The notes below the pieces were generated by a model. It was not told the DNA's origin. It saw only the letters and a program-made list of their open reading frames with translations, and made no database searches. From Bacteroidota bacterium (lineage in GTDB: Bacteria; Bacteroidota; Bacteroidia; Bacteroidales; UBA10428), in assembly GCA_003252385.1 (NCBI GenBank), contig QKEH01000154.1, positions 1 through 54,267 on the forward strand: a stretch of 54,267 nt of DNA, in the 5' to 3' direction. A program made the position numbers and the translations under genes. Of this stretch, positions 1 through 54,267 are shown piece by piece; position 1 is the stretch's first letter, and each line of letters opens with the position of its first letter.

Positions 1-102
1 ATTCTGAACATCGAAAAAAAGTGGGATATGCCCATCCAAAACTGGGGCATTATACTTCACCAATTTTTGACTATTTTCGAAAATCGATGTAGGCTCAGAT
101 AA
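1..102 (+). CDS. IS256-family transposase, C-terminal end (partial)
   Basis: The window opens in the middle of a reading frame that runs 33 codons to a TAA at 100-102. The residues include KKWDMPIQNWG and a tail ending FENRCRLR. This W-x-x-P-I-x-N-W pattern, followed by a short amphipathic tail, is what the C-terminus of IS256/mutator transposases usually looks like. The catalytic DDE core lies outside the window, so it is not possible to say whether the gene is intact. It is a family call from a short stretch only. Confidence 0.7.
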   Translation: MLNIEKKWDMPIQNWGIILHQFLTIFENRCRLR

Positions 103-142
103 TGGCTCTATTCCGTGTTTACACAAAATATTTTATAGTCTC
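1..142 (+). mobile_element. right end of an IS256-type insertion sequence
   Basis: Just after the transposase stop, the segment at about 112-142 reads TTCCGTGTTTACACAAAA and then an A/T stretch ending ATAGTCTC. It resembles the outer end of IS256-type elements (a GTGTTTACACAAAA-like inverted repeat). The left end is not in the window, so neither the repeat partner nor the target duplication can be checked, and the 142 boundary is approximate. The SiaC-like gene ends 44 bases further on. Confidence 0.5.
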
Positions 143-185
143 GATCATTAAGAAGAAAACTGTCACTTGTGTACGTTCGCATTCC

Positions 186-566
186 CTATCCCAGAGTAGT
201 GCTTATTTCATTAAGGTTCATGTTAAGTTTGAACCTGTCCTTACATATTTCACCCAACTCGCATACATCTTCATCATCGGATCGATAATTCCAATTAACT
301 TGTAGCGACAAGCCTTTCTGGCTCATTTGTTCAAACAAACCAAATGCTTCTATAATCGAACGTTTAGACCGGGCATTGATGGCACTCAGGCTAAAGTCAA
401 TCACCGTGCGGTCTTCCGGTTCATTCATATACACTCGCATTCGATCCATGATAGTTGCATATATTTCCGCATCGTTAAATGGCACGGATTTCCCTCGTAT
501 TTGTAACACTCCGTTTCGCAATTCGGCGTAAGGGGTGGTTTTTGTATTGTAAATGGTGAAGTTCAT
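186..566 (-). CDS. SiaC-like (DUF1987) protein, variant without the phospho-threonine
   Basis: A 126-residue protein of the SiaC/DUF1987 family, small proteins that work like anti-anti-sigma factors: in Pseudomonas, SiaC is phosphorylated on one Thr by SiaB, dephosphorylated by SiaA, and binds a diguanylate cyclase. The family pattern is visible as TPYAELRNGVLQIRGKSVP near the start and VNWNYRSDDEDVCELGE near residues 90-106. The centre, however, reads AINARSKR (residues 62-69), where the two paralogues at 20.4 and 21.2 kb read FNTASSKK and FNTATSKK; residue 64 is Asn instead of Thr. If the phosphosite is conserved, this copy cannot be phosphorylated there and could be locked in the unphosphorylated, partner-binding form. 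It stands alone between the IS256 end and a divergent small gene. Confidence 0.8.
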   Translation of the reverse strand: MNFTIYNTKTTPYAELRNGVLQIRGKSVPFNDAEIYATIMDRMRVYMNEPEDRTVIDFSLSAINARSKRSIIEAFGLFEQMSQKGLSLQVNWNYRSDDEDVCELGEICKDRFKLNMNLNEISTTLG

Positions 567-713
567 GGCGGCTTATTTTTTAGTTAATACGCAAATCACT
601 TCGCTTGGGTGACCGCTTGGGCAATGATACATATCATCCTGATAATTTGGAGAATATGCAACACCCGATACCTAAAAAGCGTAAATCTGGTTGTGAACTT
701 TAAATTTCAGCAT

Positions 714-929
714 ATGAACTCAAGAACTTCTCTTTCCAGCAAGTGCAAAAGATGCCACCAACCCACTTCAGGTGATATTATCTGCCAGGAGTGTAAAAGC
801 GTATTGCTGAATCATTTTGAAGCTACTGCCGATTGGCAGGCTGCTTTTGAAATTGAAAAAGCACAGCAGTCCGCAGAACGCTACCAACGCGAATACTCCG
901 CAGAAAGCGACTTGTTCTATTTTTATTAG
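714..929 (+). CDS. small zinc-ribbon protein (hypothetical)
   Basis: About 71 residues from the ATG at 714. The open frame extends upstream to 609, but the extra part is poor in protein-like composition, so the later ATG is preferred. Two CxxC knuckles are visible (CKRC and CQEC, 12 residues apart), a likely treble-clef or zinc-ribbon metal site. Behind them comes a charged helix (EIEKAQQSAERYQREYSAE) and an aromatic end, DLFYFY. I do not recognise the family. A clear terminator follows at 990-1026, which supports a real transcription unit. Confidence 0.5.
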   Translation: MNSRTSLSSKCKRCHQPTSGDIICQECKSVLLNHFEATADWQAAFEIEKAQQSAERYQREYSAESDLFYFY

Positions 930-989
930 GACGGTTGCAACAAGGGTAAAAGAACGGCCAGATAGGAATTACTGGTAACCTCTAGATAC

Positions 990-1026
990 AACCCGGTCTG
1001 AACTTAGGTTTTGGCCGGGTTTTTTA
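990..1026 (+). terminator. rho-independent terminator after the zinc-ribbon gene
   Basis: Arms AACCCGG (990-996) and CCGGGTT (about 1014-1020) close a loop of roughly 17 bases and are followed by a T run. It separates the small zinc-ribbon gene from crtI. Confidence 0.7.
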
Positions 1027-1153
1027 TCCTGCCACTAAACAGTTCCCTACTAACAACCAAAACTCGTGGTAACGATTTTACGCCACTTGCTGTATGCTAA
1101 TCCTGCAGAATATTGCTATCTTGTGAGGATACTATTCCAATAGTAACCCTAGC

Positions 1154-2596
1154 ATGAAAAAGAAAGTATTCATTGCCGGATCCGGAATTTCCGGATTAGC
1201 CACTGCTGCCTACCTGGCCCGGCAAGGCTTCACCGTAGAAATATTTGAAAAAAACGAGGCTCCCGGAGGCCGACTTCGACAATTCCAGGCCGAAGGATTC
1301 ACCTTCAATATGGGGCCTTCGTGGTACTGGTTCCCTGAAGTCATTCAGGAATTTTTCGAATATTTCGGGAAAGAGGTTTCCGATCTGTTTACCCTCGAGC
1401 GTTTGGATCCTCTCTTTCGACTCGATTTTGGTACACAGTTGCCCCTATCCATCCCGGCCGATCGCAAACAGCTGGTTTCCTTTTTTGAATCGGTGGAAAC
1501 GGGAAGCGGCGCCAAATTGGATCGTTACCTGAACAAAGCCGCTCAAAAATACCACCAATTGCATCAGGAGGTGGATTATTACAGCACGTCCAACAGCCTC
1601 CTCCATTTTCTGTATCAGAAACTTTTTAATGCACATGCCCGTTATGTGCATTCCTTATTTCGCGACCCCAGGTTAGTTACCTTATTGGAATTTCCACTTC
1701 CTTACATGGGGTTGGTTCCCATCCGTCATCCCATGGTGGCCTATGCCCTGAACTATTCGTTGTACGAACAGGGTTTATATTACCCCAAAGGAGGCATGCA
1801 CCAACTCATCGAAGCCCTGGTACAACTGCTCGATAAGCTGGATGTTCCCATTCATGTATCCAGCCCGGTGGAAAGCTTTGATGTAATTGATGATAAAGTA
1901 AGCGGAATTATAACCCATGGCAAAAGCCTGCATGCCGACTATTTTATTGCCGCAACCGATTACCGACATGCCGAACACCTTTTGCCTAAAGAATTCAGAA
2001 ACTACCCCGAAGAACGTTGGGGGGCTCCTTCAAAAGCTCCCGTGGCGCTGATCTTTTATCTTGGGCTGAATAAAAAACTGCCTCAACTTCTTCCGCATAC
2101 GGTACATCTCGAATTTCCTGCCCACACAAGCCCTTCAAAAAAGACTTCCAGTGCAACGGCCAGTTTCATTTCCTGCCCTTCCAAACTGGATGCTTCGCTG
2201 GCACCACAAGGAATGGAGTCGTTGATTATTCGGATCAACATTCCTCAGGGGATGGAAGATACCGGACGCATGCGCGAACATTACTTTGAGAAAGCCTTGC
2301 GTATGTTGGAAACGGTGTGCGACGAAAAAATTACCTCTCACGTGGTGTATAAAAAAACGTATGCCAGCAGCGATTTTGAGCACGATTACAATACTCACAT
2401 GGGCAGCCCGTTTGGCTGGTCGGGTACGCTTGCCATGCTGAACGAGCGCAACGTGAAAATGCAGAACCAGCAACTCCCCAACTTGTTTTACGCTGAATAT
2501 CCCTCGTTCCTAGGCACCGGAGTTCCTTCGGCATTATTATCGGCTAAAACTATTGCCAATAAGGTGGCGCAGGAGCACTATAAATATTATAGCTAG
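1154..2596 (+). CDS. crtI: CrtI-like carotenoid (phytoene) desaturase family protein
   Basis: A 480-residue FAD-dependent amine-oxidase-fold enzyme of the CrtI/CrtN type, which introduces double bonds into carotenoid precursors at the inner membrane. The N-terminal dinucleotide fold is GSGISGLATAAYLARQG (residues 9-25), followed by the EKN-x5-GGRL signature. The family C-terminal signature is present as LFYAEYPSFLGTGVPSALLSAK, the flavin-contacting end. Length fits bacterial CrtI (about 490). No phytoene synthase (CrtB) lies in the window, so the exact substrate (phytoene, a later carotene, or a saproxanthin-type intermediate) cannot be told. Transcribed alone, convergent with recO 28 bases away. 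Confidence 0.85.
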   Translation: MKKKVFIAGSGISGLATAAYLARQGFTVEIFEKNEAPGGRLRQFQAEGFTFNMGPSWYWFPEVIQEFFEYFGKEVSDLFTLERLDPLFRLDFGTQLPLSIPADRKQLVSFFESVETGSGAKLDRYLNKAAQKYHQLHQEVDYYSTSNSLLHFLYQKLFNAHARYVHSLFRDPRLVTLLEFPLPYMGLVPIRHPMVAYALNYSLYEQGLYYPKGGMHQLIEALVQLLDKLDVPIHVSSPVESFDVIDDKVSGIITHGKSLHADYFIAATDYRHAEHLLPKEFRNYPEERWGAPSKAPVALIFYLGLNKKLPQLLPHTVHLEFPAHTSPSKKTSSATASFISCPSKLDASLAPQGMESLIIRINIPQGMEDTGRMREHYFEKALRMLETVCDEKITSHVVYKKTYASSDFEHDYNTHMGSPFGWSGTLAMLNERNVKMQNQQLPNLFYAEYPSFLGTGVPSALLSAKTIANKVAQEHYKYYS

Positions 2597-2624
2597 TCCG
2601 CGTAAAAAGGTATTTGTTGATCCG

Positions 2625-3290
2625 CTACATAAACACGTCACGCAATACACTCAGTGATTTTAGCTGCCCGAAGCCGGGCAAATGATCCCGGTAATAGGCC
2701 ACCAACTGATCCAGTAAGGCAGCCCGGTTAGCTTCGGAAATTTGAAGTGCCACGGAATCGCTCAGCGAATAAGGAAATAAATCGGGCATTTGAAGCGTAT
2801 ATGCTACCCGATAGGCCTTCAGATCATCGTGATTAGCAGGGAAAATCCCCAAAAATTTACTCAACTGTACTAAGAACATCAGGTGGTAGTTTTCGACCTG
2901 TTCGTTGGCCACATCCAGCACCTGAACAGCATGGTACAAAAACTCAAACAGCGCCTGGTTGGGTTCGTGTTCCCGCAAGGCATGTAACAGCACTTCGCTT
3001 AGGAAGGTAGCCTGGGAGCTTCGTACAATTTCAAAATGCAGCCGTTGCAATGGCACATCGCAGGTAACATCCTTAATGCGCTGGATACTTCGTGAGGGCT
3101 TATGGTAAATATCCAGTTGTAACAGGGCGAAGGGTTGAAAAAGATAGGGGTTCACCTTGCTCTTTTTCTGCCGTATCCCTTGGATAAGTAGCGACTCACG
3201 CCCCATTTCCTGAGTATACACCTGCACAATCAATCCGGTATCGCCGTATTTGATACTGTGCAAAACCAGAGCTTTGGTCTTTCGAAGCAT
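2625..3290 (-). CDS. recO: DNA repair protein RecO
   Basis: A 221-residue RecO, the mediator that with RecR loads RecA onto SSB-coated single-stranded DNA. The N-terminal OB fold begins MLRKTKALVLHSIKYGDTGLIVQVYTQE with the usual TxxxGLI element, and the remaining helical part includes SxxxFLSEVLLHALREHEPN. Only one Cys is present, so the zinc-finger seen in some RecO proteins is missing, as is usual in this phylum. Its ATG overlaps the stop codon of porZ in a TAATG junction at 3288-3292, so translation of the two is probably coupled. Confidence 0.92.
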   Translation of the reverse strand: MLRKTKALVLHSIKYGDTGLIVQVYTQEMGRESLLIQGIRQKKSKVNPYLFQPFALLQLDIYHKPSRSIQRIKDVTCDVPLQRLHFEIVRSSQATFLSEVLLHALREHEPNQALFEFLYHAVQVLDVANEQVENYHLMFLVQLSKFLGIFPANHDDLKAYRVAYTLQMPDLFPYSLSDSVALQISEANRAALLDQLVAYYRDHLPGFGQLKSLSVLRDVFM

Positions 3291-5599
3291 TAGTGCATCA
3301 ACAGGAGTTTAACGATGTGCGACTGGGCACCATCGCTGGTGGCCAGCATAAACAAGTAGATCCCGCTGGCTACGCGTGTACCTTCAAAATTACGACCATC
3401 CCAGATCGCCTGTCCTCCCAGCGAGTTGGTTTCCCAAACCAGATTGCCACTGATATCGGTAATTTTAACCACGGTGTTTTCCATTAAACCGGCTACGGTG
3501 ATCACCCCTTCGTAATTGGGTCGCACCGGGTTGGGATACACATAGGCATGTTCAAAATTTTCGTTTCCCGTGGTGGCAATACCTCCGTAACTGATCAAAC
3601 CCTTATCGGTGGCGAAAAAAACTTCTCCTGTTTTTTCCTGAACACCCACTCCGGTAACCGTGTTTGATAGTAAAGGTGAATTGTCGACATGAAAATTCTT
3701 CAGGGTCTGTTTGCCATCGGCCGAAACCAAATATGCCCCGGAATGTGAAGTGGCCAGCCATTTGCGGTTGCCTCCGTCGCATTCAATATCCTGAATGGCT
3801 TCACTATAAAGTAGGTAATCTACATTGTTCGTCCCATCGTTGCGCGGGTAGGTAGGTTGAATGCCTGTAATAACATCCCTGCTGAAAATGTCCGCTGTGG
3901 CATAATAAATTACAGGACCCAGGTTCGTCCCCACCCAAATATTTCCTTCCCGGTCTTCTTCAAGACAATACACCTGATTGATTAATTTATTATCCTGATT
4001 GATCACTTCAAAAAGTACCTTTTCGAAATCTTCTTCCGAATTTTCCTTTAACACCACCAGACCATTATTTTCGGTGGAAATCCAAATCTGATCGGTACTG
4101 GTTACCATCAGGTCGGTATAGGTGACATTATCCTTATCGAATAGGGAGTTTGAAATTGGAAATCTTTTGAGGTTGCCTTGGGGATCGATCCGGCACAAGG
4201 GTTGGCTGAGCAGGCTCACCACAAACCACAGGTTGCCCTTGGAGTCGTATTCCAATCCTGACACGCGCACTCCTTCATCGGCGGTAAGACTTTCAAATTC
4301 GGGTAAACCAAGGTGTACCGGATGTGTTGCCGATTGTCCGTTCCAATGGGCTATTCCGCTGAGGTAGCTCCCCACATAGGCTTCATTGGGGTTACTGGGA
4401 TTTATGGCAATTTTAAAAGTATTGGTATTGTGGGTTTCGCGCAGAAACAAGTCAGTTCCATAAAGACTGTTCCATACTCCGTCCTGAAAATAGTAGGCCG
4501 AGCCGTTGGAATAACGTTTTTTAATGGTTCCGGACGACACCCAAACCCGATCCTCGGCGGTGAATACCTTGGTCACCTCATTCTCTCGCGGACCGGTTGC
4601 GGTCAGGTACGTGGCCCTCCCCTGGCTGTCGAGCTGTAAAAAGCCCGAATAGTACGTGGCTACATAGGGAACCCCCGTGCGTGAAAGGATTGCATCGCGC
4701 TGGTGAACCATATCGAAACGATAGACCAACTGATTGTTCGTGTTATAGTAAGCCACATCGCGGTATGAACTCACTGCCAGGTAACCGTTATAAGCATGCA
4801 GTCCATACAACAGAGTATCGTAATTCTTGTTCCAGTTCTGATAGGTAGTAGCATTGGCTGTTATCACCCGATCGGCACCGGAGGTGGCATCGTCATACAC
4901 CAGGTAGAGGGCATTATTAAACACCTCGGCCATACGGTACGATTGATGACTTTGGGGAAGATGTTCCAACACCGACCAGTAGGAATAATCCAGCAGGTTC
5001 GGACTGTTCAGACTGGCTGTGTACACCCCTTCTTCAGTGGCGGCGTATATACGTCCTTCAAAGATAGCCACATCGCGTACATCGAGATACCCTCCATTAT
5101 CGCCCAAGTAGTAGGTTTCCATAATTTCCTTTCTTTCCAGGTTTAAGACCACTATCCCAAAACCACAGGCCAGGTAGGCGGCATTACCGTACACGCAAAT
5201 GCTTTGAATGGTTTTATCGGCAGTCATTATCTTGCGTTTGATGTCGGGCAGGTTAATCACATCCTCCCCTTCCCTGAGTAAATCGATATTTCCATTGGCA
5301 TAGCCCACTACCAGGTACCCATACGTTTGGGCATAGGCCAGTGCACTGATGTTAACATCGCTTAGCCCGGTCGCCTTAGAATGCTTTCGTAAATCGCCCG
5401 TGGACGGGTTATAGGACAGCATGCCCGCCTGGGCACTGCAAAAAATCCAATCGCCCGCTTCTTCTACCTTTAACATCCGGGAATAGCACAAGTGATCACG
5501 CCATTCGCCCTGTAACAGATCCACCTGGGCATTCGAAGGTAACCACCACACAGAAAGAGGTAAAGCAAACAGCAAAAGCAGTAATTTTCTCATGGACAT
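3290..5599 (-). CDS. porZ: type IX secretion system protein PorZ
   Basis: A 769-residue exported protein with a Sec signal peptide (MSMRKLLLLLFALPLSVWWLPSNAQ), many beta-propeller blades of the two-component-regulator type (for example WIFCSAQAGMLSYNPSTG and IWVGTNLGPVIYY), and a C-terminal type IX sorting domain of about 80 residues starting near YVYPNPVRPNYEG with the late GIYLFML element. This is the PorZ architecture; PorZ belongs to the cell-surface attachment complex (PorU, V, Q, Z) and delivers anionic lipopolysaccharide to the PorU sortase. The pairing with recO is a familiar Bacteroidota arrangement. No other T9SS gene is in the window. The start could also be the third codon (Met) at 5593. 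Confidence 0.85.
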   Translation of the reverse strand: MSMRKLLLLLFALPLSVWWLPSNAQVDLLQGEWRDHLCYSRMLKVEEAGDWIFCSAQAGMLSYNPSTGDLRKHSKATGLSDVNISALAYAQTYGYLVVGYANGNIDLLREGEDVINLPDIKRKIMTADKTIQSICVYGNAAYLACGFGIVVLNLERKEIMETYYLGDNGGYLDVRDVAIFEGRIYAATEEGVYTASLNSPNLLDYSYWSVLEHLPQSHQSYRMAEVFNNALYLVYDDATSGADRVITANATTYQNWNKNYDTLLYGLHAYNGYLAVSSYRDVAYYNTNNQLVYRFDMVHQRDAILSRTGVPYVATYYSGFLQLDSQGRATYLTATGPRENEVTKVFTAEDRVWVSSGTIKKRYSNGSAYYFQDGVWNSLYGTDLFLRETHNTNTFKIAINPSNPNEAYVGSYLSGIAHWNGQSATHPVHLGLPEFESLTADEGVRVSGLEYDSKGNLWFVVSLLSQPLCRIDPQGNLKRFPISNSLFDKDNVTYTDLMVTSTDQIWISTENNGLVVLKENSEEDFEKVLFEVINQDNKLINQVYCLEEDREGNIWVGTNLGPVIYYATADIFSRDVITGIQPTYPRNDGTNNVDYLLYSEAIQDIECDGGNRKWLATSHSGAYLVSADGKQTLKNFHVDNSPLLSNTVTGVGVQEKTGEVFFATDKGLISYGGIATTGNENFEHAYVYPNPVRPNYEGVITVAGLMENTVVKITDISGNLVWETNSLGGQAIWDGRNFEGTRVASGIYLFMLATSDGAQSHIVKLLLMH

Positions 5600-5688
5600 A
5601 ATTCTATTTGGAATATAAACGCACTACCAGGCTGAATTATTTTAAATACAGAACATCCGGTAGGAATCCTGCACCGCTGGAGTGATTA

Positions 5689-6267
5689 TTACATCCTGTT
5701 TTTCAAAAATTCGACAAATTGATGAACCGCCCTGGCCCGATGCGAAATTTTATTCTTCTCCGACAACTGCATTTCGGCAAAGGTTTTGGAATAATCCTCG
5801 GGCTGGAAAACCGGGTCGTACCCAAAGCCTTCATCGCCTTTTGGAGTTTCGGTAATGCAGCCTTCCACCTTGCCCTCAAAAGTATACACCCTGCCCTGCT
5901 CCACAAGCGCTATTACGGTTCGAAAACAGGCTGCCCGTTGGCGTTGGCCTTGCATTTCGTGAAGCAGCTTATTGACATTATCGGCGAAAGAGCAATTGGG
6001 ACCGGCGTACCTGGCGGAATACACTCCGGGACGGTTATCGAGCGCTTCTACTTCCAAACCGGTGTCATCGGCAAAGCAGCTGATTCCGTATTTGGTATAG
6101 ATGTAGTGTGCCTTCTCAATGGCATTCCCCTCCAGGGTATCATGGGTCTCAGGGATATCTTCCGTAATCCCTTTTTCCTGAAGGCTCCTGACCTCAAAGC
6201 TGTCGCCCAGAGCCTCACGTATCTCTTTCAGTTTATGAGCATTGTTGCTCGCCAGTATCAGTTCCAT
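5689..6267 (-). CDS. rdgB: XTP/dITP pyrophosphatase (RdgB/HAM1)
   Basis: A 192-residue house-cleaning enzyme that hydrolyses ITP, dITP and XTP to the monophosphate, keeping deaminated purines out of nucleic acid. Family motifs are intact: LILASNNAHKLKEI (SxNxxKxxE), FADDTGLEVEAL, GVYSARYAG, GFGYDPVF and KNKISHRARA. The start is placed at the ATG at 6267, where homologues begin (MELILASNN); an ATG 33 bases upstream adds hydrophobic residues and lies inside the terminator of the upstream gene. Confidence 0.95.
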   Translation of the reverse strand: MELILASNNAHKLKEIREALGDSFEVRSLQEKGITEDIPETHDTLEGNAIEKAHYIYTKYGISCFADDTGLEVEALDNRPGVYSARYAGPNCSFADNVNKLLHEMQGQRQRAACFRTVIALVEQGRVYTFEGKVEGCITETPKGDEGFGYDPVFQPEDYSKTFAEMQLSEKNKISHRARAVHQFVEFLKNRM

Positions 6268-6275
6268 GGTGTAAA

Positions 6276-6320
6276 AATAAAAAAGCTGTCCCAAAAACAA
6301 GTCCGCTTTCGAAACAGCTC
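6276..6320 (-). terminator. probable terminator after the universal stress gene
   Basis: On the minus strand AGCTGT (6319-6314) pairs with ACAGCT (6289-6284) across a 24-base loop and is followed by a T-rich run (6283-6276). The short stem makes this a moderate call. It also argues against starting rdgB further upstream. Confidence 0.5.
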
Positions 6321-6341
6321 TATGAGTTATTCGGGCATGAA

Positions 6342-7178
6342 TTATCCTCCTGAAGTACTGAAACTTCCACCCAGTTTGGGAGGTTTCGGATTGATGCAGA
6401 TCACCGGAAACTTTTCCTTGTTGGCAATGATATACTGCTCGTGAGCTCCCAGCACGTAGTCGGCTAAGCCAATATCCTTGGTCACCATTATCAGTATGGC
6501 ATCGGCCTGCACTTTGGCAGCAAAATCAACGGTCTGGTTTACAAATTCAGAATCGCTTTCTGCCTCTTCCACATCAAAGGAAATGCCCTTGCTGCCAAAA
6601 TATTTCGAGAGAAAGAAGATATTCGACTCAATTCCCTTTACAAAGTTTGGGTCGGAATGCTTGGCTTTGAAAATGTGAAAATGCGTTCCAAAATTTTTTG
6701 CAAAGTATTGTACCCAATTCACACATTCCTTATTTTCCTTGCGGAAGGTAACCGGAATAACCATTCGCTTGTAGCTCATTTTCTGAGGCCTATCCTGAAC
6801 AACAATGAATGGCATTTTGGTATGGGCAATTACTTTCAGAGCCCAACTGCCCATAAATTTTTGCATCCCTTTTATGCCGTGGGTTCCCAAATATACCATA
6901 GAAGCTTCCAGGTCGTTGGCAATGTCGGTGATGGTGGTAAAAATATTCCCTTCCTTGACAATGACCTCAGGAGTTGGGTGCAGGTTGGAATACTTACTGG
7001 CCAGGATTCCGTGAATGCGCTCCTCCGCCTGCTGTATTTCCGATTCTTTTTTCACTATATGCACCAGTCCGATAGGTTGTTTCAGGTGATGGCTGGCCAG
7101 GATAGCATGCTCTAATGCACATTCGGATTTTTCGGTAAAATCCCATGTAACAAGAATAATTTTGTTATTCTCTTCCAT
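6342..7178 (-). CDS. tandem universal stress protein (UspA family)
   Basis: A 278-residue protein with two Usp folds. The first (about 1-140) begins KIILVTWDFTEKSECALEHA and holds the nucleotide loop GTHGIKGMQKFMGSWA, close to the G-x2-G-x9-G-S/T ATP-binding pattern but one residue short. The second (about 150-268) keeps the fold (MVIPVTFRKENKECVNW) but its nucleotide loop is degenerate (MVTKDIGLADYVLGAHEQ). It is probably a cytosolic stress or energy-state sensor. The C-terminal tail PKLGGSFSTSGG is likely disordered. Divergent from ilvE; transcription seems to stop at the hairpin before rdgB. Confidence 0.85.
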   Translation of the reverse strand: MEENNKIILVTWDFTEKSECALEHAILASHHLKQPIGLVHIVKKESEIQQAEERIHGILASKYSNLHPTPEVIVKEGNIFTTITDIANDLEASMVYLGTHGIKGMQKFMGSWALKVIAHTKMPFIVVQDRPQKMSYKRMVIPVTFRKENKECVNWVQYFAKNFGTHFHIFKAKHSDPNFVKGIESNIFFLSKYFGSKGISFDVEEAESDSEFVNQTVDFAAKVQADAILIMVTKDIGLADYVLGAHEQYIIANKEKFPVICINPKPPKLGGSFSTSGG

Positions 7179-7281
7179 ACGTCGTTGATAGGTTATTTCC
7201 GGGGTAAGATACTAATTATATTTAAATCTCGAAATACAAAGTTATTGACCTGCTCGCATCCATAAGGTACAATACTGGTTT

Positions 7282-7289
7282 TATCTTTG
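7282..7289 (+). promoter_or_regulatory. Bacteroidota-type -7 box before ilvE
   Basis: TATCTTTG matches the TAnnTTTG box read by the primary sigma factor in this phylum. A good -33 TTTG about 20 bases upstream is not evident. It implies transcription from about 7295, which excludes the upstream TTG at 7291 and supports the ATG at 7357. Confidence 0.4.
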
Positions 7290-7356
7290 CTTGGCAATTA
7301 CCAAATATCTATATTTACCGGCTAAAAAAAAGCAAGCCGCATACTTTGGGAATTTT

Positions 7357-8376
7357 ATGACACAAATTGACTGGAAAAACCTGCCATTTGCATACCTGCC
7401 AACCGATTGCAATGTACAATGTAACTATAAGAACGGAGCATGGGGGGATATTCGTGTATCCGAATCGGAATATATCACCATTCACATGGCTTCCACCTGT
7501 TTGCATTACGGCCAGGAGGTTTTTGAAGGTCTGAAGGCTTATACCGGTGCCGATGGAAAAATCCGCTTGTTCCGCTGGGAAGAAAATTCGAAACGCATGT
7601 CGAATTCGGCCAAGGGGGTACTGATGCCGGAAGTGCCCCGGGAGTTGTTTCGCGAAGCAGTGTATCAGGCCGTACTCCGAAATAAAAGATTCATTCCCCC
7701 TTATGGTACTGGAGCTACGCTTTACATCCGCCCCCTGCTGATCGGCCTGGGACCCGAAGTAGGCGTTAAAGCCGCCAGAGAATATTTGTTCATGGTTTTT
7801 GTTACTCCGGTTGGCCCCTACTTTAAAACCGGTTTTGCTCCGGTGGACATGATGATAACCTACAAATACGACCGGGCAGCCCCGCTGGGTACCGGAAGCT
7901 ATAAGGTAGGCGGAAATTATGCTGCCAGCCTGCTATCTCTGAAAGAAGCCCACGAAACCGGTTTCAGCACCACGCTTTTCCTGGATGCCAAGCATAAGAA
8001 ATACATCGATGAAGCTGGCCCAGCCAATTTCTTTGGAATTAAAAACCAAACCTACATTACTCCCGACTCCAAATCGATACTCCCTTCCATTACCAACATG
8101 AGCCTTATGCAACTGGCAGAAGATATGGGCCTTAAAGTGGAGCGACGGCCGGTACCGGTTGATGAACTTTCCACTTTTGAAGAAGTAGGTGCCTGCGGTA
8201 CGGCTGCCGTGATCACTCCCATACGCAAAATAGTGGATCCTGAACACAACCGCATTTTCGAATATGGCAGCGATAACCAACCCGGACCTATATCAACACG
8301 CTTGTATCAACACTTAACCGCAATACAAACCGGCGATTCTGCCGATAAACACGGATGGATAAGTTTTGTGGAGTAA
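7357..8376 (+). CDS. ilvE: branched-chain amino acid aminotransferase
   Basis: A 339-residue PLP enzyme of fold type IV that interconverts leucine, isoleucine and valine with their 2-oxo acids using 2-oxoglutarate/glutamate. It is of the larger, eukaryote-like BCAT subgroup: the PLP lysine lies in GSYKVGGNYAAS (Lys about 183), with YGQEVFEGLKAY (substrate side), RPLLIG and the late GTAAVITPI, which contacts the cofactor phosphate. The ATG at 7357 (MTQIDWKN) gives the usual length; a longer frame starting with TTG at 7291 runs into the promoter box. Monocistronic, about 80 bases before ftsX. Confidence 0.93.
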   Translation: MTQIDWKNLPFAYLPTDCNVQCNYKNGAWGDIRVSESEYITIHMASTCLHYGQEVFEGLKAYTGADGKIRLFRWEENSKRMSNSAKGVLMPEVPRELFREAVYQAVLRNKRFIPPYGTGATLYIRPLLIGLGPEVGVKAAREYLFMVFVTPVGPYFKTGFAPVDMMITYKYDRAAPLGTGSYKVGGNYAASLLSLKEAHETGFSTTLFLDAKHKKYIDEAGPANFFGIKNQTYITPDSKSILPSITNMSLMQLAEDMGLKVERRPVPVDELSTFEEVGACGTAAVITPIRKIVDPEHNRIFEYGSDNQPGPISTRLYQHLTAIQTGDSADKHGWISFVE

Positions 8377-8458
8377 GCCATTAACATTTTTTAGTCTATG
8401 CCTCAGTTCACGCACCAATATTTCTTTATACTTTAGCCCCTCATAGGAACTTCGATAC

Positions 8459-9337
8459 ATGGCCAAGAGCGAAATTCGAATTGAAAAACGTCGGTTGTTC
8501 AGCAGTTATTTCACTTCTACAGTGAGCATTACTCTGCTGCTGATCCTGTTGGGGACTATTGGCCTGTTATTGTTGAACACCCAACGACTTTCGGAATACG
8601 TGCGCGAAAACATCATTTTCAAAGTCATCCTTAAAGATAACGTACGCGAAGTTGACATCTTTCAAATACAAAAAGCACTGGACGCCAAACCCTATGTGAA
8701 GCAAACAGAATACATCCCCAAAGAAAAGGCTGCGGTTGAACTTCAGGAAGCCCTGGGTGAGGATTTTATTGAACATATTGGGCACAATCCCCTGCTCCCG
8801 TCCATTGAGGTGAAATTTTTTGCCAGCTATGCCAACAACGACAGCATTGCAAAAATAGAGACCGATCTGCGCGAATTCGATGATATAAAAGAAGTGTATT
8901 ACCAAAAGAATCTTATTCATACTGTTAACGAAAACGTTCGGAAAATAACCTTCTTTATTTTAGTATTCAGCGGTTTACTTTTGCTGATAGCCATCACCCT
9001 TATCAACAACACGATACGTTTATCCGTCCATTCCAAACGCTTCCTGATACGAACCATGCAGCTGGTTGGAGCCACTGCAGGATACATACGCCGTCCCTTT
9101 CTCTACCGGAGCATGATTCAGGGTTTTGTGGGTGCCCTTTTTGCCATTTCGGCATTAATAGGCGGGGTCTACTACCTTCAAAACCAACTCAGTGGCATTA
9201 TCCGCCTGAACGATCTGAAATTGTTAGGCGTGCTGTTTGGAATAGTCACCCTGTTGGGCATTGGAATCAACTGGATTTCGACCTATGCTGCCGTAACCAA
9301 ATACATACGAATTAAAACCGATAAATTATACCATTAG
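8459..9337 (+). CDS. ftsX: cell division protein FtsX
   Basis: A 292-residue polytopic inner-membrane protein, the permease-like partner of the FtsE ATPase that couples septum constriction to periplasmic murein hydrolase activators. It shows a cytosolic N-tail (MAKSEIRIEKRR), one membrane segment (about 20-42), a periplasmic domain (about 45-165) and three C-terminal segments with the MacB/FtsX-type loop RLSVHSKRFLIRTMQLVGAT. ftsE is not next to it, as is common in this phylum. The EnvC-like protein at 46.5 kb is a plausible downstream partner. First gene of a tight run with DUF3098, uppP and truB. Confidence 0.92.
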   Translation: MAKSEIRIEKRRLFSSYFTSTVSITLLLILLGTIGLLLLNTQRLSEYVRENIIFKVILKDNVREVDIFQIQKALDAKPYVKQTEYIPKEKAAVELQEALGEDFIEHIGHNPLLPSIEVKFFASYANNDSIAKIETDLREFDDIKEVYYQKNLIHTVNENVRKITFFILVFSGLLLLIAITLINNTIRLSVHSKRFLIRTMQLVGATAGYIRRPFLYRSMIQGFVGALFAISALIGGVYYLQNQLSGIIRLNDLKLLGVLFGIVTLLGIGINWISTYAAVTKYIRIKTDKLYH

Positions 9338-9339
9338 AC

Positions 9340-9609
9340 ATGGCTACAAAAAATACATCGCAACCGGCCGAAGGCTTCGCCCTTCCCAAAGAAAATTACA
9401 CCTACCTGCTCGTTGGTTTTGGCATAATCATTCTGGGTTTTATACTCATGATTGGCGGCCGAAGCGACAATCCCAATATCTTTAACGGCGACGAAATTTT
9501 CAGTTTCCGACGCATAACCCTGGCACCCATTGTGGTGTTGGCCGGGTTTATTTTTGAAATTTGGGCTATCATGCGTAAACCCAAGGATACCGCTACTGAA
9601 AACGAATAA
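9340..9609 (+). CDS. DUF3098 membrane protein
   Basis: An 89-residue protein with two predicted membrane helices (LLVGFGIIILGFILMIGG and LAPIVVLAGFIFEIWAIM) around a short polar loop holding the family-typical FNGDEIFSFRRITLAP. This family is known by number only, and its genes regularly sit directly after ftsX in Bacteroidota. Here the gap to ftsX is two bases and to uppP 11. A role in the FtsEX complex or envelope assembly is an inference from position only. Confidence 0.85.
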   Translation: MATKNTSQPAEGFALPKENYTYLLVGFGIIILGFILMIGGRSDNPNIFNGDEIFSFRRITLAPIVVLAGFIFEIWAIMRKPKDTATENE

Positions 9610-9620
9610 GCCTCTTTATT

Positions 9621-10403
9621 ATGACTTGGATTGATTCATTAATCCTCGGTATCCTCCAGGGGCTTACCGAGTTTTTACCCGTAAGCAGCAGCGGGCACCT
9701 CGAAATTGGGAAAGCCCTGCTGGGTGTCGAAATGGAAGAAAACCTGACCTTTAGTGTGGTAGTGCATGCCGCTACCGTATGCAGCACCCTGGTAGTATTT
9801 CGAAAGGATTTAGCCCAGCTGGTGAGCGGAATTTTCCGTTTTCAGTTCAATCCGGAAACCTTGTATGTCGCTAAAATTCTTCTCTCGGCCATTCCCGTGA
9901 TACTAGTTGGTGCACTTTTTATGGATCAGGTGGAGAGTTTCTTTACCGGTAACCTGGTTCTGGTGAGTGTTATGCTGCTGGTAACTGCCATTTTACTTAC
10001 CTTCACCTATTACGTAAAATCGAAAGATAAAGAGCTGTCGTTCCGCGATGCCCTGGTGATCGGGCTGGCACAGGCTGTAGCTGTTTTACCCGGAATTTCG
10101 CGCTCCGGAGCCACCATTGCCACTGCATTGCTCTTGAAAAATAAACGCGAAGAGGCCGCCCGCTTTTCCTTTTTAATGGTGTTGCTTCCCATCCTGGGAA
10201 AAGCCGGAATGGACTTGATGTCCGGCGAAATTTCGGCAGGAGGTGTCTCGGCACCAGTACTTTTCATCGGTTTTATCAGTGCCTTTGTGGTTGGACTGGC
10301 TGCGTGCAAGCTTATGATTACCATCGTTAAACGCAGCAAACTGGTTTACTTCGCCATGTATTGTGCCTTGGTAGGCATTCTTACCCTTGTTTTCAGCCTG
10401 TAA
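9621..10403 (+). CDS. uppP: undecaprenyl-diphosphatase UppP (BacA)
   Basis: A 260-residue inner-membrane enzyme, about eight helices, that dephosphorylates undecaprenyl diphosphate so that the lipid carrier of peptidoglycan and surface polymers can be reused; raised levels give bacitracin resistance. Both catalytic motifs are present: GLTEFLPVSSSGH near residue 15 and PGISRSGATI near residue 155. It lies 11 bases after the DUF3098 gene and 8 before truB, so co-transcription is likely. Confidence 0.95.
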   Translation: MTWIDSLILGILQGLTEFLPVSSSGHLEIGKALLGVEMEENLTFSVVVHAATVCSTLVVFRKDLAQLVSGIFRFQFNPETLYVAKILLSAIPVILVGALFMDQVESFFTGNLVLVSVMLLVTAILLTFTYYVKSKDKELSFRDALVIGLAQAVAVLPGISRSGATIATALLLKNKREEAARFSFLMVLLPILGKAGMDLMSGEISAGGVSAPVLFIGFISAFVVGLAACKLMITIVKRSKLVYFAMYCALVGILTLVFSL

Positions 10404-10411
10404 GAGTGCCC

Positions 10412-11113
10412 ATGGAATACAATTTTACCGAAACTGCGGTGAAGGAAGGCCTTATCCTTCCCTTCGACAAACCCTATGAGTGGACCTCTTTCGACTTGGT
10501 AAACAAGGTGCGGCGCGACTTGTGCCGCCATGTAGGAATAAAGAAGTTGAAAGTTGGCCATGCCGGGACTTTGGATCCACTGGCCACCGGGCTGTTGATC
10601 CTGTGTACCGGGAAAGCCACTAAACAGATTAATAGCATTCAGTCGCTTTACAAGGAATACGAAGCTGAAATTACCCTGGGAGCCACCACGCCGTCCTTCG
10701 ATTTGGAAACCGAAGTAAACGAAACCTTTCCTACCGGACATATTACCCGCGAATTGCTCCAAAAAACCCTGGAGGATCAGTTCCGTGGAACCATTGAACA
10801 AGTACCCCCGATATTTTCTGCAAAAAAGATCAACGGTGTACGGGCTTACGAAATGGCTCGCGAAGGCATCGAAAAGGAACTTAAATCGGTTCCTGTCGAA
10901 ATTTTTAACATGGAGATCCTCCATTTTGAGCTGCCTGTGGTTCGGCTTCGAATTGCATGCAGCAAGGGAACCTATATTCGCTCACTGGCCCGCGACCTGG
11001 GTTTGGCTCTCGATTCCGGAGGGTATCTGTCGGCCTTACGGCGCACTGCAATCGGTGACTATTCTATCGGACAATCGGTAACCCTCGAAAATTTTAAAAA
11101 TTTGTTGAAATAA
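10412..11113 (+). CDS. truB: tRNA pseudouridine(55) synthase
   Basis: A 233-residue TruB, which makes the universal pseudouridine of the T-loop. The catalytic motif HAGTLDPLATG holds the nucleophilic Asp; further family elements are DKPYEWTSFD (motif I) and IACSKGTYIRSLARDLG. The ATG at 10412 gives the standard start; an earlier frame start at 10361 lies inside uppP. It is shorter than the E. coli enzyme because the C-terminal PUA-like part is reduced, as in many Bacteroidota. Last gene of the ftsX run, 97 bases before queA. Confidence 0.95.
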   Translation: MEYNFTETAVKEGLILPFDKPYEWTSFDLVNKVRRDLCRHVGIKKLKVGHAGTLDPLATGLLILCTGKATKQINSIQSLYKEYEAEITLGATTPSFDLETEVNETFPTGHITRELLQKTLEDQFRGTIEQVPPIFSAKKINGVRAYEMAREGIEKELKSVPVEIFNMEILHFELPVVRLRIACSKGTYIRSLARDLGLALDSGGYLSALRRTAIGDYSIGQSVTLENFKNLLK

Positions 11114-11210
11114 TTGCAACCATTCAGCTATCTTAACGTATAACGGACACTTTATCCCTGATGGATCCTCATGCCAGGGACTACAATAGCAACCGAAAAA
11201 ATAATTATTT

Positions 11211-12260
11211 ATGAAGTTATCCCAATACAAGTACGATTTACCGGAAAGCCTGATTGCCAAATTCCCTTCCGATAACCGGGACGAGTCCCGGATGATGGTA
11301 CTCGACCGCGAGAAGGGCACCATTGATCATAAAATTTTTAAAGATATTATTGATTACTACGACGAGCACGATGTTATGGTATTCAATAACACCAAGGTTT
11401 TTCCGGCTCGCTTGTATGGAAACAAAGAAAAAACCGGAGCCGAAATTGAAGTGTTCCTGCTTCGCGAACTTAATAAGGAACAACGTCTTTGGGATGTATT
11501 GGTAGATCCGGCACGTAAAATCCGTATTGGGAACAAACTCTACTTTGGCGACGATGATTCGCTGGTAGCCGAGGTCATCGACAACACCACCTCCCGCGGA
11601 CGTACCCTTCGCTTTCTCTTCGATGGCGATTACGAAGAATTTAAAAAGACCCTTTACGGTTTGGGCGAAACCCCGCTACCCAAATTCATTAAGCGCGAAG
11701 TACAACCCGAAGATAAGGATCGCTACCAAACCATTTTTGCCAAACACGAAGGTGCGGTAGCTGCTCCCACGGCTGGTCTGCATTTTAGCCGCGAACTGTT
11801 GAAACGTTTGGAAATTAAAGGTATTCACTTTGCCGAAATCACCCTCCACGTGGGTTTAGGAAATTTCCGCACCGTAGATGTCGAAGACCTGACCAAGCAT
11901 AAAATGGATTCGGAACGGATTATTATTCCTCCCAAAGCAGTAGAAATTGTGAACGCCGCCAAAGACGAACGCAAACGCGTTTGTGCGGTGGGCACCACAG
12001 TAATGCGTACGCTCGAAAGTTCGGTATCTACCCAGGGCTACCTGAAAGAATACGATGGCTGGACCAACAAATTTATCTTCCCTCCCTACGATTTTAGCGT
12101 TCCTACTTCCATGATCTCCAATTTCCACCTTCCCCTGTCCACCCTGCTGATGTCGGTATCGGCCTTTGCCGGTTACGACCTTCTTTTTGAAGCCTACCAG
12201 TTGGCCATTAAAGAAAAATACCGCTTCGGAACCTATGGCGATGCCATGCTGATTTTATAG
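11211..12260 (+). CDS. queA: S-adenosylmethionine:tRNA ribosyltransferase-isomerase
   Basis: A 349-residue QueA, which transfers and isomerises the ribosyl group of SAM to preQ1 in the anticodon wobble position, giving epoxyqueuosine. Family motifs: [56 protein letters not shown] and [14 protein letters not shown]. It has a 97-base leader behind truB, and a terminator follows. Confidence 0.96.
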
Positions 12261-12288
12261 CGACAACCGAGTCAGGAACACAAAATAG

Positions 12289-12320
12289 CACCCGGACTTT
12301 CAATTGTTCGGGTTTTTTTA
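12289..12320 (+). terminator. rho-independent terminator after queA
   Basis: ACCCGGA (about 12290-12296) pairs with T(T)CGGGT (about 12307-12313) and is followed by seven T. It closes the ftsX-queA stretch. Confidence 0.7.
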
Positions 12321-12396
12321 TAGTATTTTTGAAAAGGATGCAACCCTAGGGTATATAAACTGTCTGTTGCTACCACAAACGAGAAAAATCCCGATT

Positions 12397-13047
12397 ATGA
12401 AACGCATGTTGCTTTTGATTTCGTTGGCCTGGCTTGGCTGCTCTGCCCTTTCTGCCCAAGAGGAGTACCGTACGGTATTTCATAATAAGGAAGGCCGGGT
12501 GAAAGTGAGAGGTTTCGGAGGACCCATGATGTCTTTCGGCACCATCGACGGGTATTTTGCCCACATGATGGGTGGTGGCGGTGCGGTAATGATTAACAAC
12601 TTTTTTATAGGAGGTTATGGCATGGGCTTAACCACACCCGTACCGCATAAGGAATGGGTAAAAGATGAAATAACCGGAGAACAAAGCCGTCAAACTTCCA
12701 ATTCCGAAAACCTTTCCTTCGGGCACGGCGGATTTTGGACGGGTCTGGTTCTGGCACCCAACTACCCGGTACACCTATCCCTTTCCTCCCAGTTTGGCTG
12801 GGGAGCACTTGGCAGTAACTATGGCGGGCTCGATATCGAACCTGTGGATCCCTATCTGGAACGGGTAGTCTTTGTTATTACCCCAATAGTCGAAGCTGAA
12901 TTTAACTTCTCCCGTTTTTTTAAAGTGGGGTTGGGCGGAAGCATGAGTTTTGTTCAAGGGCTCAATACCGCCGACAGTGCCTATACCATGGAGGACTTTA
13001 TGAACCCCAATGTATATCTTTCCTTTAAATTTGGCTGGTTCAACTAG
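12397..13047 (+). CDS. exported hypothetical protein, probable small outer-membrane beta-barrel
   Basis: A 216-residue protein with a Sec signal peptide (MKRMLLLISLAWLGCSALSAQ, likely cut after SAQ; the Cys in it does not fit a good lipobox). The mature part is rich in Gly and aromatic residues and alternates as in beta strands (FFIGGYGMGL, HGGFWTGLVLAP, LSSQFGWGALG), ending in FKFGWFN, a terminal aromatic as in outer-membrane barrels. I do not recognise a named family. A longer open frame from 12304 is discarded since it starts inside the queA terminator. About 290 bases without a convincing gene follow. Confidence 0.7.
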   Translation: MKRMLLLISLAWLGCSALSAQEEYRTVFHNKEGRVKVRGFGGPMMSFGTIDGYFAHMMGGGGAVMINNFFIGGYGMGLTTPVPHKEWVKDEITGEQSRQTSNSENLSFGHGGFWTGLVLAPNYPVHLSLSSQFGWGALGSNYGGLDIEPVDPYLERVVFVITPIVEAEFNFSRFFKVGLGGSMSFVQGLNTADSAYTMEDFMNPNVYLSFKFGWFN

Positions 13048-13340
13048 CACACGGTTCCCCGGTACCTCCCCGGAGCATCGGCAGGCTCTAAATTTAATCG
13101 GGAGCGTAGCATCCGGTACTCCCCGAGCTGTTGTAAAAGAGTGAAATGATCCTGCTTGGGGATCTCTTTTGAATTTGATATTCGCTGGGGAAGCAGCATA
13201 ACTGCTGGTAAAATCTACCCCCAAGGCTTAACATTTTTTAATAGCCATTTTCGTTCGGAATACCGCCTTGGCAGTGGCAGGGATAATAAATTGATTATCT
13301 TAGGAGCCTTTTTGTACTATTCATCATACGAACGATAACA

Positions 13341-16300
13341 ATGAAGACCTTACGATTTTACAACCGAATACTGGGTTGGGTAGTTTTTCTGGTGGCTGCC
13401 GCCGTGTATCTGCTCACCCTGGAACCTACCGCCAGCCTGTGGGATTGTGGCGAGTTTATTGCCAGTGCCTATAAATTACAGGTTGGGCACCCCCCTGGAG
13501 CCCCCTTGTTTATGATCATGGCACGTTTCTTCTCTCTGTTTGCCAGCAATCTTACCCACGTAGCTCTGATGGTTAATGCCATGTCGGGGTTGGTAAGTGC
13601 CCTAACCATCATGTTCCTGTTCTGGACCATAACTCACCTGGGCATAAAAATGTTCAAAACGGATGAGGATCAGCTTAAACCCTGGCAAATAATTGCCATT
13701 CTCGGAAGTTCGCTGGTAGGTGCGCTGGCCTATACCTTTACCGATTCCTTTTGGTTTTCGGCGGTGGAGGGCGAAGTATATGCCAGTTCTTCACTGTTTA
13801 CGGCTATGGTATACTGGGCCATTCTGAAATGGGAAAACGAATCCAACGATAAATACGCCAAACGCTGGCTGATTCTAATCGCTTACCTGATGGGCCTTTC
13901 CATCGGGGTTCACCTGTTGAATTTGCTGGCCATTCCGGCCATTGTTATGGTGTATTATTACAAAAAGTACACCTTCTCCTGGAAAGGACTTCTACGGGCA
14001 CTTTTGGTTTCCGTTGCTCTGCTGGGCGCGGTGATGTACGGGATCATTCCCGGAGTAGTACTGCTTGCTTCCTGGTTTGAGCTTCTTTTTGTAAATGGGT
14101 TCGGATTGCCTTTTAACTCCGGCGTACTCTTTTATGCCATACTACTGATTGGAGGTTTAATTTTCGGCATACTTTACACCCAAAAGCATCAAAAGGTATT
14201 GGCCAATACCATTCTGCTGGGCATATCGGTGATGATTATCGGGTACTCTTCTTTTTCAATGATTGTTATCCGGTCGCACGCCAACCCTCCCATGGACGAA
14301 AACAGCCCGGAAACCGTGTTCTCGCTGATGTACTATCTGAACCGGGAACAATATGGTGACCGACCCCTCATTATGGGGCAGTGTTTCAATGCACCCCGAC
14401 CCGAACTGAAGGAAGGGAAACCTACCTACACCCAGGTGAACGGACGCTACGAAATTACCAACCGGAAAACCGAAGCCAAGTACGATAAAAAGTATACCAT
14501 GCTTTTCCCCCGTATGTACTCCAGCAGTCCGGAGCACGTGCGCGAATACCTGACCTGGAGCGGTTTAAAAGAAAAAGATTTATACCACGCCCGGCTCGAC
14601 GAAAATGGTGTTATCAAAACCAACCGCGAGGGGAAAGCCCTTTACGATTACAATAATCCCCGGAAAAAGCCCTCGTTTTTTGCCAATATGAAATTCTTTG
14701 TCAGTTACCAGCTGGGGCATATGTACTTTCGGTATTTTATGTGGAACTTTTCGGGGCGGCAGAACGACGAACAGGGATACGGCGACATTGCCAACGGAAA
14801 TTGGATTAGCGGAATCAACCCTATAGATCATTTTCTGGTTGGGTCGACCAAAAACATGCCGAAGACCATGAAAGAAGATCCTTCGCGCAATACCTACTAC
14901 CTGTTACCGTTTATCCTGGGTTTAATAGGGCTTTTCAACCAATACTCTCGAAACCGAAAAGATTTTTCGGTGGTAGCGGTTCTATTTGTACTTACCGGTA
15001 TTGCCATTGTGATCTACCTGAATCAAACCCCCTTGCAGCCCCGCGAACGCGACTATGCCTACGCCGGATCCTTCTATGCTTATGCGATTTGGATAGGACT
15101 GGGGGTATTGGGAATTATCGATATGATCGGTAAAAAAGCAGAAAATGTACCCGCAGCAGCCGGACTAACTGCAGCTGCTCTGTTACTGGTGCCGGGAATT
15201 ATGGCCAACGAGAACTGGGACGATCACGACCGCTCCGGCCGCTACCTGGCTCGCGATATTGCCTGTGCCTATCTGAATTCCTGTGCACCCAATGCCATTC
15301 TTTTTACCGGTGGCGATAACGACACCTTCCCGCTCTGGTATGCCCAGGAGGTGGAAGGGGTAAGAACCGATGTTCGTGTAGTGAATCTCATGCTCCTCAA
15401 TATGGATTGGTATATTGATCAAATGAAAGTTCAGGCCTACAAATCGGCACCCACCCCCATTCAAATTCCTTCCGAGAAATACATTAATGGCACACGCGAT
15501 GCCATTCCGGTTTACGAACGCACCCAGCAAGCCTACAATGCCCGGGAGATTATCGAATTTATTTCGAGCGACCAGCGTTCTACCAAACTCCCTTCCCAAT
15601 CGGGTAAAGATTTGGATTACGTGCCCACACGCAGTTTCTTCCTGCCGGTCGACAAGCAAAAAGTGCTGGCCAATGGTACCGTAAAGGCTAAAGATTCCAG
15701 CCTGGTGGTTGATCAGTTAGACGGACGCATCCAACCCAGCTATCTGACCAAAAGTAACTACGCCCTGCTCGACCTGCTTAGCAATAACAACTGGGAACGG
15801 CCCATTTACTTTGTGGCCTCTAATTCATCCGACGAACTGGGTCTCAGCAATTACCTGCAGCTGGAAGGATTGGCTTACCGTTTGGTACCCATTAACACCA
15901 ACACCGGTAGTTCCTTCGAACGAGGACGTATTGACACCGAGATTCTTTACAATCGGTTGATGAATACTTTTGAGTATCGGGGTCTGACCGATAAAGATGT
16001 GTATATTGACACCCATCACCGGAGAACCCTCTCGGTTGTTCGTTTGCGATATCGTTACATGCGCCTGGCCAAAGCCCTTATGGCCGAGGGCGATTCCGTA
16101 CGTGCCGAGGAGGTGATGGATCGGATCATGGCACTGGCTCCAAACGAAAAACTGGGCTACGATATGTTTATGCCCGGATTAGCCGATGTGTATTTCCAAC
16201 TCAAACGCCCCGAAAAAGGATCTGAGATCATGAACATTATGATGGATCTTTCGGATGAATACCTGACTTACTATCAGGGTATGCGTCCTGCTCAACGGCA

Positions 16301-16439
16301 GAGTATCGGTGAGGAAATAAGCTACTACATCCGAGTATTGTACAATGCCATGCAAATGGGCCAGCAGTATAAAGTGCCCGAAATGCAAACCCGGGCGCAG
16401 GAGTTGCTTCAAAAACACCAAAGTATTGCCATGTTCTAA
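13341..16439 (+). CDS. DUF2723 / GT117 membrane glycosyltransferase
   Basis: A 1032-residue protein of the DUF2723 family (GT117; related to eukaryotic TMEM260, an O-mannosyltransferase). The N-terminal part has a GT-C type first loop after helix 1, LEPTASLWDCGEFIASAYKLQVGHPPGAP, with the acidic D-x-G-E residues expected to act in catalysis, then many membrane helices up to about residue 320 and again about 510-625. A long exported C-terminal half follows (GGDNDTFPLWYAQEVEGVRTDVRVVNL) with a helical repeat region near the end. It probably transfers a sugar from a lipid donor to exported proteins. Alone in its transcription unit and closed by a strong bidirectional hairpin. Confidence 0.85.
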   Translation: MKTLRFYNRILGWVVFLVAAAVYLLTLEPTASLWDCGEFIASAYKLQVGHPPGAPLFMIMARFFSLFASNLTHVALMVNAMSGLVSALTIMFLFWTITHLGIKMFKTDEDQLKPWQIIAILGSSLVGALAYTFTDSFWFSAVEGEVYASSSLFTAMVYWAILKWENESNDKYAKRWLILIAYLMGLSIGVHLLNLLAIPAIVMVYYYKKYTFSWKGLLRALLVSVALLGAVMYGIIPGVVLLASWFELLFVNGFGLPFNSGVLFYAILLIGGLIFGILYTQKHQKVLANTILLGISVMIIGYSSFSMIVIRSHANPPMDENSPETVFSLMYYLNREQYGDRPLIMGQCFNAPRPELKEGKPTYTQVNGRYEITNRKTEAKYDKKYTMLFPRMYSSSPEHVREYLTWSGLKEKDLYHARLDENGVIKTNREGKALYDYNNPRKKPSFFANMKFFVSYQLGHMYFRYFMWNFSGRQNDEQGYGDIANGNWISGINPIDHFLVGSTKNMPKTMKEDPSRNTYYLLPFILGLIGLFNQYSRNRKDFSVVAVLFVLTGIAIVIYLNQTPLQPRERDYAYAGSFYAYAIWIGLGVLGIIDMIGKKAENVPAAAGLTAAALLLVPGIMANENWDDHDRSGRYLARDIACAYLNSCAPNAILFTGGDNDTFPLWYAQEVEGVRTDVRVVNLMLLNMDWYIDQMKVQAYKSAPTPIQIPSEKYINGTRDAIPVYERTQQAYNAREIIEFISSDQRSTKLPSQSGKDLDYVPTRSFFLPVDKQKVLANGTVKAKDSSLVVDQLDGRIQPSYLTKSNYALLDLLSNNNWERPIYFVASNSSDELGLSNYLQLEGLAYRLVPINTNTGSSFERGRIDTEILYNRLMNTFEYRGLTDKDVYIDTHHRRTLSVVRLRYRYMRLAKALMAEGDSVRAEEVMDRIMALAPNEKLGYDMFMPGLADVYFQLKRPEKGSEIMNIMMDLSDEYLTYYQGMRPAQRQSIGEEISYYIRVLYNAMQMGQQYKVPEMQTRAQELLQKHQSIAMF

Positions 16440-16468
16440 CCGGTAGTACTCCGATTGCCAAAATGCAT

Positions 16469-16505
16469 AAAGGGCTTCCAAACTTTGAGTTTGGAAGCCC
16501 TTTTC
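16469..16505. terminator. bidirectional terminator between the GT117 gene and the prenyltransferase
   Basis: A near-perfect stem: AGGGCTTCCAAACT (16471-16484) pairs with AGTTTGGAAGCCCT with a three-base loop. A T run follows on the + strand and an AT-rich stretch on the other side. It serves the + strand GT117 gene and perhaps the convergent minus gene. Confidence 0.85.
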
Positions 16506-16541
16506 TCGTCTTAGAATCTGTTTGTAGTCCTTGCAGGCTGG

Positions 16542-17516
16542 CTAATGTTCGCGACGGAGCAGCATGTCTACTACCCGGTGAAGTTCCACAGTCATCGAAC
16601 GTGGTACCGATACGGATTTGAGATGAAGAAGAGCCTTTTGCATATATGCTTCCGAAAGCTGTTGAGTGCTTTCGCCAATCCCCAACTCCTGATAGATTTG
16701 TTTTACCGCAGTTATTTTCTCATCGGCATCGAAGGTTTCTTTTTTCAGCCACTGGTGCAATTCTTTTTTTTGCCGGCTATCGGCCTTTTCCAGCGCACTC
16801 AGCATCAGGTAGGTTTTCTTGTTCGCTACAATATCGCCTCCAATGGTTTTCCCGAATTTTTTAAGGTCAGCAAAGGCATCCAGGTAATCGTCCTGGAGTT
16901 GAAATGCCATGCCCATATTTAGCCCAAACTGATACAATGCATCCACATCCGATTGTGCTGCGCCACCCGCTACCGCCCCGCATGCCAACGAAGCAGCCAG
17001 AAGCACTGCCGTTTTAAGCCGGATCATTTCCAGGTATTCCTGAACGGCCACATCGTTCCGGGTTTCAAAATTCATATCATATTGCTGCCCTTCGCATACT
17101 TCCAGGGCCGTACGGTTAAATAAATCCAACATGCGGGGAAGCACTTCGTTCCGGCTGCGAGCCACCAGCTGATAGGCCAGTATCAGCATGGCATCGCCGG
17201 AAAGTATGGCTACATTGGCATTCCATTTGGCATGTACCGTAGGATAATTTCTGCGCACCGGGGCATTGTCCATAATGTCGTCGTGCAGCAGGGTAAAATT
17301 GTGAAACACCTCAATACCCATGGCCGATTCCATAACCTCATCGCGCTTTTCCGAAAATACGGAATGTGCCATCAGAGCCAGACACGGACGAATGCGCTTG
17401 CCTCCTATGGACAGGATGTATCGGATGGGGTCATAGAGTTGAAGCGGTTCCCGGTTATAGCTCAGGTTCTTCAAATAGGCTTCCACCAGTTGGTAGCTTT
17501 CTGTGTAACTCAGCAT
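16542..17516 (-). CDS. short-chain trans-prenyl diphosphate synthase (FPP/GGPP type)
   Basis: A 324-residue isoprenyl diphosphate synthase. It has GGKRIRP, the first Asp-rich motif in LLHDDIMDNAPVRR and the second in FQLQDDYLDAFAD, followed by FGKTIGGDIVANKKTYL. Two residues between the first Asp pair and the third Asp, and the residues just before it, fit FPP/GGPP synthases, so it could supply the C15/C20 units for quinone, undecaprenol or carotenoids. The start is taken at 17516 (MLSYTESYQ), since upstream codons to 17552 look non-coding. Separate from the long-chain enzyme at 40.9 kb. Confidence 0.85.
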   Translation of the reverse strand: MLSYTESYQLVEAYLKNLSYNREPLQLYDPIRYILSIGGKRIRPCLALMAHSVFSEKRDEVMESAMGIEVFHNFTLLHDDIMDNAPVRRNYPTVHAKWNANVAILSGDAMLILAYQLVARSRNEVLPRMLDLFNRTALEVCEGQQYDMNFETRNDVAVQEYLEMIRLKTAVLLAASLACGAVAGGAAQSDVDALYQFGLNMGMAFQLQDDYLDAFADLKKFGKTIGGDIVANKKTYLMLSALEKADSRQKKELHQWLKKETFDADEKITAVKQIYQELGIGESTQQLSEAYMQKALLHLKSVSVPRSMTVELHRVVDMLLRREH

Positions 17517-17597
17517 GGATGTGACGGTATATTTCTCACAAAAATAGTACATATCTCAAACAATCTTCCCAAATAAACGTAACGCCCGGTTAAAGCA

Positions 17598-17628
17598 TTT
17601 CGCAATACGCATTTTTATACTAATTTTG
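17598..17628 (+). promoter_or_regulatory. Bacteroidota-type promoter before the TlpA-like gene
   Basis: TTTC (17598-17601) lies 19 bases before TAATTTTG (17621-17628), a match to the TTTG-N19-TAnnTTTG promoter with one change. It predicts transcription from about 17634, only five bases before the first ATG (17639) and 23 before the second (17657). Confidence 0.5.
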
Positions 17629-17638
17629 CGGCGGATTA

Positions 17639-19156
17639 ATGGAAAACAATACAGGCATGCATTTCCACATAACCACACCACGTTACAGTTTACTCGTTCT
17701 GGGACTGTTTTTTGCAATCGGCAGTTTTGCCAAAGGCTACGAAATTGGTATTGAAGTTAATGGGTTTTCGGACACCACCGTTATTCTGGCGCATTACATG
17801 AACAAATCCATTTATCCCGACGACACTGCCACCTTCGATCATAAGGGCCGGGCCGTATTTAAAGGACGGAAAAATCTGCACCAGGGCATGTACATCATCT
17901 ACCTGCCCAATGGCCAGTATTTTGAATTTCTGATGGGTGCCGATCAGGAATTCGGGATCGTTACCGATACTGCCGATTACGTGGCGCACGCCAGGGTGGA
18001 AGGTTCGCAGGATAATGAGATCTTCTTTTCTTTCCAGCAGTACATGATGAGCAAACGGGACGATCAAAAGGCCATTCAGGATGCTTTTAAAAATGCCCAA
18101 AACGAAAAAGAAAAGGAAAAAGCCAGGAAACAAATAGACCAGCTGCTTGCCGAACGCAACCAGCGAATAGATAAGGTGCTGAGTGAGCACCCCGACTTGT
18201 TTGTGGCCACCTTCCTGAAAGCTACGCTGGATATCACAGTTCCGGATGCACCGAAGCAGGAAGACGGAAGTATAGATTCAACCTGGCAGTACCGGTACTA
18301 CAAGTCTCATTATTTCGACAATTTTAACCCTCACGATGGCCGGCTGTTATACACTCCGCTGTACGAACAAAAGATACAACGCTACCTCGACAAGGTAGTG
18401 CTTCAGATACCCGATACCCTGAACCAGGAAATTGATTCCCTGATTGATGGAGCCCGGGGCGACTCGGCCTTGTTCCGATACCTTCTGGTGAGCCTTTTCA
18501 ACAAATATGGCGAAAGCGATATTATGGGTATGGATGCCGTACAGGTGCATCTGGCCGAAAAATACTACCTGACGGAAGCCTGGTGGAACGACGAAAAATT
18601 TCTTGCCGAGCTGCGCGAAAGGGTGGCTATCCTGAAACCACTTCAGTTGAACCAACCGGCTCCCAATATAGAACTGCTTTTTGTTCCCCGCGAACATTTT
18701 ATTGCCGCTCAAAACGACACTGCCCTGAAACGTTATCCGCACGTAGGCGAACTTCATAAGATCGATGAAATCCAGGCCGATTTTGTGGTTCTTTTCTTCT
18801 GGGAAGCCCACTGCAGCCATTGTAAAAAGGCGGTTCCAAAATTCTATCAGATATATGAAGACCAACTCAAAAATCAAGGTGTTAAAGTGGTTGCCATAAG
18901 CACCCTTTTTGGCAAGGACGGCAAATCCGACTGGATCGATTTTGTAAACAAGAACGAAACATACGACTGGCTGAACGCCTGGAATCCGTACGACTTTCAG
19001 TACAAAATAACCTACGATATTCGAACCACCCCACAACTATTTGTACTGGACAAGGATAAAAAAATTATTGGCAAACGCATTGGAGTTGAACAGGTTACGG
19101 AATTGATCGAGGCCTATAAAAAACAACAGGCATTTGCACATACTCATGAATACTAA
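17639..19156 (+). CDS. exported TlpA-like thioredoxin protein with DUF4369-type N-domain
   Basis: About 505 residues. A Sec signal (SLLVLGLFFAIGSFAKG) leads into a DUF4369-like beta domain (about 30-130, GYEIGIEVNGFSDTTVILAHYM), a charged helical part (NEKEKEKARKQIDQLLAERNQ), a DUF5106-like middle, and a C-terminal thioredoxin fold with active site WEAHCSHCKK (Cys about 392 and 395) and the cis-Pro in TTPQLFVLD. It is a periplasmic or surface disulfide reductase of the kind abundant in Bacteroidota. The coordinates use the first ATG; the promoter placement favours the Met at 17657, which also gives a tidier signal peptide. carA follows after 12 bases. Confidence 0.85.
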   Translation: MENNTGMHFHITTPRYSLLVLGLFFAIGSFAKGYEIGIEVNGFSDTTVILAHYMNKSIYPDDTATFDHKGRAVFKGRKNLHQGMYIIYLPNGQYFEFLMGADQEFGIVTDTADYVAHARVEGSQDNEIFFSFQQYMMSKRDDQKAIQDAFKNAQNEKEKEKARKQIDQLLAERNQRIDKVLSEHPDLFVATFLKATLDITVPDAPKQEDGSIDSTWQYRYYKSHYFDNFNPHDGRLLYTPLYEQKIQRYLDKVVLQIPDTLNQEIDSLIDGARGDSALFRYLLVSLFNKYGESDIMGMDAVQVHLAEKYYLTEAWWNDEKFLAELRERVAILKPLQLNQPAPNIELLFVPREHFIAAQNDTALKRYPHVGELHKIDEIQADFVVLFFWEAHCSHCKKAVPKFYQIYEDQLKNQGVKVVAISTLFGKDGKSDWIDFVNKNETYDWLNAWNPYDFQYKITYDIRTTPQLFVLDKDKKIIGKRIGVEQVTELIEAYKKQQAFAHTHEY

Positions 19157-19168
19157 AAATTTACCCCT

Positions 19169-20257
19169 TTGAAAGAAATTAGAAATATTAAGCTCGTATT
19201 GGAAGACGGAACGGAGTTCCACGGTAAATCCTTCGGAATGGAATGTTCGGCATCCGGTGAGGTTGTATTTAACACCGCCATGACCGGTTACCCGGAATCC
19301 CTGACCGATCCTTCGTATAAAGGTCAGATTTTAGTATTAACCTATCCATTGATTGGGAACTATGGCGTTCCGGGCAATGAAACAACTAACGATTTGTACC
19401 GCTTTTACGAATCGTATGCCCTTCATATTTCAGGATTGATTGTATCGGACTACACGGCATCCTACAGCCACTGGAATGCAAATAAGAGCCTGGGCGACTG
19501 GTTAAAAGAATACCGTATTCCCGGTATTTATGGAATCGATACCCGCGAACTTACCAAAATTCTTCGCGAAAAAGGTACCATGTTGGGTAAAATCATTTAT
19601 AACGAACAAGACATTGCCCTATACAACCCTAACCTGGATAATTTGGTAGCACAGGTAAGCACGAAGGAAAAGAAGGTTTACGGCAGCGGAAAATACCAGG
19701 TTCTTCTGATCGATTGTGGCGTAAAATACAATATCATCCGGAACCTGATTAAACGTGATGCGACCGTTACCATGGTACCCTGGGACTGGGATATCAGTAA
19801 AGAAGAATTCGACGGACTGTTTATCTCGAACGGACCCGGCGATCCGAAGCAATGCCAGGTGACCATTGAAAACCTGCGCAAAGCCTACCAGGGAAACAAG
19901 CCGATCTATGGAATCTGTTTAGGCAACCAGCTGATGGCTTTGGCCGCCGGCGCCGATACCTATAAACTCAAATACGGGCACCGCAGCCACAACCAACCCG
20001 TTATTAAGGTAGGATCAACCACTGCCTACATTACCTCGCAGAATCACGGCTATGCCACCAATAACGACACACTTCCCGCCGAATGGGAAGCCCTGTTCAA
20101 TAACCTGAACGATGGCACGAACGAGGGGGTAAAACACAAATCAAAACCCTTCTTTTCCTCACAATTCCATCCTGAAGCATCCAGCGGACCTACCGATACC
20201 GAATTTCTCTTCGATATGTTTATGGATACAGTTAAAGCACACAAAGCAGGCAAATAA
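19169..20257 (+). CDS. carA: carbamoyl-phosphate synthase small subunit
   Basis: A 362-residue glutaminase subunit that channels ammonia from glutamine to CarB for arginine and pyrimidine synthesis. The N-domain is KLVLEDGTEFHGKSFG with FNTAMTGYPESLTDPSY; the class I amidotransferase domain carries the nucleophile in GICLGNQLMALAAG and the His/Glu of the triad in SQFHPEASSGP. Translation appears to start at a TTG (19169): the first in-frame ATG is codon 24 and would delete conserved strand one. The usual partner carB is not in the window, and the gene instead follows a thioredoxin gene by 12 bases. Confidence 0.94.
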   Translation: MKEIRNIKLVLEDGTEFHGKSFGMECSASGEVVFNTAMTGYPESLTDPSYKGQILVLTYPLIGNYGVPGNETTNDLYRFYESYALHISGLIVSDYTASYSHWNANKSLGDWLKEYRIPGIYGIDTRELTKILREKGTMLGKIIYNEQDIALYNPNLDNLVAQVSTKEKKVYGSGKYQVLLIDCGVKYNIIRNLIKRDATVTMVPWDWDISKEEFDGLFISNGPGDPKQCQVTIENLRKAYQGNKPIYGICLGNQLMALAAGADTYKLKYGHRSHNQPVIKVGSTTAYITSQNHGYATNNDTLPAEWEALFNNLNDGTNEGVKHKSKPFFSSQFHPEASSGPTDTEFLFDMFMDTVKAHKAGK

Positions 20258-20281
20258 TCACACGGATATTCAAATGTTTAG

Positions 20282-20315
20282 AAAACCACCAGGGATAGCC
20301 TTCGGTGGTTTTTTG
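20282..20315 (+). terminator. rho-independent terminator after carA
   Basis: AAAACCACC (20282-20290) pairs with GGTGGTTTT (20304-20312), 9 base pairs over a 13-base loop, within a T run. Confidence 0.8.
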
Positions 20316-20381
20316 CATTCTTGTACTGTTAGTTATACCCAGTGAGTAGGAATGCGAATAAAGTACTTGCTGGCATTATAG

Positions 20382-20413
20382 AAAAAAAACGCCGGCCGAA
20401 TGAACGGCCGACG
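20382..20413 (-). terminator. rho-independent terminator after the second SiaC-like gene
   Basis: On the minus strand GTCGGCCG, a six-base loop TTCATT, then CGGCCGGC is followed by TTTTTTTC. It lies 26 bases past the stop codon of the gene at 20439 and faces the carA terminator. Confidence 0.8.
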
Positions 20414-20438
20414 AGAAAAACAACAAAAGCTATTTTTC

Positions 20439-20813
20439 TTATTCGCATTCCTGATACTCAAAGTAATGGAAATCGACTTTGAGTAATGTCTCTTCAAATA
20501 TTTCAGCTACTTCAAGGCTGTCTTCGTCTCCCTCTTCGTAGTGCCAATTTACACGGGCCTTTTTTATGTTGTTATTGGCATCCAAGTGCCGTAATAATTC
20601 CATCAGTTTCTTGGATGATGCCGTATTGAAATACATCAAATTGATATCAAAGCTAACCTCTTCTGAAAACAGGTTTTTAATGTAATCAATCCACGGTGCA
20701 AAGGTTTTTTCCGCATCTTCGGGAATAATTTTACCTTCCATCTTAAGCCGTCCATTCGGACAAAACTCTACGTATGGCATGTAATCGCTCCCTATCTCAA
20801 TCAACTTTTCCAT
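20439..20813 (-). CDS. SiaC-like (DUF1987) phosphoprotein, copy 2
   Basis: A 124-residue SiaC/DUF1987 protein. Expected elements are all present: MPYVEF followed by GRLKMEGKIIPED, the phosphosite motif YFNTASSKKLME (Thr64, matching the position of Thr68 in Pseudomonas SiaC), and VNWHYEEGDEDSLEVAE. It aligns without gaps to the copy at 21218; I counted 77 identical of 124 positions. SiaC proteins act as phospho-switches that bind an output enzyme when unphosphorylated. Neither a SiaB-like kinase nor a SiaA-like PP2C phosphatase is in the window, so the partners must be elsewhere. It has its own terminator and a 404-base upstream gap, so it probably has its own promoter. Confidence 0.88.
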   Translation of the reverse strand: MEKLIEIGSDYMPYVEFCPNGRLKMEGKIIPEDAEKTFAPWIDYIKNLFSEEVSFDINLMYFNTASSKKLMELLRHLDANNNIKKARVNWHYEEGDEDSLEVAEIFEETLLKVDFHYFEYQECE

Positions 20814-21217
20814 GTCTAAAACTATCTACTGTGTTGGTGTTTGATAGGGTATACGGTACCTCACCGGATAGGATTTAGGTTGTTGATTAAGACCCTCCTT
20901 TTGGTGATCAATGTTACTTGTTCACAGGTAGGAATATCATTTGATATTTGATGCAATGGTTCTAACGGTACGGCGCGACAAATATTAAAAAAAAAAGAAT
21001 CTAAAGCAAGATCAGCGCGTTTATTTGTCCCTAAGCTACCTCCCCAGCCAGAAACAAATACCGGTACTTACTTCCAGTGCAGTGAAACATAAGGAATTCA
21101 TCTAATAATACTGAGACCTGAGTTGTATAACGTTTCGGGTATAAATGAAAAACGCCGGTTCATGGGGTGGAACCGGCGCAATACAATCGGATTTATGAAT
21201 AGAATCAGAGGGATCTG
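20814..21217. other. 404-base intergenic gap between two SiaC-like genes
   Basis: No protein-like frame is seen on either strand. It contains the terminator of the upstream minus-strand gene (21147-21180) and, near 20848-20860, the sequence GGTATACGGTACC. The promoter for copy 2 should lie in it, but I find no clear TAnnTTTG box. Confidence 0.5.
21147..21180 (-). terminator. rho-independent terminator after the third SiaC-like gene
   Basis: CGCCGGTTC (21178-21170 on the minus strand) and GAACCGGCG (21161-21153) form a perfect 9-bp stem with an 8-base loop, followed by TTTTTC. Confidence 0.85.
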
Positions 21218-21592
21218 TTATGCCGCTTCGGCATATTCCAGATAGCGAAACGCTACCCGAAGCAGCGACTCTTCGTAAATTTCAGCGGTTTCTACACTGT
21301 CTTCATCGCCTTCTTCGAAATGCCAGTTCACCTTGATACTGCAAATTTTGTTGTTGGCATCGAGATGACGCAGCATTTCCATTAATTTTTTTGAGGTAGC
21401 GGTATTAAAGTACGTAAGGTTGATGTCGAACAGCACTTCTTCGGTTTCCAGTTGATCCATAAATTCAATCAGGGGCCTGAATACTTTTACAGCATCTTCC
21501 GGAATGCATTTGCCTTCAATGCGCAGTACACCGTTTTCGTTAAAATCTACTTCCGGTAATGAATCCGTCCCTTCAATAAATAGCTTACCCAT
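21218..21592 (-). CDS. SiaC-like (DUF1987) phosphoprotein, copy 3
   Basis: A 124-residue paralogue of the protein at 20439, equal in length and about 60% identical by my ungapped count. It keeps the phosphosite motif YFNTATSKKLMEML (Thr64) and the acidic EEGDEDSVETAE segment; the N-terminal third is the most different (LFIEGTDSLPEVDF), which could set partner choice. It lies downstream of the unrecognised gene at 21835 on the same strand, but a terminator at 21741-21782 separates the two. Likely a recent duplicate that has begun to diverge. Confidence 0.88.
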   Translation of the reverse strand: MGKLFIEGTDSLPEVDFNENGVLRIEGKCIPEDAVKVFRPLIEFMDQLETEEVLFDINLTYFNTATSKKLMEMLRHLDANNKICSIKVNWHFEEGDEDSVETAEIYEESLLRVAFRYLEYAEAA

Positions 21593-21740
21593 TTCTTTAC
21601 CCTTTTAAGTGTTAACTACTTATTGGTACGTTCCTTACCTGGGAAGGTATACCTGCCATTGATAAACGGAATCGAAATGATGATTTTTGTTATTGTTTTT
21701 TGGATGAATGGATCATTAAAGTGTAGCCGTTTGCACAGCT

Positions 21741-21782
21741 CAAAAAGAAAAGCAGCATTACCTTTCAATATAGTAATGCTGC
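21741..21782 (-). terminator. rho-independent terminator after the unrecognised gene
   Basis: GCAGCATTAC (minus strand, 21782-21773) and GTAATGCTGC (21761-21752) make a perfect 10-bp stem with an 11-base loop, followed by TTTTCTTTTT. Confidence 0.85.
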
Positions 21783-21834
21783 CTCTATACCAGGAATAGC
21801 TTCCATTCAGTCGCTTCCTGTGAACGGTGCTTGA

Positions 21835-22581
21835 TCAGGGATGCATTTTGGCAGAAAGCAGTACGTCGCTTTTAACTTCGCGTATAAAGTGCTTTTTAAG
21901 CTCCATGGCACGCCGAAGTGATTTGTCGTGATCGTAGATGCGGATAACATCTTCGGGGCCGCAAAAACGATAAATGGTACCCATAGCCGCATCGAAATTC
22001 GGATTTTCGAGGTTGTACTTGATCTTTTTCTGAATGCTGTCAAAGAATTTCCAATTGATGCTTTTGGGGATCCGAATATAGAGCTTCTCGCCATCATTCA
22101 AATCGCGGTACAAACCCTCGGCAATCTCAATAAGCCTGAAATTCTTAAAAATCTTGATGCGTGCTTCGGTCTCAACAGCCCGGTATTCCATAAGTTCCAA
22201 TTCCTGCTGTTTAAAGAAACTCTGGATACCGGGAATAACATCGTAGTTTTGCAATCCTTTAATCCGGATACAGGGTAAAATGCTTTCGCGGGTAATAATT
22301 TCGCCAAAGGAAGGATAGCAGCGGGAAATGTTACTCCGGGCAAACTTCTGGTTGATGCGGTTGATTTTTTCAGGCGCATAGCGATACCTCAGAACAATGA
22401 ATACCGATGCCGGTTTAATGAGCGGATTATAGGAATCCTTTGGTGGGCGGTAACCCGGGAAAGGATCGGTATTGAGCAGCACCAGGGTATTCTCCAACAC
22501 ATCGCGTTCCAGCGAACGCAAACTTTCCATCTTGGTAATGCTACCAATGGTTTCTATTACTTCTACTTCTTTGTTTTTCAT
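21835..22581 (-). CDS. unrecognised protein, family member A (paralogue at 36563)
   Basis: A 248-residue soluble protein with no signal peptide, membrane helix or Cys cluster; I do not recognise its family. By eye it aligns over most of its length with the protein at 36563-37252. Shared features, in order, are an N-terminal P-F/Y-PGY motif (NTDPFPGYRPP here), a hydrophobic strand before EKI-x-RI, an IRIKGLQNYDVIPGIQ helix, FRLIEIAEGLYRDLNDGE, and the best-kept segment W-x2-F-x-SI...NLENPNFDAAMGTIY followed by DVIRIYDHDKSL. The mix of an N-terminal alpha/beta part and a C-terminal helix-rich part suggests two domains. It stands just upstream of two SiaC-like genes on the same strand, though each is separately terminated. 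Confidence 0.75.
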   Translation of the reverse strand: MKNKEVEVIETIGSITKMESLRSLERDVLENTLVLLNTDPFPGYRPPKDSYNPLIKPASVFIVLRYRYAPEKINRINQKFARSNISRCYPSFGEIITRESILPCIRIKGLQNYDVIPGIQSFFKQQELELMEYRAVETEARIKIFKNFRLIEIAEGLYRDLNDGEKLYIRIPKSINWKFFDSIQKKIKYNLENPNFDAAMGTIYRFCGPEDVIRIYDHDKSLRRAMELKKHFIREVKSDVLLSAKMHP

Positions 22582-22813
22582 GAGTGGTGAATTACAATGA
22601 AAAATGGAATTCTGTCGTATAGGAAGGCGTGCCTTCCTGAGAGCTTAGTAATTCATAGATCCAATACACCCAATTTACAAAATGCCGGGCTCAAAGTCAA
22701 TAAATACGTGATATTGTTTAGCGGAATTTTTACGAATGGCTGCGTAAAACGGACGAATTGGAAGGAGTAGTTTTTGTAATTTTCTAACGTAAGAAAGGTC
22801 TGGCTGTCTGTTA

Positions 22814-25657
22814 TCAATATCCGGCCAGATCCACTTCCATGGAAAGATCTACTTTCAACTGACGAGTCGTGGGCATGTATGCCAGTTGAAAGCTTGGATT
22901 CATCGGCATAAAAAAGCGCAGCAGATGTAATTCTGAACCCAGAATGAAACCCAGGGAATAGAGTCGGCTTATCCGGTACACATCGGTATCGTTCTGAAGA
23001 TACCGATAGCCAGCTTCGGCCCAATCGAAAAACCCCGTAAGATGAAAACGCTTGATGTACACCAGAGGACCCAGACTCCAGTCGGGGTAGAACAAGGGCA
23101 GGGAGTATTCCGCCAGCAGTTTGAAATTGGAATTGTAGGCCCAAAGGGGTATATAACCTCGTGGCAACGAAATGCGGTTAGCCAGAAACAGGGGTTGTCC
23201 TTTTTCCAGTTCTTCCCAGGCAGCACCCAAACGAATACTATGGTGGGATGAGAAACCCGGCAGGTAGTGGTTGCCCTGCACAAACCAGCCAGAAGCAAAA
23301 GAAAACGACGAAGGAGGAGTATGGCTGTAACCCATTTGCAGGGTCTGGCCGAAACGATAGGTTACATCGCGCTGCGAACGTTTCAGCAGGTTATACGCTG
23401 TAAGCCGGTAACTCAGGTAGTGACTTCCCAAAACCACCCGCTTGTTCGCATAATAGTAATAGTGCTGGTACCAGTAACTGATTTCGGGTTGGATGAAACG
23501 ATAGTACTTGTTGCGGGTCAGGCGAATGGGGATATAGGAACGGATCCGAAGGGAATAGCCCGGATCCCAACCGGTATTAGAGGTACCCGTGGGCAGGTTG
23601 CGCATTTCGGGACGGCTGCTCAGCAGGCTGCTAAACTCTAAAACCGGATACCAGCCCTGAAGCCGTAGCAGGGGTTCCACATAATGAGTATGGTTTTGGT
23701 ACCGATACCCCAGTATACCGGTCACTGTGCTGAGTTTATTTTGTGAAAAAAGCATGCCGCCGGGAGCCACCTGCATAAATCCGGGCAGGGATAAATCGGT
23801 ACCGGTGTAAAACGGAGCCCAGGAATGAATATTTATTCCATGGACTATTTTTCGATAGGTTTTCGCCGGATAGGCCGTTTCAGGAATTGCTTGGGGTGCT
23901 ACGTTCCCGGAGTACGTTTTTTCAAGAGCTTCGACCCACACACGCTGGTAAGGAAGAACGGAGTTATTGACTGCAACTGATGCTGTGTCTCTCCCTATTG
24001 CTGGTTGGTACCCATTGGAGGTATACTCGGAATAGAGGATTTCCCGGGTGGCCGGTGACCAGGATGGAAAATCGGCACCGTACCGGGATTGCGTTACCTG
24101 ATACAGGGTGCGTGTTTCCGGGTTTAGGGCATACAGGTTGGCAGCCATCTGAAGCTCGCAGGTAAAATAGAGCAGGCTGTCGCCCATTTGCAGATGATCA
24201 ATATTGACCCGCCCAAAATGGTAAAGCAGCCGTTGATTTCCGTTGGCGGTATCGATTTCAACAATGCATTTGCCGCTGGTGTCTACCAAAATACAGGCCA
24301 AGTTTCCGGTTGGCAGCCAAACCGGCGAATATGCTTCCTGCCCGCTGTGCAGCGGAATATCGTGAATCAGTTCACCCCCGGGTACCGACAGGATTTGAAT
24401 GGAGGTCTGATTTTCCAGATTACTGCTCAGGCAGGCCAGGCGCTCCTCGCCCGGTTTGAGCACAGGAGCAAACCGGCGGGTACGTTTTTCAAATTGTAGG
24501 ATATCCCCGCTTTGAATATTCATAAGTTTCACCACCGAAAAGTTTTGCTGCTCCCAACGCCAGTCGGGCTGATGTTCGGACCAGACAATATACTTACTGC
24601 CCACATCGACCCGGGAGTTGGAATACCAGCCCGGAGTGTAGAGAATGGTTTCGGTAGTATCGTGCAGATATACAAATCGGGTTAAATCGTCTATGCCGGA
24701 CCGCACGGCAAAATACCCCTTCCGAAGGGGCTGTACGTACCGGTACTCGGTGAAATGGGAAGGGGCAGGCACAGGAATCAGCCGGGGTTCGCTTTGGGGC
24801 ATAGCCTCTGTATGCCATCGGGAACGGAGGGAATCGAAAGTGGTGTTGTACAGTTCGGCTTTGGATACAGCCCCTCCCCGATGCAATCCCATATAGAAAG
24901 GTACCAGCGCAAATGGATGATGCGAAACGGTTTTCAGGGTAGTGTTCCAGAATGGTGAACCGTACTTCAAACAGGCATAGCTAACCATTTGATAGCCGTA
25001 TTGATAGGGATCGGGAATCTGGTAGTTGTAACTTCCCAGACATGCCTGATCGTAGCTGTAGCGTTTGGGGCGCTCAAGTTCAATAGTACGAAGTTCGCGA
25101 TCGAAATCGGCTGAGCGGCCACGGCCGGATTCGCTCAAGGCCGTTTCGGCCACCACGGCGTCGCCTTCGTAAAACCACAGGGGAAGGTATGCCGCTACGG
25201 CACCCACTGCAGCTTCGCCCATCATGAAGCCCAACATTCTGGTGGTTCCGCGATCGAGATTTTGGAGTTGCACGGCATGACGGTATTCGTGCAGTGCCAG
25301 TTGAGTGAGGAAGTCGCCGGGCAGATTTTCTTCCGGGGGAGCCACCACCCACTCCATGCGCCTGGGTGCCCAGGTAACATAACCGTTAGCCAATAAGGAA
25401 CGATTATGAAGGATCACTGCGGTTTTCCCGGGAAGTTTTTCGTACACGCCGGCAGCTTCAACATAATGAGTTTCCAGAATATTTGCAGCCCGGTTGGCCT
25501 GTGAATAAATTTCGTCCGGAAAAATGATTTGAAAATGTTCCGTGCGAATCTGCCTCCAGCGAACCGACGCCGGTGCAGTTCCGGTGCTGTAAAATTGGGT
25601 ATGTACAGGGGCAGTTGTACATACCAAAAACACCAGGATGCTGCTCCAAACCTTCAT
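22814..25657 (-). CDS. exported gluzincin-like peptidase with TolB-type propeller and C-terminal barrel
   Basis: A 947-residue exported protein. The signal peptide (MKVWSSILVFLVCTTAPVHTQ) is followed by a peptidase-like domain holding the zinc motif in LALHEYRHAVQ (HExxH, about residue 127) and, some 35 residues on, WFYEGDAVVAE, where the Glu would be the third ligand, as in gluzincins. Next come TolB/WD40-like propeller repeats (about 300-560, for example YSPVWLPTGNLACILVDTSG and ADFPSWSPATREILYSEY). The last 350 residues read as amphipathic strands with many Tyr/Arg, like an outer-membrane barrel. It probably is a surface-anchored protease or chaperone-like protein. Function is unknown; only the order of modules is clear. 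Followed at 22 bases upstream by the DUF2179 gene. Confidence 0.75.
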   Translation of the reverse strand: MKVWSSILVFLVCTTAPVHTQFYSTGTAPASVRWRQIRTEHFQIIFPDEIYSQANRAANILETHYVEAAGVYEKLPGKTAVILHNRSLLANGYVTWAPRRMEWVVAPPEENLPGDFLTQLALHEYRHAVQLQNLDRGTTRMLGFMMGEAAVGAVAAYLPLWFYEGDAVVAETALSESGRGRSADFDRELRTIELERPKRYSYDQACLGSYNYQIPDPYQYGYQMVSYACLKYGSPFWNTTLKTVSHHPFALVPFYMGLHRGGAVSKAELYNTTFDSLRSRWHTEAMPQSEPRLIPVPAPSHFTEYRYVQPLRKGYFAVRSGIDDLTRFVYLHDTTETILYTPGWYSNSRVDVGSKYIVWSEHQPDWRWEQQNFSVVKLMNIQSGDILQFEKRTRRFAPVLKPGEERLACLSSNLENQTSIQILSVPGGELIHDIPLHSGQEAYSPVWLPTGNLACILVDTSGKCIVEIDTANGNQRLLYHFGRVNIDHLQMGDSLLYFTCELQMAANLYALNPETRTLYQVTQSRYGADFPSWSPATREILYSEYTSNGYQPAIGRDTASVAVNNSVLPYQRVWVEALEKTYSGNVAPQAIPETAYPAKTYRKIVHGINIHSWAPFYTGTDLSLPGFMQVAPGGMLFSQNKLSTVTGILGYRYQNHTHYVEPLLRLQGWYPVLEFSSLLSSRPEMRNLPTGTSNTGWDPGYSLRIRSYIPIRLTRNKYYRFIQPEISYWYQHYYYYANKRVVLGSHYLSYRLTAYNLLKRSQRDVTYRFGQTLQMGYSHTPPSSFSFASGWFVQGNHYLPGFSSHHSIRLGAAWEELEKGQPLFLANRISLPRGYIPLWAYNSNFKLLAEYSLPLFYPDWSLGPLVYIKRFHLTGFFDWAEAGYRYLQNDTDVYRISRLYSLGFILGSELHLLRFFMPMNPSFQLAYMPTTRQLKVDLSMEVDLAGY

Positions 25658-25679
25658 TGTTTAGCTTACGGGTTTAGTA

Positions 25680-26240
25680 TTACTGCTGCAAAGCATCCTT
25701 CCAGGGCAGGCCGGGAATAAGTTTCTGGCTTACAAAGCGAATATCTTCGATGGTGTAAAAAGCATTGGGGTTATGCTCCTGAATTATAGGGATGATATCG
25801 CGAATATTCTTTCGTTTGACTATGGAGTAGAGAATTCCCACTCTGCCGGTGGATCCTTCGGCCGGAATAAAAGTAACACCGTACCCTTTATTGCGAAGCG
25901 TTTGGGTGAGTTCCGAGGCATCCTTTCGGGTGATGATGCGGATAATTTGCACCCCGAGGGCCAACCTTTCTTCCAGCCGGATGCCCACATAGCTGCCCAA
26001 CGCAAAACCCAAGGGATAGGCAATGTAGCATACCCAGTTGTCGAGTTGTTCGAAAATGCGCGTAACCGCTAACAGCCATACCAACACTTCAAAAAAACCT
26101 AAAATTGGGGCAATGGATTTATTGCCCCGGGCAAGCAGAATGGTTTTAAAAGTTCCAATGGATACATCGACAATACGCGCCAGTATAATCAGTAAGGGTA
26201 ATATTCCGTAAGTATACCAATCGGTATGTACAATTTCCAT
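25680..26240 (-). CDS. DUF5698/DUF2179 (UPF0316) membrane protein
   Basis: A 186-residue inner-membrane protein with three helices in the first half (ILPLLIILARIVDVSIGTFKTILLARG, PILGFFEVLVWLLAVT, CYIAYPLGFALGSYVG) and a cytosolic C-terminal DUF2179 domain (EGSTGRVGILYSIVKRKNIRDIIPIIQEHNPNAFYTIEDIR). The DUF2179 fold is related to PII-like small-molecule binding domains, so a sensing role is possible but not shown. The start is set at 26240 (MEIVHTDW), since the earlier codons look non-coding. The gene lies 22 bases before the large peptidase gene. Confidence 0.85.
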   Translation of the reverse strand: MEIVHTDWYTYGILPLLIILARIVDVSIGTFKTILLARGNKSIAPILGFFEVLVWLLAVTRIFEQLDNWVCYIAYPLGFALGSYVGIRLEERLALGVQIIRIITRKDASELTQTLRNKGYGVTFIPAEGSTGRVGILYSIVKRKNIRDIIPIIQEHNPNAFYTIEDIRFVSQKLIPGLPWKDALQQ

Positions 26241-26365
26241 AGCATATTGTTTTTGAAAAGGTACGCATAATTTGACGGATCTGGTATGCCCCTGCACGGC
26301 GTAATTGGCTGTTTTTCCTTAAAAGGAGGTATTCGATCCGGATATAGAATCAAAGTTGAATGCTG

Positions 26366-27754
26366 CTACACCCTTCGGTTTTTCCAATAGCCTAATTTAA
26401 AAACGATTACGCACAACAGAGCCAATACCAATTCAGCCAGTACAATGGCATAGAAAACCCCGTTTTCCTGCCAGTGTAATTTTTGTGCCAAAAAGAAGGC
26501 CAGGGGGATTTGTACCATCCAGAACCCAACAAAATTAAGAACAGTGGGGGTATAGGTGTCGCCGGCACCATTGAAAGCCTGGTTGATGGTCATTTCGAGC
26601 CCATAGAAAACCATGCCCATGCCCATAATTCGCAGACAGCTTATGGCCACCTCGGACGATTGCTGTTCTGCATGGACAAAAAAGCCGATGAAAAACTGCG
26701 GCGCCACCACAAAAGCCATTGTAATAACCGCCATATAGAGGCAGTTTACTCCGGTGGTAAACCAAACCGCCCGGGTAGCCCTTTGGGGATTATTGGCGCC
26801 CAGGTTTTGTCCCACCAGGGTGGCGGTAGCATTACTGATACCCCATCCGGGAAGCAGAAAAAACACAATGAGCCGCAAGGCGATGGTATACCCGGCAATA
26901 ACTTCGCTTTTGTAGAGTGCCAGGATACGATACAGTACGATCCAGCTGGAGGTAGCAATCAGATACTGCAATACACCACCGCCGGAAAGGTAGATCAGCT
27001 TCCACATCACCTGGAAGCGTAGACGAAAATCGCGGAGGACGAGCTGAATTCCGGAACGACGCTGAAAAAGCAAATAGAACTGGTATAAAACAGCAGTACC
27101 CCGTCCAATGTTGGTAGCCACCGCCGCACCGGTAACGCCCATTTCGGGGAAAGGGCCCCAGCCAAAAATCAGACAGGGATCCAATACCACATTGATGGCA
27201 TTGGCCAGCAGCAGCACCCGCATGGAAAGAGCCGGTTGCCCGGCGCTGCGAAAAATGGCATTATTGATGAACAGGAGCATGATAACGGCATTGCCACCAA
27301 GCATGATTTTGGTAAAAGATTCGCCCAGTTGAATAACCGACGGTTCGGCATGCATCAATTGCAGAATCTGCCGGCTAAACAGCACCCCGGGTAAGGCAAA
27401 AAGTACCGATAGCAACAAGCCCAGAAAAATGGCCTGCGTAGCTGCCACTGCAGCCTGCCGTGGCCGTTTCTCGCCAATACGACGGGCCACCAAACCGGTG
27501 GTAGCCATGGCCAAACCAATGCCAATGGCATACACGAGAGTCATTAACGACTCGGTGAGTCCCACCACGGCTACCGCCTCGTCACCCAGACGCGACACAA
27601 AAAAAATATCGAATAAGGCAAACACCGATTCCATCAGCATTTCCAGCACCATGGGAATGGCCAGAAGCAAAATGGCTTTACGGAGCTTAATACGGGTATA
27701 GTCGTGCTCGTTACCCTTTAAGGCATCCCAAATATCGCGGAGGATCTGTTTCAT
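26366..27754 (-). CDS. MATE-family efflux transporter
   Basis: A 462-residue, 12-helix antiporter of the multidrug and toxin extrusion family, driven by a sodium or proton gradient. Start region AILLLAIPMVLEMLMESVFALFDIFFVSRLG and the matching half-way repeat GWGISNATATLVGQNLGANNP are diagnostic. The helix 1 pattern P-M-V-L-E-M fits the NorM/DinF-like branch. The substrate is not predictable. A -7 box lies 16 bases upstream. Confidence 0.92.
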   Translation of the reverse strand: MKQILRDIWDALKGNEHDYTRIKLRKAILLLAIPMVLEMLMESVFALFDIFFVSRLGDEAVAVVGLTESLMTLVYAIGIGLAMATTGLVARRIGEKRPRQAAVAATQAIFLGLLLSVLFALPGVLFSRQILQLMHAEPSVIQLGESFTKIMLGGNAVIMLLFINNAIFRSAGQPALSMRVLLLANAINVVLDPCLIFGWGPFPEMGVTGAAVATNIGRGTAVLYQFYLLFQRRSGIQLVLRDFRLRFQVMWKLIYLSGGGVLQYLIATSSWIVLYRILALYKSEVIAGYTIALRLIVFFLLPGWGISNATATLVGQNLGANNPQRATRAVWFTTGVNCLYMAVITMAFVVAPQFFIGFFVHAEQQSSEVAISCLRIMGMGMVFYGLEMTINQAFNGAGDTYTPTVLNFVGFWMVQIPLAFFLAQKLHWQENGVFYAIVLAELVLALLCVIVFKLGYWKNRRV

Positions 27755-27769
27755 AGCTCGTGGAGCTTA

Positions 27770-27777
27770 CAAAACTA
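27770..27777 (-). promoter_or_regulatory. Bacteroidota-type -7 box before the MATE gene
   Basis: On the minus strand TAGTTTTG matches TAnnTTTG. It would start transcription about ten bases before the ATG at 27754, a short leader. No clear -33 partner. Confidence 0.35.
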
Positions 27778-27956
27778 GGTGAAATTTACCGATTTACGGA
27801 GAGGGTAAACCAACGATTTGGAGCACAAACCAAACACCACAGCGTTAGGAGTACAGGCCTTGATCCAGACCCAATGGAATATGAAAATTTTAAAACTTCT
27901 TCCGACTACTTTGTATGCATCTAAACAGTCGATCCTTAATAAGTATGGAACATAAA

Positions 27957-28990
27957 TAACGTGAGTTCGACCTAAGCGTATCGCATTAATAACATGTTGT
28001 CAATGACTTCCAGATTGAGTGACGGTTTCTTTGGGAAAAACGAATAAGCAATAAGCCCGGACAATAGGTTTGTGAGAAAGTTTTCAAAGCTCCTGTGGCG
28101 AGTGTGCTCTATTTGGCAAATGTTCTTGAGTTCATCGTTGATCGATTCAATGATCCCCCTTTTCCTCAAAAGGATCTTGTCATGGATGTGCATTAAACTG
28201 TTTTTCATGTTCTTACGTATTTTTGTAACCAAGTGGATGTCATCGATGAACAGCTGCTCGAATAAGGTTTTGCATATATAGCCCTTGTCGCCGATCAGCT
28301 TACCGAACACTTTTTCATGGAACTTTTTGTTCCTCAACGGCTCCCGGTCGTCCACGTTGCCTTGGGAAAGCATGAAATCTAATATTTCGCCTTTATCGTT
28401 GATTATCAGATGTAATTTGAGTCCAAAGAACCATCCGATCGAACACTACCCCTTGGTGGCGATGCCCTTAAAAACCTTGTTTTGACGCTCCCTTTTGATA
28501 TGGCATGCCCTTAGCGGTGTCGAATCGATGAACAAAACGCCAGTACAGTTGCCCAAGCAGCACGTTTTCAGGAATACAGCCATGGGGACCGCCGCCTTGC
28601 GCTGCAATTCAACGAAGCGGTTGTACGACACCGTCTGTGGGAATTCCCTTTGCAAATGAACTTGCACATAGTTTATATAGAAGTGTTTGAGATTGCGAAA
28701 CTGACCTGCGTGAAAGAAGACAAGGATGGTAATTACCTCGCTGTCCGATAAACAAAACTTGCGGTTTCGAGCCTTTTTGACATTGTAGTTCGATACGACA
28801 TATCCCTCCTTGGCTTTGTCGAATTCAATGCAAAAATCATCAATCATACAGAAAATTTCGGTAAGTTTATCACTAGAAACCATGGGGCTTGTTTTTAGTT
28901 TAAATATTTGTGTATCAAAAGCTTAAATACACTAAAAACACCCCATTTTACATGCTAAAACTCCAAATTTCTTACATCGAACTCACGTTA
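27957..28990 (-). mobile_element. IS982-family insertion sequence (inactive)
   Basis: Perfect 14-bp terminal inverted repeats, TAACGTGAGTTCGA at 27957-27970 and its complement at 28977-28990, bracket a transposase gene of IS982 type; the total of about 1.03 kb fits the family. The true tip may be the inner ACGTGAG, two bases further in on each side. I could not find a matching target duplication in the flanks (CATAAA on the left, ATTTAA on the right), so later change or a recombined end is possible. Confidence 0.85.
27972..28883 (-). pseudogene. IS982-family transposase interrupted by an amber codon
   Basis: The frame from 28883 to 27972 would give 303 residues, the normal length, but codon 146 (28448-28446) is TAG. 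Both sides read well in the same frame: ...FKGIATKG, stop, CSIGWFFGLKLHLIINDKGE. The catalytic triad context is otherwise intact: FIDSTPLRACH, GDKGYICK and RGIIESINDELK. A single base change therefore explains the loss, and the inactivation looks recent unless the amber is suppressed. Gene callers would report two short proteins. Confidence 0.88.
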
Positions 28991-29000
28991 ATTTAAGTAA

Positions 29001-29465
29001 ATGACAAATAGTAATGGTGACTATATAATGAGGCAATTTTTATTGCCAAAGATCGCTTTGCCAATATTTCTATGTCTAGTGTCTCTTATTATAGATTACA
29101 AATCCGATGATTACATTTTTAATAACCTATCAGAATATTACCCGACAATCGTAATATTTGGATCGTGGTATCTTTTTTACTCTTTATTCTTAAGTAAAGT
29201 TGTTATCTCTCAGGATACTATTAACATCTATTATCCTTTTGTTAGTTATTGGAGAAAGAAAACCGTGCTAATATCAGATATAATTGAGTTTCGTATTGTA
29301 ACTTCAGCGTACTTTTCGAGGATGATACTAATACAATCTAAAGATGGTAAAAAACAAAAAATGAACTTAGTTATTATTGGTTTTACCAATGCAGAATTGA
29401 TATTGTTCATTGATAGATTGAGAAACCATTCTAAATTTAAAGCTAATAGAGTTTGTTTGATATAA
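29001..29465 (+). CDS. small membrane protein, hypothetical
   Basis: A 154-residue protein with two hydrophobic segments (LPKIALPIFLCLVSLIIDY and TIVIFGSWYLFYSLFL), then a soluble beta-rich part (VVISQDTINIYYPF, ILIQSKDGKKQKMNLVIIGF) that looks like a PH-type/bPH domain, a helix, and a basic end. It resembles other two-helix plus PH-like proteins of unknown role. The first ATG (29001) lies only 11 bases past the IS982 end, so the native start may be the Met at 29028, or the 5' part may have been altered by the insertion. It is clearly more A/T-rich than the flanking core genes, which suggests transfer. Confidence 0.6.
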   Translation: MTNSNGDYIMRQFLLPKIALPIFLCLVSLIIDYKSDDYIFNNLSEYYPTIVIFGSWYLFYSLFLSKVVISQDTINIYYPFVSYWRKKTVLISDIIEFRIVTSAYFSRMILIQSKDGKKQKMNLVIIGFTNAELILFIDRLRNHSKFKANRVCLI

Positions 29466-29478
29466 ATCTTCGCACCCC

Positions 29479-29509
29479 CCCACGCTTCCGCGCGTTTGTA
29501 ACGCGTGGG
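29479..29509. repeat. REP-like palindrome
   Basis: CCCACGC (29479-29485) pairs with GCGTGGG (29503-29509); inside it CGCGTT (29491-29496) and AACGCG (29500-29505) make a second, competing stem with a three-base loop (TGT). The element resembles the site into which the IS630 element inserted 95 bases further on, so it is probably a member of a dispersed repeat family. It may also act as a terminator for the gene at 29001. Confidence 0.55.
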
Positions 29510-29601
29510 TATTGCAAAAATAAGCACATTAAAACTAATAGTTACTACTAAACATGATTGACAATTGGCACCTTAAATAAAACCCATTGAACCAACACGC
29601 G

Positions 29602-30675
29602 CTAGTGTGAAGATTTGATATTAACCGAACTATTTCTCTTTCTTCCATCATATGTCCATTCAAAAGGTTTAGCCCGTTCTTTGTTGTAGGTGTCTACATA
29701 TTGAATTATTTGTGAAGCCAGCTGTTCTTTACTGTGCCAAACAGCGCCTTTAAGTACATCTTTTGACAATATGTTAAACCAAATTTCCACTTGGTTTAAC
29801 CATGAAGAATAGGTCGGGGTAAAATGTATTGTCATTCGGCGTTTTGAATCTACCCATTTTTTAACATCTTTATGCTTATGAACGTTCAGGTTATCAGCAA
29901 TCACATGAAGTTGTATATTAGGATATTTCCGGTATATTTTCTTCAAAAATTGCAAGAAGTTTTGCGCATTGTTTTTATCAATTGTATCCGCAGTAACTTC
30001 ACCATCACGGACGGATAATGCTGCAATAAGAGATACCGTACCATGCCTCTTGTAAGTAGCTGTTAGGCGTTTGGGATTAACTGATCTCAAGGGTAGTTCA
30101 GGCTGAGAACGATCCAGGGCTTGTATTTGAGTTTTCTCATCTATGGATAATACCAATGCATTTTCCGGAGGGTTCATGTACAACCCAACAACATTAAGCA
30201 TTTTTTCTTCAAATTCCGGATCGGTACTTTTTTCCACACCAGTACTCCACTTTGTGAGGTTTTAGGTCGTGTGATTTAAGAATGCTCTGGACTGTGCTTT
30301 GACTCATCCCGAATTCTTGTGCAATCCTTCGCTGGCTCCAATTAGAATATCCGCCATCAGGTTTTGAGCAAGCCTTCTGCACAACCCTTGCCTTATCCTT
30401 TTCTGTATAAATAAGAGCTTTTCCGGGTCTTGGCGCATCGTTCAAGCCTTCAAGCCCCGACTCTAAGTAACGCCTTTTCCATTTTGCAATGGCTTCCCGT
30501 CCTACTTTGAATTCGTTCTTTATCGAATCGTAACTATGCCCATCATTAAGCATTAAAATTATTTTGGAGCGCACTACGGCTCTGTAGTCTGCACTGCACT
30601 GTGGGCTCTTGACGTGACTATCAAAGTGTTTAGGTCTTCGTCACTGAGCAATATCTTTCTTCCTGTCCTTGCCAT
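29602..30675 (-). pseudogene. IS630-family transposase with two opposite frameshifts
   Basis: The protein can be followed in three pieces. It starts at 30675 with MARTGRKILLSDEDL; at an AAA run (30629-30631) the frame moves to a stretch KHFDSHVKSPQCSADYRAVV that leads into the HTH half (30574-30209, GREAIAKWKRRYLESGLEGL). At an A6 tract (30233-30228) it changes again to the catalytic half, KSTDPEFEEKML (30237-29602). One A missing at the first site and one extra at the second would restore a single frame. All three acidic residues of the DDE core remain: LSIDEKTQ, VIADNLNVHKHK and WLNQVEIWF. It may be a decayed gene, or the A6 tract may allow productive slippage. The TAG stop at 29604-29602 uses the TA of the target plus a flanking base. 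Confidence 0.8.
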
Positions 30676-30719
30676 ATAGTAAAGACACTTTTAATTCGGC
30701 TATTAAACATTCTTTACAC
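29605..30719 (-). mobile_element. IS630-family insertion sequence in a TA target
   Basis: The ends are imperfect inverted repeats: left GTGTGAAGATTTGATATT (29605 on) and right, on the minus strand, GTGTAAAGAATGTTTAATAG (from 30719). They are flanked directly by TA (29603-29604 and 30720-30721), the duplicated target typical of IS630/Tc1 elements. Length is about 1.1 kb, normal for the family. Confidence 0.85.
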
Positions 30720-30805
30720 TAGCGCGGATTTGTAATTCGTGCGACCAAATAGAATATGGAATGCACATTAACACAACAAAAAACAATAAAAACAGAAACA
30801 AATTA

Positions 30806-30982
30806 ATGCCCTACAAACACTCAAATAAATACAATAGACCTCCAGCAAAGTGGAACAGGGTTATTATACCTGCCACTCTGCTACTAGTAGCTTTTGCATG
30901 CACCACTAACCTCAGCACCAGGCAGGAAGTATTCGAATATATCCACAACCCCAAACACGGCTTGTTGCAGGTAATTCAATGA
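30806..30982 (+). pseudogene. 5' remnant of a Bacteroidota lipoprotein gene
   Basis: A 58-residue frame from the ATG at 30806 (an earlier ATG at 30761 adds an Asn/Lys-rich tail). It has a lipoprotein signal (VIIPATLLLVAFACTTN, with Cys as lipid anchor), then TRQEVFEYIHNPKHGLLQ, which matches the beginning of a family of lipoproteins of about 130-200 residues as I remember it. The frame stops directly after this, and nothing further downstream resembles the rest, so the 3' part has been lost. It lies next to the IS630 end. Confidence 0.5.
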
Positions 30983-31362
30983 ACTATCTACCACATAGAC
31001 TGCATTTTTTCCAGCCCCCTGCTCGAAGATAACTGGCAATTATGCTCATACTTGATTTCAAAATTGAGTTCGTAAGGATCGACGAAATGATCCGGTTTTT
31101 TGTGGTTGTTACATGCTTTCTGCTTGCGATCGCAGCCCGCTTCACTTCGTAGCCAGACAATGCCATTACCGTTTATTGGTATTTATCACGGTTACACTCT
31201 TTTTCCTAAAACTAATCCGTTTTCCCAATGGTCAACCACTATTCATCTGCCTTTAAATCAGTTGGAATACACTACAACGATAGCACAACTAGGAAGCAAG
31301 TGCAAAAGGGAGTTGGAAGCACCAGAGCCATAACGTTTGGACTGGTATATCCTAACCACAGT
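30983..31362. other. 380-base gap with no recognisable gene
   Basis: No coding, RNA or repeat feature that I can support. The open frames on both strands have no protein-like composition. Given the IS elements and the truncated lipoprotein gene next to it, this is most likely decayed sequence. Confidence 0.5.
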
Positions 31363-31881
31363 TTATTGGGATGTCCACGAATGATCCAATCGATACCATT
31401 CAAAATTTTTTCCATAGCAGAACAGTTGTCCATCCGATTTAAATCCCAATTTATTTTCCAAAATATAAATGGACTTGGTATTTTGCCTTTCAACCAGGGC
31501 GTTAAGCTCGGTAAATTTCAAATCGTTGAATGCATATCCAATAATCGCATTGGCTGCTTCCGTAGCGAATCCCTGGTTCCAAAATTCCTTTTTTACCCGG
31601 TAGCCCAACTCATTTATCTCGGAATGTTCAATTCTACATATACCACAATCACCAATAAGTTGCTTAGTCCCTTTATCCATCAATACGTATTTACTGTAGC
31701 CATACACGGAGTAATGATTGATATAGTTAGCAATTCTCATTTCGGTGTCCCTTAGCGTTTTATCCGTGCCATTGGGCATAAATTCCATGACCTCCTGATC
31801 CTGAAACATCGAAACTATTTCGTGAACATCTTCGAACCGATAGGGTCGAATGAGTAATCTTTTAGTCTCTATTACCAACAC
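31363..31881 (-). CDS. GNAT-family N-acetyltransferase (RimJ/RimL-like)
   Basis: A 172-residue acetyltransferase using acetyl-CoA. It starts ETKRLLIRPYRFEDVHEI, the RimJ/RimL hallmark, and shows ELGYRVKKEFWNQGFATEAANAIIGYAF, covering the coenzyme-A loop (QGFATEA) and motif A, then VERQNTKSIYILENKLGFKSDG (motif B, with the N-x-x-S pattern). The substrate could be a ribosomal protein or a small molecule; it cannot be told from sequence. It stands between the decayed patch and the XRE gene. Confidence 0.88.
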   Translation of the reverse strand: MLVIETKRLLIRPYRFEDVHEIVSMFQDQEVMEFMPNGTDKTLRDTEMRIANYINHYSVYGYSKYVLMDKGTKQLIGDCGICRIEHSEINELGYRVKKEFWNQGFATEAANAIIGYAFNDLKFTELNALVERQNTKSIYILENKLGFKSDGQLFCYGKNFEWYRLDHSWTSQ

Positions 31882-31958
31882 GTATTTATCCTTAATTTAT
31901 TAGTGCCTCGTCTCCCCCATTGTCCTTTCTGTGGATATCTTCGCTTTGTCGTTCCCCA

Positions 31959-32855
31959 TTATCCCAACAGGCTAACTCCGCTTAAATCGGCCTGATTATT
32001 TTTCAGAAAAGCATAGGTAAGCTTATCCACCTGACAATTGCTAAACAGCACCCGTTTAAATTTTTTATTGTTCCTGAAGAAGGTATTGAGCAGCGTAGCA
32101 TTCTGAAATTTTACCTCGTAAAAAGTACAATTTTCAAAACGGCAGTCCTCCATGGTACCTTCGAAACTAATTTCCTGTAGAACCATTTCCTTAAACCGGG
32201 TACGATGCCATTTGGCATTGGAAACCAGATTTTTACCAAATCCTCCTGCTATAAATACGGCATCGGTAAAATCGGCTCCGGTAAAATCACAACACTCTGT
32301 AAAGCTTTTTGTTAAGGTTATGCGCTTCAGAGAGCAGTTTATAAATGAATTACCGGAAAGCATCGATTGCTGAATTTGGCTGTTACTCAAGTCAGAATCC
32401 GACAAGTTGCTGTCGGCCACCCGGTTCTGTTTCAGTTGAAGCCCGGACAGATCCGAACCTACTAACAAACAGCGCTGCATGTTGGTAGCATGCAATTTTT
32501 CATGCAGGTTTTTTAATCCGGAAAAATCACAATCGGCCAGATTTTGTTGGGACAAATCCCAACCAGGTGATTTGGGCTGGCTTTCTACGAATGCCTCGTT
32601 GCGGTTTTCCGTAGTATCCAAGCCCGGTATTTCGGAGCTGACGGATGGGAAACGCTCTGAAAAATAGTTCAGATCCACGCCCAAAATCTCAGCGATTCGG
32701 CTGAGCATAGTAATGTCGGGCAGGGATTCTCCCCGTTCCCATTTTCCAACTGCCTGTGGACTTATAGCTACTTGCTGGGCAAGTTCAGCCTGCGAAAGAT
32801 GGATATTCTTTCTGGCTTGGGCGATTTTTTCGCCAATAGATTTCGATTTTAGCAT
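31959..32855 (-). CDS. XRE-type DNA-binding protein fused to pentapeptide-like repeats
   Basis: A 298-residue protein in two parts. Residues 5-65 form an XRE/lambda-repressor helix-turn-helix (GEKIAQARKNIHLSQAELAQQVAISPQAVGKWERGE); a linker follows; residues about 98-298 form a right-handed beta-helix of pentapeptide type, with repeats such as NLADCDFSGL, NLSDSDLSNS, CDFTGADFTDA and CRFENCTFYEVKFQNA. Pentapeptide folds can mimic DNA or act as scaffolds. The fusion suggests a regulator whose C-terminal part senses or blocks something, but no ligand can be named. A -7 box and a dyad lie just upstream (32883-32933) and could be self-regulated. Confidence 0.85.
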   Translation of the reverse strand: MLKSKSIGEKIAQARKNIHLSQAELAQQVAISPQAVGKWERGESLPDITMLSRIAEILGVDLNYFSERFPSVSSEIPGLDTTENRNEAFVESQPKSPGWDLSQQNLADCDFSGLKNLHEKLHATNMQRCLLVGSDLSGLQLKQNRVADSNLSDSDLSNSQIQQSMLSGNSFINCSLKRITLTKSFTECCDFTGADFTDAVFIAGGFGKNLVSNAKWHRTRFKEMVLQEISFEGTMEDCRFENCTFYEVKFQNATLLNTFFRNNKKFKRVLFSNCQVDKLTYAFLKNNQADLSGVSLLG

Positions 32856-32882
32856 CGTTGTTTGTTTAAAATTTTGATGCTA

Positions 32883-32933
32883 CAAAGTTATTTTGCCCGA
32901 TAAGCCAAGCCCATAAATACCAGCTACTTATCG
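32883..32933 (-). promoter_or_regulatory. promoter and possible operator of the XRE-pentapeptide gene
   Basis: On the minus strand TAACTTTG (32890-32883) matches the TAnnTTTG box. Just upstream, CGATAAG at 32898-32904 and CTTATCG at 32927-32933 form a 7-bp inverted repeat with 22 bases between, covering the -15 to -50 region. A dimeric XRE protein could bind there to control itself. The dyad could be chance. Confidence 0.4.
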
Positions 32934-33012
32934 TTGTATTTGCGCCACTTTACGTTGCTTTTGTACCACCTGTGGTTGTTTTGTGTGTTGCCTGCTGTTG
33001 TTACAACCACCA

Positions 33013-33630
33013 TTACCCGTTATAATCAAGTACTTCATTATTAGCATGCCATTTTAATCGTTCGGACATCACCTTACATATTTCGGCCATGTTGTTAGGT
33101 TCTCCCGATTGGGGTCGGTCTATTCCATAAACGGTTAAAGGAAAATTCAAGGGTTTCTGAACCGCCCAAATTTCCTGATGTTGATTGGGTGGTAAAATTT
33201 GGACCGGATTCCCCACCGCAATCCAATTAATAGGTACCGAAGTATTTTCGGGCAATTCCGTTTTTAAATGTACCACACCGTTAATGCTAACCTCGGAACC
33301 CTTTCTTAGCAGGGCTCCATGAAAAATGGATGCTCCGGTGGCAACAAATACATTCTCTTCCAGTCGGCAACCCACGAGATGGGCATTTGGCCCAATCAGG
33401 CAGTTATTCCCGATATAAACCGGAAAATTACCTGTCCCCCGGATTACAGCATTCTCAAGAACAATACAATAGTCTCCCAGGGTAATTGGACTACTCTCCG
33501 CAATAATCTGAGCCCCAAACATAATTCTTACATGTTTCCCAACAGTAACCTCTCCGCAAACAACGGCATTCGGAGCTACAAATGCGGTTTCATCTATCTT
33601 AGGTTCCTTATTTAAATGTTTAAGGATCAT
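33013..33630 (-). CDS. hexapeptide-repeat protein, gamma-carbonic-anhydrase-like fold
   Basis: A 205-residue left-handed beta-helix protein: IDETAFVAPNAVVCGEVTVGKHVRIMFGAQI and VYIGNNCLIGPNAHLVGCRLEENVFVATGA repeat the I-G-x4 hexapeptide, and a C-terminal helix (HQEIWAVQKPLNF) follows. It has the general layout of the gamma-class carbonic anhydrases and YrdA/PaaY proteins. However, the zinc His positions look changed: the segment usually reading GHxAxLHGC is GPNAHLVGC here. It may have an acyl-CoA or other ligand role instead of carbon dioxide hydration. Confidence 0.75.
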   Translation of the reverse strand: MILKHLNKEPKIDETAFVAPNAVVCGEVTVGKHVRIMFGAQIIAESSPITLGDYCIVLENAVIRGTGNFPVYIGNNCLIGPNAHLVGCRLEENVFVATGASIFHGALLRKGSEVSINGVVHLKTELPENTSVPINWIAVGNPVQILPPNQHQEIWAVQKPLNFPLTVYGIDRPQSGEPNNMAEICKVMSERLKWHANNEVLDYNG

Positions 33631-33968
33631 CTTATTTTGGTAAATTCTTCAATAAGTAGAATATCATAATTATCACATTTATAGCTTGTTGTGCAGCCTG
33701 CCTTAAACGTCATTGTTTTCAATGTGGTTCAGATTTACCTGTTGTAGTTGCAGATTTTACTGTTCCAATTTCATCGGGCATCGACATTTTGAAAGAGTTA
33801 ACGGATCCTGTATCTTTTGTTGTTCAACAAACACTCTGATAATTGATATTCATAGTACCAATAAATAATGCTTTGATATTTCCGAATACCTAAGCATAAA
33901 TAAACCTGACCATCGTCATTTCCAATATTCGCTTTTGGAGTTGAATACCTCTGCCCACCGCTTCGTGT
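33631..33968. other. 338-base gap with no recognisable gene
   Basis: Nothing I can support. One + strand frame stays open for about 50 codons (around 33679-33839), with a short Cys-rich part, but has no plausible start codon and no recognised motif. Confidence 0.45.
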
Positions 33969-34583
33969 TTAGAAGAGCCCGTTGAGCTGCGCATTTACCT
34001 TATCGATTACCTGGCTCAGGTGTTCCGGATTGTCGATAAAATTGGTATGATCCACATCAATCACCATGAGCTTGCCCAGCTTATAGGCTTCAATCCAGGT
34101 ATCGTAGCGCTCATTCAATCGACGGAGATAATCGAGCCGGATGTTATCCTCGTACTTTCTTCCCCGTTTTTCAATTTGTCGAACCAGGGTAGGTACGGAA
34201 GCGCGCAGGTAAATCACCAGGTCGGGGGGGTCGATCAGGGAAGAAACCAGATTGAAAAGGGTAAAATAGTTTTCAAAATCACGGGTCGACATCAATCCCA
34301 TGGAATGCAGGTTGGGAGCAAAAATATAAGCATCTTCATAGATGGTACGATCCTGTATAATGGTCTTTTCCGACTTCTTAATATTAAGAATGTGGTTGAA
34401 GCGATTGTTGAGGAAATAAATTTGCAGGTTGAAAGACCAACGTTGCATATCGTTATAAAAATCATCCAGATAGGGATTTTCATCTACTTCTTCGTAGTGA
34501 GTATCCCATCCAAAATGATGCGAGAGCAAACCGGTAAGGGTGGTTTTACCCGAGCCTATATTCCCTGAAACCGCAATGTGCAT
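33969..34583 (-). CDS. deoxynucleoside kinase
   Basis: A 204-residue kinase of the dCK/dGK/dNK family for the 5'-phosphorylation of deoxynucleosides in salvage. The P-loop is GNIGSGKTTLT; other elements are the substrate-binding HYEEVDENPYLDDFY, the ERS-type motif here IQDRTIYEDAYIFA, and the lid RGRKYEDNIRLDYLRRLNERY with its Arg residues. Which base it prefers is not clear from the sequence. It is 59 bases before the GH3 gene and on the same strand. Confidence 0.9.
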   Translation of the reverse strand: MHIAVSGNIGSGKTTLTGLLSHHFGWDTHYEEVDENPYLDDFYNDMQRWSFNLQIYFLNNRFNHILNIKKSEKTIIQDRTIYEDAYIFAPNLHSMGLMSTRDFENYFTLFNLVSSLIDPPDLVIYLRASVPTLVRQIEKRGRKYEDNIRLDYLRRLNERYDTWIEAYKLGKLMVIDVDHTNFIDNPEHLSQVIDKVNAQLNGLF

Positions 34584-34642
34584 AGTTATGTGTATTTGTG
34601 AACTATTAAGGTACCGCTTTACCGGCGATATTACAAACCATT

Positions 34643-36160
34643 TTATTCACCGGAAACCATAGCCAGCAAATCGTCGATATATTTCCGGGAGTTGAACAAT
34701 CGTGGCACTTTGTTTTGTCCACCAAGCTTGCCCCGTTTTTCCATCCACTTGTAAAAAGTCCCGGTCGGAAGTGGCCGTACTACCGGCATTTCGAGGGTAA
34801 TGTTTCGGTAGCGTTTGGCTTCATAATCGGAATTAACACCCATGAGCGCGTTATCCAGATGATAGGTAAATTCATCGATACTGGTAGGTGCTTTGCTAAA
34901 TTCTATCAGCCATTCGTGTGCCCCCTTGGAAGTATGGCTCATAAACACAGGCCCCACGGTATAATCCATCACCTGGGCACCGGTGCGGTCGCATGCCACC
35001 CGGAGAGCCTTTTCGGCATTGTCAACCATCACTTCTTCGCCAAACACGTTGATAAAATGCTTGGTACGCCCGCTAATTTTAATTTTATGCGGAAACAAAG
35101 AGGTAAACTGAACGGTATCGCCAATCAGGTACCGCCAAAGGCCGGAATTGGTGCTAATAACCACGGCGTAGTTAATCCCTTTTTGGACTTCGCCAATGGT
35201 ATACGCTTTTGGATTTTCATTTTCCAGTTCGTCCATAGGTACAAACTCGTAAAATATACCGTAATCGAGCATTAGGAGCATATCGCTGCGCTGCGGATCG
35301 TCCTGGATGGCAAAAAAACCTTCGGATGCGTTGTAGGCTTCCTGGAAATGCATGTCATTGGTGGGGATCAGGTCGCGAAACTGTTGGCGATAGGGTTCAA
35401 AACTCACCCCCCCATGCATAAAAAGCTCCAAATTAGGCCACACCTCCAAAATGTGTTTCTTCCCGGTATATTCCAGTATGTACTTCAACATCACCAAGTT
35501 CCACGAGGGCACCCCGGCAATGCTGGTCACATTTTCCTTTACCGTTTCGCGGGCTATTTTTTCCAACTTTTCCTCCCAACGATCCATCAGTGCCACATCG
35601 TGACTGGGTGTGCGAATAAAATCGGTCCAAAAGGGGAGGTTTTCTATTAAAATAGCCGATAGATCGCCATAATACGATTGGTTATTGAAATTGTCAATCT
35701 TATGGCTTCCTCCCAGAGTAAGCCCTTTGCCCTTAAATAGTTTTGAGTCGGGGTAATTATTGGTATAGATGGCCAGGGAATCTTTCCCTCCCCGAAAATG
35801 GCATTTCTCCAAGGACTCCTTACTCACGGGTACAAATTTGCTTTTATCGTGAGTGGTACCCGATGATTTGGCAAACCATTTGATTTCGCCGGGCCAAAGT
35901 AAATCAATTTCACCCCCGCGAATCCGGTCGATGTACGGTTTTAAATCGTCGTAGGTTTGCAGGCGGACCTGCTGCTGAAAATCGGCTATCGAACGAATGT
36001 CCTTAAACTGATGTTCCACCCCCCAGCTGGTTTCCATAGCCATCTGAATAAGTTGTATAAAACATTCGTTCTGAACCTGTTCGGGATACTTACGGATCAA
36101 CTCGATTTGAGTTACCCGTTTAAAATTCATCCAATTGACAATTGATGTAAATAGCGGCAT
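34643..36160 (-). CDS. GH3-family acyl-adenylate/amide synthetase
   Basis: A 505-residue protein of the GH3 family, named for plant auxin-responsive GH3 proteins that adenylate carboxylic acids and join them to amino acids. The ATP-binding motif is FAKSSGTTHDKSKFVPVS, followed by the YNASEGFFAIQDD and YRYLIGDTVQF segments that are family hallmarks. Bacterial members are common in Bacteroidota, mostly with unknown substrate. The start at 36160 (MPLFTSIVNW) is chosen since the promoter boxes lie at 36187-36218; the longer frame to 36238 would start upstream of them. Confidence 0.9.
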   Translation of the reverse strand: MPLFTSIVNWMNFKRVTQIELIRKYPEQVQNECFIQLIQMAMETSWGVEHQFKDIRSIADFQQQVRLQTYDDLKPYIDRIRGGEIDLLWPGEIKWFAKSSGTTHDKSKFVPVSKESLEKCHFRGGKDSLAIYTNNYPDSKLFKGKGLTLGGSHKIDNFNNQSYYGDLSAILIENLPFWTDFIRTPSHDVALMDRWEEKLEKIARETVKENVTSIAGVPSWNLVMLKYILEYTGKKHILEVWPNLELFMHGGVSFEPYRQQFRDLIPTNDMHFQEAYNASEGFFAIQDDPQRSDMLLMLDYGIFYEFVPMDELENENPKAYTIGEVQKGINYAVVISTNSGLWRYLIGDTVQFTSLFPHKIKISGRTKHFINVFGEEVMVDNAEKALRVACDRTGAQVMDYTVGPVFMSHTSKGAHEWLIEFSKAPTSIDEFTYHLDNALMGVNSDYEAKRYRNITLEMPVVRPLPTGTFYKWMEKRGKLGGQNKVPRLFNSRKYIDDLLAMVSGE

Positions 36161-36186
36161 AGGTACCTGAGGTTTTGCATCGCAAA

Positions 36187-36218
36187 CAAAGATAGAAATT
36201 CGGAAGGCTTGTGCAAGC
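36187..36218 (-). promoter_or_regulatory. Bacteroidota-type promoter of the GH3 gene
   Basis: On the minus strand TTGC (36218-36215), 20 bases, then TATCTTTG (36194-36187), a good fit to TTTG-N19-21-TAnnTTTG. Transcription from about 36181 leaves a leader of about 20 bases. Confidence 0.5.
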
Positions 36219-36562
36219 AGCGAAAAGGGGGATTGCATCCGTGGAGCAATTTTCCCCTTGAGCCGTACCCGAAACCCATTGGTACAGTAAGGCGAAAGAG
36301 TTTACCTCCATGTATTCAGTCCGGGAGTTCACCCGGAATACGGCCTGGCAAGATATGATATTGATCACTCCGGGCTGGTATATCTAAAAACACTTTCGTA
36401 ACTTAATTGGTTAGATAGTGGTTGCAGGAAGATAGACCAGGTAAAACCATGACTGTGTCTTACCCCAACACCCGGAAATTAAAACCAGAAGGGTACTAAA
36501 TGGACTTGGTTTTCGTGTCCGACCCATAAACTAAAGAGTTAAACAACAAAACCGAAATAGCT
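36219..36562. other. 344-base gap before the family B gene
   Basis: No protein-like frame. A + strand promoter for the gene at 36563 should lie here, but no perfect TAnnTTTG box is seen. Confidence 0.4.
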
Positions 36563-37252
36563 ATGGAACAAACATATGGCACAGTAGCCAAGGAGGAACG
36601 CGTTAAAAGTGTGAGCCACCATATATTGCCCAATTCCTTTGTACTTGAAAACCTGGAACCCTACCCGGGGTATCATGGCAAAAACCTGCCCACCGATCGG
36701 GGACCCGACTCCTTCTTCCTGGTTACCACCGAAAACAATTCGGCGGAAAAAATTTTCCGCCTGGTTCACGATATCCGAAATTTTACCCATTTGACCTTCG
36801 ATGGCTGCCCGTCCCGCTTGTGTATCGGGAATGACACCTACGATGCCATCCGGCTGCGCGACCTGAATAGCTACGAGCCCCTGGAAGAAATACAACACTG
36901 CTTTATGGATGCCGGTATTCAGTTTGCCAAACATAAAGAGGTGGAAGGCGTGGCGCTGATTGAACTTAAAAAGATCTTTTCCCTGGAAAAAATAAGTGAT
37001 CGGGTGTATAAGGATCGTAAAAGTCAGATGCACTACCTGAACCTGCAAAAACAATTGACCTGGGGTCGGTTTAGAAGTGTCACCCGATGGGTTAAAAACA
37101 ACCTCGATGATAACAATTTCGATGCCGCCCTGGTGGTTCTATACGGGCACGATGTGTACGATATGGTGCGTATCTTTGCCCCCCATCCTACCCTGGATCA
37201 GCTGGAATTGATCCGTCAAAAATACATCGAGGGAATTCAACGAACCGAATAA
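36563..37252 (+). CDS. unrecognised protein, family member B (paralogue at 21835)
   Basis: A 229-residue soluble protein without signal peptide or membrane helix, not recognised. It is a divergent paralogue of the protein at 21835-22581: ENLEPYPGYHG corresponds to NTDPFPGYRPP, IRLRDLNSYEPLEEIQ to IRIKGLQNYDVIPGIQ, FSLEKISDRVYKDRKSQ to FRLIEIAEGLYRDLNDG, and NNLDDNNFDAALVVLYG...DMVRIFAPHPTL to NLENPNFDAAMGTIYR...DVIRIYDHDKSL. The best-kept part is the last 60 residues (NNFDAA, then DMVRI). It is transcribed alone between the GH3 and polA genes, which face away and towards it respectively. Function unknown; no active-site pattern is apparent. Confidence 0.75.
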   Translation: MEQTYGTVAKEERVKSVSHHILPNSFVLENLEPYPGYHGKNLPTDRGPDSFFLVTTENNSAEKIFRLVHDIRNFTHLTFDGCPSRLCIGNDTYDAIRLRDLNSYEPLEEIQHCFMDAGIQFAKHKEVEGVALIELKKIFSLEKISDRVYKDRKSQMHYLNLQKQLTWGRFRSVTRWVKNNLDDNNFDAALVVLYGHDVYDMVRIFAPHPTLDQLELIRQKYIEGIQRTE

Positions 37253-37405
37253 GCTAATTACCTGTTGTATATTACCGGTTTGAGATACGATGGATCATTC
37301 CTATGCCCTGACCTGCAATTCTTTAGGCAGCAGCAGGTAGCTGTACTAAAAAACGAAAATAAGGAAACCGTTCTGCCAACCTAAAGCAGTTTAGCACCCG
37401 GCCTT

Positions 37406-40165
37406 TTAATGGGCTTCCAGCCAATTGGTTCCTGTGCCCATTTCCACCTCCAGAGGAACCAGCAATGAAGCAACCCCTTCCATCTCTTCCTTAACCAGTT
37501 GTTTGATGGCATCCAGTTCGGGCTGGTACACATCGAACACCAATTCGTCATGCACCTGAAGGATCATACGGCTCCTGTACACGCTTCCAAGACGTTTTTG
37601 GATACCAATCATGGCCAGTTTGATAATATCGGCCGCAGTGCCCTGTATGGGCGAATTTATGGCATTTCGTTCTGCCACACCTCGCACAATCGAATTCGCC
37701 GAAACAATATCCGGTAACCAACGCTTCCGTCCGTATAGCGTGGTAACAAAACCCTGCGATTTCGCCTTCTCAACGCACTCATCCATATATTGCTTCACTT
37801 TGGGAAAACTATCGAAATAACTATCTATCAGTTCTTTAGCCTCATTTCTGGGAATGCGCAACCGTTGGGATAATCCAAAGGCAGAAATACCGTAAATAAT
37901 TCCAAAATTGGCGGTCTTCGCCTTGGAACGCATCTCGCGATCCACCTGCTCTTCCGTAACTTTATAGACCTTGGCGGCGGTAGCCCGGTGAATATCTGCA
38001 CCGGTTCTGAAGGCCTCCACCATGTGCGGATCCTGGCTCATGTGCGCCATAAGCCGTAATTCAATTTGTGAATAATCGGCAGCCAACAGAATATGCTCCG
38101 TATCGCAGGGCACGAAGGCCTTCCGAATTTCGCGTCCCCGCTCCTCCCGAATGGGAATGTTTTGCAGGTTGGGGTTAATGGAACTCAAACGTCCGGTGGC
38201 CGCTATGGTTTGATTGAATGAAGTATGTATACGCCCGCTGACCGGATGAATCATTTTGGGCAATGCACTCACGTAGGTCGATTGTAATTTGGTAAGCGAC
38301 CGATAGGTAAGTATTTGTTCTACAATAGGATGTACATCAATCAACCGACTCAGAACCTCTTCGCTGGTCGCATACTGCTTGGTTTTAGTCATTTTGGCTG
38401 CAGCACTAAGTTGCAGCTTCTCAAAAAGAATAATTCCCAATTGTCTTGGCGAAGCAATGTTAAAGGTTTCCGACGCCAGTTCATAAATACGTTGTTCCAC
38501 TTCAACAATCTCTTTTTCCAATTCTTGCGAATACTTTTCTAACGTATTGGTTTGAATGGTTACGCCTCTCAACTCCATCTCGGCCAGCACCTCCACCAAG
38601 GGCATATCCAGATTATAAAAAGTGCTATCCAACTGTTTTTCAACTAGTTGATCTTTAAAAAGGGTATACAATTGCAGGGTAATATCGGCATCCTCACAGG
38701 CATAACTGCATTGTTGTTCGAGTGATACTTCGTTCATGGTCAATTGGTTCTTACCTTTTTTACCAATTAATTGTTCAATGGGTACCATGCGGTAGTTCAA
38801 AATATCTTCTGCCAGCACATCCAATTTGTGCCGGCCTTCCGGATGTAACAAATAATGCGCCACCATGGTATCAAAATGCGGAGCTTTTACCTCCAGCTGA
38901 TACCGCCTGAGCACTTGAGTATCAAACTTTAAATTATGCGCCACTTTAATAATGGATTCATTTGCAAACAGCGGCTGCAACTTCGACAAGGTAGCACGTG
39001 TTGCCTCATCGCTTCCCGTAAAGGCAATGTACCACGCCTTCCCCTTTTCGGAAGCCAATGCCAAACCCACCAACCGATCGCTCAAAACATCCAACCCTGT
39101 CGTTTCGGTATCGAAGCAGAAAACCTTCACCTGAAGCAGTTCGTTCACCAGCTCCATTACCTGGCTTTCTGTAGTAATCAATTGATATTTAACATTTTGT
39201 GAGTCATACGACTGAATAACTTCAGGTGCTGACTTGGGGGTTTCAGGCAGATCAAAGAGGCTCGCCTGCGTAAAAGTTTCACGTGGAACATGTGTTTCGA
39301 AACGGGTAAGCAGGGTGCGAAACTCCAGTTCGGTAAAAAGTTTCTTTAAAGCTCCGTTATTGGGTTCCTTCCGAAGCAGGTCATCCATACGAAGGGACAT
39401 AGGCACCTGGGTATCGATGGTAACCAATTGTTTTGAAAGCTTAATCTGTTCGATGTGACTTTCAATGTTTTCCTTCTGTTTGCCCTTAAGTTCTGCAGTA
39501 TGTTGCAGCAAACCTTCTACACTGCCATAATCGGCAATCAGCTTTTGAGCGGTTTTTTCACCTATTCCGGGTGCGCCCGGCACGTTGTCGGATGTATCGC
39601 CCCAAAGCGCCAATATATCAATTACCTGTAACGGATTCTGTATCTGAAATTTCTCCTTTACTTCCTCCACTCCTAGTATTTCGATATCGTTCCCCGATCG
39701 ACGTGGTTTGTACATATAAATTCCCTCTTCCACAAGCTGGGCATAATCCTTATCAGGGGTCATCATATACACCTCAAAACCCTCCTTTCGCGCCCTTTTT
39801 GCTACAGTTCCCACTACATCATCAGCCTCAAATCCGCTGATTTCCAATGAAGGAATTCCATATGCTTCAATTATTTGTTTAATGTAGGGCACCGAAAGTT
39901 TAATATCGGGTGGCGTGGCTTCGCGATTGGCTTTATACTCGGGAAACATGGTGTGCCGAAAGGTGGGCGCCGGTGGATCGAAACAAATGGCAATGTGCGA
40001 AGGTTGATCTTTCTTCAGCACTTCGTCCAGGGTATTCACAAAACCAAAAATGGCCGATGTGTTTAATCCCCGGGAGTTGCGTATAGGTCGGTTAATAAAA
40101 GCGTAGTACGCCCTGAATATCAGAGCATAAGCATCTAATAGAAACAGTTTTTTGGTTTCAGACAT
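37406..40165 (-). CDS. polA: DNA polymerase I
   Basis: A 919-residue PolA with all three parts. The 5'-3' exonuclease (1-290) has LLDAYALIFRAYYAF, GFEADDVVGTVAKRA and GDTSDNVPGAPGIGEKTAQKL. The 3'-5' proofreading domain seems active: CFDTETTGLD (about residue 355), VAHNLKFDTQVLRRY and the late YACEDADITLQLY. The polymerase has motif A DYSQIELRLMAH, motif B RSKAKTANFGIIYGIS and motif C LQVHDELVFDV. A parS-like site is embedded at 39275-39290 (the residues VPRET). Confidence 0.97.
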   Translation of the reverse strand: MSETKKLFLLDAYALIFRAYYAFINRPIRNSRGLNTSAIFGFVNTLDEVLKKDQPSHIAICFDPPAPTFRHTMFPEYKANREATPPDIKLSVPYIKQIIEAYGIPSLEISGFEADDVVGTVAKRARKEGFEVYMMTPDKDYAQLVEEGIYMYKPRRSGNDIEILGVEEVKEKFQIQNPLQVIDILALWGDTSDNVPGAPGIGEKTAQKLIADYGSVEGLLQHTAELKGKQKENIESHIEQIKLSKQLVTIDTQVPMSLRMDDLLRKEPNNGALKKLFTELEFRTLLTRFETHVPRETFTQASLFDLPETPKSAPEVIQSYDSQNVKYQLITTESQVMELVNELLQVKVFCFDTETTGLDVLSDRLVGLALASEKGKAWYIAFTGSDEATRATLSKLQPLFANESIIKVAHNLKFDTQVLRRYQLEVKAPHFDTMVAHYLLHPEGRHKLDVLAEDILNYRMVPIEQLIGKKGKNQLTMNEVSLEQQCSYACEDADITLQLYTLFKDQLVEKQLDSTFYNLDMPLVEVLAEMELRGVTIQTNTLEKYSQELEKEIVEVEQRIYELASETFNIASPRQLGIILFEKLQLSAAAKMTKTKQYATSEEVLSRLIDVHPIVEQILTYRSLTKLQSTYVSALPKMIHPVSGRIHTSFNQTIAATGRLSSINPNLQNIPIREERGREIRKAFVPCDTEHILLAADYSQIELRLMAHMSQDPHMVEAFRTGADIHRATAAKVYKVTEEQVDREMRSKAKTANFGIIYGISAFGLSQRLRIPRNEAKELIDSYFDSFPKVKQYMDECVEKAKSQGFVTTLYGRKRWLPDIVSANSIVRGVAERNAINSPIQGTAADIIKLAMIGIQKRLGSVYRSRMILQVHDELVFDVYQPELDAIKQLVKEEMEGVASLLVPLEVEMGTGTNWLEAH
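39275..39290. promoter_or_regulatory. parS: parS-like site inside polA
   Basis: On the minus strand TGTTCCACGTGAAACT, equal to the bacterial parS consensus TGTTNCACGTGAAACA in 15 of 16 positions (the last base differs). parS is the ParB/Spo0J binding site of chromosome segregation. It lies in coding sequence, so the codons for V-P-R-E-T are constrained by both. Confidence 0.6.
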
Positions 40166-40259
40166 TGTGTTATATCATTTGAACGCCTGAAATTACAAAT
40201 AACCTGACAAAACAACAGGTGAAAAGGCCTATTTCCTGAGAAAGAATGCGGTGGAACGT

Positions 40260-40559
40260 TTACTCGCAGGCACAGGTGTTAATACACTCAATGAGCGTAC
40301 TCAGTTTATTATGACGAATGGAATAATAGGAATTTTTACCCTCACGGCTGGCCAGTAAAACTCCCTTGTCGCGCAGTATTCCCAAATGATGTGAAGCCGT
40401 AGATTGTTCAATACCTAACTTTTCGTGAATTTCGGTAACCGTGCGTTTTTTTCCGTCTTCCAGAAAATTAAGAATGGCGATTCGCATCGGATGAGCAATT
40501 GCCTTAAGCATGTTGGCCGCTTTTTCTAACTGCTCAACTGTTAGTTCATTTATTTTCAT
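40260..40559 (-). CDS. ArsR-family winged-helix regulator
   Basis: A 99-residue ArsR/SmtB-type repressor: LKAIAHPMRIAILNFLEDG, the recognition helix TVTEIHEKLGIEQSTASHHLGILRDKGVLLASREGKNSYYSI. The typical alpha-3 metal motif CxC is missing (the helix reads EKLGIEQS), but the extreme C-terminus ends CINTCACE, a Cys cluster that could bind a metal or sense thiol state, as in alpha-5-type sensors. The gene has its own promoter and an A/T-rich dyad region upstream, in which it may bind. Neighbours (polA, prenyl synthase) do not show a target operon, so it probably regulates itself or distant genes. Confidence 0.85.
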   Translation of the reverse strand: MKINELTVEQLEKAANMLKAIAHPMRIAILNFLEDGKKRTVTEIHEKLGIEQSTASHHLGILRDKGVLLASREGKNSYYSIRHNKLSTLIECINTCACE

Positions 40560-40882
40560 AGTTACCGGTTTTGTTGCAAAGATATTAAATATATCAATAT
40601 ATGTGTATATGTTTTATCGAGTATGCGGTTAATTGTTCCAGGCGAACAAATTTCGCTCTACGACCCATGACGGTAAAAATACCGGAAGGAAAATGGGTTA
40701 ATCCGAACAAAATTTAGGCTTAATTCATTGAATACTTGAATCTTAAATACTAATACCATACCCTAACGGTAAGTGAGCTTTCAGAATAAAATATTCCCGA
40801 TTTTTGGAATTTGATGGATCTTTTTGATCCTCTCCTTATAATCCTGTAAAAATGAATATCTTTAATATCCTAAGCCTAAAGT
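40560..40882. other. 323-base divergent gap between arsR-type gene and prenyl synthase
   Basis: No gene. It holds the promoter of the ArsR gene and an A/T-rich run with repeated ATAT (40583-40612), and further on a small hairpin GGATC-TTTTT-GATCC at about 40816-40830 upstream of the prenyl synthase gene. Confidence 0.45.
40577..40612 (-). promoter_or_regulatory. promoter and possible operator of the ArsR-family gene
   Basis: On the minus strand TATCTTTG (40584-40577) matches the TAnnTTTG -7 box, 17 bases before the ATG. Just upstream, ATATATC-AATATATG-TGTATAT (40590-40611) is an A/T-rich, roughly symmetric sequence of the sort bound by ArsR proteins. The operator part is a guess. Confidence 0.4.
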
Positions 40883-41857
40883 ATGAGTCAGATAGATGCC
40901 ATTCGAGAGCCTGTTCGGGATGAACTTGCACAATTCAACCAGTTATTTTCCGAATCGATGAAATCGGATATTCCCTTACTCAACCTGGTTACCCGCTACC
41001 TGTTAAAACGAAAGGGAAAACAGATACGTCCATTGTTGATCTTTCTTTCGGCGGGTATGATTGACACACCTACTCCGGCCACTCATACGGCTGCAGCCTT
41101 GGCCGAACTCCTGCATACCGCCACTTTAATTCACGACGATGTAGTAGATGATGCCAACGAGCGGCGGGGGTTTCTATCCATTAAGGCGCTCTGGAAATCG
41201 AAGATTGCCGTTCTGATCGGTGACTTTCTTCTTTCAAAAGGTTTAATAACGGCTATTGAAAATAAGGCATACGATATTTTGGGCATCTTTACCGATGCAG
41301 TAAAACAAATGAGTGAAGGCGAATTGTACCAAATACAGAAATCACGAAAACTCAATATCACTGAAGAGGAGTACTATGCTGTTATTGAGAAAAAAACCGC
41401 TTCCCTGTTGGCTGCCTGCACTGCGGCTGGTGCCCGGTCGGTAACGCAAGATTCAGTCCAAATTGAACAACTTAAACAAATAGGTTTAAACCTGGGTATG
41501 GCCTTCCAGATTCAGGACGACTTGTTTGATTACGACATCCATTCGTTAACGGGAAAACCCAAAGGAAACGATATACAGGAAAAAAAACTGACCCTCCCAC
41601 TAATATATGCCCTGCAACAAGCGCCAGTAGGCGAACGAAAATCGATACTACGAAGTATTTCCACAAAGAGTAAAAAGCGAAGTACCCAGCAAAAAGTAGT
41701 GGAATTTGTGCACACGCAAGGCGGAATTGAATATGCGAAACTCCGTATGCAGCACTATACCAATCAAGCTTTGGAAGGTATTCGTAAATTCCCCCCATCG
41801 AACTATCGGAATGCGATGGAAGAACTGGTAGGTTATGTGATTTCGAGAAAAAAATAG
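40883..41857 (+). CDS. ispB: long-chain trans-polyprenyl diphosphate synthase (octaprenyl type)
   Basis: A 324-residue prenyl diphosphate synthase with both Asp-rich motifs: LIHDDVVDDANERRG and FQIQDDLFDYDI. The small residues before the first motif (TAAALAELLHTATL) and the DDxxD-x-ERRG form fit long-chain enzymes (C35-C45) that make the quinone side chain. It ends at 41857 abutting, tail to tail, the uvrC gene. It is distinct from the shorter-chain enzyme at 16.5 kb. Confidence 0.9.
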   Translation: MSQIDAIREPVRDELAQFNQLFSESMKSDIPLLNLVTRYLLKRKGKQIRPLLIFLSAGMIDTPTPATHTAAALAELLHTATLIHDDVVDDANERRGFLSIKALWKSKIAVLIGDFLLSKGLITAIENKAYDILGIFTDAVKQMSEGELYQIQKSRKLNITEEEYYAVIEKKTASLLAACTAAGARSVTQDSVQIEQLKQIGLNLGMAFQIQDDLFDYDIHSLTGKPKGNDIQEKKLTLPLIYALQQAPVGERKSILRSISTKSKKRSTQQKVVEFVHTQGGIEYAKLRMQHYTNQALEGIRKFPPSNYRNAMEELVGYVISRKK

Positions 41858-43651
41858 TTATCGCTGTGCATAGTGCTCGATAATCTGTTTGGCCAGTTTT
41901 GGGCCTACAATTTCAGCCAATACCCCTTCCTCTTGTTCTACTATTCGCTCCACTGAACCAAAGCGGCGTAACAATTTTTCCAACGTAGCCGGTCCGACTC
42001 CGGGTATCCCTTCCAACGACGATTTTAACATAGTTACCGAACGTTTATCGCGATGAAAACTTATTCCAAAGCGATGCGCTTCATTGCGTATGTACTGAAG
42101 CAGTTTAAGAGTATACGAGTTTTTATCTATATAGAGAGGAACCGAATCGCCTGGGTAGTAAATTTCTTCCAACCGTTTCGCGATACCAATAACCGGAATC
42201 TTATCCAACAATTTCAATTTACTCAGGCTTTTAACCGCTGAACTTAATTGGCCCTTTCCCCCATCGATAACCACTAAGTCGGGCAATGGTTGTTGTTCGT
42301 CGATCAATCGTTTGTAACGCCGATATATGACTTCCTCCATGGACGCAAAATCGTTGGGCCCCTCCACCGTTTTTATGTTAAAATGACGGTAGTCTTTTTT
42401 CGATGGTTTCCCATTTCGAAACACCACACAAGCCGCCACCGGATGAGCTCCCTGAATGTTGGAATTATCAAAACATTCCATGTATGCGGGTATTGCTTTC
42501 AACTTTAAATCGGTTTTGACTTGCGTCAGTTGATCGTTCTTTCTTTTTTCAAAAGCCCTATTATCCACCATTTTCTCCTTTTGAGCCAAATAATGCCTGG
42601 CATTACGCTCCGAAAGCTCTAACAACTTTCGCTTATCGCCAATACGTGGAATGCTAAAATTTATCCCGGGTAGTTCTGTCTCCGGGAGGAAAGGTACCAA
42701 AAGTTCTGTGGAAGTTGAATGAACCGTGGTTCTTATGTCTACAATAGCCACCAGTAAGAGTTCCTCAGGGGTTTCCCGAAGCTTCCCCTTAACTTCCAAC
42801 GTATGCGATTGCACCACTGCACCTTGTACTACTTTAAGGAAATTTATTGCCACCCTATTGTCTTTTTCGCAGTAACTAAACACATCCACATCGGACAGTT
42901 TGGGATTAACAATAGTGGATTTAGCCCGATAGTTTTCCAACAGGAGCATTTTTTGCTTAATGGCCTCCGCTTCTTCAAACTTATAGTTTGCTGCCAACTT
43001 CTGCATCAGCTCTCTTAGATGGCTAACCACTTCCTGAATATTGCCTTTAAGAATATTCCGGATTTGATCTATTGAATTTTGGTAGTCTTCGAGCGACTGT
43101 AAGCCCTCGCAGGGAGCCTTACAATTTCCAATATGATATTCCAGACACCTTTTATACCTTTTACGGGTAATTTGTTCATCATTTAACAGGAAGTTACAAG
43201 TACGCAGATGGTAAATTTGACGAACTAAATTAAGTAAAACTTTGACCATAAAAGCCGAAGTATAGGGACCAAAATATTCCGACCCATCCTTTATCCGGTT
43301 TCGGGTAGAGAAAACTCTCGGAAAAGGTTCGTTCTTAATAACAATCCAAGGAAAAGTTTTATCATCCTTAAGTAGTACGTTGTATTTGGGCTGCAGGGTT
43401 TTTATCAGGTTGTTCTCCAGGAGCAAAGCATCGGCTTCCGTATCTACAACAATATGACGGATGGTACTAACCTGCTTGCTTAGTACTTTAGTTTTATACG
43501 AATCGTATTGTTGCTTATTAAAATAAGAAGCTACCCGGGAACGAAGGTTTTTGGCTTTACCCACATAGATAATGTGGTTATCGCGATCCAAAAACTGATA
43601 CACGCCCGGTTGTTGGGGTAACGCACGGATTATTTCGCTGATGTCCTCCAT
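41858..43651 (-). CDS. uvrC: UvrABC system protein C
   Basis: A 597-residue excinuclease subunit that cuts on both sides of a lesion. The N-terminal GIY-YIG nuclease reads PGVYQFLDRDNHIIYVGKAKNLRSRVASYF. A Cys-rich part follows (KRCLEYHIGNCKAPCEG), then the UVR motif (KLAANYKFEEAEAIKQKM), the RNase H-like endonuclease (ECFDNSNIQGAHPVAACVVF, and VVIDGGKGQL) and the C-terminal HhH pair (LEGIPGVGPATLEKLLRRFG). The start at 43651 (MEDISEI) is preferred to 43690: the extra 13 residues (MKLFHVEHNFDGF) are encoded by the parS-like palindrome and are not expected in the family. Confidence 0.95.
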   Translation of the reverse strand: MEDISEIIRALPQQPGVYQFLDRDNHIIYVGKAKNLRSRVASYFNKQQYDSYKTKVLSKQVSTIRHIVVDTEADALLLENNLIKTLQPKYNVLLKDDKTFPWIVIKNEPFPRVFSTRNRIKDGSEYFGPYTSAFMVKVLLNLVRQIYHLRTCNFLLNDEQITRKRYKRCLEYHIGNCKAPCEGLQSLEDYQNSIDQIRNILKGNIQEVVSHLRELMQKLAANYKFEEAEAIKQKMLLLENYRAKSTIVNPKLSDVDVFSYCEKDNRVAINFLKVVQGAVVQSHTLEVKGKLRETPEELLLVAIVDIRTTVHSTSTELLVPFLPETELPGINFSIPRIGDKRKLLELSERNARHYLAQKEKMVDNRAFEKRKNDQLTQVKTDLKLKAIPAYMECFDNSNIQGAHPVAACVVFRNGKPSKKDYRHFNIKTVEGPNDFASMEEVIYRRYKRLIDEQQPLPDLVVIDGGKGQLSSAVKSLSKLKLLDKIPVIGIAKRLEEIYYPGDSVPLYIDKNSYTLKLLQYIRNEAHRFGISFHRDKRSVTMLKSSLEGIPGVGPATLEKLLRRFGSVERIVEQEEGVLAEIVGPKLAKQIIEHYAQR

Positions 43652-43667
43652 AAATCCATCAAAATTG

Positions 43668-43683
43668 TGTTCCACGTGGAACA
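43668..43683. promoter_or_regulatory. parS: perfect 16-bp parS-like palindrome between mnmG and uvrC
   Basis: TGTTCCACGTGGAACA is its own reverse complement. It contains GTTCCACGTGGAAC, which I recall as the core of the Pseudomonas parS sites, and differs from the general TGTTNCACGTGAAACA consensus at one position. It lies in the 41-base gap between the mnmG stop and the preferred uvrC start. Together with the polA copy 4.4 kb away it is a plausible ParB loading region. Confidence 0.75.
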
Positions 43684-43692
43684 ATTTCACTT

Positions 43693-45564
43693 TTACCTAC
43701 CGATATGTATCAGTAACACATTGATATCGGAAGGTGAAACTCCAGGAATTCTCGAAGCCTGTCCAATGGTTGTCGGTCTAACCCGGCTCAGTTTTTGTCG
43801 TGCTTCAATACTAATGGAAGTCAATTTGGTATAATCAATGGATTCGTGAATACGGATATTTTCCAGACGACTGATTTTATCGGCAATAGTTCTTTCCCGG
43901 TCTATGTAGCCGGTGTATTTGATCTCAATTTCGCACCTTTCCAGAATATTATCCGTGTTGGTTTTTAGCCGATCCAGTTGCGCTCTAAACTCCGGCAGCA
44001 CTTTAGTCAGTTCGAACAAACTCACTTGAGGTCTTCGAGCTACCTCCACCAACTTTAATTTTTGGCGAATAGGTGAAGTACCCAGTTTTTCCAGATAGGG
44101 ATTAATCTGTTCCGGAGCGATACTCACGTTGGTTAAAAAGTTTAAAATACATTCCTTGTCGGCTATTTTCTGATTCAGTCGCTCCATCCGATTCGATCCG
44201 GCCAGACCTATTTTATACGATCGTTCTGTAAGCCGTTCGTCTCCATTATCCTGCCGTAAAAGAATACGGTACTCTGCTCGCGAAGTAAACATTCGATAGG
44301 GCTCATCCACGCCTTTGGTTACTAAATCGTCAATCAGTACACCAATATACGATTCGTCTCTCTTTAAGACAAACTCCTCCCCTCCATGTACCTTTAAATG
44401 TGCGTTAATGCCCGCCATCAATCCTTGTCCCGCCGCCTCTTCATAGCCCGTAGTACCATTAATCTGCCCGGCAAAAAACAGGTTTTGTATATTTCTTGTT
44501 TCTAAGGTAAAGTTGAGCTGAGTAGGTGGGTAGTAATCGTATTCGATAGCGTAACCCGGCCGGAATATTTTAACCTTCTCCAATCCCGGTATTTCCCGCA
44601 TGGCCCGATATTGAATATCCCAAGGCAAACTCGACGAAAACCCATTGATGTAGTATTCCACCGTATGAGCTCCCTCAGGTTCCAGAAATAGTTGATGGCT
44701 GGCCTTTTCTGCAAAAGTAACAATCTTATCTTCTACACTTGGACAATACCTTGGGCCTCTTCCAGCTATAATACCGGTGTATAAGGGCGAATCCACGAAA
44801 CCTTCGCGCAGAATGGCATGTACTTTTTCGTTGGTATGGGTAATGTAACAGGAATAATTCGTTTTGATCCGTTCGTCGTTGAGATAGGAAAAATTCCCTC
44901 CTTCTTCATCACCCTTTTGTTCTATCAGCGATTTAAAATCGATACTCCGACCATCGAGTCTGGCGGGCGTTCCTGTCTTCATTCTTCCTACCTCCATACC
45001 CTGCAAGCGCAATTGCTCTGAAATACCGGTTGAACGAGGTTCCGAAATACGACCTCCTTTTAGCTGGCTTCTTCCAATATGAATAAGCCCATTCTCAAAA
45101 GTACCACTGGTTAGGACAACGGCTTTAGCACTAAACGTAATCCCAATTTTCGTTTTGACTCCTGTGATCCGTCCGTTTTTAATAATTAAATCATTTACAC
45201 TATCCTGCCAAAAATCGACATTTTCAATATGTTCTAAAATTCTACGCCATGCTTCAGTAAATTTAAAGCGATCCGATTGCGCACGTGGACTCCACATTGC
45301 CGGACCCTTACTCCGATTCAACATACGAAATTGGATCATGCTCTCGTCGGTAACAATACCACTTTGTCCTCCGAGCGCATCAATTTCGCGTACAATTTGC
45401 CCTTTAGCAATACCGCCCATAGCAGGATTGCACGACATCTGAGCAATTTTAGTCATATCCATGGTAATGAGAAGCACTTTACTTCCCAGTGTAGCAGCTG
45501 CAGCAGCGGCCTCACTTCCGGCATGCCCAGCACCTACAACTATCACATCATAGTTTTGTAACAT
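43693..45564 (-). CDS. mnmG: tRNA uridine-5-carboxymethylaminomethyl modification enzyme MnmG (GidA)
   Basis: A 623-residue FAD protein that with MnmE makes the cmnm5 modification on the wobble uridine. FAD fold VVGAGHAGSEAAAAAATLGS; signatures CNPAMGGIAKGQIVREIDALGG, GLIHIGRSQLKGGR, MKTGTPARLDGRSID, YCPSVEDKIVTFA and INGTTGYEEAAGQGLMAGINA; the C-terminal helical MnmE/tRNA binding part ends RPTTIGQASRIPGVSPSDINVLLIHIG. gidA is often near the replication origin in bacteria. Confidence 0.97.
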   Translation of the reverse strand: MLQNYDVIVVGAGHAGSEAAAAAATLGSKVLLITMDMTKIAQMSCNPAMGGIAKGQIVREIDALGGQSGIVTDESMIQFRMLNRSKGPAMWSPRAQSDRFKFTEAWRRILEHIENVDFWQDSVNDLIIKNGRITGVKTKIGITFSAKAVVLTSGTFENGLIHIGRSQLKGGRISEPRSTGISEQLRLQGMEVGRMKTGTPARLDGRSIDFKSLIEQKGDEEGGNFSYLNDERIKTNYSCYITHTNEKVHAILREGFVDSPLYTGIIAGRGPRYCPSVEDKIVTFAEKASHQLFLEPEGAHTVEYYINGFSSSLPWDIQYRAMREIPGLEKVKIFRPGYAIEYDYYPPTQLNFTLETRNIQNLFFAGQINGTTGYEEAAGQGLMAGINAHLKVHGGEEFVLKRDESYIGVLIDDLVTKGVDEPYRMFTSRAEYRILLRQDNGDERLTERSYKIGLAGSNRMERLNQKIADKECILNFLTNVSIAPEQINPYLEKLGTSPIRQKLKLVEVARRPQVSLFELTKVLPEFRAQLDRLKTNTDNILERCEIEIKYTGYIDRERTIADKISRLENIRIHESIDYTKLTSISIEARQKLSRVRPTTIGQASRIPGVSPSDINVLLIHIGR

Positions 45565-45574
45565 GGTAGCTAAA

Positions 45575-45997
45575 TCAAATCTCCAACATATTCAGATAAA
45601 AATTCTCTCTTTCCCGCATTGTTCGTTGTTGTTCTTCAGTACTATCCAAATATCCGACTAAATGCAACAGCCCATGCACAATAACACGGCTCATTTCATA
45701 TTGTTCTTCACCCTTTGCATATTCATGTGCATTGCCAAATACGGTGTCTACACCAATAAAAATCTCTCCGTTTATTTGGTTCAGGAACGAATGGTCAAAA
45801 GTAATAATATCCGTTGGATAATAATGACCTAGAAAATCGATATTGATCTTTTCAATTTCGTCATCGGTGACGAACGTATAACTAATCTCCCCTAACGTTT
45901 TATTGCAATCGAGAATGACTTTGTTAAGCCATTCCGTATACTTCTTTTGATGTTTTAATTGATATGAAGGATGCTTTGATCTATAAGTGATAGCCAC
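45575..45997 (-). CDS. ybeY: endoribonuclease YbeY
   Basis: A 140-residue metal-dependent RNase for 16S rRNA maturation and ribosome quality control. The metal motif reads HGLLHLVGYLDSTEEQQ, where the usual third ligand His of HGxLHLxGYDH is shifted to a Leu-Asp; this form with Asp is, as far as I recall, normal for Bacteroidota. Other hallmarks: YTFVTDDEIEKINIDFLGHYYPTDIITFD. The gene directly follows the HATPase gene (no gap) and precedes mnmG by ten bases. Confidence 0.93.
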   Translation of the reverse strand: MAITYRSKHPSYQLKHQKKYTEWLNKVILDCNKTLGEISYTFVTDDEIEKINIDFLGHYYPTDIITFDHSFLNQINGEIFIGVDTVFGNAHEYAKGEEQYEMSRVIVHGLLHLVGYLDSTEEQQRTMRERENFYLNMLEI

Positions 45998-46396
45998 CTA
46001 CTTGATATTAAATTCCAACTCTACGGTTGCTCCGTTTCTGCTAAAAGTAATATTATCAGACAATTTCTCCATTAGGAAAATTCCCCTTCCATTAACATTT
46101 TCGATGTTTTCGGGAGCAGTAGGATCAGGAATGTTCTCATAATCAAAACCGTTTCCTTCATCATCTACCCGTAATTTAAGTTTATCGGCTTCGTAGGCAA
46201 ACTCCAGGGATACTTCCTTGCTTTCATCTAATTTGTTACCGTGCATAATAGCATTGTTCGCCGCTTCCAAAGCTGCAATCAGAATATTACCGTACAAATC
46301 CTCTCCAATCTGATATTCATTGGATATTTCATCGATAATTTTCTCTACTTTACGCAGGTTTTCGATTTTAGAGGCTATTTTTATCACTTTTTTCAT
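45998..46396 (-). CDS. HATPase-domain protein, RsbW/SpoIIAB-like
   Basis: A 132-residue protein made up of a single GHKL ATPase fold, as in the anti-sigma serine kinases SpoIIAB and RsbW. The N box is LEAANNAIMHGNKLD, the G1 box VDDEGNGFDYENIPDP and the G2 box ENVNGRGIFLMEKLSD. It might phosphorylate a partner-switch protein; the three SiaC-like proteins of the window belong to a comparable scheme but normally need SiaB, a different kinase type. It forms one unit with ybeY, mnmG and uvrC, so a housekeeping role is equally possible. Confidence 0.85.
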   Translation of the reverse strand: MKKVIKIASKIENLRKVEKIIDEISNEYQIGEDLYGNILIAALEAANNAIMHGNKLDESKEVSLEFAYEADKLKLRVDDEGNGFDYENIPDPTAPENIENVNGRGIFLMEKLSDNITFSRNGATVELEFNIK

Positions 46397-46524
46397 TATT
46401 AGTTCGAGAATTTGCTTGTCAAACCTTTATACTTATTCTGCCTTATAATGTTTCTTAAAATTTTCAAAATTCTTACCTAATCCTATTACTTCCAAATTTA
46501 CTACGAATCTAAGAATATTTTACA

Positions 46525-47706
46525 TCAATTTGATAACCATTCCTCCGGGTTTTTTTTATTCATTTCTTCCCAAACTTCAAAGTGAAGAATGGTATTCCCA
46601 CTGGCCGGATCGGTAAATATCTTGCCCAACAACTGCTTGGTCTTAACTTCATCGCCTGCACGTACGCTCACTTCCTTTAGATTGTGGTACACGCTGTAAA
46701 AATTACCATGCCGAACAATGACGGTGGAATTAGCTCCCTTAATACTGAACACTTTGGAAACAGTTCCGTTAAAAACGACCCGAGCTGAAGCATTAGCAAC
46801 GGTTGTAATATCGATACCATTGTTTCTTATCATCAGATCTTTAATGGCCGGGTGCGGATGTTCGCCAAACTTATCGGTTACAAGCCCTTGTTCGGTTGGC
46901 CAGGGAAGCCGACCCTTGTTACTTTTAAAATCGTCCGATATGATTTTCTCACCCGGAGTTAAATTGCCGTAATTTTTTTTTGTAGACTCCTTTTTAATGA
47001 TTTCCTCTATCTCCTTATCCAGTTTTTCGGTAAGTTTTCTCTTTGCCGCAATTTCCTTCTCAATTTCTTTCTCATTAGCCTTAAGTTGCTTTACCACATT
47101 GCTCACCTTACCCTTATCTTCAACCAGAGTCGCCTTTTCAACCAATACCGCGTTTAGCAATTTGGCCTTCTCCTCTCTGCGTTGAGTTAGCTCTATCACC
47201 TCTACCTCAATAATCTGGGTCAGTTTTTTAATTAGTTCAATAGTTTTTAAGCGATATTCCTTATACTGTTCCAAGTATTTAAAACGTTCATACATTTGGT
47301 TAATATCATCAGAGGCCAGTAAATACATCAGTTCAAGGTTCCTGTTCTGATTCTTAAATGCATAATAGATTAAACTCGCATATTCCGTCTTTGCTTTTTC
47401 CAAATCCTTCTTATAACTGTTAATTCTCGACAAACGTCGTTGAATTTCTTTATCCAGCTTGTCCATGTCGGATTTATAGCCTATTACTAACTGATCGCGC
47501 TTATTTATCCGGCTTTGTAGAAGCCGAAGTTCCTCCACAGACACATTTCGTTTAGTACGGGTTTGTTCCAGTAAACGTGAAGCCAGCTGAATCTCTTCCT
47601 CCAACTGTTTCTTCTTTTCCAGTAACGCTTGCTTCTGGCCGGCCTGTAAGCATAAACCGATTCCGACTACCAGAAAAAGAAGAACTATTCGCCACCTATT
47701 TTTCAC
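46525..47706 (-). CDS. EnvC-like murein hydrolase activator (degenerate M23 domain)
   Basis: A 393-residue exported protein. After a signal peptide (VLLFLVVGIGLCLQAG) comes a coiled coil of about 220 residues (LEKKKQLEEEIQLASRLLEQ and on), then a LytM/M23 domain (about 280-390). The domain has lost the first zinc ligand: the usual HxGxDI reads NNGIDI, while RHGNFYSVYHNL and LHFEVWEEM remain. That matches EnvC of E. coli, which activates amidases instead of cleaving peptidoglycan, probably under FtsEX control. Overlaps the TPR gene upstream by 11 bases. Confidence 0.88.
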   Translation of the reverse strand: MKNRWRIVLLFLVVGIGLCLQAGQKQALLEKKKQLEEEIQLASRLLEQTRTKRNVSVEELRLLQSRINKRDQLVIGYKSDMDKLDKEIQRRLSRINSYKKDLEKAKTEYASLIYYAFKNQNRNLELMYLLASDDINQMYERFKYLEQYKEYRLKTIELIKKLTQIIEVEVIELTQRREEKAKLLNAVLVEKATLVEDKGKVSNVVKQLKANEKEIEKEIAAKRKLTEKLDKEIEEIIKKESTKKNYGNLTPGEKIISDDFKSNKGRLPWPTEQGLVTDKFGEHPHPAIKDLMIRNNGIDITTVANASARVVFNGTVSKVFSIKGANSTVIVRHGNFYSVYHNLKEVSVRAGDEVKTKQLLGKIFTDPASGNTILHFEVWEEMNKKNPEEWLSN

Positions 47707-49423
47707 AATTAACCGGTATTAAATCCAATTTCTCTTTAACCAAAGCTAATGAATCGATCTGCAAAACGGTTTCGTAGGCTTCGCGCGCTTCCACACACTT
47801 ATTAAGCTTCCACATGATATCGCCATAATGTTCAAGAACCTCCGCATTTTCATATGCACCATTCCGTATAGCTCTTGCCACATAGGTTGCAGCCTCAGCG
47901 AAAGCACCCGTTTTATATAACACCCACCCATACGTATCCAAATACGTTGGGCTTGCAGGATCACTATCCAAGGCTTTACGGCTCATCTTCAAAGCCTTAT
48001 CGAGCGAAACGTTGCGTAATGTTAAATAGTAGGCATAATTGTTCAACACCATACTGTTTTCGGGATCCAGATAAAGTACCTGGTCGAAAGCACTATCCGA
48101 TTTAATATGGTCACCGGTTGTATGGTACAACTCTCCCAGCAACATATAACCTTGAATTCTCAGTTCTCTTTCAATTTCCGGTTGAATCAACGAATCTGAC
48201 AATATTTCGGCCTTATCGAACTTTTCCATATTCTTGTAGGCATATGCGCCCACTAACAATAAATTCTTTTTTAATGGAAATTGTTTATAAGCCTGTAACG
48301 CCAATAGAGCTACTGTTGAATCGTTGTGTAAAAAATTATTGACCAACAAAGCCTGCTCCCATAAGTTGAAATTATCCCTTTTGTAAACCAGTGCACTATC
48401 CAGTAGAGGTTTTGCCAAAGCATATTCCATTCGATTCATTAACAAATCAATTTGCACTGCATAAAATGGAAATTTTCGCTCTACTAAAGGGATACAGTCC
48501 ATCCAATCTATAAGTGAGCTATCGTAATTAGAAATGAATTTTTCTTTGCTCATCAAACTTACCGACACATTAATTTTTTCATCTGTGGGTAAATCGCTAT
48601 TACAGAATGCTTTATGATAATATATATTGGCACTGTCCCATTTGTTCTGTTCGGAGTAAAATTCGCCATACGACAGAAATACCAATCCATTCATCGAATC
48701 TCTGGTCAGAATATCATCATAAACCGTCTTTGCCCTATCGTACTGTTTCATTTCGGTAAGATACTCAGCGAGCATACCTCTTGAATTAATATCATCCGGA
48801 AATGTTTTCACTACATTCTCCAACCAGTATAAAGCCGAATCCGATTTACCAACCGTATTGTACACATTATGTTTGATCAGCATGACTTCACGGCTATTCA
48901 GATTTTCGTTACTCATTTCGGTTATCAACTGAAGTGCCATGTTGCTGTTTCCTTTTTCAAGGTAGAGCATAGCCAGAGTATATCTTAGCTCGTCGTTTTC
49001 CTTTATTTTTAGCACTTTACTGTAGTAGTAAATAGCACTGTCACTTTTTCCGATATACTTGTAAATATTAGCTAATTGTAACAAGTACCATTCATTTTGC
49101 GCATTTAACTGAACCGCCTTTTGAGCATACTGAAGTGCAATTTCGGCCTGGTTATTTTTCAGATAGATGGAACTCATTTGATAATACGGAGCTGAAGCGT
49201 CAGGCCTCAAACTTGTACACTTCTTATAGTAATCCACAGCGGTCTTATTGTTACCAAACAAGGCATGTTTGGTTCCCTCCGTAAAGAAAAGATAGTATCG
49301 TGTTTCAGTTAAACTGTCAGCAGATCCTGAAGTATCCTTACCGCTCCGGGTTAGAATACTACAACCGGCTAACATAAGCGTTGCTGCAAAAACAGGAAGA
49401 AATTTAGTTCGTTTCCACATCAT
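47696..49423 (-). CDS. TPR-repeat lipoprotein
   Basis: A 575-residue lipoprotein. The signal VFAATLMLAGCSILTR has a good lipobox (L-A-G-C). About a dozen tetratricopeptide repeats follow, for example APYYQMSSIYLKNNQAEIALQYAQKAV and YLDTYGWVLYKTGAFAEAATYVARAI. It is probably a periplasmic scaffold of an envelope complex. It overlaps the nucleotidyltransferase gene by 20 bases and the EnvC-like gene by 11, so the three are likely translated as one unit. Confidence 0.9.
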   Translation of the reverse strand: MMWKRTKFLPVFAATLMLAGCSILTRSGKDTSGSADSLTETRYYLFFTEGTKHALFGNNKTAVDYYKKCTSLRPDASAPYYQMSSIYLKNNQAEIALQYAQKAVQLNAQNEWYLLQLANIYKYIGKSDSAIYYYSKVLKIKENDELRYTLAMLYLEKGNSNMALQLITEMSNENLNSREVMLIKHNVYNTVGKSDSALYWLENVVKTFPDDINSRGMLAEYLTEMKQYDRAKTVYDDILTRDSMNGLVFLSYGEFYSEQNKWDSANIYYHKAFCNSDLPTDEKINVSVSLMSKEKFISNYDSSLIDWMDCIPLVERKFPFYAVQIDLLMNRMEYALAKPLLDSALVYKRDNFNLWEQALLVNNFLHNDSTVALLALQAYKQFPLKKNLLLVGAYAYKNMEKFDKAEILSDSLIQPEIERELRIQGYMLLGELYHTTGDHIKSDSAFDQVLYLDPENSMVLNNYAYYLTLRNVSLDKALKMSRKALDSDPASPTYLDTYGWVLYKTGAFAEAATYVARAIRNGAYENAEVLEHYGDIMWKLNKCVEAREAYETVLQIDSLALVKEKLDLIPVNCEK

Positions 49424-50399
49424 TATAATCTCCTAATTTTAGGCTACCCCTAAAATTATGAATTTTGGAATAATTGCCTACCATGCTATCAATAAGGTTA
49501 CATTGATTAACCTCGGTATTCGAACCAATAATAGTCCCGGAAAGTACAGAATCTTTTACACAACTATTGTCTTCCAAAACAACATTGGGTCCCAGAGTGG
49601 AATTTTCGATAGTCACGTTTTGTCCAATATATACCGGTTGATTCAGTTTTAGAGTACCATACGTCTGTCTATCATGCATTTTACTTTGTAGAAGTACCTG
49701 CCAGGTACTGGTTAAAAACTGCTCCGGATTTCCGAAATCCAACCATTGTGAAAGTGTCTTACAGGAATAGTTCAAACCTTTATTCTTAAGATCTTTAAGT
49801 ACATCTGTTAACTGGTATTCCCCACTGGTCATAAATCTGGAATTCATCAGTTGGTCAATAGAGCCTTCCAACATTTTTCCGTCCTTAAAGTAGTACATAC
49901 CCACAATGGCTTTATTGGAAACAAACGTTTTTGGCTTTTCCACAAAACCAGTAACTTTGTGATTTCCATCCTCAATAACTACACCATAGTTTTCCGGATT
50001 AGCCACTTCATACGTCCAAATAATAGCTTCGTCCTGATCCAGAATACTTAAGTTACCACCATACAGAGTATCGGCAAACGCAATGACCACTTCACCGTTT
50101 AGTGCTTCTCTTGCACAGATAACAGCATGCGCAGTTCCCAAAGCTTCATGCTGGTAATGAATATATCCTTTTGCATTTACAATTTCGGCCAACTCCACTA
50201 ATTCCTTTTCTACAGCCTCTCCGAAATTTCCAATAACATAATGAACCTCCGTGATGGCCTTTCCTGAGCTGGTGCTAAGATCCTCCATAATCCGTTGTAC
50301 GATAGACCTTCCCGCCACCTTAAGCAAAGGTTTTGGTATAGATAGCGTAAACGGGCGCATACGTTTACCGAGTCCGGCCATAGGAATTATTAACTTCAT
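49404..50399 (-). CDS. sugar-phosphate nucleotidyltransferase
   Basis: A 331-residue enzyme of the RmlA/GlmU type: LIIPMAGLGKRMRPFTLSIPKPLLKVAGRSI is the nucleotide-binding signature (GxGxR...PKPLL), with EALGTAHAV, GEVVIAFADTLY and VTGFVEKPK for the sugar-phosphate pocket. From about residue 240 the chain becomes a left-handed beta-helix (YIGQNVTIENSTLGPNVVLED), perhaps for oligomer formation or allostery. It may make dTDP-, UDP- or GDP-sugars; the substrate is open. The flippase two genes upstream suggests surface glycan synthesis. Confidence 0.88.
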   Translation of the reverse strand: MKLIIPMAGLGKRMRPFTLSIPKPLLKVAGRSIVQRIMEDLSTSSGKAITEVHYVIGNFGEAVEKELVELAEIVNAKGYIHYQHEALGTAHAVICAREALNGEVVIAFADTLYGGNLSILDQDEAIIWTYEVANPENYGVVIEDGNHKVTGFVEKPKTFVSNKAIVGMYYFKDGKMLEGSIDQLMNSRFMTSGEYQLTDVLKDLKNKGLNYSCKTLSQWLDFGNPEQFLTSTWQVLLQSKMHDRQTYGTLKLNQPVYIGQNVTIENSTLGPNVVLEDNSCVKDSVLSGTIIGSNTEVNQCNLIDSMVGNYSKIHNFRGSLKLGDYNDVETN

Positions 50400-50587
50400 C
50401 TTTTCTAGCTTCTTATTTTATGATCTATATTTTGAAGTAGGAATAGCCCGTGTAGGTACCATTCACCGTATTACTTTATTTACTATTTGACTTTCATCCC
50501 TATACCATTTAAATGCTCCTGACGAGATCCAACATAAATGGCGCTATACGCATTTTAAACCTTCAAGAATAAACACTTCATTACTAT

Positions 50588-51019
50588 TTACCTACCCGTA
50601 TGACCGAAACCTCCGGTACCCCGTGAAGTTTCATTTAAGGCATCTACAGCCTTCCACTGTATGTGTTCGTGTCTGGCAATGACCATTTGACAAATACGTT
50701 CACCATCCTTGATTATAAATTCTTCTGCTGAAAGATTAACCAGTATAACACCAATTTCACCCCTATAATCGGCATCAATAGTTCCGGGAGTATTAAGTAC
50801 CGTAATTCCCTTCTTTAACGCTAAGCCTGATCGAGGCCGTATTTGTGCCTCATACCCTTCGGGTAGTTCAATAAACAATCCGGTAGGTACCAATACGCGT
50901 TCCAGTGGACGTAAAATGATATCGGCAGTTATATTCGCCCTCAAATCCATTCCAGCAGAATGGATCGTCTGATATTCAGGCAGGTTATGCTTTGATTGAT
51001 TTACTATTTTTATTTCCAT
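50588..51019 (-). CDS. dut: deoxyuridine 5'-triphosphate nucleotidohydrolase
   Basis: A 143-residue trimeric dUTPase that removes dUTP and supplies dUMP for thymidylate. All five motifs are present: [41 protein letters not shown] and [10 protein letters not shown] (the last, flexible one closes over the substrate). The start at 51019 (MEIKIVNQS) is chosen since a longer frame to 51094 runs deep into the flippase gene; it still overlaps that gene by 35 bases. Confidence 0.95.
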
Positions 51020-52475
51020 ACTTTTTAAAAATGGCATTAAGCAGTTTCTCCCGATAAAGAACATAAACTGCGTACCCGAAAATAAATAAGGCACTCAGCG
51101 TGTCGGAAACCAGGCCTTTCTCTCCTACTACTAAAAATCGTATGGCAAATATAAGTAATGCCACCAAAATGTATTCACCGATACGAAGCAAGTTATAATC
51201 GATTCGATAATACCTTCTTCCTAAAAAATAGGAAACCAGCATCATTAAGAAGTAAGCCACCAAATGACCATAAGCTGCAGCCATATAGGAAAAACGTTTA
51301 ACAAAGAAAATATTGGCTACCAAGGTACAACTGGCTCCCACTGCTGTAAGCAATATTGCATATCCGGTTTTTTTGTGAAGTTTATACCAAATGGATTGAT
51401 TAAAAAATATTCCATAAAATATATAGGCAATCAGGATTATGGGAACGATTAGCAAGCCTTCGTGATAACGTGGTGCAATAAAGAATTTAACATACTTAAG
51501 ATAAAACAACATACCCATAGTTATTAACACACTAACGGTGATGAACAAACGCATAATACGCGCAAATACTTCATGTTCATCGGGTTTGCCCTGGTAGTTA
51601 AAATAAAAAGGTTCAACAGCGTATCGGAACATCTGAATAAATATAAAAAGCAACACCCCGATGCGGTAGTTTGCCCCATAAATTCCAAGAATGTACAACG
51701 CTTCGTTCTGATCGGGAACCATATGACGAAGCAGCACTCTATCCAGTGTTTCGTTGATAGTCCCAGCCAGTCCAGCCACCAATAACGGAAGTGAATAGGC
51801 TAAAACTTCTTTTAAAACTCTTCCATTAAAACGTATTTTTTTTATCTGTAATTCGGGTAGGATAAAAACTAAAACCACAGCACTGGCAATCAAATTAGAT
51901 ACCAGTACGTAACGAATATTCGAAGCGGTATTCCAGGAATCTTGAAGCAAACCTTTTGATACGAGGTACGGAATGAGTTCATAAAAAAACAACACCGATA
52001 CAATGGTGGCCAGTACATTAATAATTTTTAACCAGGCGAAACGAATACTACGTTCTTCCTTGCGTAAACGAGCAAATGGAACCGTACTGAAGGCATCGAT
52101 ACCCACAATGATGGCTAAAAGAATTATGTATTCAACATTTCCCTCGTATTCCAGAGACCTTGCAATGGATCGTGAAAAGATGGATACTATAAAAATAAAC
52201 AGAACCGATGTAGTGAATAAAGAGGTAAGCAGCGATCCATACACCTCTCCTTTTGAATCGTGTTGTGCAAACTTGAAAAAGCCGGTTTCAGTACCGTAAG
52301 TAAGCAGAATCATTAAAAAAGCAACGTACGCATAAAGTTCTGTGATAATTCCAAACTGTTCCACCGGGAACAGGCGCGTGTAATAAACGGTAAGTATGGA
52401 ATAGTTGAGAATTTTTGGTACTATAGTGCCCAATCCGTATACCAGGGTCTGACCTGCAAGTTTTTTATAAATCAT
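50985..52475 (-). CDS. oligosaccharide flippase (MOP superfamily)
   Basis: A 496-residue polytopic inner-membrane protein, about 14 helices, of the Wzx/RfbX/PST branch of the MOP superfamily: [48 protein letters not shown] at the N-terminus is typical. It probably flips a lipid-linked oligosaccharide to the periplasmic side. First gene of the long minus-strand block, overlapping dut and followed by the sugar nucleotidyltransferase. Confidence 0.9.
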
Positions 52476-52501
52476 CCGGTTTTTAAGTATTAATCATTTT
52501 G

Positions 52502-52509
52502 TAAATTTG
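52502..52509 (+). promoter_or_regulatory. Bacteroidota-type -7 box before the cyclophilin gene
   Basis: TAAATTTG matches TAnnTTTG; a T-run near 52480-52483 is at the right distance for a -33 element. Transcription would start near 52515. Confidence 0.4.
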
Positions 52510-52542
52510 GCGCTTATTCACCACTCATAAACGTCGAGAGCT

Positions 52543-53268
52543 ATGACTCGTTCGCATACCCAACATTTTGTAACCAACCGCTGCCAATTAATGGTAAGTA
52601 AGTTTTTTAAACAAGCATTTCTTTTTCTACTCGTTACATCCCCAATGGTAAAACTATCCGGACAAAACGACTACCCCAATGTTATTATTGAAACCAACAA
52701 AGGCAAGTTGGTGGTAATGCTTTACGACTTTACGCCCCTCCATAGCGAAAACTTTGTAAAATTAGTTAAAGAGGGTTACTATAACGATCAGTTATTTCAC
52801 CGAGTTATCAAAAATTTTATGATTCAGACTGGTGATCCCGATTCAAAAGGGGCTGCACCCGGAGTAATGTTAGGACGTGGTGGCCCCAGTTATACCATTC
52901 CGGCAGAGTTTGTACCCCAATACTATCATAAGTTTGGAGCATTGGCAGCCGCACGTCAGGGCGATAATATCAATCCTCAACGCGCTTCCAGCGGTTCGCA
53001 GTTTTACATTGTTCAGGGCCAAACCTATACCGAAGCGGAGCTGGATGTTTTCGTGAAACGCGGCATGCATGTACCCTTTACCGAAGATCAAAAACAAATA
53101 TACACTACGCTGGGCGGTACACCCCATTTGGATTACAGCTACACGGTATTTGGAGAACTGATTGAAGGATTTGACGTTCTCAAGGCTATCGCTTCAACCC
53201 CTGTAGGTCCCAATGACCGACCCATAGAAGATGTTCGTATCATAAAAGTTTATACCGTAAAAAAATAA
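52543..53268 (+). CDS. cyclophilin-type peptidyl-prolyl isomerase, exported
   Basis: A PPIase of about 225-241 residues that helps proline-limited folding in the periplasm. It shows VIIETNKGKLVVMLYDFTPLHSENFVKLVKEGYYNDQLFHRVIKNFMIQTGDP and SSGSQFYIVQG, the standard cyclophilin core, with the catalytic Arg in FHRV. An export signal (FFKQAFLFLLVTSPMVKLSGQ) is evident. The first ATG at 52543 is preceded by a GAGAG sequence; a second Met at 52591 would give a more usual signal peptide, so the start is uncertain. pheS starts two bases after the stop. Confidence 0.9.
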   Translation: MTRSHTQHFVTNRCQLMVSKFFKQAFLFLLVTSPMVKLSGQNDYPNVIIETNKGKLVVMLYDFTPLHSENFVKLVKEGYYNDQLFHRVIKNFMIQTGDPDSKGAAPGVMLGRGGPSYTIPAEFVPQYYHKFGALAAARQGDNINPQRASSGSQFYIVQGQTYTEAELDVFVKRGMHVPFTEDQKQIYTTLGGTPHLDYSYTVFGELIEGFDVLKAIASTPVGPNDRPIEDVRIIKVYTVKK

Positions 53269-53270
53269 TT

Positions 53271-54267
53271 ATGCTCCACAAAATTGCGTCCCTGCAAGAA
53301 GAACTAAAAAGCTGCACGATAAATTCCCAGGAAGAATTAGAAAATTTCAGGTTAAAGTATCTTAGCAAAAAAGGCGAGATATCTCAGTTGTTCAATGAAT
53401 TTAAAGATGTTCCCAATGAACAGAAAAAGGAGGTTGGCCAGTTAATCAATCAACTTAAAGTAACAGCAACCACCCTTTATGAAAGCGTAAAAAATGCACT
53501 AACCTTAAACGTAAGTTCGGACACTGCGATGGACTACAGTATGACTGCCATACCTTTAAAGACAGGCAGCCGGCACCCCATCTCGCAAATACGACGCGAA
53601 ATCATCGACATTTTTACACGTATCGGATTTACCGTTGCCGAAGGACCCGAGATTGAAGACGACTGGCACGTATTTTCCGGATTGAATTTCCCGGATGAAC
53701 ACCCCGCACGCGATATGCAGGATACTTTCTTTATTAACAAGAATCCGGACTATCTGCTACGCACCCATACCTCCTCCGTTCAGGTACGCAATATGGAAAG
53801 CAGCCAACCACCCATTCGGAAACTTTTTCCAGGTCGTGTTTTTCGCAACGAAGCCATATCCGCCCGTTCTCATTGCATTTTTCATCAGATAGAAGGGTTG
53901 TACATAGATACCCAGGTATCCTTTGCCGATTTGAAACAAACGCTGCTCTACTTTTCCAAGGAACTTTTTGGCGAGAAAACCCAGATACGGCTACGTCCAT
54001 CGTTTTTCCCCTTTACCGAACCTTCGGCCGAAATGGATATTTCCTGCTCCATTTGCGGCGGTAGAGGATGCAATGTTTGTAAGTATACCGGTTTCCTGGA
54101 AATTATGGGTTGCGGTATGGTTGATCCTAACGTTTTGGAGGCTTCAAATATTGATAGTACCAAATACACCGGCTTTGCCTTTGGTATGGGTATTGAACGA
54201 ATTGCCATGTTAAAATATCAAATCAACGATATTCGCTATTTGTTCGAAAATGATATCCGATTTTTAC
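53271..54267 (+). CDS. pheS: phenylalanine-tRNA ligase alpha subunit (3' end cut by the window)
   Basis: The first 332 residues of a PheS of about 340; only the last few are missing. It has the N-terminal coiled coil (KIASLQEELKSC onward), motif 2 and 3 regions (RTHTSSVQVRNME, FRNEAISARSHCIFHQIEG, FGMGIERIAMLKY) and the phylum-typical Cys-rich insertion SCSICGGRGCNVCKYTGFLEI. It charges tRNA-Phe together with the beta subunit, which is not in the window. It follows the cyclophilin by two bases, so they are probably co-transcribed. Confidence 0.96.
   Translation, partial: MLHKIASLQEELKSCTINSQEELENFRLKYLSKKGEISQLFNEFKDVPNEQKKEVGQLINQLKVTATTLYESVKNALTLNVSSDTAMDYSMTAIPLKTGSRHPISQIRREIIDIFTRIGFTVAEGPEIEDDWHVFSGLNFPDEHPARDMQDTFFINKNPDYLLRTHTSSVQVRNMESSQPPIRKLFPGRVFRNEAISARSHCIFHQIEGLYIDTQVSFADLKQTLLYFSKELFGEKTQIRLRPSFFPFTEPSAEMDISCSICGGRGCNVCKYTGFLEIMGCGMVDPNVLEASNIDSTKYTGFAFGMGIERIAMLKYQINDIRYLFENDIRFL

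Follow-up and report, generated by a model that had tools for sequence, protein, structure and literature searches.

Our analysis of the window, which is the whole stretch of DNA examined (54,267 nucleotides), showed that an IS630-family insertion sequence at 29605–30719 is located in a CTAG that forms the 5′ tag of a small hairpin repeat of the REP type. Very probably, an IS630 element with a preference for CTAG hit a CTAG that by coincidence serves as the 5′ tag of this REP, and the hairpin itself was not its target. A CTAG-preferring IS and an unrelated REP with a rare CTAG variant of its tag would then be two things looking like one, and symmetric flanks around an IS need not signal hairpin targeting.

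The element is 1115 bp long, lies on the minus strand and has the termini GTGT...ACAC, one end reading GTGTGAAG... and the other ...CTTTACAC. Comparison of the two ends revealed imperfect terminal inverted repeats of 28 bp, identical at 20 of the 28 positions, and the loci of its relatives, when compared, were of similar length with the same kind of ends. The two copies of the TA target duplication, to which no strand applies, are at 29603–29604 on the left and 30720–30721 on the right, and the sequences outside them are CGCGC (29598–29602) and GCGCG (30722–30726), respectively. Rejoining the flanks without the IS and one TA gives the 12-mer CGCGCTAGCGCG, a perfect palindrome of the form CGCGC-TA-GCGCG. 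The preliminary description had given the same boundaries, flanking TA and rejoined palindrome, and the window sequence bears it out in all of these. Since the first base of the IS is G and its last base is C, both junctions read CTAG, and at CTAG sites a duplicated TA and a duplicated CTAG give the same reading. Data on ISY100, which belongs to the IS630/Tc1/mariner family, favour TA duplication, with cut-and-paste insertion at TA, in the accessible text of PMC2170065. One IS630 relative, L086, has TTAG at both junctions (T-TA-GTGT...ACAT-TA-G), and its base inside the right end tracks the target, which is what duplication of 4 bp (NTAN) would predict; this is a single case, which might also be due to mutation.

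The transposase gene was identified on the minus strand in two parts. The 5′ part (30209–30574, 121 aa as listed among the open reading frames) has HTH domains in Pfam (HTH_28/HTH_32), and the 3′ part (29605–30237) has the DDE_3 catalytic domain (PF13358, E 9e-28). These domains, and the TA that flanks the element on both sides, agree with membership of the IS630 family. In 11 of the 12 relatives read, the transposase is a single frame of 349–379 residues, whereas that of the window copy is split into two frames; in the twelfth (L099) it is also broken. When the window was read by eye, a start of ATG-Ala-Arg resembling that of the relatives was found further upstream, in yet another frame. Programmed frameshifting at the A-run of the transposase was considered and rejected, because 11 of the 12 relatives keep a single open frame there, and decay or sequencing error is therefore likelier. 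The window copy has no intact transposase, which concerns its activity and not its family membership. Because its frames are broken, the copy is probably dead or immobile, unless the frame breaks are assembly errors.

The IS is single-copy in its own genome (3.93 Mb, 97.6% complete). A search of 22 further genomes of the host's taxonomic family did not find it, nor did one of 394 other genomes of the class sample at E ≤ 1e-60; neither a sister copy nor an empty site was found in these 22 and 394 genomes. The nearest relatives found come from genomes of uncultured bacteria; over almost the full length of the query their protein identity reaches at most 75%, and identities of 82–85% extend over fragments of 46–50 residues. 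Judging by the relatives, the host probably belongs to the Bacteroidota. A scan of viral contigs gave one distant relative (46% identity) and a scan of plasmids gave 800 records, 6 at 60–80% and 794 below 60%, all of which were left out of the site counts. To the left of the IS in the window, two adjacent minus-strand ORFs with a DDE_Tnp_1_3 domain, split by a frame break, occupy 27972–28883. They represent another degenerate IS, probably IS982-like, with some 700 bp between it and the IS630 copy. The ORF at 29001–29465 (154 aa) had no Pfam match and no homologue in the 22 other family genomes.

Because this very IS is single-copy in its genome, the comparison of target sites was limited to its relatives. 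In total, 80 relatives' loci were fetched, and 61 of them plus the window, that is 62 of 81 sequences, were examined for ends. Among these, 17 had no readable end pair, one (L079) was a duplicate, and 44 (43 relatives and the window) were counted. One genome is shared by L067, L068, L069 and L120, and another by L071 and L110, but their sites differ. The end-caller used for the site counts, which ignored the base adjoining TA, gave C-TA-G at 40 of the 44 readable non-duplicate sites including the window, and thus in 39 of 43 relatives. Two relatives were misplaced by the caller. Re-reading of L096 gives CTAG at both ends, and L048 has C-TA-GTGT at the left end and, on the right side, letters that end AAC-TA-G. 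With these two re-read, C-TA-G is present in 41 of 43 relatives, and the real exceptions are L086 and L100. For L118, L119 and L124, where the 3′ side alone was used, G follows TA in 3 of 3. This preference for TA in CTAG is that of the IS630 family, as in IS630 itself, and matches the published habit of IS630, the study of Tenzen & Ohtsubo (1991) being entitled "Preferential transposition of an IS630-associated composite transposon to TA in the 5′-CTAG-3′ sequence" as cited in the accessible text of PMC2170065.

Beyond CTAG, no excess of palindromy was found at the sites of the 38 of 43 relatives that have 8 or more flanking bases on each side (the misplaced L048 and L096 included). Complementarity at ±2, 3, 4 and 5 around TA was observed at 13, 13, 5 and 13 of the 38 sites, where a chance of 1 in 4 predicts about 9.5. 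Three of the sites (L053, L056 and L073; about 2.4 expected given CTAG) have a half-palindrome of 3 bases and none has a longer one, whereas the half-palindrome of the window has 5 bases. The fold test covered 31 sites, those of 30 of the 43 relatives and that of the window, one of the 32 listed (L050) having been skipped; RNA energies were used, and the shuffles preserved base composition only. The rejoined flanks of the 30 relatives folded about as well as their shuffles (median z −0.02, with 3 of 30 below −1.64), and the REP pattern given below was found in 0 of these 30 sites. Five of the 43 relatives have a loose core of 7 letters, TTTGNAA or its complement, at a distance of ≤40 bp from the site; three of these five were in the fold set, and no REP pattern was found in them. 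The preliminary description had read the site as an IS630 element at a legible TA within a REP-like element, which stands, and had suggested a preference for TA at the tips of hairpins, which the relatives do not display: nearly all lie in CTAG sites, without the palindrome and, in the 30 folded, without a folding excess or the REP pattern. Copies of the same IS in TA sites without the palindrome had been named there as evidence against the suggestion, and its relatives, at most 75% identical over nearly the full-length query, are found in such sites.

The repeat family is visible only across relatives: when short patterns were searched in this genome alone, the matches were at background, no more numerous than those of the reversed control or close to them in number, except for the two window copies. 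A pattern made from the letters common to the window elements, CACGNNTTACAAANNCGCG, gave 15 matches in 395 phylum-sample genomes (2 of them in the window) versus 2 in the reversed control. The first comparison of the REP was with distant genomes, using the core CGATAGCGCGGATTTGCAATCCGTGCCCGC, and there the repeat often occurs in inverted pairs about 60–120 bp apart. The in-family pattern is the closer one. This pattern, CT[G/C]GCGCGNNTTTGNAANNCGTG / CTNGCGCGNNTTTGNAANNCGTG with ≤2 mismatches, gave 76 matches in 13 of 23 family genomes versus 5 in the reversed control, with 2 copies in the own genome and up to 18 per genome in the family relatives. Of the 76 matches, 43 have G as the third base of the tag, 26 have C, 4 have T and 3 have A. 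The exact tag CTAG is present in 2 of the 76, the window copy and G016:C127:4179; the latter (4179–4201), in a family relative, is a CTAG-tagged REP that matches the pattern uninterrupted.

Columns 9–19 and 10–18 of the REP, which the pattern leaves free, are base-paired in 41 and 46, respectively, of the 48 distinct copies, while the maxima in 1000 shuffles were 32 and 31. Since these inner stem columns covary above shuffles, the hairpin is conserved. Columns 5–23 to 8–20 of the outer stem were near-invariant or no better than shuffles and give no covariation support. A short tag with a hairpin, repeated in the genome, is what characterizes a REP, and the extragenic placement was read in the window only. 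The tag found is CT[G/C]G, rarely CTAG, instead of the canonical 5′ GT[AG]G, and the repeat is therefore not a canonical GTAG REP.

In the window, the REP at the insertion (30719–30742, plus strand) was identified by pattern matches and by covariation in the relatives, and consists of the tag CTAG and the hairpin GCGCGGATTTGTAATTCGTGC (30722–30742). The C of its tag is now the last base of the IS (30719), and the original C is the one at 29602. A second copy, with the tag CTTC and a hairpin (29485–29508, plus strand), was identified by pattern match and fold about 20 bp past the stop of the ORF at 29001–29465. The two REPs have the same orientation and are 117 bp apart with the IS left out. 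The segment 29482–29507 aligns with 30716–30741 at 73%, and the two copies are the only matches to CTNGCGCGNNTTTGNAANNCGTG (≤2 mismatches) in the 3.93-Mb genome, which confirms the likeness of the site to the element at 29479–29509 that had been pointed out before. An insertion point at the exact centre of the palindrome, as also claimed then, was not borne out. As other copies show, the repeat starts with the CTAG-type tag and continues to the right as a single hairpin, and CGCGC precedes the tag in 0 of the 11 CT[C/G]GCGCG copies among those listed; the IS has thus gone in at the 5′ foot of the REP and not at its centre. The CGCGC at 29598–29602 (plus strand), the left half of the 12-bp palindrome, is outside the conserved repeat, as judged from the sequence and the other copies. 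The predicted hairpin at 30722–30742 is wholly on one side of the IS and unbroken, and C30719 restores its tag.

As single-stranded DNA, the uninterrupted second REP folds better than its shuffles (z −2.41; 2 of 200). In the rejoined 40-mer of the insertion site, folded with DNA energies, TA can be part of the 4-nt loop on a small side arm, and this fold was no better than shuffles (z 0.23; 116 of 200 shuffles did as well or better). With RNA energies, the rejoined window 52-mer was no better than shuffles, either (z 0.85). For the interrupted copy, a fold with a three-way junction was set aside, being no better than shuffles.

By analogy with IS630 and ISY100, an IS630-family element (Tc1/mariner-like, DDE) would insert by cut-and-paste at the TA within CTAG and duplicate the TA. 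The CTAG hit in this case would have belonged to a REP as its 5′ tag, where an A variant of the usual CTGG/CTCG tag creates an IS630 site. Given the G at the start of the IS and the C at its end, CTAG is read at both junctions, and the tag and hairpin of the REP are complete on the right side. As no empty site was found, the IS is single-copy and the neighbouring ORF is private within the family, we can only infer the state before the insertion, in which the REP was probably already present; its hairpin most likely had no part in the choice of target.

Targeting of the REP itself, at the tip or centre of its hairpin as in IS1397, ISPsy8 or ISPpu9, would account for the sole IS copy of the genome lying exactly in a REP tag and for the rejoined site being a 12-bp palindrome. 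Targeting of this kind is known from other families (IS3, IS110, IS4, IS256 and IS5), and in the strongest cases all copies are in REPs, according to the accessible text of PMC1525189. However, IS630 is not among the families named in that text (0 occurrences), and no report of IS630 targeting REPs was found among the open-licence papers listed, including the accessible text of PMC2817692. The relatives are in plain CTAG sites, 30 of which folded with neither the REP pattern nor any folding excess, and many REPs are present in the host's family, with no other copy of the IS found in the 23 genomes searched. We therefore consider such targeting very unlikely. The REP pair and the IS might also have arrived together in one foreign island, with the IS older than the locus. 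The stretch is indeed IS-rich and private to this genome, with the broken DDE_Tnp_1_3 transposase and the ORF lacking a family homologue, but this origin is improbable to a high degree, as the REP recurs in 13 of the 23 family genomes while the IS was found in this one only.

If the ends of the IS extended past GTGT...ACAC, for example to CGCGC, the palindrome would be the outer end of the IS itself, and in the window the TA on either side does adjoin GCGC. There is hardly any chance of this, since the relatives have GTGT...ACAC-like ends with unrelated flanks outside CTAG, and since the right-hand GCGCG..TTTGNAA..CGTG is a dispersed repeat that occurs without any IS. The flanks of the relatives refute it, unless close copies differ from them; ends with CGCGC on both sides are what the preliminary description had named as evidence against its own reading. 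Insertion into a CTAG that happened to be a REP tag, the reading we favour, is itself opposed by the perfect 12-bp palindrome, which exceeds the site of every relative, and a chance CTAG leaves the left CGCG unexplained.

Analysis of transposases beside the REPs revealed genes for IS200-like tyrosine transposases of the RAYT type in relatives. Of 22 loci scanned in distant genomes, two (L158 and L159) have the repeat on both sides of an IS200-like transposase gene, and the transposase of L158 matches Y1_Tnp (E 1.1e-9). Within the family, REPs lie ≤250 bp from 6 of the 43 RAYT matches listed (G016:C79, G016:C92, G016:C65, G004:C32, G006:C83 and G003:C219), and at G016:C79, G016:C92 and G004:C32 they flank the RAYT gene on both sides in inverted orientation. 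No such flanking was found in the own genome, which has only a weak RAYT match of 36 residues (E 9.9e-4), and the distant-genome REP motif was not found around either of its two other Y1_Tnp matches. The motifs identified were WQ and YIHNNP in L158, YLHNNP in L193 and L206, and YIHQNT in L195; the HuH motif in these four is SHIH, as in L158, or SHLH, not NH[LIV]H. We also observed a perfect hairpin, AACCCCAGCCTTAAGGCTGGGGTT, unlike the window REP, near a Y1_Tnp match of the own genome (L026 1369–1392, contig C98). At L209, two copies (47 and 981) of a different palindrome, GCGTAGTTTGCAACTACGC, bracket a RAYT-like gene, and this palindrome is possibly another REP family sharing the TTTGCAA core.

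A REP family and its likely transposase were thereby defined in the host's taxonomic family as a by-product. It is conceivable, though in our view doubtful, that the repeat is an undescribed RAYT-associated REP family with a CT[G/C]G tag whose rare CTAG tags are non-disruptive landing sites for a CTAG-specific IS630. If so, the insertion re-creates tag and hairpin, and the REP could remain a substrate for its own transposase.

In the accessible text of PMC6006769, TnpA_REP subclass 2.6 is mostly from Bacteroidetes, is flanked by atypical secondary structures without GT[AG]G, and has the motifs NH[LIV]H, WQ and YIH[QN]NP. The RAYT products are similar to it in WQ and in motifs like YIHNNP/YLHNNP, and in the small flanking hairpins without GT[AG]G that have copies elsewhere in the genome. 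They differ from it in the HuH motif (SHIH/SHLH) and, in L195, in YIHQNT. On these motifs the products appear close to subclass 2.6; we claim no membership, as the HuH differs and the repeats were likened by description and not by sequence.

Like ISPsy8, ISPpu9, ISPa11 and ISRm22 (accessible text of PMC1525189), the IS of the window is located in a REP. Unlike these, of which 4/4 to 10/10 copies are in REPs according to that text, it is represented by one copy, and the REP pattern is present in 0 of the 30 relatives' sites that were folded. In build, it resembles IS630 of Shigella sonnei and the IS630/Tc1/mariner family (ISY100). Unlike them, the copy in the window is probably immobile, as the frame of its transposase is broken. 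It shares with them a DDE transposase with an N-terminal HTH, a length of about 1.1 kb, imperfect terminal repeats and TA on both sides, and, with IS630 itself, insertion at TA within CTAG.
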